Below, one piece after another: positions 1 through 46,616 of a stretch of DNA of 46,616 bases. Below the pieces are notes generated by a model. That model searched no databases. It was given only the letters and a program-made list of their open reading frames with translations, and had not been told where the DNA came from. Origin of the DNA: Candidatus Brocadia sapporoensis (lineage in GTDB: Bacteria > Planctomycetota > Brocadiia > Brocadiales > Brocadiaceae); contig NZ_MJUW02000080.1 of NCBI RefSeq assembly GCF_001753675.2, positions 1-46,616 on the forward strand, read 5' to 3'. A program made the position numbers and the translations under genes. The stretch's first letter is position 1, and each line of letters opens with the position of its first letter.

Positions 1-50
1 CGCCCTACACTAAACTCTATGGGGTAAAGTGTCCAACTAATATTGACACA
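1..50. mobile_element. possible insertion-sequence end at the window edge
   Basis: The livG reading frame stops matching its family close to this point. On the minus strand the sequence from about position 50 outward begins TGTGTCAATATTAG and then has TTGGACACTTTACCCC, which resembles the terminal repeats of IS3/IS481-type elements. No transposase is visible because the window ends. An ordinary point mutation plus drift is the alternative. Confidence 0.3.
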
Positions 51-384
51 GAGGGGTGGCATCGGATTGTGCTACGAGGAGATGATCTATCACGGTCAGG
101 CTGCCCCAAATTTTAACATCCTGGAAGAGCCTGCCAATTCCCATCCGGGCGACTTGGTAGTCGGATAGCCCATTCATTTTACGAGAGTTATAGAATATTT
201 CATCCGAATCTGGCCTGATATGGTTAGTTTTCGTAATAAGGTTGAAAAGGGTTGTTTTACCCGCACCGTTAGGGCCGATGAGTCCAACGATTTCTCCTTT
301 TTTTATGGAGAGGCAGACGTTCTTTACCGCCATAATTCCATTAAAAGACTTTGATACCTTATTTAACACTAAAATTTCATCCAT
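37..384 (-). pseudogene. livG: LivG-type ABC transporter ATPase, truncated
   Basis: This is the N-terminal half of the ATP-binding subunit of a branched-chain amino-acid (or related amide/urea) ABC importer. The 115 residues contain a clear Walker A (GPNGAGKTT, about residues 37-45) and the Q-loop segment GRLFQDVKIWGSLTV. The family is normally about 250 residues, so the signature motif, Walker B and switch His are missing. The frame ends in TAG right after the LLVAQ segment, and the last nine residues (SDATPLCQY) do not look like LivG. The start lies 2 nt after the livM stop, so it is the third gene of livH-livM-livG. The truncation probably inactivates the transporter unless another ATPase substitutes. 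Confidence 0.75.
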
Positions 385-386
385 CT

Positions 387-1262
387 TTAAACACTCCCGA
401 GTTCCTTATCTCCCGCGATACCCCAGGGACGAAATCTTGCAAGCAAGATCAGTATCAAGGCATAAATAATCTGTCTGAGGTTATGCGCTATTGAATCAGG
501 CAAACCAACGAAACGGAGGAATTCCGGGATGAGTAACATGAACAATACGCCAACAATAGGGCCTTTAAAATTGCCAGTCCCGCCTATGAGGACAATTGCA
601 AGGATGAATATCGATTCATCAAGGGTGAAGCTGGTGGGATCAATGTATGTTATATAGACGGCGTATAATCCGCCTGCAATTGCTGCGACACCACCGCTGA
701 TTACAAAGGCAAGAATTTTAAATCTGACAACATTCTTTCCCATGGAAACGACCGCTTGTTCTTCTTCCCGTATGGCTTTTAGTACCGTGCAAAAAGGGGA
801 TTTATAAAGGCTATATTTAAAATAGATTACCAGCACTGTTATATTAGTAGTGAATACAAAAAATTCCGGTAACGTATCAACTTTGAAACCGAAAAGGCCT
901 GGCCTTGGAATCCCGACTATTCCATACGGCCCTCTTGTAAGACCAACCCAATTGTAGAGGATGCCAAAGATAATGACCTGAAAGGCAAAAGAGGATATTG
1001 CAAAATAATCTCCCCTGAGTTTTAAAGAAGTATATCCAATGCAAAGGGAAAAGATAGCGGTAATGAATACTGCGAATGCAAGAGATGGAAAGAAATTAAG
1101 CCCGGCATGCATCATGAGGAGAGCGGAAGCGTACGCCCCTAATCCATAAAATGCTGCATGAGACAAGGAAAGAAGTCCGGTATAACCAACAACCAGGTTG
1201 AGGGACAATGCTAATATAGCGTAGATTTCAATCATAATGAGCAGGTGAAATGCGTAATTCAT
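387..1262 (-). CDS. livM: LivM-type ABC transporter permease
   Basis: This is an inner-membrane permease of the branched-chain amino-acid ABC family, 291 residues with about eight to nine hydrophobic segments. Family landmarks are LSLNLVVGYTGLLSLSHAAF near the N terminus, LRGDYFAI in the middle and the coupling-loop stretch LAIVLIGGTGNFKGPIVG. A longer reading with 37 more residues is possible, but the ATG at 1262 overlaps the livH stop as ATGA and begins directly at the conserved domain. That is typical translational coupling. Its ATPase partner downstream is truncated, and no periplasmic binding protein is visible. Confidence 0.88.
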   Translation of the reverse strand: MNYAFHLLIMIEIYAILALSLNLVVGYTGLLSLSHAAFYGLGAYASALLMMHAGLNFFPSLAFAVFITAIFSLCIGYTSLKLRGDYFAISSFAFQVIIFGILYNWVGLTRGPYGIVGIPRPGLFGFKVDTLPEFFVFTTNITVLVIYFKYSLYKSPFCTVLKAIREEEQAVVSMGKNVVRFKILAFVISGGVAAIAGGLYAVYITYIDPTSFTLDESIFILAIVLIGGTGNFKGPIVGVLFMLLIPEFLRFVGLPDSIAHNLRQIIYALILILLARFRPWGIAGDKELGSV

Positions 1263-2131
1263 AGCTCTTCTGCCCTCTTTTTCATCTTCAAAACACCGCC
1301 TGATTGGTAAAGAAAAAATACTATTAAGACGGAAAACGTAACCACACTTTCCCAACGTCCGGAGAAATACCATACCACGAGATTTTGGGACATGCCAATA
1401 AAGAAGGCGCCTGCAATTGTTCCTTCAATCCGCTTAACTCCACCGAGTATTACAGCCGTTACTGCATTAAGTAGCGGCATCATACCCATATAGGGGTCTA
1501 GGCCAACGTCCAGACCAGTTAAAATTGCTGCTATACTGGCAAAGAATGAGCCTATCGCAAAAACAATGAATCGCATCTTTTGTAAATTTACACCACGGAA
1601 TTCCAAAAGGCGTGCATTACAGCCCATTGCCTGGATTGTTTTTCCTATCCTTGTATAGTGCATAAAAAATAGGGAAAGTATGGCCAATATAAGAAACGTG
1701 AAAAATTGTACGACCTGTATTTTCGTAAGAATAATTCCACCAAGATGGACACTAGCTCCAATCTCATATGACAGGAGTTTGGTTTCATTACCAAATATGA
1801 GTGCAATTATATTAATTATTAGTATATAAACACCCAGGGAACTAATTAAATAAATTCCGTGTGAGGCTCTTTTTTCATGTAATGGTTTGTAAACAAGGAA
1901 TTCAATCAAAATACCGGCAACAATAGTCAAGATAATCGCAAGGATTATTGAAATAGCAAATGGTAAGTGCCAGGAAAGTAGGGCGTACAGTAAATAAGCT
2001 GCCACCGTATACACAGCGCCATAGGCAATATGGAAAAAATTGGTTGTGCTGTAGATTACACCAAAACCTATTGCCATGATCGAAATAAGGCTTCCTGTGA
2101 TTATCCCGTTTGCTATAAGTTGAAGTATCAT
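1259..2131 (-). CDS. livH: LivH-type ABC transporter permease
   Basis: This is the partner permease of LivM, 290 residues, with multiple membrane spans and the family pattern GIITGSLISIMAIGFGVIYS at the N terminus. The conserved AVILGGVKRIEGTIAGA loop is thought to contact the ATPase. It is first in the three-gene minus-strand cluster, with a 4-nt overlap into livM. The usual livJ/livK binding-protein gene is not upstream; instead there are about 700 nt of non-coding DNA and tRNA genes. The substrate could be branched-chain amino acids, urea or short amides; the sequence does not decide. Confidence 0.88.
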   Translation of the reverse strand: MILQLIANGIITGSLISIMAIGFGVIYSTTNFFHIAYGAVYTVAAYLLYALLSWHLPFAISIILAIILTIVAGILIEFLVYKPLHEKRASHGIYLISSLGVYILIINIIALIFGNETKLLSYEIGASVHLGGIILTKIQVVQFFTFLILAILSLFFMHYTRIGKTIQAMGCNARLLEFRGVNLQKMRFIVFAIGSFFASIAAILTGLDVGLDPYMGMMPLLNAVTAVILGGVKRIEGTIAGAFFIGMSQNLVVWYFSGRWESVVTFSVLIVFFLYQSGGVLKMKKRAEEL

Positions 2132-2301
2132 AATGTTTTCCTTTTAGGGGGGAATTATAACACGGAGACATAATAATAAATATCCTAAAAATATCCATAA
2201 AATATTTTCCTGTAAAATTTATTGCCTATGGCATCAAGACGAGTCTGATTTTGTAGATGCATTCGTGAATGCCTTTTAATGGGTTTACTGTAATAGTTTA
2301 G

Positions 2302-2384
2302 CACCCCCACCTGACCTCCCCCATCGGGGGGGAGGAAGTGTTTTTCCCCGCCCCTGGCGGGAGGGGATAGGGGAGGGGGGTGGA
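2302..2384. repeat. GC-rich nested palindromic repeat, copy A
   Basis: This is an imperfect long palindrome. The outer arms CACCCCCACC and GGGGGGTGG enclose two inner hairpins, one built on CCTCCCC-GGGGAGG and one on CCCCGCC-GGCGGGAGGGG. It stands out from the AT-rich surroundings. The same plan (ACAC/CACC-CCCCTC...GAGGGG-GGTG) recurs at 3411-3483 and, shorter, at 44035-44078. It is probably a non-autonomous intergenic repeat and lies directly upstream of the antitoxin remnant. Confidence 0.7.
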
Positions 2385-2401
2385 CTGATACAATTTACTT
2401 T

Positions 2402-2614
2402 GGTGAGAAGCAAGAAAATGAACCCGTAAAGGTTACGCAATATATTATCGACGATCATGGACGTAAGGAAGCGGCACTTATTGAGATCGTAGAACTTAAC
2501 CGGCTGGAGGAATTGTTTGAGGACTTATCAGATATAAAATCTATTGAAGACAGGAAAAAGGAGCCTAACGAAGATTACGAAACCTATAACAATAAAAGAA
2601 AGTCACCGTTATAA
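2402..2614 (+). pseudogene. antitoxin-like remnant without a start codon
   Basis: An open frame of 70 codons ends in TAA at 2612-2614. It reads VKVTQYIIDDHGRKEAALIE, then VELNRLEELFEDLSDIKS, and ends with DYETYNNKRKSPL. The pattern of IDEKGRK-type strand, helix and acidic LEDL...D tail resembles small Phd/RelB-like antitoxins seen next to RelE-type toxins. There is no ATG, GTG or TTG at the expected beginning; the frame runs upstream into palindromic repeat A. No toxin follows. It is most likely a decayed antitoxin whose 5' end was lost or separated from its promoter. Family assignment is by pattern only. Confidence 0.5.
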
Positions 2615-2788
2615 GGTAGGTTTTGTTTTTCGTCCTGAGGATAAAAGATGCGCAGCATTTTTCGTGATGCCTGCATCGCGCAATTTTCTAGACGGACGGT
2701 GCTGAGTCAAACTGAAATAAGATAAAATTCTGTGTCAAAGAAAATATGAGGGGAACGTTTTGGGAATAGTTTGAGGATGTTATTTCTT

Positions 2789-2821
2789 TGCAGGTCAAAA
2801 ACACAAAGTCTTTGACCTGCA
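2789..2821 (-). terminator. perfect 11-bp hairpin after the tRNA genes
   Basis: The arms TGCAGGTCAAA and TTTGACCTGCA are perfectly complementary around an 11-nt loop. The hairpin starts about 13 nt beyond the 3' end of tRNA-His on the minus strand, where a terminator or processing signal is expected. There is no clean T-run after the stem, so a processing or rho-assisted site is as likely as an intrinsic terminator. Confidence 0.45.
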
Positions 2822-2833
2822 GGAGATTATTTG

Positions 2834-2909
2834 GGGTGAGCGACGGGATTCGAACCCGCGACCCTTAGAGCCACAGTCTAATGCTCTATCCAACTGAGCT
2901 ACGCTCACC
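2834..2909 (-). tRNA. tRNA-His (GTG)
   Basis: The minus strand folds as a cloverleaf. The acceptor is GGTGAGC/GCTCACC, the D-arm region is TAGCTCAGTTGGATAGAGC, the anticodon stem TTAGA/TCTAA encloses loop CTGTGGC (anticodon GTG), and the T-arm is GCGGGTTCGAATCCCGT. The discriminator base is C, the histidine identity base. The 3' CCA is not encoded (CAA follows). It lies 40 nt downstream of tRNA-Arg on the same strand, probably co-transcribed. Confidence 0.95.
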
Positions 2910-2949
2910 ACAACATTGGACTGTGCAAGATAAACGGAATATTTTCATA

Positions 2950-3026
<77 letters not shown>

Positions 3027-3061
3027 AAATAATTACTATCTTATAAACATAATTTTTTCTA

Positions 3062-3089
3062 TTTATAACAAAATTATGTGTCTTTGCAA
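3062..3089 (-). promoter_or_regulatory. candidate promoter of the tRNA-Arg/tRNA-His unit
   Basis: On the minus strand TTGCAA is followed after 16 nt by TATAAA, placing the transcription start about 28 nt upstream of mature tRNA-Arg. The fit is four or more of six bases in each box, in a position where a promoter is needed. Confidence 0.4.
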
Positions 3090-3410
3090 GAGAAAAAAAC
3101 ATCACCGGCTTGCAAATAAAAGTACAAGGCTATCGATTCCTTTTAAGATAAAGAACTATTACCTGATTTTGTAATGGTTGCGCGTACAGGATTTAAACAA
3201 TGCTTTTTATACGGCACGAATTCTCGTTATCAAAGATGACGTTACAATTATTTGTCATGCACTTTTATGGAACGCATGCTATAATTATTGCATTATCGGG
3301 GGGTGTTATACATTGCCAATATCATTTTTCGTAACCGTTTAGCTTTTTGAAAGGAATTTCCCCCTGCATTTCATATGTACGGTAAGAGACGAAACATCTG
3401 CTGCATTGTG

Positions 3411-3483
3411 ACACATCCCTAAATCCCCTCTTTTTATAGGGGACTCTTGCTCTCCACTCTTAAAAGAGGGGCTGAGGGTGTGT
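3411..3483. repeat. palindromic repeat, copy B
   Basis: The left arm ACACATCCCT...CCCCTCTTTT pairs with the right arm AAAAGAGGGG...AGGGTGTGT around a small internal hairpin. It follows the same architecture as the elements at 2302-2384 and 44035-44078. It lies in the otherwise gene-free 3090-3589 stretch; I see no gene in the rest of that stretch. Confidence 0.65.
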
Positions 3484-3589
3484 TTGATTCGAGCAACCGC
3501 ATTATCTTATATGAAGTGCAACAACTTGAATGTTACCGGGATTTTTCAAAAAACTGAATTGTTGTCTTTTTGTGAAAGGAAGAGAGATT

Positions 3590-3916
3590 ATGTCGAAGGG
3601 AAAATTGCCCCAACAGTATCTCCGGATTAAAGAGAAGCATGAAAAATATTTCAACGCGGTCGAGGAGCTTGGTAAGGTTGTAAAACAGGAAGGCCCTCTG
3701 GATGAAAAGACTGCGCATCTGATTCAACTTGCAGCAGCGGTAACGGCTCATTCAGAAGGCGCCGTACACAGCCATGTAAGACGGGCGCTTGAGATAGGAG
3801 TAACCCCGGAAGCAATACATCATGCAATCCTTCTTCTTACCAGTACCGTTGGATTTCCAACGGTTGTTGCGGCGTTAAGTTGGGCTGAAGATATTATAAA
3901 CAACGAGAAAATGTAA
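3590..3916 (+). CDS. carboxymuconolactone decarboxylase-family protein lacking the CxxC motif
   Basis: This 108-residue all-helical protein belongs to the CMD/AhpD-like family. Its core is LIQLAAAVTAHSEGAVHSHV followed by RRALEIGVTPEAIHHAILL. In AhpD-type members this helix carries CxxC and a following His that reduce peroxiredoxin partners. Here the His (H62) is kept but the Cys positions are S55 and A58, so thiol redox chemistry at that site is not possible. The ATG at 3590 was chosen because GGAAGAGAG lies 5-10 nt upstream; a longer frame from 3530 adds a 20-residue extension without family match. It is probably monocistronic. The function is unknown. Confidence 0.85.
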   Translation: MSKGKLPQQYLRIKEKHEKYFNAVEELGKVVKQEGPLDEKTAHLIQLAAAVTAHSEGAVHSHVRRALEIGVTPEAIHHAILLLTSTVGFPTVVAALSWAEDIINNEKM

Positions 3917-3952
3917 CAATTTATACCTAGCGACATAAGTTTACACCTGCCA

Positions 3953-4014
3953 GTCATTCCGGGATTGACCCGGAATCCAGTATTTTTCTGGATTCCCGCT
4001 TCCGCGGGAATGAC
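3953..4014. repeat. GTCATTCC palindromic intergenic repeat
   Basis: This is a 62-bp imperfect inverted repeat starting GTCATTCC and ending GGAATGAC. Its inner arms are CCGGAATCCAG and CTGGATTCCCG. Such GTCATTCCCGC elements are widespread, MITE-like intergenic repeats in many bacteria. It follows the stop codon of the CMD-family gene by 37 nt and may act as its transcription end. Confidence 0.75.
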
Positions 4015-4045
4015 ATGTTCGTATCTGATTAATGACGCTGTGTAC

Positions 4046-4165
4046 AGCTCTTTGAAAAACCGTGCATTTACGGATAATTCGCACAAAACAAAAAATGCAA
4101 CACGGGTGGTTTGTCTTCCGCCTTACCCGGACTACAAAGGAATAGCGTTGCCTTTTCAAAGAGCT
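4046..4165. repeat. 120-bp element with perfect 13-bp terminal inverted repeats
   Basis: AGCTCTTTGAAAA at 4046-4058 is exactly complementary to TTTTCAAAGAGCT at 4153-4165. The 94 bp between them holds no convincing gene. The layout matches a small MITE, but no flanking target duplication is obvious. The remaining 4166-4474 holds no recognised gene. Confidence 0.4.
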
Positions 4166-4474
4166 GAATGGTTGAGGAAAAATTCAATACTATATAGTAG
4201 GCTGGTGGATACTACGTTTGTGGTGCATGGGGCGAATATGATCTAGTGCAGCATAACCCTCTTGTCGATATGTTTTACACACCGCAACATTGAAAAAATA
4301 AAGCAAATGGTTGATTCAACATTATGAGCAAAGCTCATTTCGGTTAACGAATAAATGTTTGTAAACGAATTCTTGATGGGTAAGATTTTTCAGATTTTTA
4401 CCTTCAGTATCTATAGCGTTCCTATCCGAACTATTATCCTTGCAATTTTTATGAAAGGATGTGTCTTTAACGAT

Positions 4475-6592
4475 ATGAATCCAAATAATGGCAGCGTTCC
4501 GTCTGCGACCCAACCGGACACGAAAGCTTCTCAGAAAAGAAAACCGAATCGCTTGATCCATGAAAAAAGCCCATACCTGCAGCAACATGCATATAATCCT
4601 GTTGACTGGTATCCCTGGGGTGAAGAGGCATTTCAGAAAGCTATCAGGGAAAACAAACCCATCTTCCTTTCTATTGGTTATTCGACCTGCCACTGGTGTC
4701 ACGTCATGGAATCCGAATCTTTTGAGGATGAAGAAGTTGCAAAACTATTGAACGAAAACTTCGTGTCGATTAAGGTTGACCGGGAAGAACGGCCAGATAT
4801 AGATAATGTGTATATGGCCGTTTGCCAGGCCATAACCGGCAGCGGTGGTTGGCCTCTCAATATCTTTTTGACACAGGAGAGAAAGCCATTTTATGCCGGT
4901 ACCTATTTTCCCAAAACGGAACGGTATGGAAACCCCGGGTTTATTGCGATTCTCAAAAAGATTTCCGATTTATGGAAAACCAATGCGGAAAGCACTATTG
5001 CATCGGGCGAACAGGTGACGAAGGTTATACAATCCATGGTCCCCACAACGCCAGGTGGACTTTTAACCAGTGAGATAATGAAGCTTGCCTATGAACAGTT
5101 AAGAGACACCTTTGATAACATTTATGGTGGATTTGGTTCATCACCCAAGTTTCCTACCCCTCATAATTATACTTTTCTCCTTCGGTGGTGGAAACGAAGC
5201 AACACCCCTCCCGCGTTGGATATGGTAGAAAAAACTCTGGAGCGGATGAGCCGGGGTGGCATATACGATCAGTTGGGAGGCGGGTTTCACCGGTATTCTA
5301 CGGACGAATACTGGCTTATCCCTCATTTTGAAAAAATGCTTTACGACCAGGCATTATTAGCCATCGCTTATACTGAGGCATATCAGGCCGCAGGAAAAAC
5401 ATATTATGCTGACATCGTAAAAGACATCTTCCGGTATGTTTTAAGGGATATGACTTCCCCGGACGGTGGCTTTTATTCTGCAGAGGACGCAGACAGCGAA
5501 GGGGTTGAGGGTAAGTATTATGTATGGACTCCTGATGAGATCGTAAAGATTTTAGGTGAAAAAGACGGGAAGATTTTTTGTGATTATTACGACGTCTCCG
5601 ATGAAGGCAATTTTGAAGGAAAGAACATCCTGCATGTTGATAAGCCGTTTGATGCCTTTGCCAAACTGGAGGGCATCAGTCCGGATAAACTCCAGGAAAT
5701 ATTACGTACATCCCGGGAAAAACTTTTTGCCGTTCGGGAGAAGCGCATTCATCCTCACAAAGATGACAAGGTGCTTACCTCATGGAATGGTTTAATGATT
5801 GCTGCGTTTGCCAAAGGTGCACGGGCATTAAACGAACCAGGGTATATACAGCCGGCAGTGCGTGCAGTCAACTTTATTTTGGATACCTTGCGTGATCACA
5901 ACGGATCATTGTTAAGGCGACATCGTCTGGGTGAGTCCGCAATTCCAGGATATCTGGACGACTATGCCTATTTTGTCTGGGGTCTGATTGACCTTTACGA
6001 GGTCACGTTTGAGACAAAATACCTGAAAATGGCATTAGAGATAAACAAGATTATGATTGAAAATTTCTGGGATGAAAAAGGGGGGGGCTTTTTCTTTAGC
6101 GGTAAGAAGAACGAACAACTGATTGCCCAAACTAAAGAAGTTTACGACGGTGCAACTCCTTCTGGAAACTCCGTTGCCTTTCTCAATCTATTTCGTTTGG
6201 GACGGATGACGGGAAATCAGACTCTGGAAAAAATGGCGGAACAAATTATAAAAACCTTTGGAGAAACGATACGACAGTATCCAGCAGGCTATACTCAATT
6301 TCTGTGCGCCTTGGATTTTTCTCTGGGGCCGACAAAAGAGATTGTCATTGCCGGAGAGCCAAATCAGAAAGACACGGAGCAGATACTTACGGCGATAGGA
6401 AAGCGGTTTCTGCCGCGACAGATATTGTTGCTCCGTTCTCAAAAAGACAAAATTCTGGAAGAAATTGCGCCATTCGTGAAAGAACAAAAACCCATCGACA
6501 ACAAAGCCACTGCTTACATCTGTGAAAACTATGCTTGTAAGGCGCCAATTTGTGATATAGATAAAATCATACACCTTTTGGAGGCACCTTAA
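4475..6592 (+). CDS. YyaL/DUF255-type thioredoxin-fold protein
   Basis: This belongs to the DUF255 family (YyaL; SSP411/spermatogenesis-associated protein 20). An N-terminal thioredoxin-like domain is joined to an alpha/alpha six-hairpin, glycosidase-like domain. From the ATG at 4475 it has about 705 residues. The family opening [20 protein letters not shown] is present, and the CHWC redox motif falls at C72/C75. Conserved [10 protein letters not shown] and [11 protein letters not shown] follow, then the (alpha/alpha)6 signature [21 protein letters not shown] frame open from 4355 would add 40 residues with a hydrophobic patch; I chose 4475 because family members start shortly before NRLIHEK. 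A GAAAGGA lies about 16 nt upstream, a long spacing, so the start is uncertain. The cellular role of this family is not established. Confidence 0.85.
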
Positions 6593-6611
6593 AACAATTT
6601 GTTTCTCTATC

Positions 6612-7808
6612 ATGAATAGTTATATTGCATTCTACATTGTTACCGTCTCTGCAATTGTCTGGCTCGTATTGCTCTTTATTCCGAAACGCTGGCGCATCTC
6701 TGAACGCTGGGATATCACCGATGAATTACCGGTAATGATTCGACCATTGCCGACGTTGTCCGTCATTATACCAGCGCGGAATGAGAGTTCATCTCTTCCC
6801 ATAACAATGCCTTCCTGGTTAAAACAAAGCTATCCGGACTCAGAAATTATTCTGATAGACGATGAATCGAGTGATGGCACAGCAGAATGTGCCAGGGAAA
6901 TTTCAGCACCGGCAAATGGTAAGGTTCAAGTCCTTGACGGTAGTCCGACTCCATCCGGATGGAGTGGAAAACTCTGGGCACTTGAGCAAGGGGTAAGGAT
7001 TTCATCCGGCGAATGGTTGTTGTTTACCGATGCAGATATTTACCACAACCCGCATCTGTGGCAGGGATTGGTAGCAAAGGCAATAGCAGAGCAACGGGAA
7101 CTAGTTTCATTAATGGTACTCCTGGATACCCGTGGATTTTGGGCGCAATTCCTTATTCCTGCATTTGTTTATTTCTTTCATTTTCTTTATCCTTTTACAG
7201 AAGTAAAAAATATACGGTCCGGAACATCAGCTGCTGCTGGTGGATGTATCCTTGTCTCACGAAAGGCATTGAATGCAATAGGAGGGATAGCCAGCTACTG
7301 CGAAGCATGGATTGACGATATTGCTCTTGCGGTAAGAGTTAAACGAGCCGGTATGCCGATTTCACTTTCATTGACAAAATCGGCAGTCAGTATTCGTCCG
7401 TATTTTAAGCTTCATGAGATTTGGAATATGGTTGCCCGTAACGCTTTTGCGCAGTTGCACTATTCATGGTTTCTATTATTGGGAACGGTAATCGGCTTGT
7501 TTATCTTATTTGTATCTCCCGTAGTTGGGATAGGTATTTCAGCAACAGGTAAAACCGCCATAATGGTACCCTCTGGTATTGCCCTGGTATCCATGTCTTT
7601 TACCTATCTGCCCACCATTCGTTTTTTTAATCTGAACAAGGTGAGGATATTCTCGTTACCCGTTGCAGGCTTTTTGTACCAGGCAATGACCGTATCTTCT
7701 GCCATAAATTTTATTTTGAACCGCCGAGAATGGCGGGGAAGCCGCAGAAAAAAAGACAAACAGAACGAATCTGTAAAAAACAATATGTCTGCGAACAACA
7801 TCTTTTAA
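6612..7808 (+). CDS. hpnB: HpnB-like family 2 glycosyltransferase
   Basis: This is a membrane-associated GT2 enzyme of 398 residues that resembles hopene-associated glycosyltransferase HpnB. One N-terminal membrane segment (about 5-24) precedes the GT-A domain: VIIPARNESS, the nucleotide-binding DDESSDGT (D83-D84), PSGWSGKLWALEQG, the metal-binding DAD (140-142) and WIDDIAL. C-terminal hydrophobic segments follow. PSGWSGKLWAL is typical of the HpnB group. It starts 19 nt after the YyaL-like gene and may share its transcript. No squalene-hopene cyclase or other hpn gene is in the window, so the link to hopanoids rests on similarity alone. Confidence 0.75.
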   Translation: MNSYIAFYIVTVSAIVWLVLLFIPKRWRISERWDITDELPVMIRPLPTLSVIIPARNESSSLPITMPSWLKQSYPDSEIILIDDESSDGTAECAREISAPANGKVQVLDGSPTPSGWSGKLWALEQGVRISSGEWLLFTDADIYHNPHLWQGLVAKAIAEQRELVSLMVLLDTRGFWAQFLIPAFVYFFHFLYPFTEVKNIRSGTSAAAGGCILVSRKALNAIGGIASYCEAWIDDIALAVRVKRAGMPISLSLTKSAVSIRPYFKLHEIWNMVARNAFAQLHYSWFLLLGTVIGLFILFVSPVVGIGISATGKTAIMVPSGIALVSMSFTYLPTIRFFNLNKVRIFSLPVAGFLYQAMTVSSAINFILNRREWRGSRRKKDKQNESVKNNMSANNIF

Positions 7809-7957
7809 GTCGTATAAAATAGCGCAATCCGCCATAATTAAGAGAGAGGGCAAAATTACAGAGCCTGTCATAAAGGTTCATTAAAACGCCAAAGATCAAA
7901 AAATCATTTCAAGAAAACCAGGCCTTCATATCCCGTAAGTCGTTTTTTTGTGGGTAT

Positions 7958-9373
7958 TCACGAAAATATATTTCGTCTTGCCACACCAGTTTTTATAGCC
8001 GCATCCGCCACTGCCTTAGCCACATCCGTATGCACTTTTTCATTGAATACACTTGGTATAATGTAATCCTCGGAGAGATGCTCTTCCTCAATAGCATGTG
8101 CAATGGCATAGGCTGCGGCCATATTCATAGTGTCATTAATTGTCGTTGCCCCGCTATCCAATGCCCCACGGAAGAGACCGGGGAAACACAGCACATTATT
8201 GATCTGATTATGATAATCTGAGCGTCCGGTAGCAATTATCCTTGTAATGCCCTCGATTGACTCAGGTTCTATTTCCGGATCAGGATTTGCCATGGCAAAC
8301 ACGATAGAATCCTTTTGCATCGTTTTTACCATATCTTTTGTAATCGTATTGGGCCCGGAGACGCCAATAAAAACATCTTTTTCTCTTATTGCGTCAGAAA
8401 TTGTTCCTTGTTCATTTTTTGGATTTGTGATCCGTGCAAGTACTTCTTTCGCCGGATTCATATTAGCCTTTCTCCCTTTGTAAATGATGCCAGAAGTGTC
8501 ACAGACCACAATGTCCTTTATTCCAGCATGTATAAGCATATGCGCTATTGAAATTCCTGCAGCGCCGGCGCCACTGATGACGACGGAAATAGTTTCCATT
8601 GATTTTTTTACCACTTTTAAAGCGTTAATGAGACCAGCGAGACAGACAACGGCAGTGCCATGCTGATCGTCATGAAAGACGGGAATCGGTAAGATTTCCT
8701 TCAGCCGCCGCTCGATCTCAAAACACCGGGGGGCGGCGATGTCCTCGAGATTTATTCCACCAAACGTGGGAGAAATGTTTACCACGGTCTTAACGATTTC
8801 ATCAGTATCTTTGGTATTCAGCAAAATGGGAAATGCGTCGATATTGCCGAATGCCTTGAACAACATTGCTTTGCCTTCCATAACAGGCATTCCGGCTACG
8901 GGACCAATATCACCTAATCCCAGGATTGCCGTGCCGTCCGTAACAACGGCAACGGTATTCCTGGTTATCGTATATTCTCTTGCCAGTTCAGGATGTTCAT
9001 GAATTGCCATGCATACCTTGGCTACCCCTGGCGTATATACCCGCGAAAGGTCATCAAAGGTTGTGATGCTAATGCGGTTACTTATGTAAATCTTTCCCTT
9101 TTCGTGGAGTTCAAAGACCTTGTCTTTAACAGAAATAACCTCAACAAGGTTTTTTCCAAGAGTCAAAAGTGAATTCATGATTTCTTTGACTTGTTCGTCG
9201 GCGCTTACATAAACAGCCAGATCCCTGATTTTACAATCCTTGTCGACTTTAACAATTTGAATATTACCCATGCTTCCACCCGACGTACCGATGGCCGTAA
9301 GCACCTTGCCCAGGGTACCTGGTGAATTATTGAGCTTTAAACGAAACGTCACAAGATTTTCTACAATCCTCAT
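7958..9373 (-). CDS. NAD(P)-dependent malic enzyme with N-terminal ACT domain
   Basis: It catalyses oxidative decarboxylation of malate to pyruvate. The first ~80 residues form an ACT-like domain (LNNSPGTLGKVLTAIGTSGG), suggesting allosteric control by a small metabolite. The malic domain follows with YTPGVAKVC (catalytic Tyr), DGTAILGLGDIGPVAGMPVM, the metal-binding EDIAAPRCFEIE and FHDDQHGTAVV. The Rossmann motif GAGAAGISIA comes next. At 471 residues it has the size of ACT-containing bacterial malic enzymes. A strong AGGAGGTGA lies 8 nt before the ATG, fixing the start. It is transcribed divergently from the metallophosphoesterase gene; the 158-nt gap contains a perfect palindrome. Cofactor preference cannot be read from sequence. 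Confidence 0.92.
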   Translation of the reverse strand: MRIVENLVTFRLKLNNSPGTLGKVLTAIGTSGGSMGNIQIVKVDKDCKIRDLAVYVSADEQVKEIMNSLLTLGKNLVEVISVKDKVFELHEKGKIYISNRISITTFDDLSRVYTPGVAKVCMAIHEHPELAREYTITRNTVAVVTDGTAILGLGDIGPVAGMPVMEGKAMLFKAFGNIDAFPILLNTKDTDEIVKTVVNISPTFGGINLEDIAAPRCFEIERRLKEILPIPVFHDDQHGTAVVCLAGLINALKVVKKSMETISVVISGAGAAGISIAHMLIHAGIKDIVVCDTSGIIYKGRKANMNPAKEVLARITNPKNEQGTISDAIREKDVFIGVSGPNTITKDMVKTMQKDSIVFAMANPDPEIEPESIEGITRIIATGRSDYHNQINNVLCFPGLFRGALDSGATTINDTMNMAAAYAIAHAIEEEHLSEDYIIPSVFNEKVHTDVAKAVADAAIKTGVARRNIFS

Positions 9374-9456
9374 AAATATGTCACCTCCTAGTTATAGCCC
9401 GGGCATGCGTACGATTTCCTCAACGCGCCGAGTGGTTCAAGGGTATTAGATGGCAC

Positions 9457-9488
9457 TTGATTGCCCATATTATATCAGTATAATATGG
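9457..9488 (+). promoter_or_regulatory. promoter embedded in a perfect palindrome
   Basis: TTGATT (9457-9462) and TATAAT (9479-9484) are 16 nt apart, giving a start about 40 nt before the metallophosphoesterase ATG. The -10 box is inside a perfect inverted repeat, CCATATTATA-TCAG-TATAATATGG (9465-9488). The other arm supplies a TATAAT on the minus strand facing the malic enzyme gene. A dyad covering a promoter is a natural operator, but the symmetry could be incidental to AT-rich boxes. Confidence 0.5.
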
Positions 9489-9531
9489 AATTTTACTAAC
9501 TATTTATATTGAGTGGTGAACGGTACCGTAT

Positions 9532-10227
9532 ATGAAGATACTGGTTATTTCAGACATTCATGGTAATCTTGCGGCGTTAGAAGCAGTATCAGAACGTGCC
9601 GATATGATTTTTTGTCTTGGGGATATTGTGAATTACGGTCCCTATCCCGATCGCTGTATCGAAAGGATTAGAGGTTTAACCAATACCGTAGTTCGTGGGA
9701 ATCACGATAATGCCATTGGCAGAAACATGGATTGTGGATGCTCCGTAAAGTATCAGGAACTCAGTAATGCCGGGAAAGTATTTACGAAAACTGTTTTAAG
9801 TGCTGAGGAAAAAGACTATCTTGGGAATTTACCCATAACGTCACTTATAGAGAGAGAAGGAAAGAAATTTTTATTATCACACGGATCGCCAGGTGGAGAC
9901 ATTTATAAATATCTTAGGCCAGAGGTTTCCGATAAGCAATGGGAGTCTGAATTAAAGGATATTTCTGCCGATGTCGTCTTTCTCGGACACACTCACTTGC
10001 CCATGATGCGTGTGATTCATGGCGTTACCATTGTAAACCCGGGAAGTGTCGGGCAGCCGCGAGATGGCGTGCCTATGGCATCGTACGCAATATGGGAGGA
10101 CGGCCGTATCGAAATAAAACGGGTTCGTTATGATATCGAAGCAACAATAAAAGGATTGCATGAGACCGAAATTCCCCCTCATCTTATTTCCGTACTAGCA
10201 AAGATTTTAAGAGAAGGCGGAATATAA
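9532..10227 (+). CDS. calcineurin-like metallophosphoesterase (YfcE/MJ0936-type)
   Basis: A cytosolic phosphodiesterase or phosphatase of 231 residues with the full dinuclear-metal set: DIHG (D8, H10), GDIVNYGP, GNHD, SHGSP and GHTH, ending with the family signature NPGSVGQPRDG. Close families hydrolyse phosphodiesters or diadenosine polyphosphates; the substrate is undetermined. No strong Shine-Dalgarno is visible, but the ATG sits immediately before the first metal motif. It is apparently a single gene, separated from grpE by a strong promoter. Confidence 0.88.
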   Translation: MKILVISDIHGNLAALEAVSERADMIFCLGDIVNYGPYPDRCIERIRGLTNTVVRGNHDNAIGRNMDCGCSVKYQELSNAGKVFTKTVLSAEEKDYLGNLPITSLIEREGKKFLLSHGSPGGDIYKYLRPEVSDKQWESELKDISADVVFLGHTHLPMMRVIHGVTIVNPGSVGQPRDGVPMASYAIWEDGRIEIKRVRYDIEATIKGLHETEIPPHLISVLAKILREGGI

Positions 10228-10247
10228 CTGATTTTTTCAGCAATTCG

Positions 10248-10275
10248 TTGACAGAGATTTTAATTATTGTATAAT
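10248..10275 (+). promoter_or_regulatory. perfect sigma-70 consensus promoter of grpE-dnaK
   Basis: TTGACA (10248-10253), a 16-nt spacer and TATAAT (10270-10275) match the housekeeping consensus in all 12 positions. Transcription would start near 10282, leaving a leader of about 60 nt before grpE. No CIRCE inverted repeat and no sigma-32-type box is visible nearby, so this chaperone pair seems driven by the vegetative sigma factor. Confidence 0.75.
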
Positions 10276-10341
10276 AAATAAATTTGTAAAATAAGTTTAC
10301 GAAGGTTTCATTTCAAAAAGATTATTTAGGGTAAGATCGCT

Positions 10342-10953
10342 ATGTCAAATGGAACAGAAATGGGTGACAATCCATCTGAAAAAATGGAAGTTGTGCGGTC
10401 CTCCGAGGTGTTATTTACAGAACAACAATTGATAATTCAATCTTTAAAACAGGAGCTTGAAGTAAATAAAAAAAGAATCGCCGAACTTCAGGACTCGATA
10501 CGGCGCCTGACAGCAGATTTTGAAAACTATAAAAAATGGACTGCAAAAGAACGGCAAACAATCGAACGTACCGCTGCAGAATCACTCATTAAAAAACTTT
10601 TGGATATGTATGAAAGTTTAGGAAAGGCAGTTTCTACAAAAACGGATACAAAAGAAAATGATTTCATTGAAGGGATTAAAATGATTTACAAGGAATTTTC
10701 ACGTATCTTAAAATCAGAAGGTCTGGAACCAATACCTTCTGTGGGTTTACCTTTAGATGTTTATAAGCATGAGGTCGTGATGCAAAAGGTCAACGATGAG
10801 GTACCTGAAGATACTGTATTGGATGAGATCCAGAGAGGTTATCTATTAAATAACTTTGTGTTAAGAGCCGCAAAAGTGGTAGTGTCTCAGAAATCGGCGA
10901 TACCGGAAAATACACAGAATTCAGAGAAGTCAGAAGAGGATAAAGGAGGTTAA
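10342..10953 (+). CDS. grpE: GrpE nucleotide exchange factor
   Basis: GrpE releases ADP from DnaK. The 203 residues show a long N-terminal coiled coil (about 28-75, including QQLIIQSLKQELEVNKKRIA and LTADFENYKKW). The C-terminal beta domain carries the family pattern GLEPIPSVGLPLDVYKHEVV and VLDEIQRGYLLNNFVLRAAK. The dnaK start follows the grpE stop by 3 nt with a GGAGG overlapping the end, so the pair is an operon. dnaJ is not adjacent. Confidence 0.95.
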   Translation: MSNGTEMGDNPSEKMEVVRSSEVLFTEQQLIIQSLKQELEVNKKRIAELQDSIRRLTADFENYKKWTAKERQTIERTAAESLIKKLLDMYESLGKAVSTKTDTKENDFIEGIKMIYKEFSRILKSEGLEPIPSVGLPLDVYKHEVVMQKVNDEVPEDTVLDEIQRGYLLNNFVLRAAKVVVSQKSAIPENTQNSEKSEEDKGG

Positions 10954-10956
10954 GAA

Positions 10957-12813
10957 ATGGCAAAGATTATTGGCATAGACTTAGGAACAAGTAACTCCGC
11001 TGCATCCGTTTTGATCGGCGGCAAACCCACGATTATTCCTAGCGCAGAAGGCGCAACCATTGGGGGAAAGGCATTTCCTTCGTATGTCGCCTTCACCAAA
11101 GACGGTGAAAAATTGGTGGGTGAACCCGCGAGGAGGCAGGCTGTGAGCAATCCGGATGGTACTATTTATGCAATTAAGAGAAAGATGGGGACTGATTACA
11201 AAGTTACGATTCGTGGGAAAACCTTCACTCCACAGCAAATTTCAGCGTTTATCCTCCAAAAGATAAAGCAGGATGCTGAGGCATTTCTTGGGGAGCGGGT
11301 TGAAAAGGCAGTAATCACGGTTCCGGCGTATTTCAATGACAATCAAAGGCAAGCCACGAAAGATGCTGGGACTATTGCAGGATTGGATGTTGTCCGTATC
11401 ATAAATGAACCAACAGCTGCATCGTTGGCGTATGGGTTGGATAAGGTTGAAGAATCCCAAAAAATTCTGGTGTTCGATTTGGGAGGAGGTACCCTTGATT
11501 GTACTATTATGGATTTTGGTCAGGGAGTTTTTGAGGTGGTATCGACAAGTGGCGATACTCAATTGGGTGGCACGGATATGGATAACGCCATTGTTGATTA
11601 CCTGGTGTCTGAGTTCAAGAAGGAATATGGAATCGATCTCAAAAATGACAAAATGGCTATGCAAAGATTGCGCGAAGCGGGAGAAAAGGCCAAGATCGAA
11701 CTTTCTACAACTTTGACTACGGATATTAATCTCCCCTTTCTTACCGCGGATGCCTCGGGACCAAAACACTTTACCCATGCCATAACCAGGGCAAAATTAG
11801 AACAATTGGTATCACCGATTGTCGATCGTTGTGGTCATTCGATTGAACAGGCATTAAAGGATGCCAAATTAACGCCAAATGACATTCACAAAATCATTTT
11901 GGTGGGGGGACCAACCCGGATGCCTATTGTTCAGAAATTTGTGGAAGATTATGTTGGTAAAAAGATAGAACGGGGCGTTGATCCCATGGAGTGTGTAGCT
12001 ATGGGTGCTGCGATACAGGCTGGAGTTTTGTCAGGAGAAGTCAAGGACCTCGTTCTTCTTGATGTAACTCCTCTGTCACTTGGAATAGAAACCCTTGGTG
12101 GTGTGTTTACTCATTTGATTGAAAGGAATACCACGATCCCAACGAAAAAAAGTCAGGTATTTACAACGGCAGAGGATAATCAGACAAGTGTAGAAGTGCA
12201 TGTTCTTCAGGGCGAAAGGTCAATGGCCAGGGATAATGTAACCCTGGGAAGATTTCATTTATCCGGCATCCCACCTGCACCGAGAGGCGTTCCCCAGGTT
12301 GAGGTGTCATTCGATATCGACGCCAATGGTATCATTAATGTCCATGCAAAAGACCTCGGGACAGGAAATGAGCAAAAGATTACTATTACGGCGTCGACCA
12401 AATTAAATAAGGAAGAAATTGACCGTATGGTTAAGCAGTCTCAGGAATATGCAGACCAGGATAAACGGGCAAAAGAAAGGGCTGAAACGAAAAATAAGGC
12501 AGATAATCTGGCTTATAGCGCGGAAAAGACCCTCAAAGACGTAGCCAGCAAGGTCGAGGCATCTCAGAAGCAAAAGATTGAGTCTGCAATTAAGGATTTA
12601 AGGGAATCGATTAAAACGGAAGATGAAAAAGACATGCAGCAAAAGATGGATGCTTTAACCAGTGCCTTGCACGAAATCAGTGCAAAAGTATATGAGCAAT
12701 CCGCCAAGCAAGGAGAACAGCCTCCTCCACCTCCGTCTGGAGAAGAAGAGAAGAAGAAAAAAGGGAACAAAGATGATGAAATAATCGATGCAGATTATGA
12801 AGTGAAAGAATAG
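10957..12813 (+). CDS. dnaK: DnaK (Hsp70) chaperone
   Basis: ATP-dependent Hsp70 chaperone of the cytosol, 618 residues. The ATPase domain opens with [15 protein letters not shown] and contains [47 protein letters not shown] and [10 protein letters not shown]. The linker [17 protein letters not shown] leads to the substrate-binding domain and a lid. The protein ends in a Lys/Glu-rich tail with the conserved EIIDADYEV end. AGGAGG lies 8 nt before the [12 protein letters not shown] is usual for stress DnaK; the [13 protein letters not shown] and TSNSAA variants suggest one of several DnaK paralogues. Confidence 0.95.
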
Positions 12814-13015
12814 GTTTTAAATCGGTTGTACCTTCTTTGTGAATCGAACGTTTAAAAATGAATAGATAACTTCGTACTATCTTTTTAAAGTGTCAGCCGC
12901 CAAAGTTCAGAATTCAGAATAGAAATTCATATTGTGTATTGACGTGGTAATACCTTTTCTGAATGCTGAATTTTGGTTTCTGGCTCTTTTTTTGATTGTC
13001 TTACCTTCCCTCACT

Positions 13016-13987
13016 ATGATTTTCGCCTTGCATGTTAATCTTATTCAGATTGCGGTGGCTTTTCTCATAGACATCGTCATAGGCGATCCTCAATGGTCAT
13101 ATCACCCGGTTCGACTTATTGGAAGATTTATAGGGCAAACAGAATTAGCATTGCGAAGACTCTCTCTTCCGGAACGTATCAGTGGAATTTTGTTAACCAT
13201 GTTTGTTGTACTGTGGACGTATCTGACATTTTTTTGCGTAATGTCCATTGCAAAACAGGGCGGTTTTTTTTGTGAAATTGTAACCGGCGCTGTTTGTATT
13301 TATTTTGCAATTTCTATAAAGAGCCTTGCTGATGAAGCAAAGAAGGTTATGACGGCTCTCAAAGAAAATGATTTAATAAAAGCCAGGCAAACCTTGTCAC
13401 GGATTGTAGGCAGGGATACAGCACATCTTACCGAAGAACAAATAATAAGAGCATGTGTGGAAACCGTTGCAGAGGGTAGCGTCGACGGCGTTGTGTCACC
13501 ATTGTTTTATTCCTTCCTGGGAGGGCCTGCGGGAGCAATGACTTATAAAGCCGTAAATACCCTGGATTCTATGGTGGGATACAAGAACGAGAAATATATC
13601 CGCTTCGGCTGGGCATCCGCGCGTTTTGATGACGTAGTCAATTATATCCCGGCGAGAATGAGCGCCGTGTTGATTCCTCTCTCCTCATTTCTCTGCGGTT
13701 ATGGTTTTTTAAGATCTTTGCGGACCACTTTTCGTGACGGCCGTAAGCACGAAAGCCCTAATAGCGGTATTCCTGAGGCTGCGATGGCAGGGGCGTTGGG
13801 AGTCCAGCTAGGGGGGCCCAGCAGTTATCAGGGTGAGATCATAGAAAAACCCCTAATAGGGGATGCTCAGAATCAATTAACTCTGAAGTCGATTGATCAT
13901 GCTGTAAAAATCCTCCGAGTTATGTCTGTTTTATTTTTGTTCTGTGGAATTGGGGTTATTTTGTGCATAAAATATCTGGTATTTTAG
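13016..13987 (+). CDS. cbiB: CbiB/CobD adenosylcobinamide-phosphate synthase
   Basis: This integral membrane enzyme attaches aminopropanol (phosphate) to adenosylcobyric acid in cobalamin synthesis. Family landmarks are DIVIGDPQWSYHPVRLIGRF near the N terminus, RIVGRDTAHLTEEQIIRACV followed by ETVAEGSVDGVVSPLFY, YKAVNTLDSMVGYKNEKY and FDDVVNYIPAR. The C-terminal stretch is ESPNSGIPEAAMAGALGVQL. From the ATG at 13016 it has about 323 residues, normal for the family; an open frame from a TTG at 12932 would add 28 hydrophobic residues. No clear Shine-Dalgarno marks either. It overlaps cbiQ by 25 nt. No cobalamin-riboswitch B12 box was found upstream. Confidence 0.88.
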   Translation: MIFALHVNLIQIAVAFLIDIVIGDPQWSYHPVRLIGRFIGQTELALRRLSLPERISGILLTMFVVLWTYLTFFCVMSIAKQGGFFCEIVTGAVCIYFAISIKSLADEAKKVMTALKENDLIKARQTLSRIVGRDTAHLTEEQIIRACVETVAEGSVDGVVSPLFYSFLGGPAGAMTYKAVNTLDSMVGYKNEKYIRFGWASARFDDVVNYIPARMSAVLIPLSSFLCGYGFLRSLRTTFRDGRKHESPNSGIPEAAMAGALGVQLGGPSSYQGEIIEKPLIGDAQNQLTLKSIDHAVKILRVMSVLFLFCGIGVILCIKYLVF

Positions 13988-14760
13988 AAATCCTTGATCC
14001 ACGTTCAAAAATTATATCATTTCTTGCAATCATCAGTTGCATAATCCTGACCCCCATTACCCGTTTCAAAGATTTTGAACTCTATTTTCTGGTATTACTG
14101 GCAATAGTATTGCTCTCGCGGATTACACCAGGACAAATTGTTAAAAAAATGTCCATTTTGATTCCGTGTATATTTTTCATTGCGATGTTTGTGCCTTTTG
14201 TAAAGGAAGGATTTGTCTGCTGGTCAATGAAAATAGGTTATTGGAAATTAGAGATCACGAATAGGGGCGCTTTAGCATTTCTCAACATTGTTGTCAAGTC
14301 GAGCTTGTCATTTCTTTTACTCATAATTGCCTCATCAACGACAACTTTTTCAAATTTTATTAGGGGGTTAGAATTGTTTCGTCTGCCACGTTTTCTGATT
14401 TTGCTGGTGTCCTTTATTCATCGTTGTCTTTTTGTATCCTTATACAAGGCGGCGCAGCAGTTGCAGGTTAGTTATCGATGGTTTATTGGATCTCAGTACA
14501 GAATCCCGTCTCGAGTTCTTGGATTTGTGGCAGGAATGTTAAGTACCAGGACACATGAACGGCTTGAAAAAAGATATGAGTCTGCGGCCTATCGCAGGTT
14601 TCAAAAAGAAATACCCCACGTGATAGATTTTAAAATCTCATCTCTGGATATAGTATTTGTAACGTGTATAATTGCTTCTTTACTATGCATTGCTTCTGGC
14701 CTTGTTTACAAAATAGAATGTGTGCAAAGAAGGAATGCCCACATATGGTGTAGGTTTTAA
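13963..14760 (+). CDS. cbiQ: CbiQ-type ECF transporter T component
   Basis: This is the energy-coupling transmembrane subunit of an ECF importer, probably for cobalt given the cobalamin genes on both sides. It has 265 residues with five or six hydrophobic segments. It opens with ILEILDPRSKIISFLAII, the CbiQ N-terminal signature, and carries two Ala-Arg-type coupling motifs near ESAAYRRF (about residue 206). The start is GTG at 13963, inside the end of cbiB. The ATPase CbiO and the CbiM/N substrate subunits are missing nearby; only a fragment resembling CbiO follows. It may use an ATPase from elsewhere or be non-functional. Confidence 0.85.
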   Translation: MHKISGILEILDPRSKIISFLAIISCIILTPITRFKDFELYFLVLLAIVLLSRITPGQIVKKMSILIPCIFFIAMFVPFVKEGFVCWSMKIGYWKLEITNRGALAFLNIVVKSSLSFLLLIIASSTTTFSNFIRGLELFRLPRFLILLVSFIHRCLFVSLYKAAQQLQVSYRWFIGSQYRIPSRVLGFVAGMLSTRTHERLEKRYESAAYRRFQKEIPHVIDFKISSLDIVFVTCIIASLLCIASGLVYKIECVQRRNAHIWCRF

Positions 14761-14945
14761 TGATTTCAAACCAAAATTATCTGACTCCTGAACAAAACGA
14801 GAAAATAATCAGGCGAAGGAGAGGAATGATATTTCAGAATTCTGATGATCCGTTTTTCCCCCTATTATTCAGGGCGATCCATCCTTCAGCCAAGTCAGTT
14901 CTAGGCAGGGTAATTAGAGTCTTCGTTGAAAATGAGAGGGTATGA
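14760..14945 (+). pseudogene. cbiO: probable cbiO (ECF ATPase) remnant
   Basis: This 61-codon frame starts at the cbiQ stop (TAATG overlap). Its segment KIIRRRRGMIFQNSDDPFF resembles the Q-loop region of CbiO ATPases (KxRxxVGxVFQNPDDQLF). Walker A should lie upstream but that space is cbiQ, and the signature, Walker B and H-loop are absent downstream. Residues after PFF do not match CbiO. It sits exactly where cbiO follows cbiQ in cobalt-transport operons. The simplest reading is an internal-deletion relic; a small genuine gene is the alternative. Confidence 0.5.
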
Positions 14946-15724
14946 TCATGAAAACAGGTTCCGGTATCGTTGCTTGCAGTAAGAATATTGATTTCGTTAA
15001 CGACCTCTGTGCCGATGGAATATGTTGTTTTATGAGCATACCCAGAGATCAAACTCATCTGGGCATATCAAAGATATTTCTGAAACGAAGGAATGCGTCT
15101 TATGGTATCAAGTTGCTTTATACCGCCCTTCAGGCGAAGGATATTGTGTATAATCCGTGTAAATGTCTGGAATTTTATTTAAAAGAATTTAACACACCAG
15201 CAGGTCCCGCTATTAAGGTATTGTTACGATGCGGTATCTTTGGCAAGAAGTGCCGTCCGTATCCCTGTAAGGAGTTTCCCGACAAGGCAGATAGTTTTAT
15301 GCATGATGTTCCTGCTCCCTGCATTTATAATGAATACCTTGCACCAACAGACTACATTGCTTTGAAACATAAACAGATCTTTCATTTATATTTTGCAATA
15401 AGGGACGATCACAAACTACTTAAAAAAATCGCCCCCGGGTTTGCAACGGAAGAGATACGAAGGAAATTAAATCTTTGTGAAAATGTATTTAAAATTAGTG
15501 CTGCCTGGAATGAAAAACCCTCAGAATATTTTCTTTTGGAGGTGCCAAAGCTAGCATGTGTTTTGTACACTTCTAAAGTGCATCCAAGGATTGAAAGTAT
15601 AAAACAGGCATATAATCTTTGGCAGGGACATATTGAAAGTTGGCTGGAAAAACATTATGGCAGTAAATGGCAAAACCGATTGGAGCGTGCAATTGAGAAT
15701 GAAAGTGCCACATCAAGGAAATAA
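14942..15724 (+). CDS. YkgJ-like cysteine-cluster protein
   Basis: A cytosolic protein of 260 residues with clustered Cys: CADGICC (about 23-29), CKC (about 76-78) and CGIFGKKCRPYPCKEFP (about 99-115). The last segment, RPxxCxxFP preceded by Cys, is the end of the YkgJ/CxxCxxCC zinc- or iron-chelating domain; the first half is looser than usual. It lies between the cbiO relic and cbiA (36 nt before the chosen cbiA ATG), so it is co-transcribed with cobalamin genes. Whether it contributes to cobalt or another metal is unknown. The ATG at 14942 overlaps the preceding frame; a second ATG lies two codons later. Confidence 0.65.
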   Translation: MIMKTGSGIVACSKNIDFVNDLCADGICCFMSIPRDQTHLGISKIFLKRRNASYGIKLLYTALQAKDIVYNPCKCLEFYLKEFNTPAGPAIKVLLRCGIFGKKCRPYPCKEFPDKADSFMHDVPAPCIYNEYLAPTDYIALKHKQIFHLYFAIRDDHKLLKKIAPGFATEEIRRKLNLCENVFKISAAWNEKPSEYFLLEVPKLACVLYTSKVHPRIESIKQAYNLWQGHIESWLEKHYGSKWQNRLERAIENESATSRK

Positions 15725-15745
15725 GAGGAGCAATCGATTACCGTA

Positions 15746-17170
15746 TTGGATGTTAGTCCCATGAAACACGTTTCAGATTATTGTCCAAGAATAGTGATTG
15801 CTGGAACCCACAGTGGTGTTGGCAAAACAACAATTACTCTTGGCTTGATGTCCGTTTTAAAAGACAAAGGCAATCAGGTTCAGGGCTTTAAAGTTGGACC
15901 TGATTATATTGATCCTTCACATCATACAGCCATTACCGAAAGACCTTCCCGCAATCTAGATACATGGCTTATGGACCGGGATGTGTGTCTGGAATTATTT
16001 GAACACGCCTTTAGGGGAGCAAACATCGCAGTAATTGAAGGAGTGATGGGATTGTATGATGGCTGTCTGAATGGGACAGAACTTGGAAGTACAGCACATC
16101 TCGCCAAAATATTGAATGCCTCCGTTGTGCTGGTAATGGACGTAAAGGGATTATCGCGCAGTGCAGGTGCGATTGCTTTGGGATATAAAAACTTTGACAA
16201 AGAGGTAGAAATCACGGGGATAATCTTAAACAGAATCAGAACGGAAAGACATTACGCTTCTATAAAAAAATCTATCGAAGACCATACGGGAATCCCGGTA
16301 TTGGGGTACCTTCCCTTTCATGAAGAGATAATGCTGCCGGAGCGTCATCTGGGTTTGATACCATCGGTTGAGCAGGAGATTTCAAAATCTGCATACAAAA
16401 AAATCGGATATTTGTTGTCGGCTACCGTAGACATTGACAAATTAATCAGTATTGTGTTCTCCTCAAAGAATCTTCCAGCCTATGAGCGGACGGTATTTTG
16501 TCAGGTCAATGAACGGTTCCCCTGCCGGATTGCTATAGCTGTTGACGAGGCATTTAATTTTTATTATCAGGACAACCTTGATCTTCTTGAATTATTTGGG
16601 GCTAAGCTAATGTATTTTAGCCCGATATATGACAAACGTCTGCCTGACGACATCGATGGTCTGTATCTTGGAGGTGGTTTCCCGGAATTATATGCCTCCA
16701 GGCTCGCATCAAATATCGCCATGAAGGAATCGATTCGGAAGGCGCACCGTGATGGAGCAGTCATATACGGAGAATGCGGAGGAATGATGTATTTACTCGA
16801 GAAACTGATTGATTTTAAAAATAATATCCATGAGATGTGTGGAATATTAAAGGGTACTACAAGGATGGAAAATAAACGTCAGGGATTAGGTTATGTGACG
16901 ATAAGAGCAATTCACGATACTATACTATGCAATAAAGGTGACATATTTAAAGCACACGAATTTCACTGGTCATCTTTGCAGGTATCATCAAAAACACAAT
17001 ATGCATATGAGGTATCTAAATATGGTGATACTTTGCCGAAGCAAGATGGTCTAATCACTGACCGCGTACTTGGTTCTTACAGTCATATACATTTCTTGGC
17101 CTTTCCCCGATTGGCTCAACAATATTTGTCAACAATTACCTTGCACAAATCGCACTCTCGACCATCTTAA
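15746..17170 (+). CDS. cbiA: cobyrinate a,c-diamide synthase (CbiA/CobB)
   Basis: Glutamine- and ATP-dependent enzyme amidating the a- and c-carboxylates of the corrin ring. The 474 residues have an N-terminal P-loop domain with GTHSGVGKTT (20-29), KVGPDYIDPSHH and RNLDTWLMD, IEGVMGLYDG, then a class I glutamine amidotransferase domain. That domain has LYLGGGFPELYASRL, nucleophile C344 in GECGGMMYL, the FHWSSL segment and GSYSHIHFLAFP with the catalytic His. The start is TTG at 15746, 15 nt after AAGAGGAG; an ATG at 15761 is equally possible. The 3' end overlaps the convergent cheW gene by 35 nt. Confidence 0.93.
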   Translation: MDVSPMKHVSDYCPRIVIAGTHSGVGKTTITLGLMSVLKDKGNQVQGFKVGPDYIDPSHHTAITERPSRNLDTWLMDRDVCLELFEHAFRGANIAVIEGVMGLYDGCLNGTELGSTAHLAKILNASVVLVMDVKGLSRSAGAIALGYKNFDKEVEITGIILNRIRTERHYASIKKSIEDHTGIPVLGYLPFHEEIMLPERHLGLIPSVEQEISKSAYKKIGYLLSATVDIDKLISIVFSSKNLPAYERTVFCQVNERFPCRIAIAVDEAFNFYYQDNLDLLELFGAKLMYFSPIYDKRLPDDIDGLYLGGGFPELYASRLASNIAMKESIRKAHRDGAVIYGECGGMMYLLEKLIDFKNNIHEMCGILKGTTRMENKRQGLGYVTIRAIHDTILCNKGDIFKAHEFHWSSLQVSSKTQYAYEVSKYGDTLPKQDGLITDRVLGSYSHIHFLAFPRLAQQYLSTITLHKSHSRPS

Positions 17171-17648
17171 TCTCTTCAACGTTTAATATCCTGTCAATGT
17201 CAAAGAGAAATCTTACCTTTTTCTTTATCTTTACCATACCTAAAAGCATTGTGCTTTTAATGCCTTCTGCTATATCTGGTGCTGGCTGGAGATCCTCATC
17301 ATGAATATTAAGCACTTCTGATACCGCATCTACAATGACACCTGCAAGTTTGTCCCTTACTTCAACGACAATGATAAATTTTTCTTTTATATCATCCGCA
17401 TCTTGAAATCCTAGCTTTGTTCTCAAATCCATCACAGGTAAAATCTTGCCGCGAAGATTAATGACGCCTTTCATATACTTAGATGATTGCGACACTGGTG
17501 TTATGTCCATAGTTCCTATAATTTCGCTTACCTTTAAAATTTTAATACCATACTCCTTACCACACAAAATAAAGATTAAATATTTTCCTTCATGCTGTAA
17601 TGCAGTTTGGTTTTTAATTTTTTTACCTAGATTTATGGCGTTTTGCAT
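17136..17648 (-). CDS. cheW: CheW-type coupling protein
   Basis: CheW proteins bridge chemoreceptors and the CheA kinase. The 170 residues contain the two-lobed CheW fold: KYLIFILCGKEYGIKILKVS, then EIIGTMDITPV, YMKGVINLRGKILPVMDLRTKLG and VIVDAVSEVLNIHDEDLQPAPD. A ~20-residue N-terminal extension precedes the fold. AAAGGAGTACCC lies just upstream of the ATG. No CheA, CheY or receptor is in the window, so it likely serves a system encoded elsewhere. A cheX-like gene lies 306 nt upstream on the same strand. Confidence 0.9.
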   Translation of the reverse strand: MQNAINLGKKIKNQTALQHEGKYLIFILCGKEYGIKILKVSEIIGTMDITPVSQSSKYMKGVINLRGKILPVMDLRTKLGFQDADDIKEKFIIVVEVRDKLAGVIVDAVSEVLNIHDEDLQPAPDIAEGIKSTMLLGMVKIKKKVRFLFDIDRILNVEEIKMVESAICAR

Positions 17649-17954
17649 AGGGTACTCCTTTTGAGTACGAGCGACTGTATGTCTTGAAAAGGTTATTGTT
17701 TCTCACCTTTCACGTAATTGTTAATTTAACGATATGCTAATAATTTGATATATTCAAGAACAGATACTGGACGCATGAATAAAAGCAATCAATGTTGCAC
17801 TCCGCAATATCAGATTTGTCAGAAAGAATTCTTTTTCAGTTTGTTACAGTCGGCGTATGTTCAAGGGAATGTGCCCGCCAGGATTTTTTCAGACTCGAAT
17901 CAAGATGTCATTTGTTGTACAAGTATTTCCATGGAATACTCTTTAAAATGAAGC
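17649..17954. other. non-coding gap between cheX-like gene and cheW
   Basis: About 300 nt with no convincing gene. Short open frames on the plus strand have no family resemblance and no good ribosome site. Confidence 0.5.
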
Positions 17955-18482
17955 CTATTTGTTTGATTCCTTCAATAACAAACCGATATTAAATTTTTCA
18001 TTATGTGAGGTAAAAGGCATTATGAGCCAGGGATCGCTGCTAAAACATGAAAGTGTCGCATCAGATATTGCTGGATAATCGTTGATTGCCGTAATTGAAA
18101 TACTCCCCCCGGTAATTACAACGGGAACGGAGAGATGCATGTCACCGTAATAAGCGCTAATCTTCATCCTTACCGTGTCTGCAATCATTTTTGCGATCTC
18201 ACCAATAGCATCTTTTACTTCCATGGTTAACTGAGTTACTTCTGTCATGAGTAAGTTTGATGCGATTTTTAACGAGAACTTTTGAGAGCAAAATAAGGCA
18301 ATAACTCCATAATATTTTCCGGTAAAACTTACCATACCAATAATGTCAGTTTTAATATGGTTATCATCAGTCAGAAAGGACGCTGTATGCTGTAAATCCA
18401 GCATCACCATCGTTTCAAACAAGATCTTCGTGGACTCAGCAATATCTAATGCAATATTTTCCATCATACTATCAGGTGCCAT
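17955..18482 (-). CDS. cheX: CheX-like protein with altered active-site motif
   Basis: This 175-residue protein resembles the CheC/CheX/FliY phosphatases that dephosphorylate CheY-P. The central helix reads DAIGEIAKMIADTVRM, followed by MHLSVPVVITGG, as in CheX (D-x3-E-x2-N and a later Pro). The catalytic Glu is kept (E95), but the position that should be Asn is Lys (K98), so phosphatase activity is doubtful. AAAAGGAGC precedes the ATG. Upstream on the same strand is a small HTH protein, downstream cheW. CheX-like domains without the Asn occur in proteins that use the fold for binding only. Confidence 0.75.
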   Translation of the reverse strand: MAPDSMMENIALDIAESTKILFETMVMLDLQHTASFLTDDNHIKTDIIGMVSFTGKYYGVIALFCSQKFSLKIASNLLMTEVTQLTMEVKDAIGEIAKMIADTVRMKISAYYGDMHLSVPVVITGGSISITAINDYPAISDATLSCFSSDPWLIMPFTSHNEKFNIGLLLKESNK

Positions 18483-18661
18483 GGTACTTTAGCTCCTTTT
18501 CAGAATCTGTCCATGTTATAATAGGCATTTTCCAGTCATGCAAGATTAAGTCAACGTTATTGGATATCGCGTTCCAGCGATCTTCCCATCTGTTTCCTGT
18601 TTAAAAGAATGTTTCTGCCAGTAAATCATTTCTTTGAATATTCATTCTTATGTCTTCAGGA

Positions 18662-18889
18662 TCATCGATTGTTTACACGGCTCTCATCCTCAATACCGTT
18701 AAAGGTAAAATATTTACTTTCTGTTTTCTCTCTGATCCACTGATCAATCATGGATTGCTCAAACCTCCACATATTCATTATTTTAAAAGACGGAATCGCT
18801 TCCTCTTTCACTAATTTATATACCGTACGAGGACTTATTTTCAGATATTCCGCTACTTGCTTAATTGTTAGAATATTTCGATTTTTCAT
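18662..18889 (-). CDS. small excisionase-type HTH DNA-binding protein
   Basis: A 75-residue protein with a MerR/excisionase-like winged helix: ILTIKQVAEYLKISPRTVYK, then LVKEEAIPSFKIMNMWRF. The helix-turn-helix spans about residues 8-27 and the wing ends at W42. Such HTH_17 proteins regulate phage excision or local promoters. No integrase or other phage gene is near. It lies 179 nt upstream of the cheX-like gene on the same strand and may regulate it. Only a weak AAATATTT-rich leader precedes the ATG, so translation strength is unclear. Confidence 0.75.
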   Translation of the reverse strand: MKNRNILTIKQVAEYLKISPRTVYKLVKEEAIPSFKIMNMWRFEQSMIDQWIREKTESKYFTFNGIEDESRVNNR

Positions 18890-19685
18890 AAATATTTACC
18901 TCTTTGCATCCGATGTCTTTCTGTTGCAAGTATTACTTTCCATTATCGGAATAACAGAATAATTATTAATGTAAAAAAATTGACTTATCATGAGGCATGT
19001 TTTGGTAAGATTGTTAATTACAACCAATCGAAGCCATGAGAATTTATATCTTTTTGAAGACAGAATTCCTGTCTTTCTTGTTTGATGACTTGATTTCTTC
19101 ATTTTCAGAAAGCTCTTGTGGGAATCAACAAGAAAAGACCATGTGTCTTAATATCCTGGGCCGGAGCAATGACAGCAAACCGTTTTATTGGAAACCGGGT
19201 ATATACTATGAAAGATACACAACAAACCGTGTCTGCTCAGAAGTCTCATCGTGCTGATTTCAGATGGGTTTTAAGAAGATGGGTGACAGGGTATGTTATC
19301 GATGAAGTGTTGAAATATCAGGCGACGTTGTCAAAACCGAAATTTAATGGGAAGTTCAAAAAAAATTTGAAAAAAACCTAAGCCCTGTCCAAAAGGCAAC
19401 TGGCATTTGGACTGCGTGAATTAAAACGGGCTCTTGTAAGGAACGTTGTAACCTGTTATTTTGGTTTTACAGGCAAAAAGAGAATTATTTATAAATGATA
19501 ATATTGCACAGCTTGAAGATGAAGGATTTTCTGATAATAAGAGAGTACCGTGGAACACCCTTAGCTTTGAGCACAGAGAACATGTGGTCCATGTGGAGGC
19601 AGAGCTTATTTCTGTAATTCTTGCTTGTCCATGTTTTAAAATTGTCGTATCTTTTCAAATGGTTTAAACAGCGTTCCAACAAAAC
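18890..19685. other. 796-nt region without a recognised gene
   Basis: Two short plus-strand frames exist (19118-19381, 87 codons, ending in a Lys/Asn-rich tail; and 19461-19667). Neither has a recognisable family, a good ribosome site or a partner. The segment MKDTQQTVSAQKSHRADFRW from an ATG at 19208 could begin a small basic protein. I treat the region as unassigned and possibly decayed. Confidence 0.4.
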
Positions 19686-21383
19686 CTAATTTATGTTGGA
19701 TGGTTTTTTATCTTGAATAATATCTTTAAAAGTAACTTGTATACCCTGTTTAATCTTATTTTGCGTATCTTCGACAAACCTCGCTATTCTCTGGTCGTGA
19801 AGCGTCCTGGGAATGAGCTCAAGACTCTCGCCTGCGTTTCTCATTGCGTGTAAGACTTCCGTTATGAAAATTGAATCCATGTCTCTGCCGGGTACATAAT
19901 AAATGCCTTTTTCTGTCGGAATTTCCAAAATCAGCGATACCTTTAAGAGTCCGGAGATAATATCCTGTATTAATCCGAACGGGACATTGAGAGCATCAGA
20001 CAATCGCTCACTCGACCACTTTTCTCCTTTTCCATCGAAAAACTGAGCGCATATACGTTCCATAATAATGAGTCCTAAAATCTCACGAGATGCATAATTT
20101 ATTTTAAGAAACTGCCCTCCGGGCCTGATGGTATTAATATTTTGAATTACATACGAAATCACTGCACCAAGAAGCACGATAGTCCAGCTTGTTTGCAGCC
20201 AGACAAGAAAAAAAGGAATGGCTGCAAAAGCTCCGTAAATAACATTATACCGGGAAAGACCAATCTGACCTTTCAAAAAGAAGGCCTGGAGAATGTAAAA
20301 AACTGTTCCACCTGCAATCCCTCCAATTATGCCAGGAGCGATCTTGACCCTTGTGTTGGGAAGAAACATGTACATAGAGATAAATGCTATCCACAATACA
20401 ATAATCGGCAAACCCCATCCCAGCAAATTTAAATAAAGTTTTCCAATCCATACTTTATGTAAAAAAGCAACTAATCTTTCATCGGTTAGGACCGCTGTGA
20501 CAGTTGTTGAGGCAAGGAGAAGGATGGGAAGAATAATTAACATACTGGTATAGTCGGTGAACTTCCTGAAAATTGACCGACATTTCTTGATCTTCCAGAC
20601 ATCATTGAAGGACATTTCTATTTGACCCAGCGTCCTGATTACAACAGAAAGAAGCACTAAAAGTCCAATCGTTCCTAAGTATCCAAAGCTTGTTCTGTCT
20701 ACAAAATACATGATGTATTCTTTGAATTGTAATGCGCTCGAGCCGATATTTTGAGGAATGGAAAATTTTACATTCTCAAAGCGTTCTTTCAGACCCTTGC
20801 CTGCATCTTTACGATTCAAATCAATCGAGTTAACAATGACAGAAAGTTCTATTTTATAGTCTTCCAGGGCGTCTTTTATTTTTATATACTCTGAATATTG
20901 ATCGGGTTCCTGTTTCTGAGCATTAGGTCTGTATGCTTCTGAAATATCCGAGGAGGTTGTTTTGTCAAAATTTTCAATTATATTCAGGAGTTCTTCCCGG
21001 ATGGAAGATTTCGAAAAGTTCAGAGAATCAATTTGTTTAAAAAGATGTTGTTTAAGATAGGTGAAAAGAGAAGCTTCTTTGCCGCCGGGAAGGCTTGTAA
21101 TGTATGTGTCTATCTTGTTGTTAAGTGCCTTTTCCGCGCCAAGGCCTTTTGAAACAGAAAGTATAAAAGCCAAGAGGGGAACGAGCGATATCAAAGAGAT
21201 AAAAGTCAGGGCCGAGGCCTTTAGTGGACACCGGCCACCAATAAATTCGGTTGTAACAAGGTAACAGAACCGCAGGAACTTGAAAATGAGATTTTTAAAT
21301 GTAAGAGGTCTTAAATCTACAGCCCAGAGGTCTGTCTCAATGAATACTTTTGATTTATTATAAAAAGAAAAGAGATTTTTCAT
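19686..21383 (-). CDS. YihY/BrkB-family membrane protein with large insert and C-terminal domain
   Basis: This inner-membrane protein of the YihY/BrkB (UPF0761) family has 565 residues, clearly longer than the usual ~290-430. TM1 is in the LKASALTFISLISLVPLLAF segment, the family signature. Residues about 92-215 form a hydrophilic insert with helical, charged sequence (e.g. IKIKDALEDYKIELSVIV). The remaining five spans follow, including YMFLPNTRVKIAPGIIGGIA and VIYGAFAAIPFFLVWLQTSW. The last ~130 residues resemble a winged-helix domain (LSDALNVPFGLIQDIISGLL). The function of the family is unresolved; these were once called ribonuclease BN in error. The gene appears monocistronic. Confidence 0.85.
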   Translation of the reverse strand: MKNLFSFYNKSKVFIETDLWAVDLRPLTFKNLIFKFLRFCYLVTTEFIGGRCPLKASALTFISLISLVPLLAFILSVSKGLGAEKALNNKIDTYITSLPGGKEASLFTYLKQHLFKQIDSLNFSKSSIREELLNIIENFDKTTSSDISEAYRPNAQKQEPDQYSEYIKIKDALEDYKIELSVIVNSIDLNRKDAGKGLKERFENVKFSIPQNIGSSALQFKEYIMYFVDRTSFGYLGTIGLLVLLSVVIRTLGQIEMSFNDVWKIKKCRSIFRKFTDYTSMLIILPILLLASTTVTAVLTDERLVAFLHKVWIGKLYLNLLGWGLPIIVLWIAFISMYMFLPNTRVKIAPGIIGGIAGGTVFYILQAFFLKGQIGLSRYNVIYGAFAAIPFFLVWLQTSWTIVLLGAVISYVIQNINTIRPGGQFLKINYASREILGLIIMERICAQFFDGKGEKWSSERLSDALNVPFGLIQDIISGLLKVSLILEIPTEKGIYYVPGRDMDSIFITEVLHAMRNAGESLELIPRTLHDQRIARFVEDTQNKIKQGIQVTFKDIIQDKKPSNIN

Positions 21384-22247
21384 TATTCAGCCTGTTTTTT
21401 CATACAATCCAGTTATGCCACGTTTGAAACAGGGTTCTTATCCCAATTAGCCAAAAGAGAAAAAATGGGGGATAGGTGTTGACATCACTTTATTAAACAA
21501 ATTTCTGAGACACTTGTCCTCTTGCTTTAAGAGGAAACAAATGACCATGTTTACCTTTGCTAGTTACACCCTCTTCAAAGAGTACCTGAGAAATTCATGG
21601 GATGCTATAGCGAATGCCTCCACAAAGATGATCAGAAGTTCCAATGCTTCTTTTCTGGCGCAACCTGGGACTTTTATGCCTTGAAACGTGATAGGCCGGA
21701 AATCTTTCAAAAGAACTATCGCCTTCACCAGGTTGCCATTGATGACGCCGGTTGTCCAAAACCCTTTGCAAGGAAAACCGATCTGCTGTCACCATCGGTA
21801 CCTGGTATGCTGCAATTTATTTTCTCGAACACATTTACTCACGGAAGAAATTATTCTTTTCTGAAAAAAAGTCCAGCAGAAATACCTTCATACATCATCT
21901 GAAAAAAAGAAGAAAATGCTGTGTAAGATCCGATGTTCTGAGGTATAGTCGAAGAATCGATACCCTTATTAAGGGTCATTCTGGCACAAAACCAAATGAA
22001 TTAAATTCAAGCAGTCGATCAGTTCCCAGTTTGAGTTTGTCTCAACAGGCACTCTTTCAAAGAACGGTAATTTTGCTTGTTAACCACGAATCGGATCGGT
22101 ATCATACGGGAGCGTATCGTGCGTCGGGCACAGGTGCTGTCAATTCATATACCATGTCCTAAGAAGCGAGATATTACCTCTTGTATCCGGGCACATACAA
22201 CCTAAGAATACGTCATACAGAAAGGGGTATTAGCGTGATATTGGCTT
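21384..22247. other. 864-nt region without an intact gene
   Basis: No complete gene is visible. The interval contains a 74-codon open frame on the minus strand (21564-21788) described separately. Plus-strand frames at 21597-21902 and 21752-22162 look like its antisense or noise. No repeat or RNA gene was recognised. Confidence 0.45.
21564..21788 (-). pseudogene. possible decayed coding fragment, family unknown
   Basis: Between two stops the minus strand reads 74 codons without a start at the beginning. It contains TTGVINGNLVKAIVLLKDFR, then PITFQGIKVPGCARKEALEL and IIFVEAFAIASHEF. The composition is protein-like (alternating hydrophobic helix pattern) and more coherent than the other five frames. 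I do not recognise the family. It could be the relic of a gene interrupted on both sides, or chance. Confidence 0.22.
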
Positions 22248-23024
22248 TTATGGCATCTGCACGCGATCCCACCCGCTTTTTGGTTCCTTCATGATTTGTT
22301 GGGCCAATGATGACGTCCTGGGTCCGAGGTTCTTCTCATATACAGATCCGCTACCGGAAAGGATGAAAGTCATCACTCCGGATATCCTGTATTCCGAAGG
22401 ATAGGCTACCAGCATGATGCCACCGGCTTTTTTAGGGACGACTCTGAAATAATAGCCGACAAAAAGATTTTTCTCCGGTGACGTATTTTGACTGTTGCCT
22501 TCACCAGTCAGGCGTTGGGCATAGTTGCCGATTGCATTACTGCTGGTGACTTTCTTTCCACATCGCGCAGCTGCCACTTCCTGACAGACCTGGATGGCGG
22601 AGATTTCATCTTCGCCGATGTGCCTGGCCAGAATTTCCGCAGCGCCGGCGTCGGAGTCGAAATACCAGTTGCCCTGATTTTCAACCAGCGGAACCGGAAA
22701 CGGCCAATTTTCTGCACCAATATAAAGAACTATCGAGCCATTGTGTTCTCGAACCAGACGATGCATTTCAAGGTACTTACAAGCGAATTGCTCGCGTTCT
22801 GCCTTATCGCGGACCGCGTTACCCGAGGAAATAAATTCCTGGCTCGTTCCAAGGATAGCGTGCAGAGATGGAGTGTCATTGATGCTGACAGCCTCATAGA
22901 GAGCCTGAGCGGCTTGATCGGCAGACGCAAACGTTTTCGGTTGCATCCGCTGAGCGAAGGTCAATGGAACACTGATTAGAACAAGAATCACAACCGTAGT
23001 AACAATGAAAATGCTTATGCGCAT
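22248..23024 (-). CDS. exported DUF2950 protein
   Basis: A 258-residue secreted protein with a signal peptide (residues 1-24, cleavage after TFA) followed by a DUF2950 domain. Landmarks are FASADQAAQALYEAVSINDT, the VENQGNWYFDSDAGAAEILA segment, NVxGNYAQRLT-like NAIGNYAQRLTGEG, and the end with VAYPSEYRISGVMTFI. The ATG follows AAAGGGAGTCC. It is 24 nt downstream of the DUF3300 gene; these two domain families are often neighbours in Gram-negative bacteria. Its biochemical role is unknown. The GC content of this pair looks higher than that of the genes around. Confidence 0.88.
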   Translation of the reverse strand: MRISIFIVTTVVILVLISVPLTFAQRMQPKTFASADQAAQALYEAVSINDTPSLHAILGTSQEFISSGNAVRDKAEREQFACKYLEMHRLVREHNGSIVLYIGAENWPFPVPLVENQGNWYFDSDAGAAEILARHIGEDEISAIQVCQEVAAARCGKKVTSSNAIGNYAQRLTGEGNSQNTSPEKNLFVGYYFRVVPKKAGGIMLVAYPSEYRISGVMTFILSGSGSVYEKNLGPRTSSLAQQIMKEPKSGWDRVQMP

Positions 23025-23048
23025 GATTGGACTCCCTTTGAGAAAGGT

Positions 23049-24131
23049 TTACCGCCGTCCGCCATGGAAACCACCGCCATGATAGCCTCCCTGACTTGAA
23101 AAACCACGAAATGAATAGTTACGAGTAACGCCGCCGTGATTATAGCCACTAAATACACCTGAGGGATTGCGGTAATTATTCACGCGATTTGCGTTTGCAC
23201 GGTCATAATCATTAAATGTGCTTTCAGAACTGCGATAATTATTTGTGCGATTCGCGTACGCACGATTATTGCTGCCAAGGGTGCCTGCAGGATTGTGATA
23301 ATTGTTCACGCGGTTTGTGTATGCACGATTAGTATAGTAATTGCGGTTGACAAACGTCCTGCTGTTAGAAACATAGACGGAACGATTATAAATTATTGTA
23401 TGGTTGTGCCAGTTTGGAGCCCAACAATGATATCCCCAGCTATATTCGGTGAAAAAGCCGATTCCGAATCCAAAACCAAATGCCACTCCCGGAGATGTCC
23501 AATACAAACCAGGATACCAGTACCAACCTGGCCATGCGATAACCGGAACACCATATACAAGCCATGGATCATATTGCGGAACGTAGATGACCTGGGGGTT
23601 CGCCGTGGCGATTACAATCGATTGCCCCTGTTGACTTACTGTCTGCTGTTTGTTACTTGCCAGCGTTCCGGCTGTCTGTGCACGCTGACGCATTACCTGA
23701 ACGGCATTCATGAGATCCTGTTGATGGTTAATATAGGCATCGCCGAGAGATGATGTCCAGGAAAGATTCTTATCCATGTTCGCAAGCACCGATGGGAACT
23801 CTGTCAATGCCTTGACACTCGGATCCCATGGTTGCTGATCAACCGCTTGAGCCAAATGCTCCCCTTTGAGATCACGATGTTCCTGCAACCAGCGATCAGC
23901 TTGAACCACCTGTTCAGGGTAAGTAGCAGCCGCGAGTATTTGAGCTACCAACGCATCCGTGTACAAAGCGATTGGCGCTACTAATTGCTGCAGTTGTTCC
24001 GGAGAAGGTTGTGCCGACGAAGCTGCGATGGTGTTGGTTTGAAGCTCTGCCAAGGCCGGTTGCAAGCCATACATTATAAAAACGAGGTAACATGATAGAA
24101 GGACAGAAACAGTTTGCTTCAACCGATTCAT
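23049..24131 (-). CDS. exported DUF3300 protein with tandem repeats
   Basis: A 360-residue secreted protein. Signal peptide about 1-30 ends at LQPALA. The DUF3300 domain follows: LQQLVAPIALYTDALVAQIL, AATYPEQVVQADRWLQEH, WDPSVKALTEFPSVLANM and NPQVIYVPQYDPWLVYG, then a Trp/Tyr/Pro-rich stretch. The tail carries three 21-residue repeats (RAYANRVNNYRNPSG type) and ends in Gly/His. The ATG at 24131 has AAGGGAG 7 nt upstream; an upstream GTG/ATG-type start at 24179 would spoil the signal peptide. It is first of a two-gene operon with DUF2950. The function is unknown; the context suggests envelope maintenance. Confidence 0.88.
   Translation of the reverse strand: MNRLKQTVSVLLSCYLVFIMYGLQPALAELQTNTIAASSAQPSPEQLQQLVAPIALYTDALVAQILAAATYPEQVVQADRWLQEHRDLKGEHLAQAVDQQPWDPSVKALTEFPSVLANMDKNLSWTSSLGDAYINHQQDLMNAVQVMRQRAQTAGTLASNKQQTVSQQGQSIVIATANPQVIYVPQYDPWLVYGVPVIAWPGWYWYPGLYWTSPGVAFGFGFGIGFFTEYSWGYHCWAPNWHNHTIIYNRSVYVSNSRTFVNRNYYTNRAYTNRVNNYHNPAGTLGSNNRAYANRTNNYRSSESTFNDYDRANANRVNNYRNPSGVFSGYNHGGVTRNYSFRGFSSQGGYHGGGFHGGRR
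23139..23327 (-). repeat. three 63-bp in-frame tandem repeats in the DUF3300 gene
   Basis: Three consecutive 21-residue units begin RAYTNRVNNY, RAYANRTNNY and RANANRVNNY. The N-R-x-N-N-Y core is constant and the second half varies, so the DNA copies have diverged. Such low-complexity repeats can change copy number. Confidence 0.85.
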
Positions 24132-24344
24132 AACAATTCTCCCTTTAAACAAGAGTGATGGCTGGCTTGAAAGTATCACGATGAAATGATAAGAAATAGC
24201 TTTTTCGTGTATATGAATGATAAATCACGAAGGAAGGAGATGTCAAGTTTTTTAAGAACCCTTACTTTCTTTTGTGTAACCCTGTGAGGTCGGTATTTTA
24301 AAAATTTAAAAAACCATAAATGCCTTGTTCGTCTCATAAGATAA

Positions 24345-24441
24345 TGGCGGGAGTGTGTGGGAATCGAACCCACCTATCCTACTAAAAGTGGGACAGACCG
24401 GATTTGAAGTCCGTCGCCGACACCAGCCGACATGCACTCCC
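24345..24441 (-). tRNA. selC: tRNA-Sec (TCA), selenocysteine tRNA
   Basis: The minus strand folds as a bacterial selenocysteine tRNA of 97 nt with encoded CCA. The acceptor GGGAGTG pairs with CACTCCC (the eighth pair of the long acceptor is C/A). The T-arm is GTGGG-TTCGATT-CCCAC. The anticodon region GGACTTCAAATCC is identical to that of E. coli selC, giving anticodon TCA (24405-24407). The extra arm is long: CTGTCC pairs with GGATAG, extended by ACT/AGT around a short T loop. It lies 52 nt beyond the DUF502 gene. No selA, selB or selD is in the window. Confidence 0.93.
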
Positions 24442-24493
24442 CACCAAGATTTATATTCAATGTGATAAGTAACGGTGATTGAAAGAACAATTC

Positions 24494-25183
24494 TCAAATG
24501 GAAGTTTGAATATCTGCTGTATTAAACGATGTGATAATGTCTTTGGGTGCCAGCACACCGCCTGAAAAAAGGGCTTTAAAGGCCTCTTCTACCGTAAGGT
24601 TGGTATCAACAACTGCCTCTTCATTCGTAAATATTAAAAATCCTGTTGTTGGGTTTGGTGTGGTTGGTATAAACACACTGATAAGTTTTTTTTCGTTGTT
24701 ATACTGCGTAGCACCGGTAACAAAACCGATGGATTTTGTGCCTTCTCTTGGAAAATCTATAATAACGACTCTCTTAAATGCTTGCCTGCCGGGTAAGGTA
24801 ACTGCATGGATGATTTGTTTTACGGATGAATAGATGTTTTTAATAACAGGGGTCTTTGTTAAAAGGTTTTCAAAATAATCAATAATAGCCTTGCCTACAA
24901 AATTCGCCGCAAAGATACCAATAAAATATAATGCGACAAAGGTGAGAATGAGTCCAAAAAAAGTAATAATGAATTCATCAAGTGTGGTTCTTGGCGGTGC
25001 TACACCATGAAACTGTAACATTCTTTTAATGATAGGGGCAAGCGTGCCTCCAACAAAACTAAAGAGAAATTTTACAACGAAAAATGTTACATACACTGGC
25101 AGGATTAATAATAAGCCGGTCAGCATTCGTTTTCTAACGTCTTTTTTAAATTGTATGAATACGCCGTTTTTTTCTTTTTTCAT
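24494..25183 (-). CDS. DUF502 membrane protein
   Basis: A 229-residue inner-membrane protein of the DUF502 family. Two membrane segments lie at about 19-42 (RMLTGLLLILPVYVTFFVVK) and 68-92 (FGLILTFVALYFIGIFAANF). The family patterns TKTPVIKNIYSSVKQIIHAV and VFIPTTPNPTTGFLIFTNEE follow. It starts 13 nt after the IspH-UbiA gene on the same strand and is presumably co-transcribed with it. The function of DUF502 proteins is unknown; they are common in bacteria and plants. Confidence 0.88.
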   Translation of the reverse strand: MKKEKNGVFIQFKKDVRKRMLTGLLLILPVYVTFFVVKFLFSFVGGTLAPIIKRMLQFHGVAPPRTTLDEFIITFFGLILTFVALYFIGIFAANFVGKAIIDYFENLLTKTPVIKNIYSSVKQIIHAVTLPGRQAFKRVVIIDFPREGTKSIGFVTGATQYNNEKKLISVFIPTTPNPTTGFLIFTNEEAVVDTNLTVEEAFKALFSGGVLAPKDIITSFNTADIQTSI

Positions 25184-25196
25184 AAGTTATCAATTT

Positions 25197-26939
25197 TTAA
25201 AAGTGGTTTGATTTCCATATAAAGGCCATAATGCCAGCCAGGACGAAATTAAAGTCAATAATAGCTTCTGATAACAGCCCTTCTGATACAATCCGTTTCT
25301 GAAATAGATATTGGTAACCACAGGCATAGGCAACACAGGGGAGTAAATAATATCCCAGGGTAGTTACCCATCCAAGCCATGAACTTACTATCATTAAAAC
25401 TGCAATGAGCGCCGTAATAATTACAAGAATTGTTTTTGTGTATTCCTTTCCAATCGCAATAGGAATGGTTTCCTTTCCTAAAATACGATCGCCCTGAATG
25501 TCTCGTATGTCAAGGACTACTGCCCTGATAAATGCAAGACTAAATGCAAAGATCATGGCGATCAGAAGGGACGGCATAAAATTTTTTTGTACTCCAAGGA
25601 AAGGTATTAATGCTGTACTAACTGCCCACGCAATGCTGTAAAAAATTTCTTTTGAACCAGGAATCTCTTCGAGACTTCTGTAGCGGATAAATTTAGACAT
25701 ACTCTTTGGTATTATGTCTAACCGGTAAAAAAAACCAAAAAGGCTCGCAAGAAAGATACAGAAAAATATGGATTTACTGAGTGCGAATCCGAGAACAAAA
25801 GACGCCACTGCCCCAATGATACCAAGACAAACAAAGAGGGTTTGTTTTCTTTCGTAGAATTTCGCGCTTGTTGGTTCATTAAGCGCTACGGCCTCTTTAT
25901 TGAAGAAACGATTCAGGACTTGCATAGAAAAAATAAATAGCGCGGCTATGAAACAAAAACTGAACCGGGGTTGAATCCCGAGTAATACAGCGCTTGCATA
26001 GCTTAAACTTGCCGCTCCTAGTCCTGCATAGGTACAACTTCTGATGAAAAAACTCGCAACGTTTTTTACACCAAATAAAAGCCGTCTGTATCTGCTCAAC
26101 TTAAAGGAATGCACTTTGTCAACGACTCTTTTGATCATCCAGTTCGGCGTAGAAGCGCCTGCAGTTACACCGACGGTATCATAATTTTTCAGCTTTTCAA
26201 GGTCCAATTCTGCATCCGTTTCGACATGGAAGGTAGGCGTTCCCTGAGACTCGCAGATCTTAACGAGCCTTGTGGTATTGGCGCTTCCTCTTCCGCCAAC
26301 GACAATCATCGCGTCGACCGACTTGCTCAGGCTGATGATTTCATCCTGGCGTTTGTACGTGGAACTGCAAATGGTTTCAAAGGATTCACAGCTTGCATAG
26401 CGTTCCTTCAGCCTCTCTATCGCTTCCTTAAACATGCGCCTGTCCTGTGTTGTCTGCGCTACGATACATACCTTATCCATAGGAGGCAGTGATTCAATTT
26501 CTTCGAGTTCCTGAACAACGTATCCCTTGCCTTCCGCATATCCTAATAAACCGATAACCTCGGCATGCCCTTTGTCTCCCACAATCACCGTTGAGTATCC
26601 CTTGGCGGCATATTTTTTAATGATGGATTGGACTCTCATCACGTGGGGACATGTGGCATCACAGACTTTTGCCCCTCTGCCTTCAATTTCCTTTCTTCGG
26701 TCAGGAGTAACGCCGTGTGCCCGTATAACGACAGTGGTCTTTGAAAGATCCGTTTGTCCGTCAACAACACGGATTCCTCTCTTTTCCAAATATTCAAGCA
26801 CTTGCGGATTGTGAATCAGCGGGCCATCGGTGTAAACTTTACCATCACCATTCTTTTCGTTTGCAGCGTCCAAAAGAATATCCATCGCCCTTCGGACACC
26901 CATGCAAAATCCTGCGGTTTTAGCAACTTTTACTTTCAA
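25197..26939 (-). CDS. ispH: fusion of IspH (HMBPP reductase) with a UbiA-like prenyltransferase domain
   Basis: The 580 residues hold two complete-looking modules. Residues 1-280 are IspH, the [4Fe-4S] enzyme making IPP and DMAPP from HMBPP. Cluster ligands C12, C97 and C191 are present, as are H43 (LIHNP), H75, H125 and E127 (GHAEV), T163/T164 and GSANTTRL. A basic linker (about 281-290) leads to residues 291-575, a multi-span UbiA-superfamily domain. The second Asp motif is intact (DIRDIQGDRILGKETIPIAI, D477, D480, D484). The first is degenerate: N343-RFF-N347-KEA-V351 instead of NxxxDxxxD. A joined frame with no stop and no internal ribosome site argues for a real fusion. It could channel DMAPP/IPP to a membrane prenyl transfer, or anchor IspH. 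DUF502 follows. Confidence 0.85.
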   Translation of the reverse strand: MKVKVAKTAGFCMGVRRAMDILLDAANEKNGDGKVYTDGPLIHNPQVLEYLEKRGIRVVDGQTDLSKTTVVIRAHGVTPDRRKEIEGRGAKVCDATCPHVMRVQSIIKKYAAKGYSTVIVGDKGHAEVIGLLGYAEGKGYVVQELEEIESLPPMDKVCIVAQTTQDRRMFKEAIERLKERYASCESFETICSSTYKRQDEIISLSKSVDAMIVVGGRGSANTTRLVKICESQGTPTFHVETDAELDLEKLKNYDTVGVTAGASTPNWMIKRVVDKVHSFKLSRYRRLLFGVKNVASFFIRSCTYAGLGAASLSYASAVLLGIQPRFSFCFIAALFIFSMQVLNRFFNKEAVALNEPTSAKFYERKQTLFVCLGIIGAVASFVLGFALSKSIFFCIFLASLFGFFYRLDIIPKSMSKFIRYRSLEEIPGSKEIFYSIAWAVSTALIPFLGVQKNFMPSLLIAMIFAFSLAFIRAVVLDIRDIQGDRILGKETIPIAIGKEYTKTILVIITALIAVLMIVSSWLGWVTTLGYYLLPCVAYACGYQYLFQKRIVSEGLLSEAIIDFNFVLAGIMAFIWKSNHF

Positions 26940-27433
26940 AATAGTACCTCAGATAATTTACCATGAAAATCATGAAAAAAACGGGATCTCTTTTCCTGAA
27001 AAAACCTTATCTCCGTTATAAGACAATCTCGCTGCTGTGAGAACGAACCTAACGAAGATCTGCTTTGATATCATAAGATGTGCATCTCCAATAAGTTCTT
27101 TCAAAAGAGGGATAAACTGCGCTAAATGCGGGCATTCTATCAGTTATCGTGAAAGATGTCAATGTTTTAATGCCGAAAAATAGTGAGACAACAGGGTTTT
27201 TCCTTGCTATATAATTATCTGTTCTTTTATAATGCTACATTAAAAAAATACCTATCGAAAAACTGACTTTTCGTGAAGGATCTTTTTCCTTCGGTACCAG
27301 CGGAGAGTTTGTTTTATGTAAGTCTTTCCGTATAGTGTTGCCAGGCAAAGTCTTTCTTTTTGCAAATTATTTACACTCCTCTTGGCAGAGGGAATTTGGT
27401 TGCTGCTTTATTACACCAGGTTATTTAAACGTT
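26940..27433. other. 494-nt gap between divergent genes
   Basis: AT-rich spacer between the ispH-ubiA gene (minus) and the glycosyltransferase gene (plus). TTGCTA (27204) and TATAAT (27228) lie 18 nt apart and could be a plus-strand promoter about 200 nt ahead of the glycosyltransferase. I see no gene. Confidence 0.35.
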
Positions 27434-28183
27434 ATGCATAGAACAAAGATACTAGTTGCAATACCTGTATTCAATGAATTTGCGGTATTTCAAATTGTCC
27501 AACAGGTCAAAAATTTTGCTCTCGATGTGTTGGTGATTGACGATGGATCTACCAGCAATCTTCGCATGGAATTAGCAAAGATCAAAAACATTCGTATGAT
27601 TGTGCATCCTAGAAATCTGGGGTATGGCAAGGCAATCATCGACGCATTCCAATACGCAATCAGGAATAACTATGATTATTTAATAACTATTGATGGGGAC
27701 GGGCAGCATGAGCCAGAAGAGATACAGCTTTTTTTGCAAGAAATCCCATTCTTTTCTTATGATATTCTATCGGGTTCACGATATCTTTTCCCCAGGGATA
27801 TACACGAAGAGGTACCCAGGGAGCGATATATTATCAATAAAAAAATTACTAATATCTTAAACCGTATAACGTGCTTTCATTTAACCGATTCTTTTTGTGG
27901 CTTTAAAGCATATAAGGTTGAAAAATTAAAGTTGTTACATTTGACAGAATATGGTTACGGAATGCCATTGCAGTTATGGATGCAGGCGTGGAAGGAGAGG
28001 TTGCGTATAAAGGAAATACCTGTTAAACTTATTTATAAAGATCTGACAAAACGGTTTCATGGTATTTTGGGAAATCCGGATATAAGACTGGAATATTACA
28101 AAAATATTCTTCGGAAAGAACTCTCAGACATCAGGCATCATAAGTCAACAGGAAGCAAAGTTCTAAAAGTGACGAAATATTAA
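27434..28183 (+). CDS. family 2 glycosyltransferase (dolichyl-phosphate mannosyltransferase type)
   Basis: A 249-residue soluble GT-A enzyme. It has VAIPVFNE near the N terminus, the nucleotide site VLVIDDGSTS (about 33-42), NLGYGKAIIDAF, the metal-binding IDGDGQHEPEEI (about 87-98) and DSFCGFKAYKVEKL. This is the DPM1/undecaprenyl-phosphate sugar transferase pattern. There is no C-terminal membrane domain. The start at 27434 was chosen because a longer frame from 27335 adds 33 residues without family match. The donor and acceptor are unknown. It lies 25 nt ahead of hemW, same strand. Confidence 0.82.
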   Translation: MHRTKILVAIPVFNEFAVFQIVQQVKNFALDVLVIDDGSTSNLRMELAKIKNIRMIVHPRNLGYGKAIIDAFQYAIRNNYDYLITIDGDGQHEPEEIQLFLQEIPFFSYDILSGSRYLFPRDIHEEVPRERYIINKKITNILNRITCFHLTDSFCGFKAYKVEKLKLLHLTEYGYGMPLQLWMQAWKERLRIKEIPVKLIYKDLTKRFHGILGNPDIRLEYYKNILRKELSDIRHHKSTGSKVLKVTKY

Positions 28184-28208
28184 TGCCTTTCTGAAGCAAA
28201 GTTTCAAA

Positions 28209-29351
28209 ATGACAGAAAATAAGAACTCATCTCCTCATGCCCTTTATATACATATCCCCTTTTGTGCTAGAAAGTGTAATTACTGCGATTTCCATTCGAT
28301 GGTATCGGAAACAAAGACAATTAACCGTTATCTTCATGCCCTTGAAAAAGAATTACAGGCGTTCCGGGGACAATATCTCATTAAAACGATTTATATAGGT
28401 GGAGGGACTCCCAGTGTATTAAACGAATCCCAGTTAGAAAAATTACTTTCCGGTATAGTACGCTACATACCAGCCTCGGAAATCCAGGAGTATACCGTTG
28501 AAATCAATCCCGGTACCGTGACAAAAGATAAAATTGAAGTGTTAAAAGAATATTTTGTGAACCGTATCAGTTTAGGAGTTCAGTCATTTCAAGATCGTCA
28601 GTTAAAACTTCTTGGTCGTATTCATTCAGGTGAAGATGCAAAAAATGCCTTCGCATTATTGAGAATGCACGGCTTTCAGAATATTAATATTGACCTAATC
28701 TTTGGCTGTCCGGAACAGACGTTTGATGATTGGGAAAAAGATTTAAAAGTTGCCATGGAGTTAAATCCCGAACATCTGTCAGCATATGCCCTGACGTATG
28801 AAGACGAAACGCCGCTTGCGAATGATTTAAAGAATAAGATTGTTCACAGGGTGGAAGAATTTGTTGAATTGGAAATGTATAAAATGGCCATCAGTTATCT
28901 AACGAGAAACCGGTATAATCATTACGAAATTTCAAATTTCGCAAAAGATGGATATGAATGTTGCCATAACCGAGTTTATTGGGAAAACAGGGGGTATATC
29001 GGGATTGGAGCCGGTGCACATTCCTTTCTCCGCGGCGTGCGAACTGCCAATGAAAAAGATATATTGAAATACATTCATGGAATACAGGAAAATACAGATA
29101 TAAAATCTTTTGATGAGTGTCTGCCGCAAAACCTGTACGCAGCTGAAACTATTATCATGTCACTGAGGTTGCGTCAGGGTATTTTAAATGCTGATTTTTA
29201 CGAACGGTTCGGTTATGCGATAGAAGATAAATTTGGCGTTCAGATAAGCCGGTTGCAAAAGCATGGACTGGTTACGTATGAGGGTGATAGGCTAAAACTC
29301 ACTGAAAAAGGCTTATTTGTTGCCGATACGGTAATGACAGAATTTTTATAA
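28209..29351 (+). CDS. hemW: HemW-type radical SAM heme chaperone
   Basis: A 380-residue radical SAM protein of the HemW group, long annotated as oxygen-independent coproporphyrinogen III oxidase. The cluster motif is CARKCNYC (C19, C23, C26) after LYIHIPF, followed by IYIGGGTPSVL, TVEINPGT, RISLGVQSFQDRQLKLLGRIH and NIDLIFGCPEQT. HemW lacks the oxidase residues of HemN and delivers heme to haemoproteins such as respiratory enzymes. The C-terminal domain contains GIGAGAHSFL. It precedes efp by 36 nt and may be co-transcribed with it. Confidence 0.9.
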   Translation: MTENKNSSPHALYIHIPFCARKCNYCDFHSMVSETKTINRYLHALEKELQAFRGQYLIKTIYIGGGTPSVLNESQLEKLLSGIVRYIPASEIQEYTVEINPGTVTKDKIEVLKEYFVNRISLGVQSFQDRQLKLLGRIHSGEDAKNAFALLRMHGFQNINIDLIFGCPEQTFDDWEKDLKVAMELNPEHLSAYALTYEDETPLANDLKNKIVHRVEEFVELEMYKMAISYLTRNRYNHYEISNFAKDGYECCHNRVYWENRGYIGIGAGAHSFLRGVRTANEKDILKYIHGIQENTDIKSFDECLPQNLYAAETIIMSLRLRQGILNADFYERFGYAIEDKFGVQISRLQKHGLVTYEGDRLKLTEKGLFVADTVMTEFL

Positions 29352-29387
29352 GCGATTATACATTGAATTTATTAAGGAGTTATTAAA

Positions 29388-29945
29388 GTGGTAAGCGCTA
29401 CAGAAATTAAAAGGGGTACGGTAATTAAAATGGATGGGGAACTGTATCTGGTAGTTGATTATCAGCACGTTACCCCGGGCAACTGGAGAGGAATGGTACA
29501 AGCAAAACTAAAGAGCCTGAAACAGGGCAGCGTGGTTCAAAAACGGTTCCGGTCCACCGATAAAGTTGAGGATGTATTTCTGGATCATCGGGTAATGGAG
29601 TATCTGTATAAGGATGGAGATAATTATTGCTTCATGGATACGGAAAATTATGAGCAAGTATTGCTGCCGAAAGAAGCGGTTGAAGATGCTATGCCGTATA
29701 TGACCTTAAATAGTCAGGCGAAAATCGCTTTCTATGAGGGCAAGGCGATTTCAATAGAATTACCAACGTCGGTTATTTTAAAAATTATTGAAACAGATCC
29801 GGGTATGAAAGGAGACACCGTTGTAAATGTCTATAAACCAGCGAAAATGGAGACCGGGCTTGTGGTAAAGGTTCCTTTATTTATCAATAACGGTGAAAGG
29901 ATTAAGGTAGACACAAGAACGGGTGAATTTCTCGGGAGAGAGTGA
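29388..29945 (+). CDS. efp: elongation factor P
   Basis: EF-P binds stalled ribosomes and speeds polyproline synthesis. The 185 residues have the three-domain layout: VSATEIKRGTVIKMDGELY, the loop HVTPGNWRGMVQ, and the C-terminal OB fold with KVPLFINNGERIKVDTRTGEF. The start is GTG at 29388, 8 nt after AAGGAG. At the loop tip the residue that is Lys34 in E. coli, the site of beta-lysylation, is Asn (N32), followed by Trp and Arg. The known Lys modification therefore cannot occur at this position. A modifiable Arg (R34) is two residues later. Confidence 0.93.
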   Translation: MVSATEIKRGTVIKMDGELYLVVDYQHVTPGNWRGMVQAKLKSLKQGSVVQKRFRSTDKVEDVFLDHRVMEYLYKDGDNYCFMDTENYEQVLLPKEAVEDAMPYMTLNSQAKIAFYEGKAISIELPTSVILKIIETDPGMKGDTVVNVYKPAKMETGLVVKVPLFINNGERIKVDTRTGEFLGRE

Positions 29946-30069
29946 TTTTTATGGATCAGTGGACAGTGAGCAACGGGTAGTTAACAGATGGTGATACATC
30001 AGCATTTTCACAACCAAGCATTTTACTTACGATCACGTAATACTATACAATTATGCAAAAGAGATAGAC

Positions 30070-31053
30070 ATGCGTATTGAGGAATCCATCAAAATCTATG
30101 GTGCAAAGATAGACGAATTATTGAAAGAGCTCATCCCGCCGCATCGTAATGATTATTTAAGTGCACCTATATGGCACCATATGCGAACAGGGGGAAAACG
30201 AGTGAGGCCTGCACTCTGTCTGATTACCTGTGAAGCACTGGGTGGCAATCCTCATGAGGCAATACATTTTGCCCTGGCCATTGAGGCTATGCATAATATG
30301 TTTCTTATCCATGATGACATTGAGGATGGAGACACCGTACGTCGCGATCAGCCCACCGTATGGGTACAGTATGGGATTGCCAATGCGATTAATGCAGGTG
30401 ATTACCTTCTTGCTTGCGCTTATAAAACCACCCTGGCAAGTCCGATATCATTAGAAAAAAAATTAGCCTTATTGCAGGTCCTTACATCGACCTATGAAAA
30501 AACCGTGGAAGGACAGGCGTTGGATATTAACGCACGGGCAGCGGAAGATTTTTCGGTAGAAAAATATATGAAAATGGTAGAGCTCAAGACCGGCTATTAT
30601 CTTGCATGCGGAATGGTTGGCGGGGCCATTGTATCAGGAGTTTCGGAACAGGTTGTGGACAAGATATGGACACTTGGAAAAACTATGGGGCCGGCATTTC
30701 AGATCCGTGACGATCTCATTGATCTTACCCATGGAAAGGGACGAGGGGGAGTAATTGGCTCTGATGTTAAGGAAGGCAAGGCAAGTTTCTTATACTCGTA
30801 TGCATTACAGATTGCTAGTGCGGATGATAAAAAACAGTTACGGATTATCATGTTAAAACCCAGGGATGAAACAACAGATAACGATATCCAAAAAGTGCTG
30901 GATATATATCGTAAGTATGGAGCGATACAACATGCCCAGGATTATGCAGAGAATTTAGTAAGACAAGCGTATAAGACGATTGATGAGATTCCAACCGGAA
31001 ACAAAACGATATTTAAAGAGATAGCGTCTTTCATGGCGCAGCGGATGTCTTAA
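30070..31053 (+). CDS. polyprenyl diphosphate synthase
   Basis: Trans-prenyl transferase that condenses IPP with allylic diphosphates, 327 residues. GGKRVRP (41-47) binds IPP. The first Asp-rich motif is DDIED (82-86) in FLIHDDIEDGDTVRRDQPTV; the second is QIRDDLIDLTHGKGRGGVIG. Residues before the first motif are M77-F78, with no Tyr or Phe at the fifth position upstream. That favours GGPP or longer products over strict FPP, but does not settle it. The window also carries IspH-UbiA and HpnB-like genes. ATG follows AAGAGATAGAC. Confidence 0.9.
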   Translation: MRIEESIKIYGAKIDELLKELIPPHRNDYLSAPIWHHMRTGGKRVRPALCLITCEALGGNPHEAIHFALAIEAMHNMFLIHDDIEDGDTVRRDQPTVWVQYGIANAINAGDYLLACAYKTTLASPISLEKKLALLQVLTSTYEKTVEGQALDINARAAEDFSVEKYMKMVELKTGYYLACGMVGGAIVSGVSEQVVDKIWTLGKTMGPAFQIRDDLIDLTHGKGRGGVIGSDVKEGKASFLYSYALQIASADDKKQLRIIMLKPRDETTDNDIQKVLDIYRKYGAIQHAQDYAENLVRQAYKTIDEIPTGNKTIFKEIASFMAQRMS

Positions 31054-31159
31054 AAGCTCAATTTTGAATACATGCATTTCCGAAAGTGTGAGACAGGTGT
31101 CGTGTCTTCCAACGATAATTTTGACATTTTTGACGAAAATATGAATAAAACCAAGCTCT

Positions 31160-31188
31160 CTCTGTCAGGGTTTTAAGCCCTGACAGAG
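31160..31188. terminator. perfect 11-bp hairpin after the polyprenyl synthase
   Basis: CTCTGTCAGGG and CCCTGACAGAG pair perfectly around the 7-nt loop TTTTAAG. It is 107 nt after the polyprenyl synthase stop and 84 nt before the TPR gene. No T-run follows, so it is either a rho-assisted end or an intergenic repeat. Confidence 0.45.
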
Positions 31189-31271
31189 TTAACTCACGAC
31201 CTGTTTCAGGAAATGTTGAGACAGCGGGTATTGACAAGAATGAATTTAAAGGGATTTTGTCCGGAGAGTAA

Positions 31272-32015
31272 ATGAAGATGGGAATGACGGGAAAGAATTT
31301 ACAATTATTTGCGGTTGCCAGTATCGTTGTACTTTTATCCGCCTGTGGATGCAGTAAAAAAGAGACCTCAGAAAATGTTGAAATCACCAGGAGTGATGCG
31401 GTAAGTGAAGGAGTATCTGATGCCCTGCAAACCAGGAAAGAAGTTGTACTACCAGAGAAAATGACGGCGACGGAGTATTATAATTACGGATTGGAAAGTA
31501 TTAAAAAAAGTGGTTTCGATGAGGCAATTGCTGCATGGGAGAAGGCACTCGCGCTCGATCCAACCATGATAAACGCCTATGAGAAGCTTGGTAAGGCTTA
31601 CTATACTCAGGGGAGGCTTGACAAGGCGGGTGAGATATACCGGAAAGAATTAGAGTTTAAACCAGATGATCCTATGATCTATTATAGTCTGGGTGTTGTC
31701 TACCGTATGAATGAACAATTTGAAGATGCTGTTAAGATGCAGACAAAGGCCTTGTCACTCAATCCTAACCTTGCTATCGCTTACAACGAGCTTGGGCTAA
31801 CGTATTGTAAACAGAAAAAATTAGATGATGCTATTGTCGCCCATAAAACAGCATTAGAACTTGATCCGAAACTGGGAACCGCTCATAATTATCTTGGTGT
31901 TGTGTATCTGCTGAAAGGAATGAGCGCCGAGGCAGAAGAAGAATTTAATCAGTTCAAAAAATATGAGGCAAACAAGAATATGTACCCACCGCACGGTGCG
32001 GCATCTTCTCATTAG
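31272..32015 (+). CDS. TPR-repeat lipoprotein
   Basis: A 247-residue lipoprotein. The N-terminal signal has a lipobox LSAC with Cys25, so it is likely anchored to a membrane of the envelope. Residues 62-240 hold about five tetratricopeptide repeats, e.g. FDEAIAAWEKALALDPTMIN and LDKAGEIYRKELEFKPDDPM. Such proteins organise protein complexes. The ATG is preceded by GGAGAGTAA. Its partner is unknown. It appears to be the last gene of the plus-strand series before the long AT-rich gap. Confidence 0.85.
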   Translation: MKMGMTGKNLQLFAVASIVVLLSACGCSKKETSENVEITRSDAVSEGVSDALQTRKEVVLPEKMTATEYYNYGLESIKKSGFDEAIAAWEKALALDPTMINAYEKLGKAYYTQGRLDKAGEIYRKELEFKPDDPMIYYSLGVVYRMNEQFEDAVKMQTKALSLNPNLAIAYNELGLTYCKQKKLDDAIVAHKTALELDPKLGTAHNYLGVVYLLKGMSAEAEEEFNQFKKYEANKNMYPPHGAASSH

Positions 32016-33192
32016 AAGTTTCAAAGATAACCTGCCCGAAAGACCTGCTTTTTTAACAAAGGTTTATAAAACTGTTAATACATTTACGTAGGATAAATTA
32101 TTTATAAACATTTGGAGTTGCTGATTCAGTGTTGTTTGGTGAAGGGAGGATGTGTGCTACCGTTTCACCTTGAGAATACCAAGCCTGACGTATTTGCAGC
32201 GATTGAAAAGAGGCGCAATGGTATAACGACAAGTACTGTCTAATTCCGATGGATAATCATGGGAACAATTTTGAGGTATAATGAGCTTGAAAAACTACTT
32301 TGCGCTGCTGAGCGTGTTTGAGCAAAATCTGCCATACAATATGGCATAAAATCCATTAATTCATGCTTGTCACAAAACCCAAAATAGGATTTCGGATAAA
32401 AAAAGAGCTTACAAACGTATCTACTATTTACCATTCTTTTCTTACAGTGAACGCGAAAAGAACGTTGTCATTCCGAGCACATTCGCATTGCTCAGGGTAA
32501 ACTCCGCAAAGCAATACAGGCGCTGGAGACTGCTTCAGGTTGTCGCTATCGCAAGGATACTTGCATCTATTTTTAATTGTTGTGTTTACTCTAGTTTAAA
32601 ATAAGACATAAAGGTTGATTTCAGCCATTATTCAGAATTGTAATGTATAGTAACAAAGTTAATAACTCTATAATCTATAAGTATATATGAAAGAAAACAA
32701 AATTGGTACAAATATTGCGTTATGTTTTTTTCGGAATATCATAAGTTTAATTCCGTTTATTAAATGGATTAATATCCATAGGGATGTAACTATTCAACGT
32801 GTTTTATTAATATTTGGCATACACAACAAAAACCTATTAATATAAGTGATTTTTAATATACCATAAAGTCATACATGTGCGATACATATGAATATATTAT
32901 ACCGAGTAAACGCAAGAATTATTCTGTATTTATTGCTATATAACAATGCAACTTATAAATAATATTTGTGGTTTAGACAATTTTTTGTAATATATCATTA
33001 TATGATAAACGTAAATATTATTTTAAATAGTTATTCTGCGTTGCTTTTTTATGTGCTTCATTAAGAGCATAGATGCATCGATGAAGAAAACAAGTTTTAA
33101 AGACGAGACTTTTTCTGTTCTTTTTACCGACTAATTTAACAGGAAATTACCTGTTTTAATTTATTAGATTTATTTCATAATAAAAATTAAAA
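32016..33192. other. about 1.2 kb of AT-rich DNA without a gene
   Basis: No gene is supported. Positions 32472-32580 hold a degenerate GTCATTCCGAGC...GCAATAC-type repeat like those found in many intergenic regions. A short stretch at about 32158-32242 reads LPFHLENTKPDVFAAIEKRR but ends at once in a stop, so it may be a gene relic. The remainder to 33190 is very AT-rich, and includes AACAGG-AAATTA-CCTGTT (33138-33155), a possible operator 38 nt ahead of the efflux operon. Confidence 0.4.
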
Positions 33193-34290
33193 ATGCCCAA
33201 GCTATTAATAAAAAGAATGTGCTTATTTGCAGGTTTGGTTGTTTCGTTGCTCCATGCAGGGTGTAAAACCAAACACGCAGAACATGAAGAGGAAGTTAAA
33301 TTTCAGATTACCAGTCCGTTGAAAAAAAATACTTCCATTACCAGAGACTACGTATGTCAAATTCATGCAATACAGCATATTGAACTAAGAGCGCTTGAAA
33401 GAGGCTATTTAAAGAAGATTTATGTGGATGAGGGGCAGTCGGTGAAGAAGGGGCAGCTTATGTTTCAGATATTGCCAATCATATACCATGCCGAACTGGA
33501 TAAGGCAAAGGCTGAAGCAAAATTAGCGGAAATTGAATATTTAACTACAAAATCGCTTGCTGACAACAATGTAGTATCTCCCAATGAATTGGCGATGGTT
33601 AAGGCCAAATTCGACAAAGCAAAGGCTGAACGGGAACTGGCTCGGGCGCACGTAATGTTTACGGAGATTAGAGCTCCTTTTGATGGTTTGATGAACCGGT
33701 TCCATGTACGGCTTGGAAGCCTTTTAGAAGAAGGAGACCTGCTCACTACCTTATCGGATAACAGTGAAATGTGGGTTTATTTTAATGTACCGGAAGCGGA
33801 ATATTTGGATTACAAGACAAACAAAAAAAACGATGGTCAGTTACAAGTAAAGTTACTCATGGCCAATAATCAGCTTTTTAAATACCCCGGAGTCATTTCT
33901 ACGATTGAAGCCGATTTTAACAACGAAACAGGCAATATTGCTTTCAGAGCAACTTTTCCCAATCCGGAAAGGCTGTTAAGGCATGGAGAAACAGGTGATA
34001 TCTTAATGGAAAAACAACTCAAAAACGCGCTTTTAATCCCGCAGAAAGCCACTTTTGAGATATTAGACAGGAAGTATGTCTTTGTAATAGATGAAAACAA
34101 TGTGGTAAGATCGAGACAAATTACCATAGCCGAGGAGTTGCCACACCTTTATGTGATAAAAGATGGCTTGACCGAGAACGACAAGATACTTTTAGAGGGT
34201 TTACGTAAGGTAAGAGACAAGGATAAAATAGCCTGTAAATATCGGGATCCGAATTTGGTAATGACACAATTGGAATTATATGCAGAATAA
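33193..34290 (+). CDS. RND efflux periplasmic adaptor (MFP) subunit
   Basis: Membrane-fusion protein joining an RND pump to an outer-membrane channel, 365 residues. It has a signal-like N terminus with a Cys24 (LLHAGC) that may be lipidated though the lipobox is imperfect. The barrel-sandwich hybrid appears as RALERGYLKKIYVDEGQSVK, KGQLMFQILPIIYHAELDKA; a coiled-coil hairpin runs from KAEAKLAEIEYLTTKSLADN to ARAHVMFTEIRAPFDGLMNR. The C-terminal ends VRDKDKIACKYRDP. It is first of the tripartite operon, 35 nt before the pump gene. Confidence 0.9.
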   Translation: MPKLLIKRMCLFAGLVVSLLHAGCKTKHAEHEEEVKFQITSPLKKNTSITRDYVCQIHAIQHIELRALERGYLKKIYVDEGQSVKKGQLMFQILPIIYHAELDKAKAEAKLAEIEYLTTKSLADNNVVSPNELAMVKAKFDKAKAERELARAHVMFTEIRAPFDGLMNRFHVRLGSLLEEGDLLTTLSDNSEMWVYFNVPEAEYLDYKTNKKNDGQLQVKLLMANNQLFKYPGVISTIEADFNNETGNIAFRATFPNPERLLRHGETGDILMEKQLKNALLIPQKATFEILDRKYVFVIDENNVVRSRQITIAEELPHLYVIKDGLTENDKILLEGLRKVRDKDKIACKYRDPNLVMTQLELYAE

Positions 34291-34325
34291 CTTTAGTATT
34301 AAAAGAAAGAAAAAAGACAGGAAGT

Positions 34326-37300
34326 ATGTTTAGTAAAATTCTTCATAGACCCGTCTTCGCAATTGTCATATCGGTTGTCATTGTTTTCATGGGTTTGTTA
34401 GGCATGACACAGTTGCCTAAATCACAGTTTCCTGAAATCGCTCCCACAACGGTAAATATTTTTATCGCTTATCCGGGCGCCAGCGCGGATGTATTAGTTC
34501 AATCCACTCTTATCCCATTGGAAACAGCTATAAATGGCGTTCAGGACATGAGATATATGGCAACGGATGCCACCAGTGCCGGAGAGGCTACCATTAGGAT
34601 AATATTTGAACCGGGCACTGATCCTAATCAAGCGGTTATCCGGGTAAAAACAAGGGTGGATCAGGTCATGCCCAATCTTCCATTATTGGTGCAGCGGGAA
34701 GGGGTTATTATCACGCCGATACAACCCAGCATGCTAATGTATGTGAACCTATATAGCAGCGATAAAAATACCGATGAAAAGTTTCTTTACAATTATGCCT
34801 ATACCAAAATTCTACGGGAAATACAACGAATTAATGGTGTGGCAATGGCAAGAATTCTGGGAAGCCGGAAATATGCTATGCGCATCTGGCTGAAACCTGA
34901 CCGGATGAGGGCATACAACATTTCAGCAGAAGAAGTGATGGAAGCGCTGGCAGACCAAAGTATTATAGGCAGACCGGGAAGATTGGGACAGAGTTCGGGA
35001 ATTCAGGCACAATCGCTGGAATATGTGCTGACATATCAAGGAAGATATAATAAGCCGGAACAGTATGAGAACGTTATCATCCGCGCCAATGAAGAGGGAG
35101 AAATACTCCGACTGAAAGATATCGCCAGGGTAGAGTTGGGAAGCGAATTTTTTGACATCTATTGCAACCTTAACGGGCAACCTTCGGCATCTATTGTCTT
35201 AAACCAGACATTAGGCAGTAATGCCACGGATGTAATTAAACGTATAAAGGCTAAACTGGAAGAATTAAAGGCCGATTTCCCTCTAGGGATGGATTATAAC
35301 ATCAATTATGATGTGTCGAAGTTTTTAGGTGCCTCCATTGAACAGGTGATACATACGTTACGGGACGCATTTATTTTGGTGGCGATAGTTGTATTTGTCT
35401 TTCTTGGCGATTGGCGTTCCACGCTGATTCCAACGCTGGCCGTTCCGGTATCTTTGACCGGAGCTTTCTTTTTTATGCAGCTTTTCGGCTTTTCCATCAA
35501 TCTGGTTACCTTATTTGCCCTTGTGCTGGCAATTGGTATTGTAGTTGACGATGCCATTGTTGTCGTAGAGGCCGTACACGCTAAGATGGAAGAAAAAAAT
35601 CTGTCGCCATACGATGCTACCAAACAAGTGATGGGTGAGATTAGTGGCGCCATTATAGCCATTACGCTGGTGATGACTTCGGTTTTTATTCCTGTTACTT
35701 TTATGCCGGGCCCGGTAGGTGTATTTTACCGGCAGTTCTCTGTCACGATGGCATCTTCCATTGTTCTTTCGAGCATAGTGGCGCTTACGCTTACGCCGGT
35801 ATTGTGCGCTATTATATTAAAGAATACGCACGGTAAACCGACGAGAAAATCGCCAATCAAGTGGTTGCTTGGCTATTTTAACAGGGGATTTGAACAGCTA
35901 ACAGGAAAATATGTAGGGCTGCTGAACCTAATCGTAAACAGGAGATTGATCACCTTTGGAATATTACTGGCATTTTGCGTAGGATTGTATATTGAGAATA
36001 AAGGTGTTCCGACCGGATTCGTTCCTAGTGAAGATCAGGGGACAATCTATGCCATTATACAAACCCCTCCGGGCTCAACTCTGGAAAGAACTAATCAGGT
36101 ATCCCAGGAATTACAAAAAATTTGCGAAGAAGTTGATGGCGTAGAATCCGTTACTTCACTAGCCGGCTATGAGATCATGACAGAAGGACGCGGTTCCAAT
36201 GCGGGGACTTGTTTGATCAACCTGAAGGATTGGTCAGAGCGTAAACAAACGGTTCGTGAAATCGTAGAGGAATTGGAAGAGAAATCGAAAGATATCGGAG
36301 CCATCGTAGAATTTTTTGAACCACCCGCTGTGCCTGGATTTGGTACTTCAGAAGGTTTTTCCTTACGGTTGCTTGATAAAACAGAAACTACAGATTACCA
36401 TGAATTTGACAAAATAAATGGCGAATTTATGGATGCCTTGCGCGAACGAAAAGAATTGTCTGGTTTATTTACTTTTTATGCTGCCAATTATCCTCAGTAT
36501 GAATTAATAATAAATAACAAAGTTGCTATGCAAAAAGGAGTGTCTATCAGAAAGGCGATGGAAAATCTCGACATTTTGATAGGCAGTACCTATGAACAGG
36601 GATTTATTCGATTTGGCTTTTTTTTCAAGGTTTATACACAGGGAGTTCCGGAATGCCGAAGGTATCCTTCGGATATTTCGGGCTTGTATGTAAAAAATGA
36701 TCGTGGTGAGATGGTACCTTATTCGGCATTCATGAAAATCAAAAAAACTCAAGGTCCTAATGAAATTACCCGATACAATCTATACAATTCGTCATCCATT
36801 AGAGGTATGCCGTCATCTGGCTACACCACGGGCGAAGCCATAAAAGCGATTCGTGAGGTAGCCAAGAAAACTTTGCCCACGGGGTATGACATCGCCTGGG
36901 AAGGACTCTCATTTGATGAGGCTGGGCGTGGAAATCAAGCGCTTTATATCTTCACTATCGTTCTCCTTTTTATCTATCTGGTGCTTGCAGCGCAGTATGA
37001 GAGCTTCGTCCTGCCTTTGGCAGTAATTTTTTCTCTGCCGATAGGGGCATTTGGTTCATTTTTATTGCTTAAGCTCATGGGGTTAGCCAACGATGTCTAT
37101 GCCCAGATAGGAATGATTATGTTAGTTGGCTTGCTAGGCAAGAATGCAGTGCTGATTGTGGAATTTGCCGTCCAGAGGCATCGGCAGGGATTGGCCATAC
37201 TTGAGGCAGCTATAGAAGGAGCCAGGGCGCGTCTTCGTCCCATTCTAATGACCTCCTTTGCTTTTTGTGCTGGCTTGATACCCCTGGTTGTTGCTACTGG

Positions 37301-37586
37301 TCCTGGCGCTATTGGTAATCGTACCATAGGATCAGCATCTCTTGGTGGCATGTTTATTGGTACCGTCTTTGGGGTAATTGTTATACCCGGGTTATATTAC
37401 ACATTCGCCAAACTGATCGAGGGTCGTCGACTCATAAAAGATGAATACGACGAACCTATATCTGAAGCATATGTACATTCAAAAGAACATTTTACGTTTT
37501 GTTCTCAAGGATGTGCACGTTCAAAAGAACACTTCACGTTTTGTTGCCAAGGCATATCCCCCACAAAACACAAATCAGAAAAATAG
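34326..37586 (+). CDS. RND-family multidrug efflux pump (AcrB-like)
   Basis: Proton-driven inner-membrane exporter, 1086 residues. TM4 carries the proton relay GIVVDDAIVVVE (D408, D409) and TM10 the conserved Lys in GLLGKNAVLIVEFA (K939). The two porter halves are visible (SQFPEIAPTTVNIFIAYPGA and its second-half counterpart). The family is normally 1030-1050 residues; here an extra C-terminal tail contains a duplicated ~14-residue module (SKEHFTFC), rich in Cys. Substrates cannot be predicted. It lies between adaptor and outer-membrane factor. Confidence 0.93.
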   Translation: MFSKILHRPVFAIVISVVIVFMGLLGMTQLPKSQFPEIAPTTVNIFIAYPGASADVLVQSTLIPLETAINGVQDMRYMATDATSAGEATIRIIFEPGTDPNQAVIRVKTRVDQVMPNLPLLVQREGVIITPIQPSMLMYVNLYSSDKNTDEKFLYNYAYTKILREIQRINGVAMARILGSRKYAMRIWLKPDRMRAYNISAEEVMEALADQSIIGRPGRLGQSSGIQAQSLEYVLTYQGRYNKPEQYENVIIRANEEGEILRLKDIARVELGSEFFDIYCNLNGQPSASIVLNQTLGSNATDVIKRIKAKLEELKADFPLGMDYNINYDVSKFLGASIEQVIHTLRDAFILVAIVVFVFLGDWRSTLIPTLAVPVSLTGAFFFMQLFGFSINLVTLFALVLAIGIVVDDAIVVVEAVHAKMEEKNLSPYDATKQVMGEISGAIIAITLVMTSVFIPVTFMPGPVGVFYRQFSVTMASSIVLSSIVALTLTPVLCAIILKNTHGKPTRKSPIKWLLGYFNRGFEQLTGKYVGLLNLIVNRRLITFGILLAFCVGLYIENKGVPTGFVPSEDQGTIYAIIQTPPGSTLERTNQVSQELQKICEEVDGVESVTSLAGYEIMTEGRGSNAGTCLINLKDWSERKQTVREIVEELEEKSKDIGAIVEFFEPPAVPGFGTSEGFSLRLLDKTETTDYHEFDKINGEFMDALRERKELSGLFTFYAANYPQYELIINNKVAMQKGVSIRKAMENLDILIGSTYEQGFIRFGFFFKVYTQGVPECRRYPSDISGLYVKNDRGEMVPYSAFMKIKKTQGPNEITRYNLYNSSSIRGMPSSGYTTGEAIKAIREVAKKTLPTGYDIAWEGLSFDEAGRGNQALYIFTIVLLFIYLVLAAQYESFVLPLAVIFSLPIGAFGSFLLLKLMGLANDVYAQIGMIMLVGLLGKNAVLIVEFAVQRHRQGLAILEAAIEGARARLRPILMTSFAFCAGLIPLVVATGPGAIGNRTIGSASLGGMFIGTVFGVIVIPGLYYTFAKLIEGRRLIKDEYDEPISEAYVHSKEHFTFCSQGCARSKEHFTFCCQGISPTKHKSEK
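37475..37552 (+). repeat. 42-bp tandem duplication in the pump gene's 3' end
   Basis: ACATTCAAAAGAAC starting at 37475 and ACGTTCAAAAGAAC at 37517 begin two direct copies with period 42, about 36 comparable bases and only a few differences. They encode HSKEHFTFCSQGC and RSKEHFTFCCQGI. The repeat makes a Cys-rich tail on the RND pump. Confidence 0.85.
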
Positions 37587-37682
37587 GTGCACTCGAAAAG
37601 GCGCTGAAAAATGAGTTTAGAAACTCGAGGAAAGCCAATAAATTAATTCATGAGAAAAAGGTAATCGAAGAAATAAAATACC

Positions 37683-39113
37683 ATGAAAAGAAATTACGTA
37701 TTGATTTGGATAGGGATAGTCTGCGCTTCGTTCGTGTTCAAGGGTTGTACGCCTGTGTTGATGCAGAAAACAGAAAATAAAAACGTTCCGGAAAAGTATA
37801 ATAATGTACAGGATACAACTAACACGTCAGAAGTTAGTTGGACGAAGTTTTTCACCGATACCCGTCTTATAGAATTGATTGATGTTGCACTGCAAAATAA
37901 TCAGGAACTGAATATCACGTTGCAGGAAATTATCATTGCCGGGAATGAAGTACAGGCAAAAAAAGGAGAATATCTGCCTTTTGTAAATCTCAAGATGGGT
38001 GCTGGGGCTGAGAAGGTAGGCGAGTATACCAGACTTGGGGCTGTTGAAAAAAATCTCGATATAAAATCCGACAAAGAATTCCCTGAGCCTCTGCCGGATT
38101 ACCTGATCTCTGCCAACGTTTCCTGGGAAGTGGATATATGGAAAAAGCTGCGGAATGCCAAAAAAGCAGCGGCATTGAGATATTTGTCCACAATTGAGGG
38201 GAAAAATTTTGTGGTAACTAAGCTGATTGCTGAAATAGCCAGTTCTTATTACGAACTGATGGCGCTTGATAACATGCTGACAACAATAAAAAAGTATATT
38301 GAAATTCAAAAAAACGCCTTGGAAGTTGTAAAACTACAGAAACAAGCAGCAAAAGCCACCGAACTAGCAGTGCGTAAGTTTGAAGCAGAGGTGCTGAAAA
38401 ATCAAAGTTATCAATACAATATTGAACAAAAGATCATAGAAACAGAGAACAGGATAAACTTCCTGGCAGGAAGATTCCCTCAGTCTATTCAACGAAACTC
38501 TCAGGGCTATAACGATTTGACTCCTGGCACGCTCTATGCCGGTATTCCATCCCAATTGTTGTCCAATCGTCCCGACGTTAAACAAGCCGAACTAGAGCTG
38601 GAAGCCGCAAAATTGGATGTGAAGGTGGCGAGGGCCAAGTTTTATCCATCATTAGACATTGTTGCTGGCATAGGTTATGAGGCATTCAATCCGAAGTTTT
38701 TATTAAATACACCAGAATCCATGTTGTATAATCTAGCCGGAGAATTAACGATGCCTCTCATCAATAGAAGGGCAATAAAGGCAGCCTACTACAATGCAAA
38801 TGCAAAACAGATACAAGCGGTTTACAATTACGAACGAACGGTACTGAATGCTTATATTGAGGTTGTCAATAAGGTATCAAAAATCAGTAATTTAGGAAAA
38901 AACTACGACAGGAAAGAGAAGCAGGTTCAGGCACTTACCCAGTCGATTGTTCTTGCAGATAAATTATTCAAATCAGCCAGGGCTGATTATCTGGAGGTGT
39001 TAATGACCCAACGAGATGCATTGGAAGCGAAAATGGAATTGATCGAGACGAAAGCACAGCAAATGTACGCAATGGTTAATGTTTACCAGGCGTTGGGTGG
39101 GGGATGGAAGTAA
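37683..39113 (+). CDS. outer-membrane efflux factor (NodT/OprM-like)
   Basis: A 476-residue TolC-family outer-membrane channel completing the tripartite RND system. The N-terminal signal ends near Cys22 (FKGC), compatible with lipidation although the lipobox is not ideal. Internal repeats of the TolC fold are seen in IELIDVALQNNQELNITLQE and the second-half QLLSNRPDVKQAELELEAAK with VARAKFYPSLDIVAGIGYEA. A 96-nt gap, with no other gene, separates it from the pump gene. No strong ribosome site is visible. It is last in the operon. Confidence 0.9.
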   Translation: MKRNYVLIWIGIVCASFVFKGCTPVLMQKTENKNVPEKYNNVQDTTNTSEVSWTKFFTDTRLIELIDVALQNNQELNITLQEIIIAGNEVQAKKGEYLPFVNLKMGAGAEKVGEYTRLGAVEKNLDIKSDKEFPEPLPDYLISANVSWEVDIWKKLRNAKKAAALRYLSTIEGKNFVVTKLIAEIASSYYELMALDNMLTTIKKYIEIQKNALEVVKLQKQAAKATELAVRKFEAEVLKNQSYQYNIEQKIIETENRINFLAGRFPQSIQRNSQGYNDLTPGTLYAGIPSQLLSNRPDVKQAELELEAAKLDVKVARAKFYPSLDIVAGIGYEAFNPKFLLNTPESMLYNLAGELTMPLINRRAIKAAYYNANAKQIQAVYNYERTVLNAYIEVVNKVSKISNLGKNYDRKEKQVQALTQSIVLADKLFKSARADYLEVLMTQRDALEAKMELIETKAQQMYAMVNVYQALGGGWK

Positions 39114-39239
39114 ATTATGTGAAATGCAATTGCAATTTATAATAAATTTTTTGAATAGACTAAAAAACCATGGTATCGTCATGTTTGCACGATTTCGGGA
39201 GAATATCAAAAAAAATATGATGGTTGAGGACTTTTGAGT

Positions 39240-40004
39240 ATGTTTGGTTTTAAGCATCGAAGACGCGACTCCTTACGTGTCATTCCACTGCCCATGGTGT
39301 GGCTAAAAACCATTGAACGTAATATTCCTTTCTATCGTTGTTTACCAATAGCTGATCAACAGGAACTTCAGGGGCATATCCAGGTCTTCCTTGACGAGAA
39401 ACGTTTCGAGGGCTGTGGTGGTTTACAAATAAATGATGAGATAAAGGTAACTATCGCCACGCAAGCGTGCCTGCTCCTTCTCCACCGGGATACCGACTAC
39501 TATCCGGCAATGGTAACGATTTTAGTTTATCCAAGCACATATATAGCGCACATGTCTGAGTCTGTGGGTGGAATTGTGCGTGAGGGTGATTCGGTCAGGC
39601 TTGGTGAATCATGGCAACATGGAGTGGTTATCCTGTCATGGGACGATGTACTTCGTGGCGCGGCCGACATTCATGACGGTCACAACGTTGTTTTGCATGA
39701 GTTTGCACATCAGCTTGACCAGGAGGGTGGGGCTGCCCATGGATCACCCATTTTGCCCCGACGCTCAATGTACGTTGCGTGGGCGCGTGTTCTTGGCGCG
39801 GAATATGTACGTTTACAACAAGATGCCGAACATGGCCGGAAGACTGTGTTGGATAAGTATGGCGCCACAAATCCTGCAGAATTTTTTGCGGTGGCAACAG
39901 AATGTTTCTTCGAAAAGGCTGAGCAACTCAAAAGAAAACACCCGGAGCTTTATGAAGAATTGAAACTCTATTATCTGCAGGATCCGGCACAACTTTCCCG
40001 TTGA
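39240..40004 (+). CDS. mtfA: MtfA-like zinc-dependent peptidase
   Basis: Zinc metallopeptidase of the MtfA (M90, formerly DUF980) family, 254 residues from the ATG at 39240 (TTG at 39234 would add two). The metal motif is HEFAHQLD (H153, E154, H157) and the third ligand region is NPAEFFAVATECFFEK (E214 or E221). Upstream landmarks are FEGCGGLQINDEIKVTIATQ and VILSWDDVLRGA. In enterobacteria MtfA binds the repressor Mlc and cleaves short peptides; here the partner is unknown. GAGGA lies about 10 nt before the start. It stands alone. Confidence 0.88.
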   Translation: MFGFKHRRRDSLRVIPLPMVWLKTIERNIPFYRCLPIADQQELQGHIQVFLDEKRFEGCGGLQINDEIKVTIATQACLLLLHRDTDYYPAMVTILVYPSTYIAHMSESVGGIVREGDSVRLGESWQHGVVILSWDDVLRGAADIHDGHNVVLHEFAHQLDQEGGAAHGSPILPRRSMYVAWARVLGAEYVRLQQDAEHGRKTVLDKYGATNPAEFFAVATECFFEKAEQLKRKHPELYEELKLYYLQDPAQLSR

Positions 40005-40175
40005 TTGTTCTGTGAAAAAATGTTTGTAAAAAGATGTTTTTAAGTCATCAGGCGAACCTTGCCTACCTTACGACAAATCGATACTTCCTCCCAAATTTAA
40101 AAAGAAATATCTTCCTCGCTATCCGGCAAAAAATATACCAAACATGCCCATAGCTATTTTAATATAAAATCTTAA

Positions 40176-42027
<1,852 letters not shown>

Positions 42028-42028
<1 letters not shown>

Positions 42029-42303
42029 TGGAAAATCAAAAGTTTTCCCGTAATATTGAAAAGTCTGCAAGGGAACTGCTGAGTTCCCGAAAAGAGAGGT
42101 CAAATTTCTGGCGTTATGCTAATGTCCTCGGTGTCGGGGGATGGGTTTTTGTTATACCGGTAGTTGGCGGGGCTTATCTCGGAAGGTATCTGGACAAAAA
42201 AATGCACGGAGAAGGCATCTCATGGACAATAACCCTTATTATGATCGGCATAGCCGTCGGTATTTATAATGTCTGGTATCTGTTTGTCAGGAAACATCAG
42301 TAA
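42028..42303 (+). CDS. atpQ: AtpQ/AtpI-like membrane protein
   Basis: A 91-residue protein with two membrane hairpin segments: WRYANVLGVGGWVFVIPVVG (about 25-46) and WTITLIMIGIAVGIYNVWYL (about 65-86). In N-type ATPase operons atpQ, a relative of atpI, follows atpC and probably helps c-ring assembly or ion binding. The next gene there is usually atpR; here atpB follows at once with a TAATG overlap. Polar residues Gly-rich GGAYLGRYLD between the spans match AtpI. Confidence 0.8.
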
Positions 42304-42968
42304 TGAAGATATTTAATGTTTTTCCGGAGACAATTTTTTCAATCGGCCCCGTTCATATTACCGATACCGTTATTACCACATGGCTCGTCATGATTGCCAT
42401 AATAACGATAAGCTATTTTGCAACACGGAAACTCTCCGTAAAGCCTTCTTTTTTCCAGGAGATTATAGAAGCCGTCTTTGAGGCCATCGAAGTGACAATA
42501 AAGGATATCCTGCCTGTTGAACCCTGGCTGGTTATTCCTGTGCTGGGCACCCTGTGGATACTTATTGGCTTCTCCAATCTGGCTGGTTTAATACCAGGAT
42601 TGAAGACTCCTACTGCAGACCTTAATACAACTTTTGCATTTGCGTTAATATCCTTTTCAATGACCCACGTCATCGGTATTGCAACACAAGGGTTGAAAGG
42701 ATATCTCATGCACTATAAAGAACCAACGTGGCTCTTGCTCCCTTTCCACCTTATAGCAGAGGTTACAAGGACCATTGCCCTCGCGGTAAGGCTTTTTGGG
42801 AATATGTTAAGTGGCGACATGATCACCATAATACTCCTCGGGATCGTCGGTTTACTGGTGCCGGTCCCGTTTAGCTTACTGCATATTATTATTGCCCTTA
42901 TACAGGCATATATATTTGGTGTTTTAACCCTGGTTTTTATTGCAGGCGGTATCAGAACAAAATCTTAA
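42303..42968 (+). CDS. atpB: F-ATPase subunit a
   Basis: The Fo half-channel subunit, 221 residues, five or six membrane spans. The essential Arg is in TRTIALAVRLFGNMLSGDMI (R near 166), and VFEAIEVTIKDILPVEPW and SNLAGLIPGLKTPTADLNTT are family landmarks. It is shorter than typical canonical a subunits of about 270, in the N-type range. Its stop is followed after 12 nt by atpE. Confidence 0.92.
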   Translation: MKIFNVFPETIFSIGPVHITDTVITTWLVMIAIITISYFATRKLSVKPSFFQEIIEAVFEAIEVTIKDILPVEPWLVIPVLGTLWILIGFSNLAGLIPGLKTPTADLNTTFAFALISFSMTHVIGIATQGLKGYLMHYKEPTWLLLPFHLIAEVTRTIALAVRLFGNMLSGDMITIILLGIVGLLVPVPFSLLHIIIALIQAYIFGVLTLVFIAGGIRTKS

Positions 42969-42980
42969 AGGAGATTCGAT

Positions 42981-43247
42981 ATGGATGCTAAAACCGTAGT
43001 TATTTCTGTTTCCATAATAGCGGCTGCCTTTGCCATGGCTATTGGTGGATATGGTCCAGCAAGGGCGTTGGGCAAGGCGCTTACAGAAGCGCTCGATGCA
43101 ATTGCAAGACAACCTGAGGCCTCGGACAGGATTATGAGGGCTCTTTTTGTCGGGATGGCATTGATTGAATCTATTGCCATATATGCATTTGTCATTGCAT
43201 TGATTATCCTTTTTGCTAATCCTCTCATCGGGTACATTTTAAAATGA
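42981..43247 (+). CDS. atpE: F-ATPase subunit c with partial Na+ motif
   Basis: Rotor ring subunit of 88 residues, two helices joined by ARQPE (42-46). The ion-binding Glu is E63 in LIESIAIY. Compared with the Na+ ring of Ilyobacter tartaricus, Ser66 and Tyr70 are matched (S64, Y68), but Gln32 is L30 and Thr67 is I65. Ion choice is thus open. AAAGGAGATTCGAT ahead of the ATG is the strongest ribosome site of the operon, fitting a multi-copy subunit. ATGA overlap couples it to atpF. Confidence 0.93.
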   Translation: MDAKTVVISVSIIAAAFAMAIGGYGPARALGKALTEALDAIARQPEASDRIMRALFVGMALIESIAIYAFVIALIILFANPLIGYILK

Positions 43248-43984
43248 AATTGAACATCTGGACACTCCTCTTTCAGATAATAAACTTTGTTGTTTTGCTC
43301 TTTATCCTCAGGCGGATATTATATAAACCCATACGGGAAATTATTGAAAAGCGCAGGGGGATTGTGGCAAAGACTGTCGAGGATGCTGAAAAGACAAAGA
43401 AAGAGGCGCTTGAACTGAAGGAGAAACAGCAGGAGGAGCTGAAGAAATTTAAGGAAGTTCAAGACCGCCTACTCGGACAGACACGGGAAGAGGCTCTTAA
43501 GGAAAGAAATAAACTGCTCAGTGAGGCAAAGGAAGACGCAGTTAAAATAATCGAAAAAGAAAAAGCGCTGTTTGATGCGGAAAAAAAGAGGATAGAAACG
43601 GAACTAAAAACCAAATGTCTTGAGATTACCTCCATTTTTGCATCGAACCTTTTGAAAGATATTTCAGACAAAGAGCTCCATATGGCTGTTGTAAGAAGGT
43701 TTTTGAAGGAGAACGAGATAATGGTTTCTGATGTTTCCAAAATGAAAGAAACCGCAGAGGCATTAAATATAGACCTCGTTACCGCATATCCGTTTTCGAT
43801 GGATGATGAAAAAGTGGTTCGGGGAACTCTTGAAGCGCGTATTGCAAAAAAAATAAAAATTAATACAACCATTGATGAGACGCTTATTGCCGGTGTAAGG
43901 GTAAAGGTTGGCGATACGATTTACGATGCCTCACTTGCAGGCCGGATAAATGCCATTGCTTTGAAACTTAAAGAAACCTCCTAG
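43244..43984 (+). CDS. atpF: F-ATPase subunit b with C-terminal delta-like domain
   Basis: 246 residues. One N-terminal membrane helix (LLFQIINFVVLLFILRRILY), a long charged coiled coil to about 150, then a segment ending in DETLIAGVRVKVGDTIYDAS and LAGRINAIAL. That end resembles the C terminus of delta subunits (LIGGxxVxVGDxxxDxSxxxRL). N-type ATPases lack atpH and have such extended b subunits, so one protein probably does both jobs. The operon indeed has no separate delta gene. Confidence 0.9.
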   Translation: MKLNIWTLLFQIINFVVLLFILRRILYKPIREIIEKRRGIVAKTVEDAEKTKKEALELKEKQQEELKKFKEVQDRLLGQTREEALKERNKLLSEAKEDAVKIIEKEKALFDAEKKRIETELKTKCLEITSIFASNLLKDISDKELHMAVVRRFLKENEIMVSDVSKMKETAEALNIDLVTAYPFSMDDEKVVRGTLEARIAKKIKINTTIDETLIAGVRVKVGDTIYDASLAGRINAIALKLKETS

Positions 43985-44034
43985 CGCAGTTTCGCCGCAA
44001 CGAATTACCGCTCAACCTATGCAGGGACAAGGGT

Positions 44035-44078
44035 ACCCTCTCTTCCCCTTCTTTAAAAGTCGGGGATAAGGGAGAGGT
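44035..44078. repeat. palindromic repeat inside the ATPase operon, copy C
   Basis: ACCCTCTCTTCCCC and GGGGATAAGGGAGAGG form the arms of an imperfect hairpin around a 12-nt centre. It sits in the only large gap of the operon (136 nt, between atpF and atpA) and shares architecture with copies A and B. It could be a local mRNA-stability or attenuation element. Confidence 0.65.
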
Positions 44079-44120
44079 AAAAAATCTTCCTAAAAAATAT
44101 TTGCACAGTAATAAAGATAG

Positions 44121-45617
44121 ATGGAAAAAGAATTCAGCATTTTTTTTGAAAAGATAAAGGAAAAGGTCAAAGCCAGCAGATTCTCCGTTGGCATTACGGA
44201 GGAAGGCAGGGTGCTTTCCATAGGAGATGGGATAGTGCATCTTGCTGGTCTGCGGGATGCAAAACTTTATGAGCTTATTAAATTTGCACATGGCGATGAA
44301 GGGATAGTATTTGATCTTGATGTTGATAGCATAGGAGTCGTACTGCTTACCGAACGTAACGGAATAAGGGCGGGTGATACGGCTTATAAAACCGAACGAA
44401 TTGCTTCCGTAAATGTAAGCGAAGGACTCTTGGGAAGGATATTGGATGCCCTCGGTAATCCTATAGATAATGGACCAAAACTTGAACAGACAGTGTCTTG
44501 GCCAATAGAAAAGGAAGCACCTTCCTTGCTCCAGAGAGACTTTATTACCGAACCTCTCTACACAGGTATTAAAGTTATTGACTCTATGCTTGCCATAGGT
44601 AAAGGACAACGGGAGCTGATCATCGGCGATTCTGCTACCGGCAAGACTTCTCTTGCTATTGATACCGTCATCAATCAGAAAAACTCCCGCGTAATTTCTA
44701 TTTATGTAGCCATCGGACAAAAAAAGTCTCATGTATTAAAAATTATTGAAGAGATAAAAAGATATGGCGATTTATCAAAGACCATATTTGTAATTGCAGA
44801 TGCTTCAAACTCTTTTGGTCTTCAATTTATTGCCCCTTACAGCGCTATGGCCATTGCCGAGTATTTCCTTGTTAAGGGGGAGGATGTTTTACTCATCTAC
44901 GACGATCTTACAAAACATGCCGATGCGTATCGTTCCTTAAGCCTCTTGCTGAAGAGATCTCCCGGCAGAGAGGCATATCCGGGAGACATATTTTTTATCC
45001 ACTCAAGACTGCTCGAAAGGTCTGCAAAACTAAATCAGAAGAACGGAGGAGGCTCCATTACCGCCCTTCCGATTGTGGAAACACAGCAGGGCAGAATATC
45101 ATCTTATATTCCCACAAACCTTATCTCGATAACAGATGGTCAAATATATTTGGATACTTTCCTGTTCAACAAAGGTATCCGGCCAGCAGTGGACGTGAGC
45201 AAATCTGTGTCGAGGATAGGCGGAAAGGCTCAGGTTGAGGCAATGAAAGCGGTGGCAGAAAGGCTGAAAATCGACTATTCAAGATTCATTGAGGTGGAAG
45301 TATTTACAAAATTCGGGGCACATGTGGAGGAAGAGACTGCAAAACTCATCAAACGCGGTGAACGACTAAGAGAAATTCTAAAACAACCGCAGTTTCATCC
45401 TTTCACCCTTGAAGATGAGGTATTAAGCTTCATAATTTTGGAATCGGGCGTACTCGATAATGTAGCAATTACCTTAGTAGATAAAGTTTGCAAGGAAATA
45501 ACGAACGCGGCTAAAACAGCATTCCCGGAGATTATAAGGCGTATCAATCAAGATGGTTTGCTGGAAAAAAAGGACCTGGAAGCATTGAAGGTTTTCATCG
45601 GAAAAGAAAGGGTTTAG
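44121..45617 (+). CDS. atpA: F-ATPase alpha subunit
   Basis: The regulatory, nucleotide-binding subunit, 498 residues. It has GRVLSIGDGIVHLAGL near the N terminus, Walker A GDSATGKTSLAIDTVINQ, LIYDDLTKHADAYRSLSLLL, and the ISSYIPTNLISITDGQIYLD segment. The N-terminal helical arm that binds delta is present but short. It follows the b gene after the repeat-containing gap and is followed by the gamma gene after 2 nt. Confidence 0.93.
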   Translation: MEKEFSIFFEKIKEKVKASRFSVGITEEGRVLSIGDGIVHLAGLRDAKLYELIKFAHGDEGIVFDLDVDSIGVVLLTERNGIRAGDTAYKTERIASVNVSEGLLGRILDALGNPIDNGPKLEQTVSWPIEKEAPSLLQRDFITEPLYTGIKVIDSMLAIGKGQRELIIGDSATGKTSLAIDTVINQKNSRVISIYVAIGQKKSHVLKIIEEIKRYGDLSKTIFVIADASNSFGLQFIAPYSAMAIAEYFLVKGEDVLLIYDDLTKHADAYRSLSLLLKRSPGREAYPGDIFFIHSRLLERSAKLNQKNGGGSITALPIVETQQGRISSYIPTNLISITDGQIYLDTFLFNKGIRPAVDVSKSVSRIGGKAQVEAMKAVAERLKIDYSRFIEVEVFTKFGAHVEEETAKLIKRGERLREILKQPQFHPFTLEDEVLSFIILESGVLDNVAITLVDKVCKEITNAAKTAFPEIIRRINQDGLLEKKDLEALKVFIGKERV

Positions 45618-45619
45618 CC

Positions 45620-46462
45620 ATGCTTTCTTCCATAGATATTGAAAAAAAAAGAAGAGCGCTCTACACCATAGAGGATATCGTCAGCGCAATGAAGGCATAT
45701 GCCGGGGTCACGATCAGAAGAACCGATGAACTAGTACAGAATGTAAGGGTTTATGAAAATAATCTGATTTTGGCTATGTACGATCTTACAACACATTATC
45801 CGGGAATATCATTAAGGGGGCAAAACAAAGGAAAACGAATTCTCGTAGCATTCGGGTCATCACAGGGATTATGTGGCCCTTTTAATGAAAAAATAGCCGA
45901 CACCGTTTCCCGTGTCGCTACCAGCAATGATATCCTGTTTGTCATCGGAAAGCGGCTGAAATTATCTCTGGAATTAAAACAGACAAAATATGAAGATTAT
46001 TGCGACTCCGTTGCTAGCATCAACGGAATACAGTCGGCCCTGAAAGATACGGTTTTGAAAATAATGAATATATACCGTAAGGAAGAGTACTATAATCTTA
46101 CGCTCATCTTCACCTATATTTTTGAGAAAAAGGCCGAGATTTCCGTGAAACAGACACTCCCGCCTGATATGCATAAAGAGGGAGCTTTAAGCCAGACAAG
46201 GGTTCCGCCTTACACCTATCTTGAACCAAAAAAAATATTTGAAAAGATCCTGGAAGAGTTTTTGTTTATCAGCCTTTACAGAGGTTATGTAGAGTCACTG
46301 AGGAGCGAGAACTGGTATCGGATGAGGAGCATGGAAGGAGCCTCTGAAACCCTGAAAAGACAACTTTCGGATCTTAATGCCATGCAGATGTACACCCGGC
46401 AGGAAGAGATTACCGAGGAGATGCTGGAGATATTGGGAAGCGGGATGTTTTTTAAAAAATAG
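45620..46462 (+). CDS. atpG: F-ATPase gamma subunit
   Basis: The central rotor shaft, 280 residues, strongly diverged. Kept features are the C-terminal helix with SLYRGYVESLRSENWYRMRS, MEGASE, and FGSSQGLCGPFNEKIADTV in the Rossmann part (G-S-x-x-GLCG pattern). N-terminal residues 1-40 form the other coiled-coil strand. The start is ATG at 45620 after the alpha stop, with weak ribosome site. It is the last gene of the operon. Confidence 0.9.
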   Translation: MLSSIDIEKKRRALYTIEDIVSAMKAYAGVTIRRTDELVQNVRVYENNLILAMYDLTTHYPGISLRGQNKGKRILVAFGSSQGLCGPFNEKIADTVSRVATSNDILFVIGKRLKLSLELKQTKYEDYCDSVASINGIQSALKDTVLKIMNIYRKEEYYNLTLIFTYIFEKKAEISVKQTLPPDMHKEGALSQTRVPPYTYLEPKKIFEKILEEFLFISLYRGYVESLRSENWYRMRSMEGASETLKRQLSDLNAMQMYTRQEEITEEMLEILGSGMFFKK

Positions 46463-46616
46463 ATACCCGGTTGCTTGTATATAATAAAAAAACACCTTGC
46501 ACAGACTGAAATCTCAAGGGATTTGTAACTATTCAGCGAAACGGATGGTGAGAGAGAATAATTTCTCAGAATAGTTAGGAGCCGATAGGGAAAACGGGCA
46601 GACGGGAAAATCCCGA
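46463..46616. other. window end after the ATPase operon
   Basis: The 154 nt after atpG show no clear hairpin and T-run, so no terminator can be named. A TATAATAAAAAAA patch lies at about 46478. No coding sequence is evident. Confidence 0.3.

Follow-up and report, generated by a model that had tools for sequence, protein, structure and literature searches.

A predicted membrane-tethered IspH in anammox bacteria: an IspH–UbiA fusion with an altered first aspartate motif

The fusion gene and its reading frame

A single frame on the minus strand of the window (the whole 46,616-nucleotide stretch of Candidatus Brocadia sapporoensis DNA that was analyzed) encodes an IspH domain followed by a UbiA-type membrane domain, and each domain is matched by its Pfam family (Table 1). 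The source genome is 2.9 Mb in size and 99% complete.

Table 1. Features of the fusion gene and its surroundings; positions are those of the window
Feature	Residues	Position	Strand	Remarks
IspH–UbiA fusion ORF	580 aa	25197-26939	(-)	Single uninterrupted frame, TTG start
Shine-Dalgarno sequence GAGGT		26946-26950	(-)	Six bases 5' of TTG start; from sequence
IspH (LytB) domain, 4Fe-4S HMBPP reductase	1-277	26109-26939	(-)	Pfam LYTB, TIGR00216
Linker and first helix	278-302	26034-26108	(-)	Least conserved stretch; helix 283-300 in model
UbiA-fold membrane domain, nine long helices	303-580	25200-26033	(-)	Pfam UbiA, AlphaFold2, Foldseek
Altered first Asp motif, N-R-F-F-N-K-E-A-V-A-L-N-E-P	343-356	25872-25913	(-)	Sequence, homologue alignments
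Conserved loop SLEEIPGSKE (family RLKDIPASKD)	422-431	25647-25676	(-)	Near-invariant Ser429-Lys430
Second Asp motif, intact, D477-IR-D480-IQG-D484		25488-25511	(-)	Conservation counts
DUF502 membrane protein gene		24494-25183	(-)	Directly downstream, same direction, 13 bases stop-to-start; Pfam DUF502, E 4e-31
trans-Polyprenyl synthetase gene		30070-31053	Opposite to fusion	

The joining of the two domains in one frame, proposed in an earlier sequence-only reading of this DNA, was borne out. A stop or frameshift at residues 275-300 was looked for as a possible refutation; codons 275-300 contain zero stops, and the frame is open in dozens of assemblies. An independent ribosome site at the join was looked for as well, and the potential internal starts GTG276 and TTG281 are without a good one. 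ATG codons around the join are found at codon 268, within IspH, and then at codon 339, within the second membrane helix. No ATG lies between Met268 and Met339, and internal initiation at an ATG is therefore unlikely to give a full-length free UbiA protein. An assembly artefact, or a stop or frameshift at the join that really yields two separate proteins, would be in keeping with a single locus (L188, from Candidatus Scalindua rubra) among the 80 recovered in a genome scan, in which the UbiA half lies in two frames. However, the identical continuous frame is present in dozens of independent assemblies from several phyla, which excludes sequencing error. Together with the absence of a plausible internal ATG start, this conserved frame rules out an artefact or separate products, and the probability left to them is negligible.

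The IspH half

The N-terminal half is an IspH in every respect that was compared. Its match to Pfam LYTB spans residues 3-276 (E 4.9e-95, 318 bits, cut-off 24.5), and it scores 285 bits with NCBIfam TIGR00216, above the cut-off of 188. It shares the fold and all catalytic residues of free IspH enzymes, with 40% identity to that of Aquifex aeolicus (3dnf) and 28% to that of E. coli (3ke8), from which it differs in carrying a membrane domain. The three Cys residues of the iron-sulfur cluster (Cys12, Cys97, and Cys191) and the HMBPP-binding set (His43, His75, His125, Glu127, Thr164, Ser219, Asn221, and Ser263) are invariant in 55 of 55 diverse homologues, in agreement with the original view that the IspH half is fully equipped with its cluster Cys and catalytic His and Glu residues. 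The fused copy is the only IspH found in the source genome, which also encodes IspG, the partner of IspH in the MEP pathway. Because the active-site residues are all invariant and IspG is present, the fused gene should be the working IspH of the cell, and reductase activity is predicted for it.

Fold and conservation of the UbiA half

The C-terminal half matches Pfam UbiA over residues 311-545 (E 1.4e-14, 54 bits, cut-off 34.2). Modeled alone with AlphaFold2, it gave a confident nine-helix structure (pLDDT 93.6, pTM 0.92); the full protein was modeled with a pLDDT of 89.6 and a pTM of 0.80. The best solved structures retrieved by Foldseek for this half were all UbiA enzymes (4tq4, 4tq3, 7bpu, and 4od4), and the archaeal UbiA enzymes gave the best solved matches, with TM-scores around 0.5–0.7 and identities of 13–18%. 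The suggestion that the fusion tethers IspH to the membrane is thus supported, as it follows from the nine-helix domain. Channelling of DMAPP or IPP to prenyl transfer, the other part of that suggestion, may take place, and it was put forward in print by Rao et al. (2015; PMC4746011). Assignment to a known UbiA-type enzyme was tried and rejected for MenA, UbiA, the archaeal lipid synthases (GGGP/DGGGP synthase), and BchG/chlorophyll synthase, all of whose equivalog scores fall far below their cut-offs (best scores of 14-55 bits with the NCBIfam UbiA-type equivalogs vs. cut-offs of 102-436). A separate, ordinary UbiA enzyme (MqnP-like, with NRLVDxxxD) is encoded in the source genome, so quinone prenylation and menaquinone synthesis need not depend on the UbiA domain of the fusion.

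Both halves are under purifying selection, which is strong on the UbiA half as judged from substitution rates (dN/dS 0.055-0.107, vs. 0.023-0.050 for the IspH half), and the UbiA half evolves faster than the IspH half. Mean entropy among 55 homologues was 2.97 bits in the linker, vs. 1.65 in IspH and 2.27 in UbiA.

A lopsided prenyltransferase site

UbiA enzymes carry two Asp-rich motifs. In the archaeal AfUbiA, N68 and D72 of motif 1 and D198 and D202 of motif 2 bind two Mg ions, and the Mg bound by N68 and D72 adjoins the diphosphate (PMC4106721). An indirect contribution of D76 is possible, and no residue is more strongly conserved in the family than Y139 (PMC4106721). GPP binding is lost in the N68A or D72A mutant and is 45-fold weaker in D198A and 21-fold weaker in D202A; equivalent substitutions in E. 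coli MenA kill activity (PMC4106721). By motif position, N343 of the fusion corresponds to N68, N347 to D72, V351 to D76, D480 to D198, D484 to D202, and Y405 to Y139.

The first motif of the fusion departs from the canonical NDxxDxxxD: in N343-R-F-F-N347-K-E-A-V351, the Asn alone is kept, and the Asp residues at +4 and +8 are replaced by Asn347 and Val351. Support for the register of this motif comes from aligning profiles with an unfused relative (HH probability 98.6), in which the motif is an intact NRVVDLKED. The second motif agrees with DxxxD through D480-IQG-D484. The initial description of N343/N347/V351 as degenerate and of D477/D480/D484 as intact was therefore verified on both counts.

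Conservation across the diverse set follows the same division. N343 is found in 49 of 55 homologues, Y405, the conserved active-site Tyr, in 55/55, S429 in 52/55, and K430 in 52/55, with Arg in the rest. In the second motif, D484 is present in 54, D477 in 45, and D480 in 41 of the 55. At position 347, by comparison, the set has Asp in 24, Glu in 10, Asn in 5, and other residues in 16, and position 351 is Asp in 10 of 55. Ranked by variability within the domain, N343, Y405, S429, K430, R472, D484, E490, and T491 fall within the lowest 6%, D477 lies at the 7th and D480 at the 13th percentile, and first-motif positions 347 and 351 lie at the 59th and 87th. Nine further Nitrospinota fusions outside the profile have no Asp at the canonical motif-1 positions (e.g., NQLLRPKEI), while most of them retain motif 2. 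The first motif has thus changed across the family sampled, with the rest of the cavity retained; the altered motif was correctly picked out at the outset, and the idea that it is a local quirk of the source genome can be set aside. The replaced motif is in turn conserved among the Brocadiales (N343 in 45/45, N347 in 42/45, E/D349 in 45/45, and P356 in 45/45), suggesting a site that was re-tooled rather than one that decayed. The second motif is kept alongside it (D477 in 45/45, D480 in 40/45, and D484 in 44/45), and in one Brocadiales family (f2) Phe replaces Tyr405 in all 7 of 7 members.

To judge from these residues, the UbiA half is probably not an ordinary two-metal prenyltransferase, and in the Brocadiales this role is doubtful. 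Two-metal catalysis is possible in many lineages, as Mg could still be ligated by an Asn in place of D72, and 34 of 55 homologues have Asp or Glu at this position. A bifunctional enzyme, whose UbiA half would prenylate a lipid or aromatic acceptor with IspH-derived DMAPP or with a longer prenyl diphosphate in spite of the divergent first metal site, is accordingly a serious contender, yet one that we consider rather less probable than the reading favored below. This is the Rosetta-stone proposal, published by Rao et al. (2015; PMC4746011). Outside motif 1, the key UbiA residues rank as the best conserved ones in the domain, and a near-invariant second motif, Tyr, and Lys would also be expected of an active enzyme; furthermore, Asn343 is retained and many lineages have Asp or Glu at +4. 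An O-methyltransferase-like gene follows the fusion at a distance of 8-37 bases in four loci labelled Nitrospinota or Nitrospirota (L182:5773-6777, L204:6893-7897, L194, and L202), with Pfam Methyltransf_2 confirmed in two of the four, a neighbor that may hint at methylation of a prenylated product. Transfer activity is harder to reconcile with the Brocadiales proteins, which lack both first-motif Asp residues and, in family f2, have Phe for the catalytic Tyr, with the nine Nitrospinota fusions described above, and with the placement of the motif-1 Asp positions among the variable ones.

Distribution and evolutionary history

The fusion was found in 53 of 59 genomes, comprising the source genome and its nearest relatives down to the order level, nearly always as one open frame without stops. 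The six genomes without it had no IspH match whatever, and thus a free IspH was not encountered in any member of the order. Four genomes that are 92-99% complete (G062 and G063, of the same class, and G014 and G035, of the same family or order) had no IspH, which may reflect assembly gaps or another route. Named relatives with the fusion in a second collection were Candidatus Brocadia, Kuenenia, Jettenia, Loosdrechtia, and Scalindua, all of the anammox order Brocadiales.

When the UbiA half was used as the query, the 80 loci of the scan carried the labels Planctomycetota, Nitrospinota, Nitrospirota, Zixibacteria, Glassbacteria, and unclassified bacteria. All loci not cut by a contig end had IspH fused in front, with the exception of L188, in which the UbiA half is spread over two frames of 435 and 192 aa (positions 5113-6857) and the IspH half is intact; this split could be natural or stem from a sequencing error. 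An unfused close relative of this UbiA subfamily was looked for and not found. Two apparent unfused copies (L104 and L205) proved to be cut by contig ends, and the next unfused relative (L129) looks like a member of a different subfamily. The domain was present in 19 of 24 genomes from the phylum of a Nitrospinaceae genome (G344), and a strong match was found in only 2 of 148 genomes from the phylum of another, labelled Nitrospiraceae (G343). Nitrospinaceae include aerobic nitrite oxidizers, so a restriction of the fusion to strict anaerobes is doubtful. The fused gene was the sole IspH in the genomes checked, except in G343, which has a second, free IspH. At this locus (L240:519-1999), the free ispH is followed within about 10 bases by an unfused ribosomal protein S1-like frame.

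In a tree of IspH domains, in which free IspHs from outside the Planctomycetota are few, 54 fused IspHs fell on one side of a single branch, together with three free planctomycete IspHs. These three (L258:6046-6945, L259:8239-9132, and L257:5326-6237) are nested in the fused group without a UbiA half, and no UbiA homologue was found beside them, so that the simplest history for these sequences is a single ancient fusion from which some lineages later lost the UbiA half. Distances in the two halves are correlated (Mantel r 0.86; best of 1000 permutations 0.19), as expected if both halves travelled together.

The apparent loss of the UbiA half from planctomycete lineages that keep IspH, with no adjoining UbiA homologue, and the faster evolution of this half would fit a passive anchor, in which the UbiA fold just holds IspH near a redox partner or downstream synthases and binds no ligand. 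We regard such an anchor as improbable, as the near-invariant Asp, Lys, Arg, and Tyr at UbiA-cavity positions would be needless for it.

Relation to known fusions and comparable systems

The sequence-only reading implied novelty by noting that IspH is normally a free, soluble enzyme. This implication did not hold, as IspH–UbiA fusions have been in print since 2015 (PMC4746011). Rao et al. (2015) described 47 such "Rosetta stone" fusions, stated to come all from sulfate-reducing anaerobes and belonging to CDD class PT_UbiA_5, and proposed that the UbiA half localizes IspH, giving high local IPP/DMAPP; full-length active protein could not be expressed (PMC4746011). A literature search otherwise found the IspH–UbiA fusion term only in the reference list of one paper, and nothing on anammox. 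The present protein resembles the published fusions in having IspH N-terminal and UbiA C-terminal in one polypeptide, and in coming from a genome with a separate ordinary UbiA/MenA-type enzyme. In contrast to the published set of sulfate reducers, the fusions described here belong to anammox Planctomycetota, Nitrospinota, Nitrospirota, and others, and the published view of a fusion exclusive to strict anaerobes is weakened by their occurrence in the Nitrospinaceae. Furthermore, only the second Asp motif is present here, whereas two DXXXD motifs were reported in the earlier set (PMC4746011), a comparison made with the published description. The architecture itself is already known, and what is added is an anammox member, a far wider range, a single old fusion with losses, and the lopsided site.

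Other systems share parts of this design. AfUbiA (4tq3/4tq4), ApUbiA (4od4/4od5), and the MqnP-like enzymes have the same nine-helix fold, motif-1 Asn, Tyr, and second DxxxD, while the fusion differs in its replaced motif-1 Asp, its N-terminal IspH, and an identity of 13-18%. IspH-RPS1 fusions of Clostridia and others likewise place a large C-terminal partner on IspH, which in their case is the soluble ribosomal protein S1 (PMC4746011). In eukaryotes, the UbiA protein UBIAD1 binds HMG-CoA reductase and acts as a GGPP sensor (PDB 8djk, PMC9314443). There, too, a UbiA-fold protein is physically coupled to a reductase of the isoprenoid pathway; the two are separate proteins and the reductase is another one, so the likeness is an analogy and the arrangement is not homologous.

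Proposed role of the fusion

IspH is normally regarded as soluble, and against this picture the only IspH found in the anammox order is predicted to be membrane-bound. This order accounts for a large share of the fixed nitrogen that the oceans lose. The best overall explanation of the conserved residues, which we favor tentatively and at somewhat less than even confidence, is that the sole IspH is docked at the membrane by a UbiA half that binds prenyl diphosphate and has changed or no transfer chemistry. The UbiA-fold domain and short linker would fix the HMBPP reductase to the cytoplasmic face of the membrane, placing it where its C5 products are used, and the cavity residues Asn343, Tyr405, Lys430, Arg472, and D480/D484 would hold the prenyl diphosphate. 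As the first metal has lost its customary Asp ligands, the UbiA half would most likely bind an isoprenoid diphosphate or a lipid isoprenoid next to IspH, with transfer chemistry that is altered or missing. Feedback to IspH on the abundance of longer prenyl diphosphates might also pass through the UbiA half.

A more specific form of this membrane-docked reading takes the UbiA half as a regulatory or substrate-holding pseudo-prenyltransferase, through which the final enzyme of the MEP pathway would carry its own membrane sensor for prenyl diphosphates; we consider this reading unlikely. In design it would be a bacterial counterpart of UBIAD1–HMG-CoA reductase, and it would occur throughout the anammox bacteria, the Nitrospinota, and their relatives. 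Should the UbiA half bind or sense prenyl diphosphates, control over the exit of the MEP pathway would lie at the membrane.

Gene neighborhood

The DUF502 gene is the next gene downstream of the fusion in 58 loci compared from the Brocadiales (including L034-L053 and L130-L206). Outside the Brocadiales the neighbors differ, and no gene neighbor conserved across phyla that would point to a pathway or substrate was found in the loci compared. Elsewhere in the window, positions 40200-46462 hold an ATP synthase cluster, one gene of which (43244-43984) encodes the b and delta (OSCP) subunits as a single protein.
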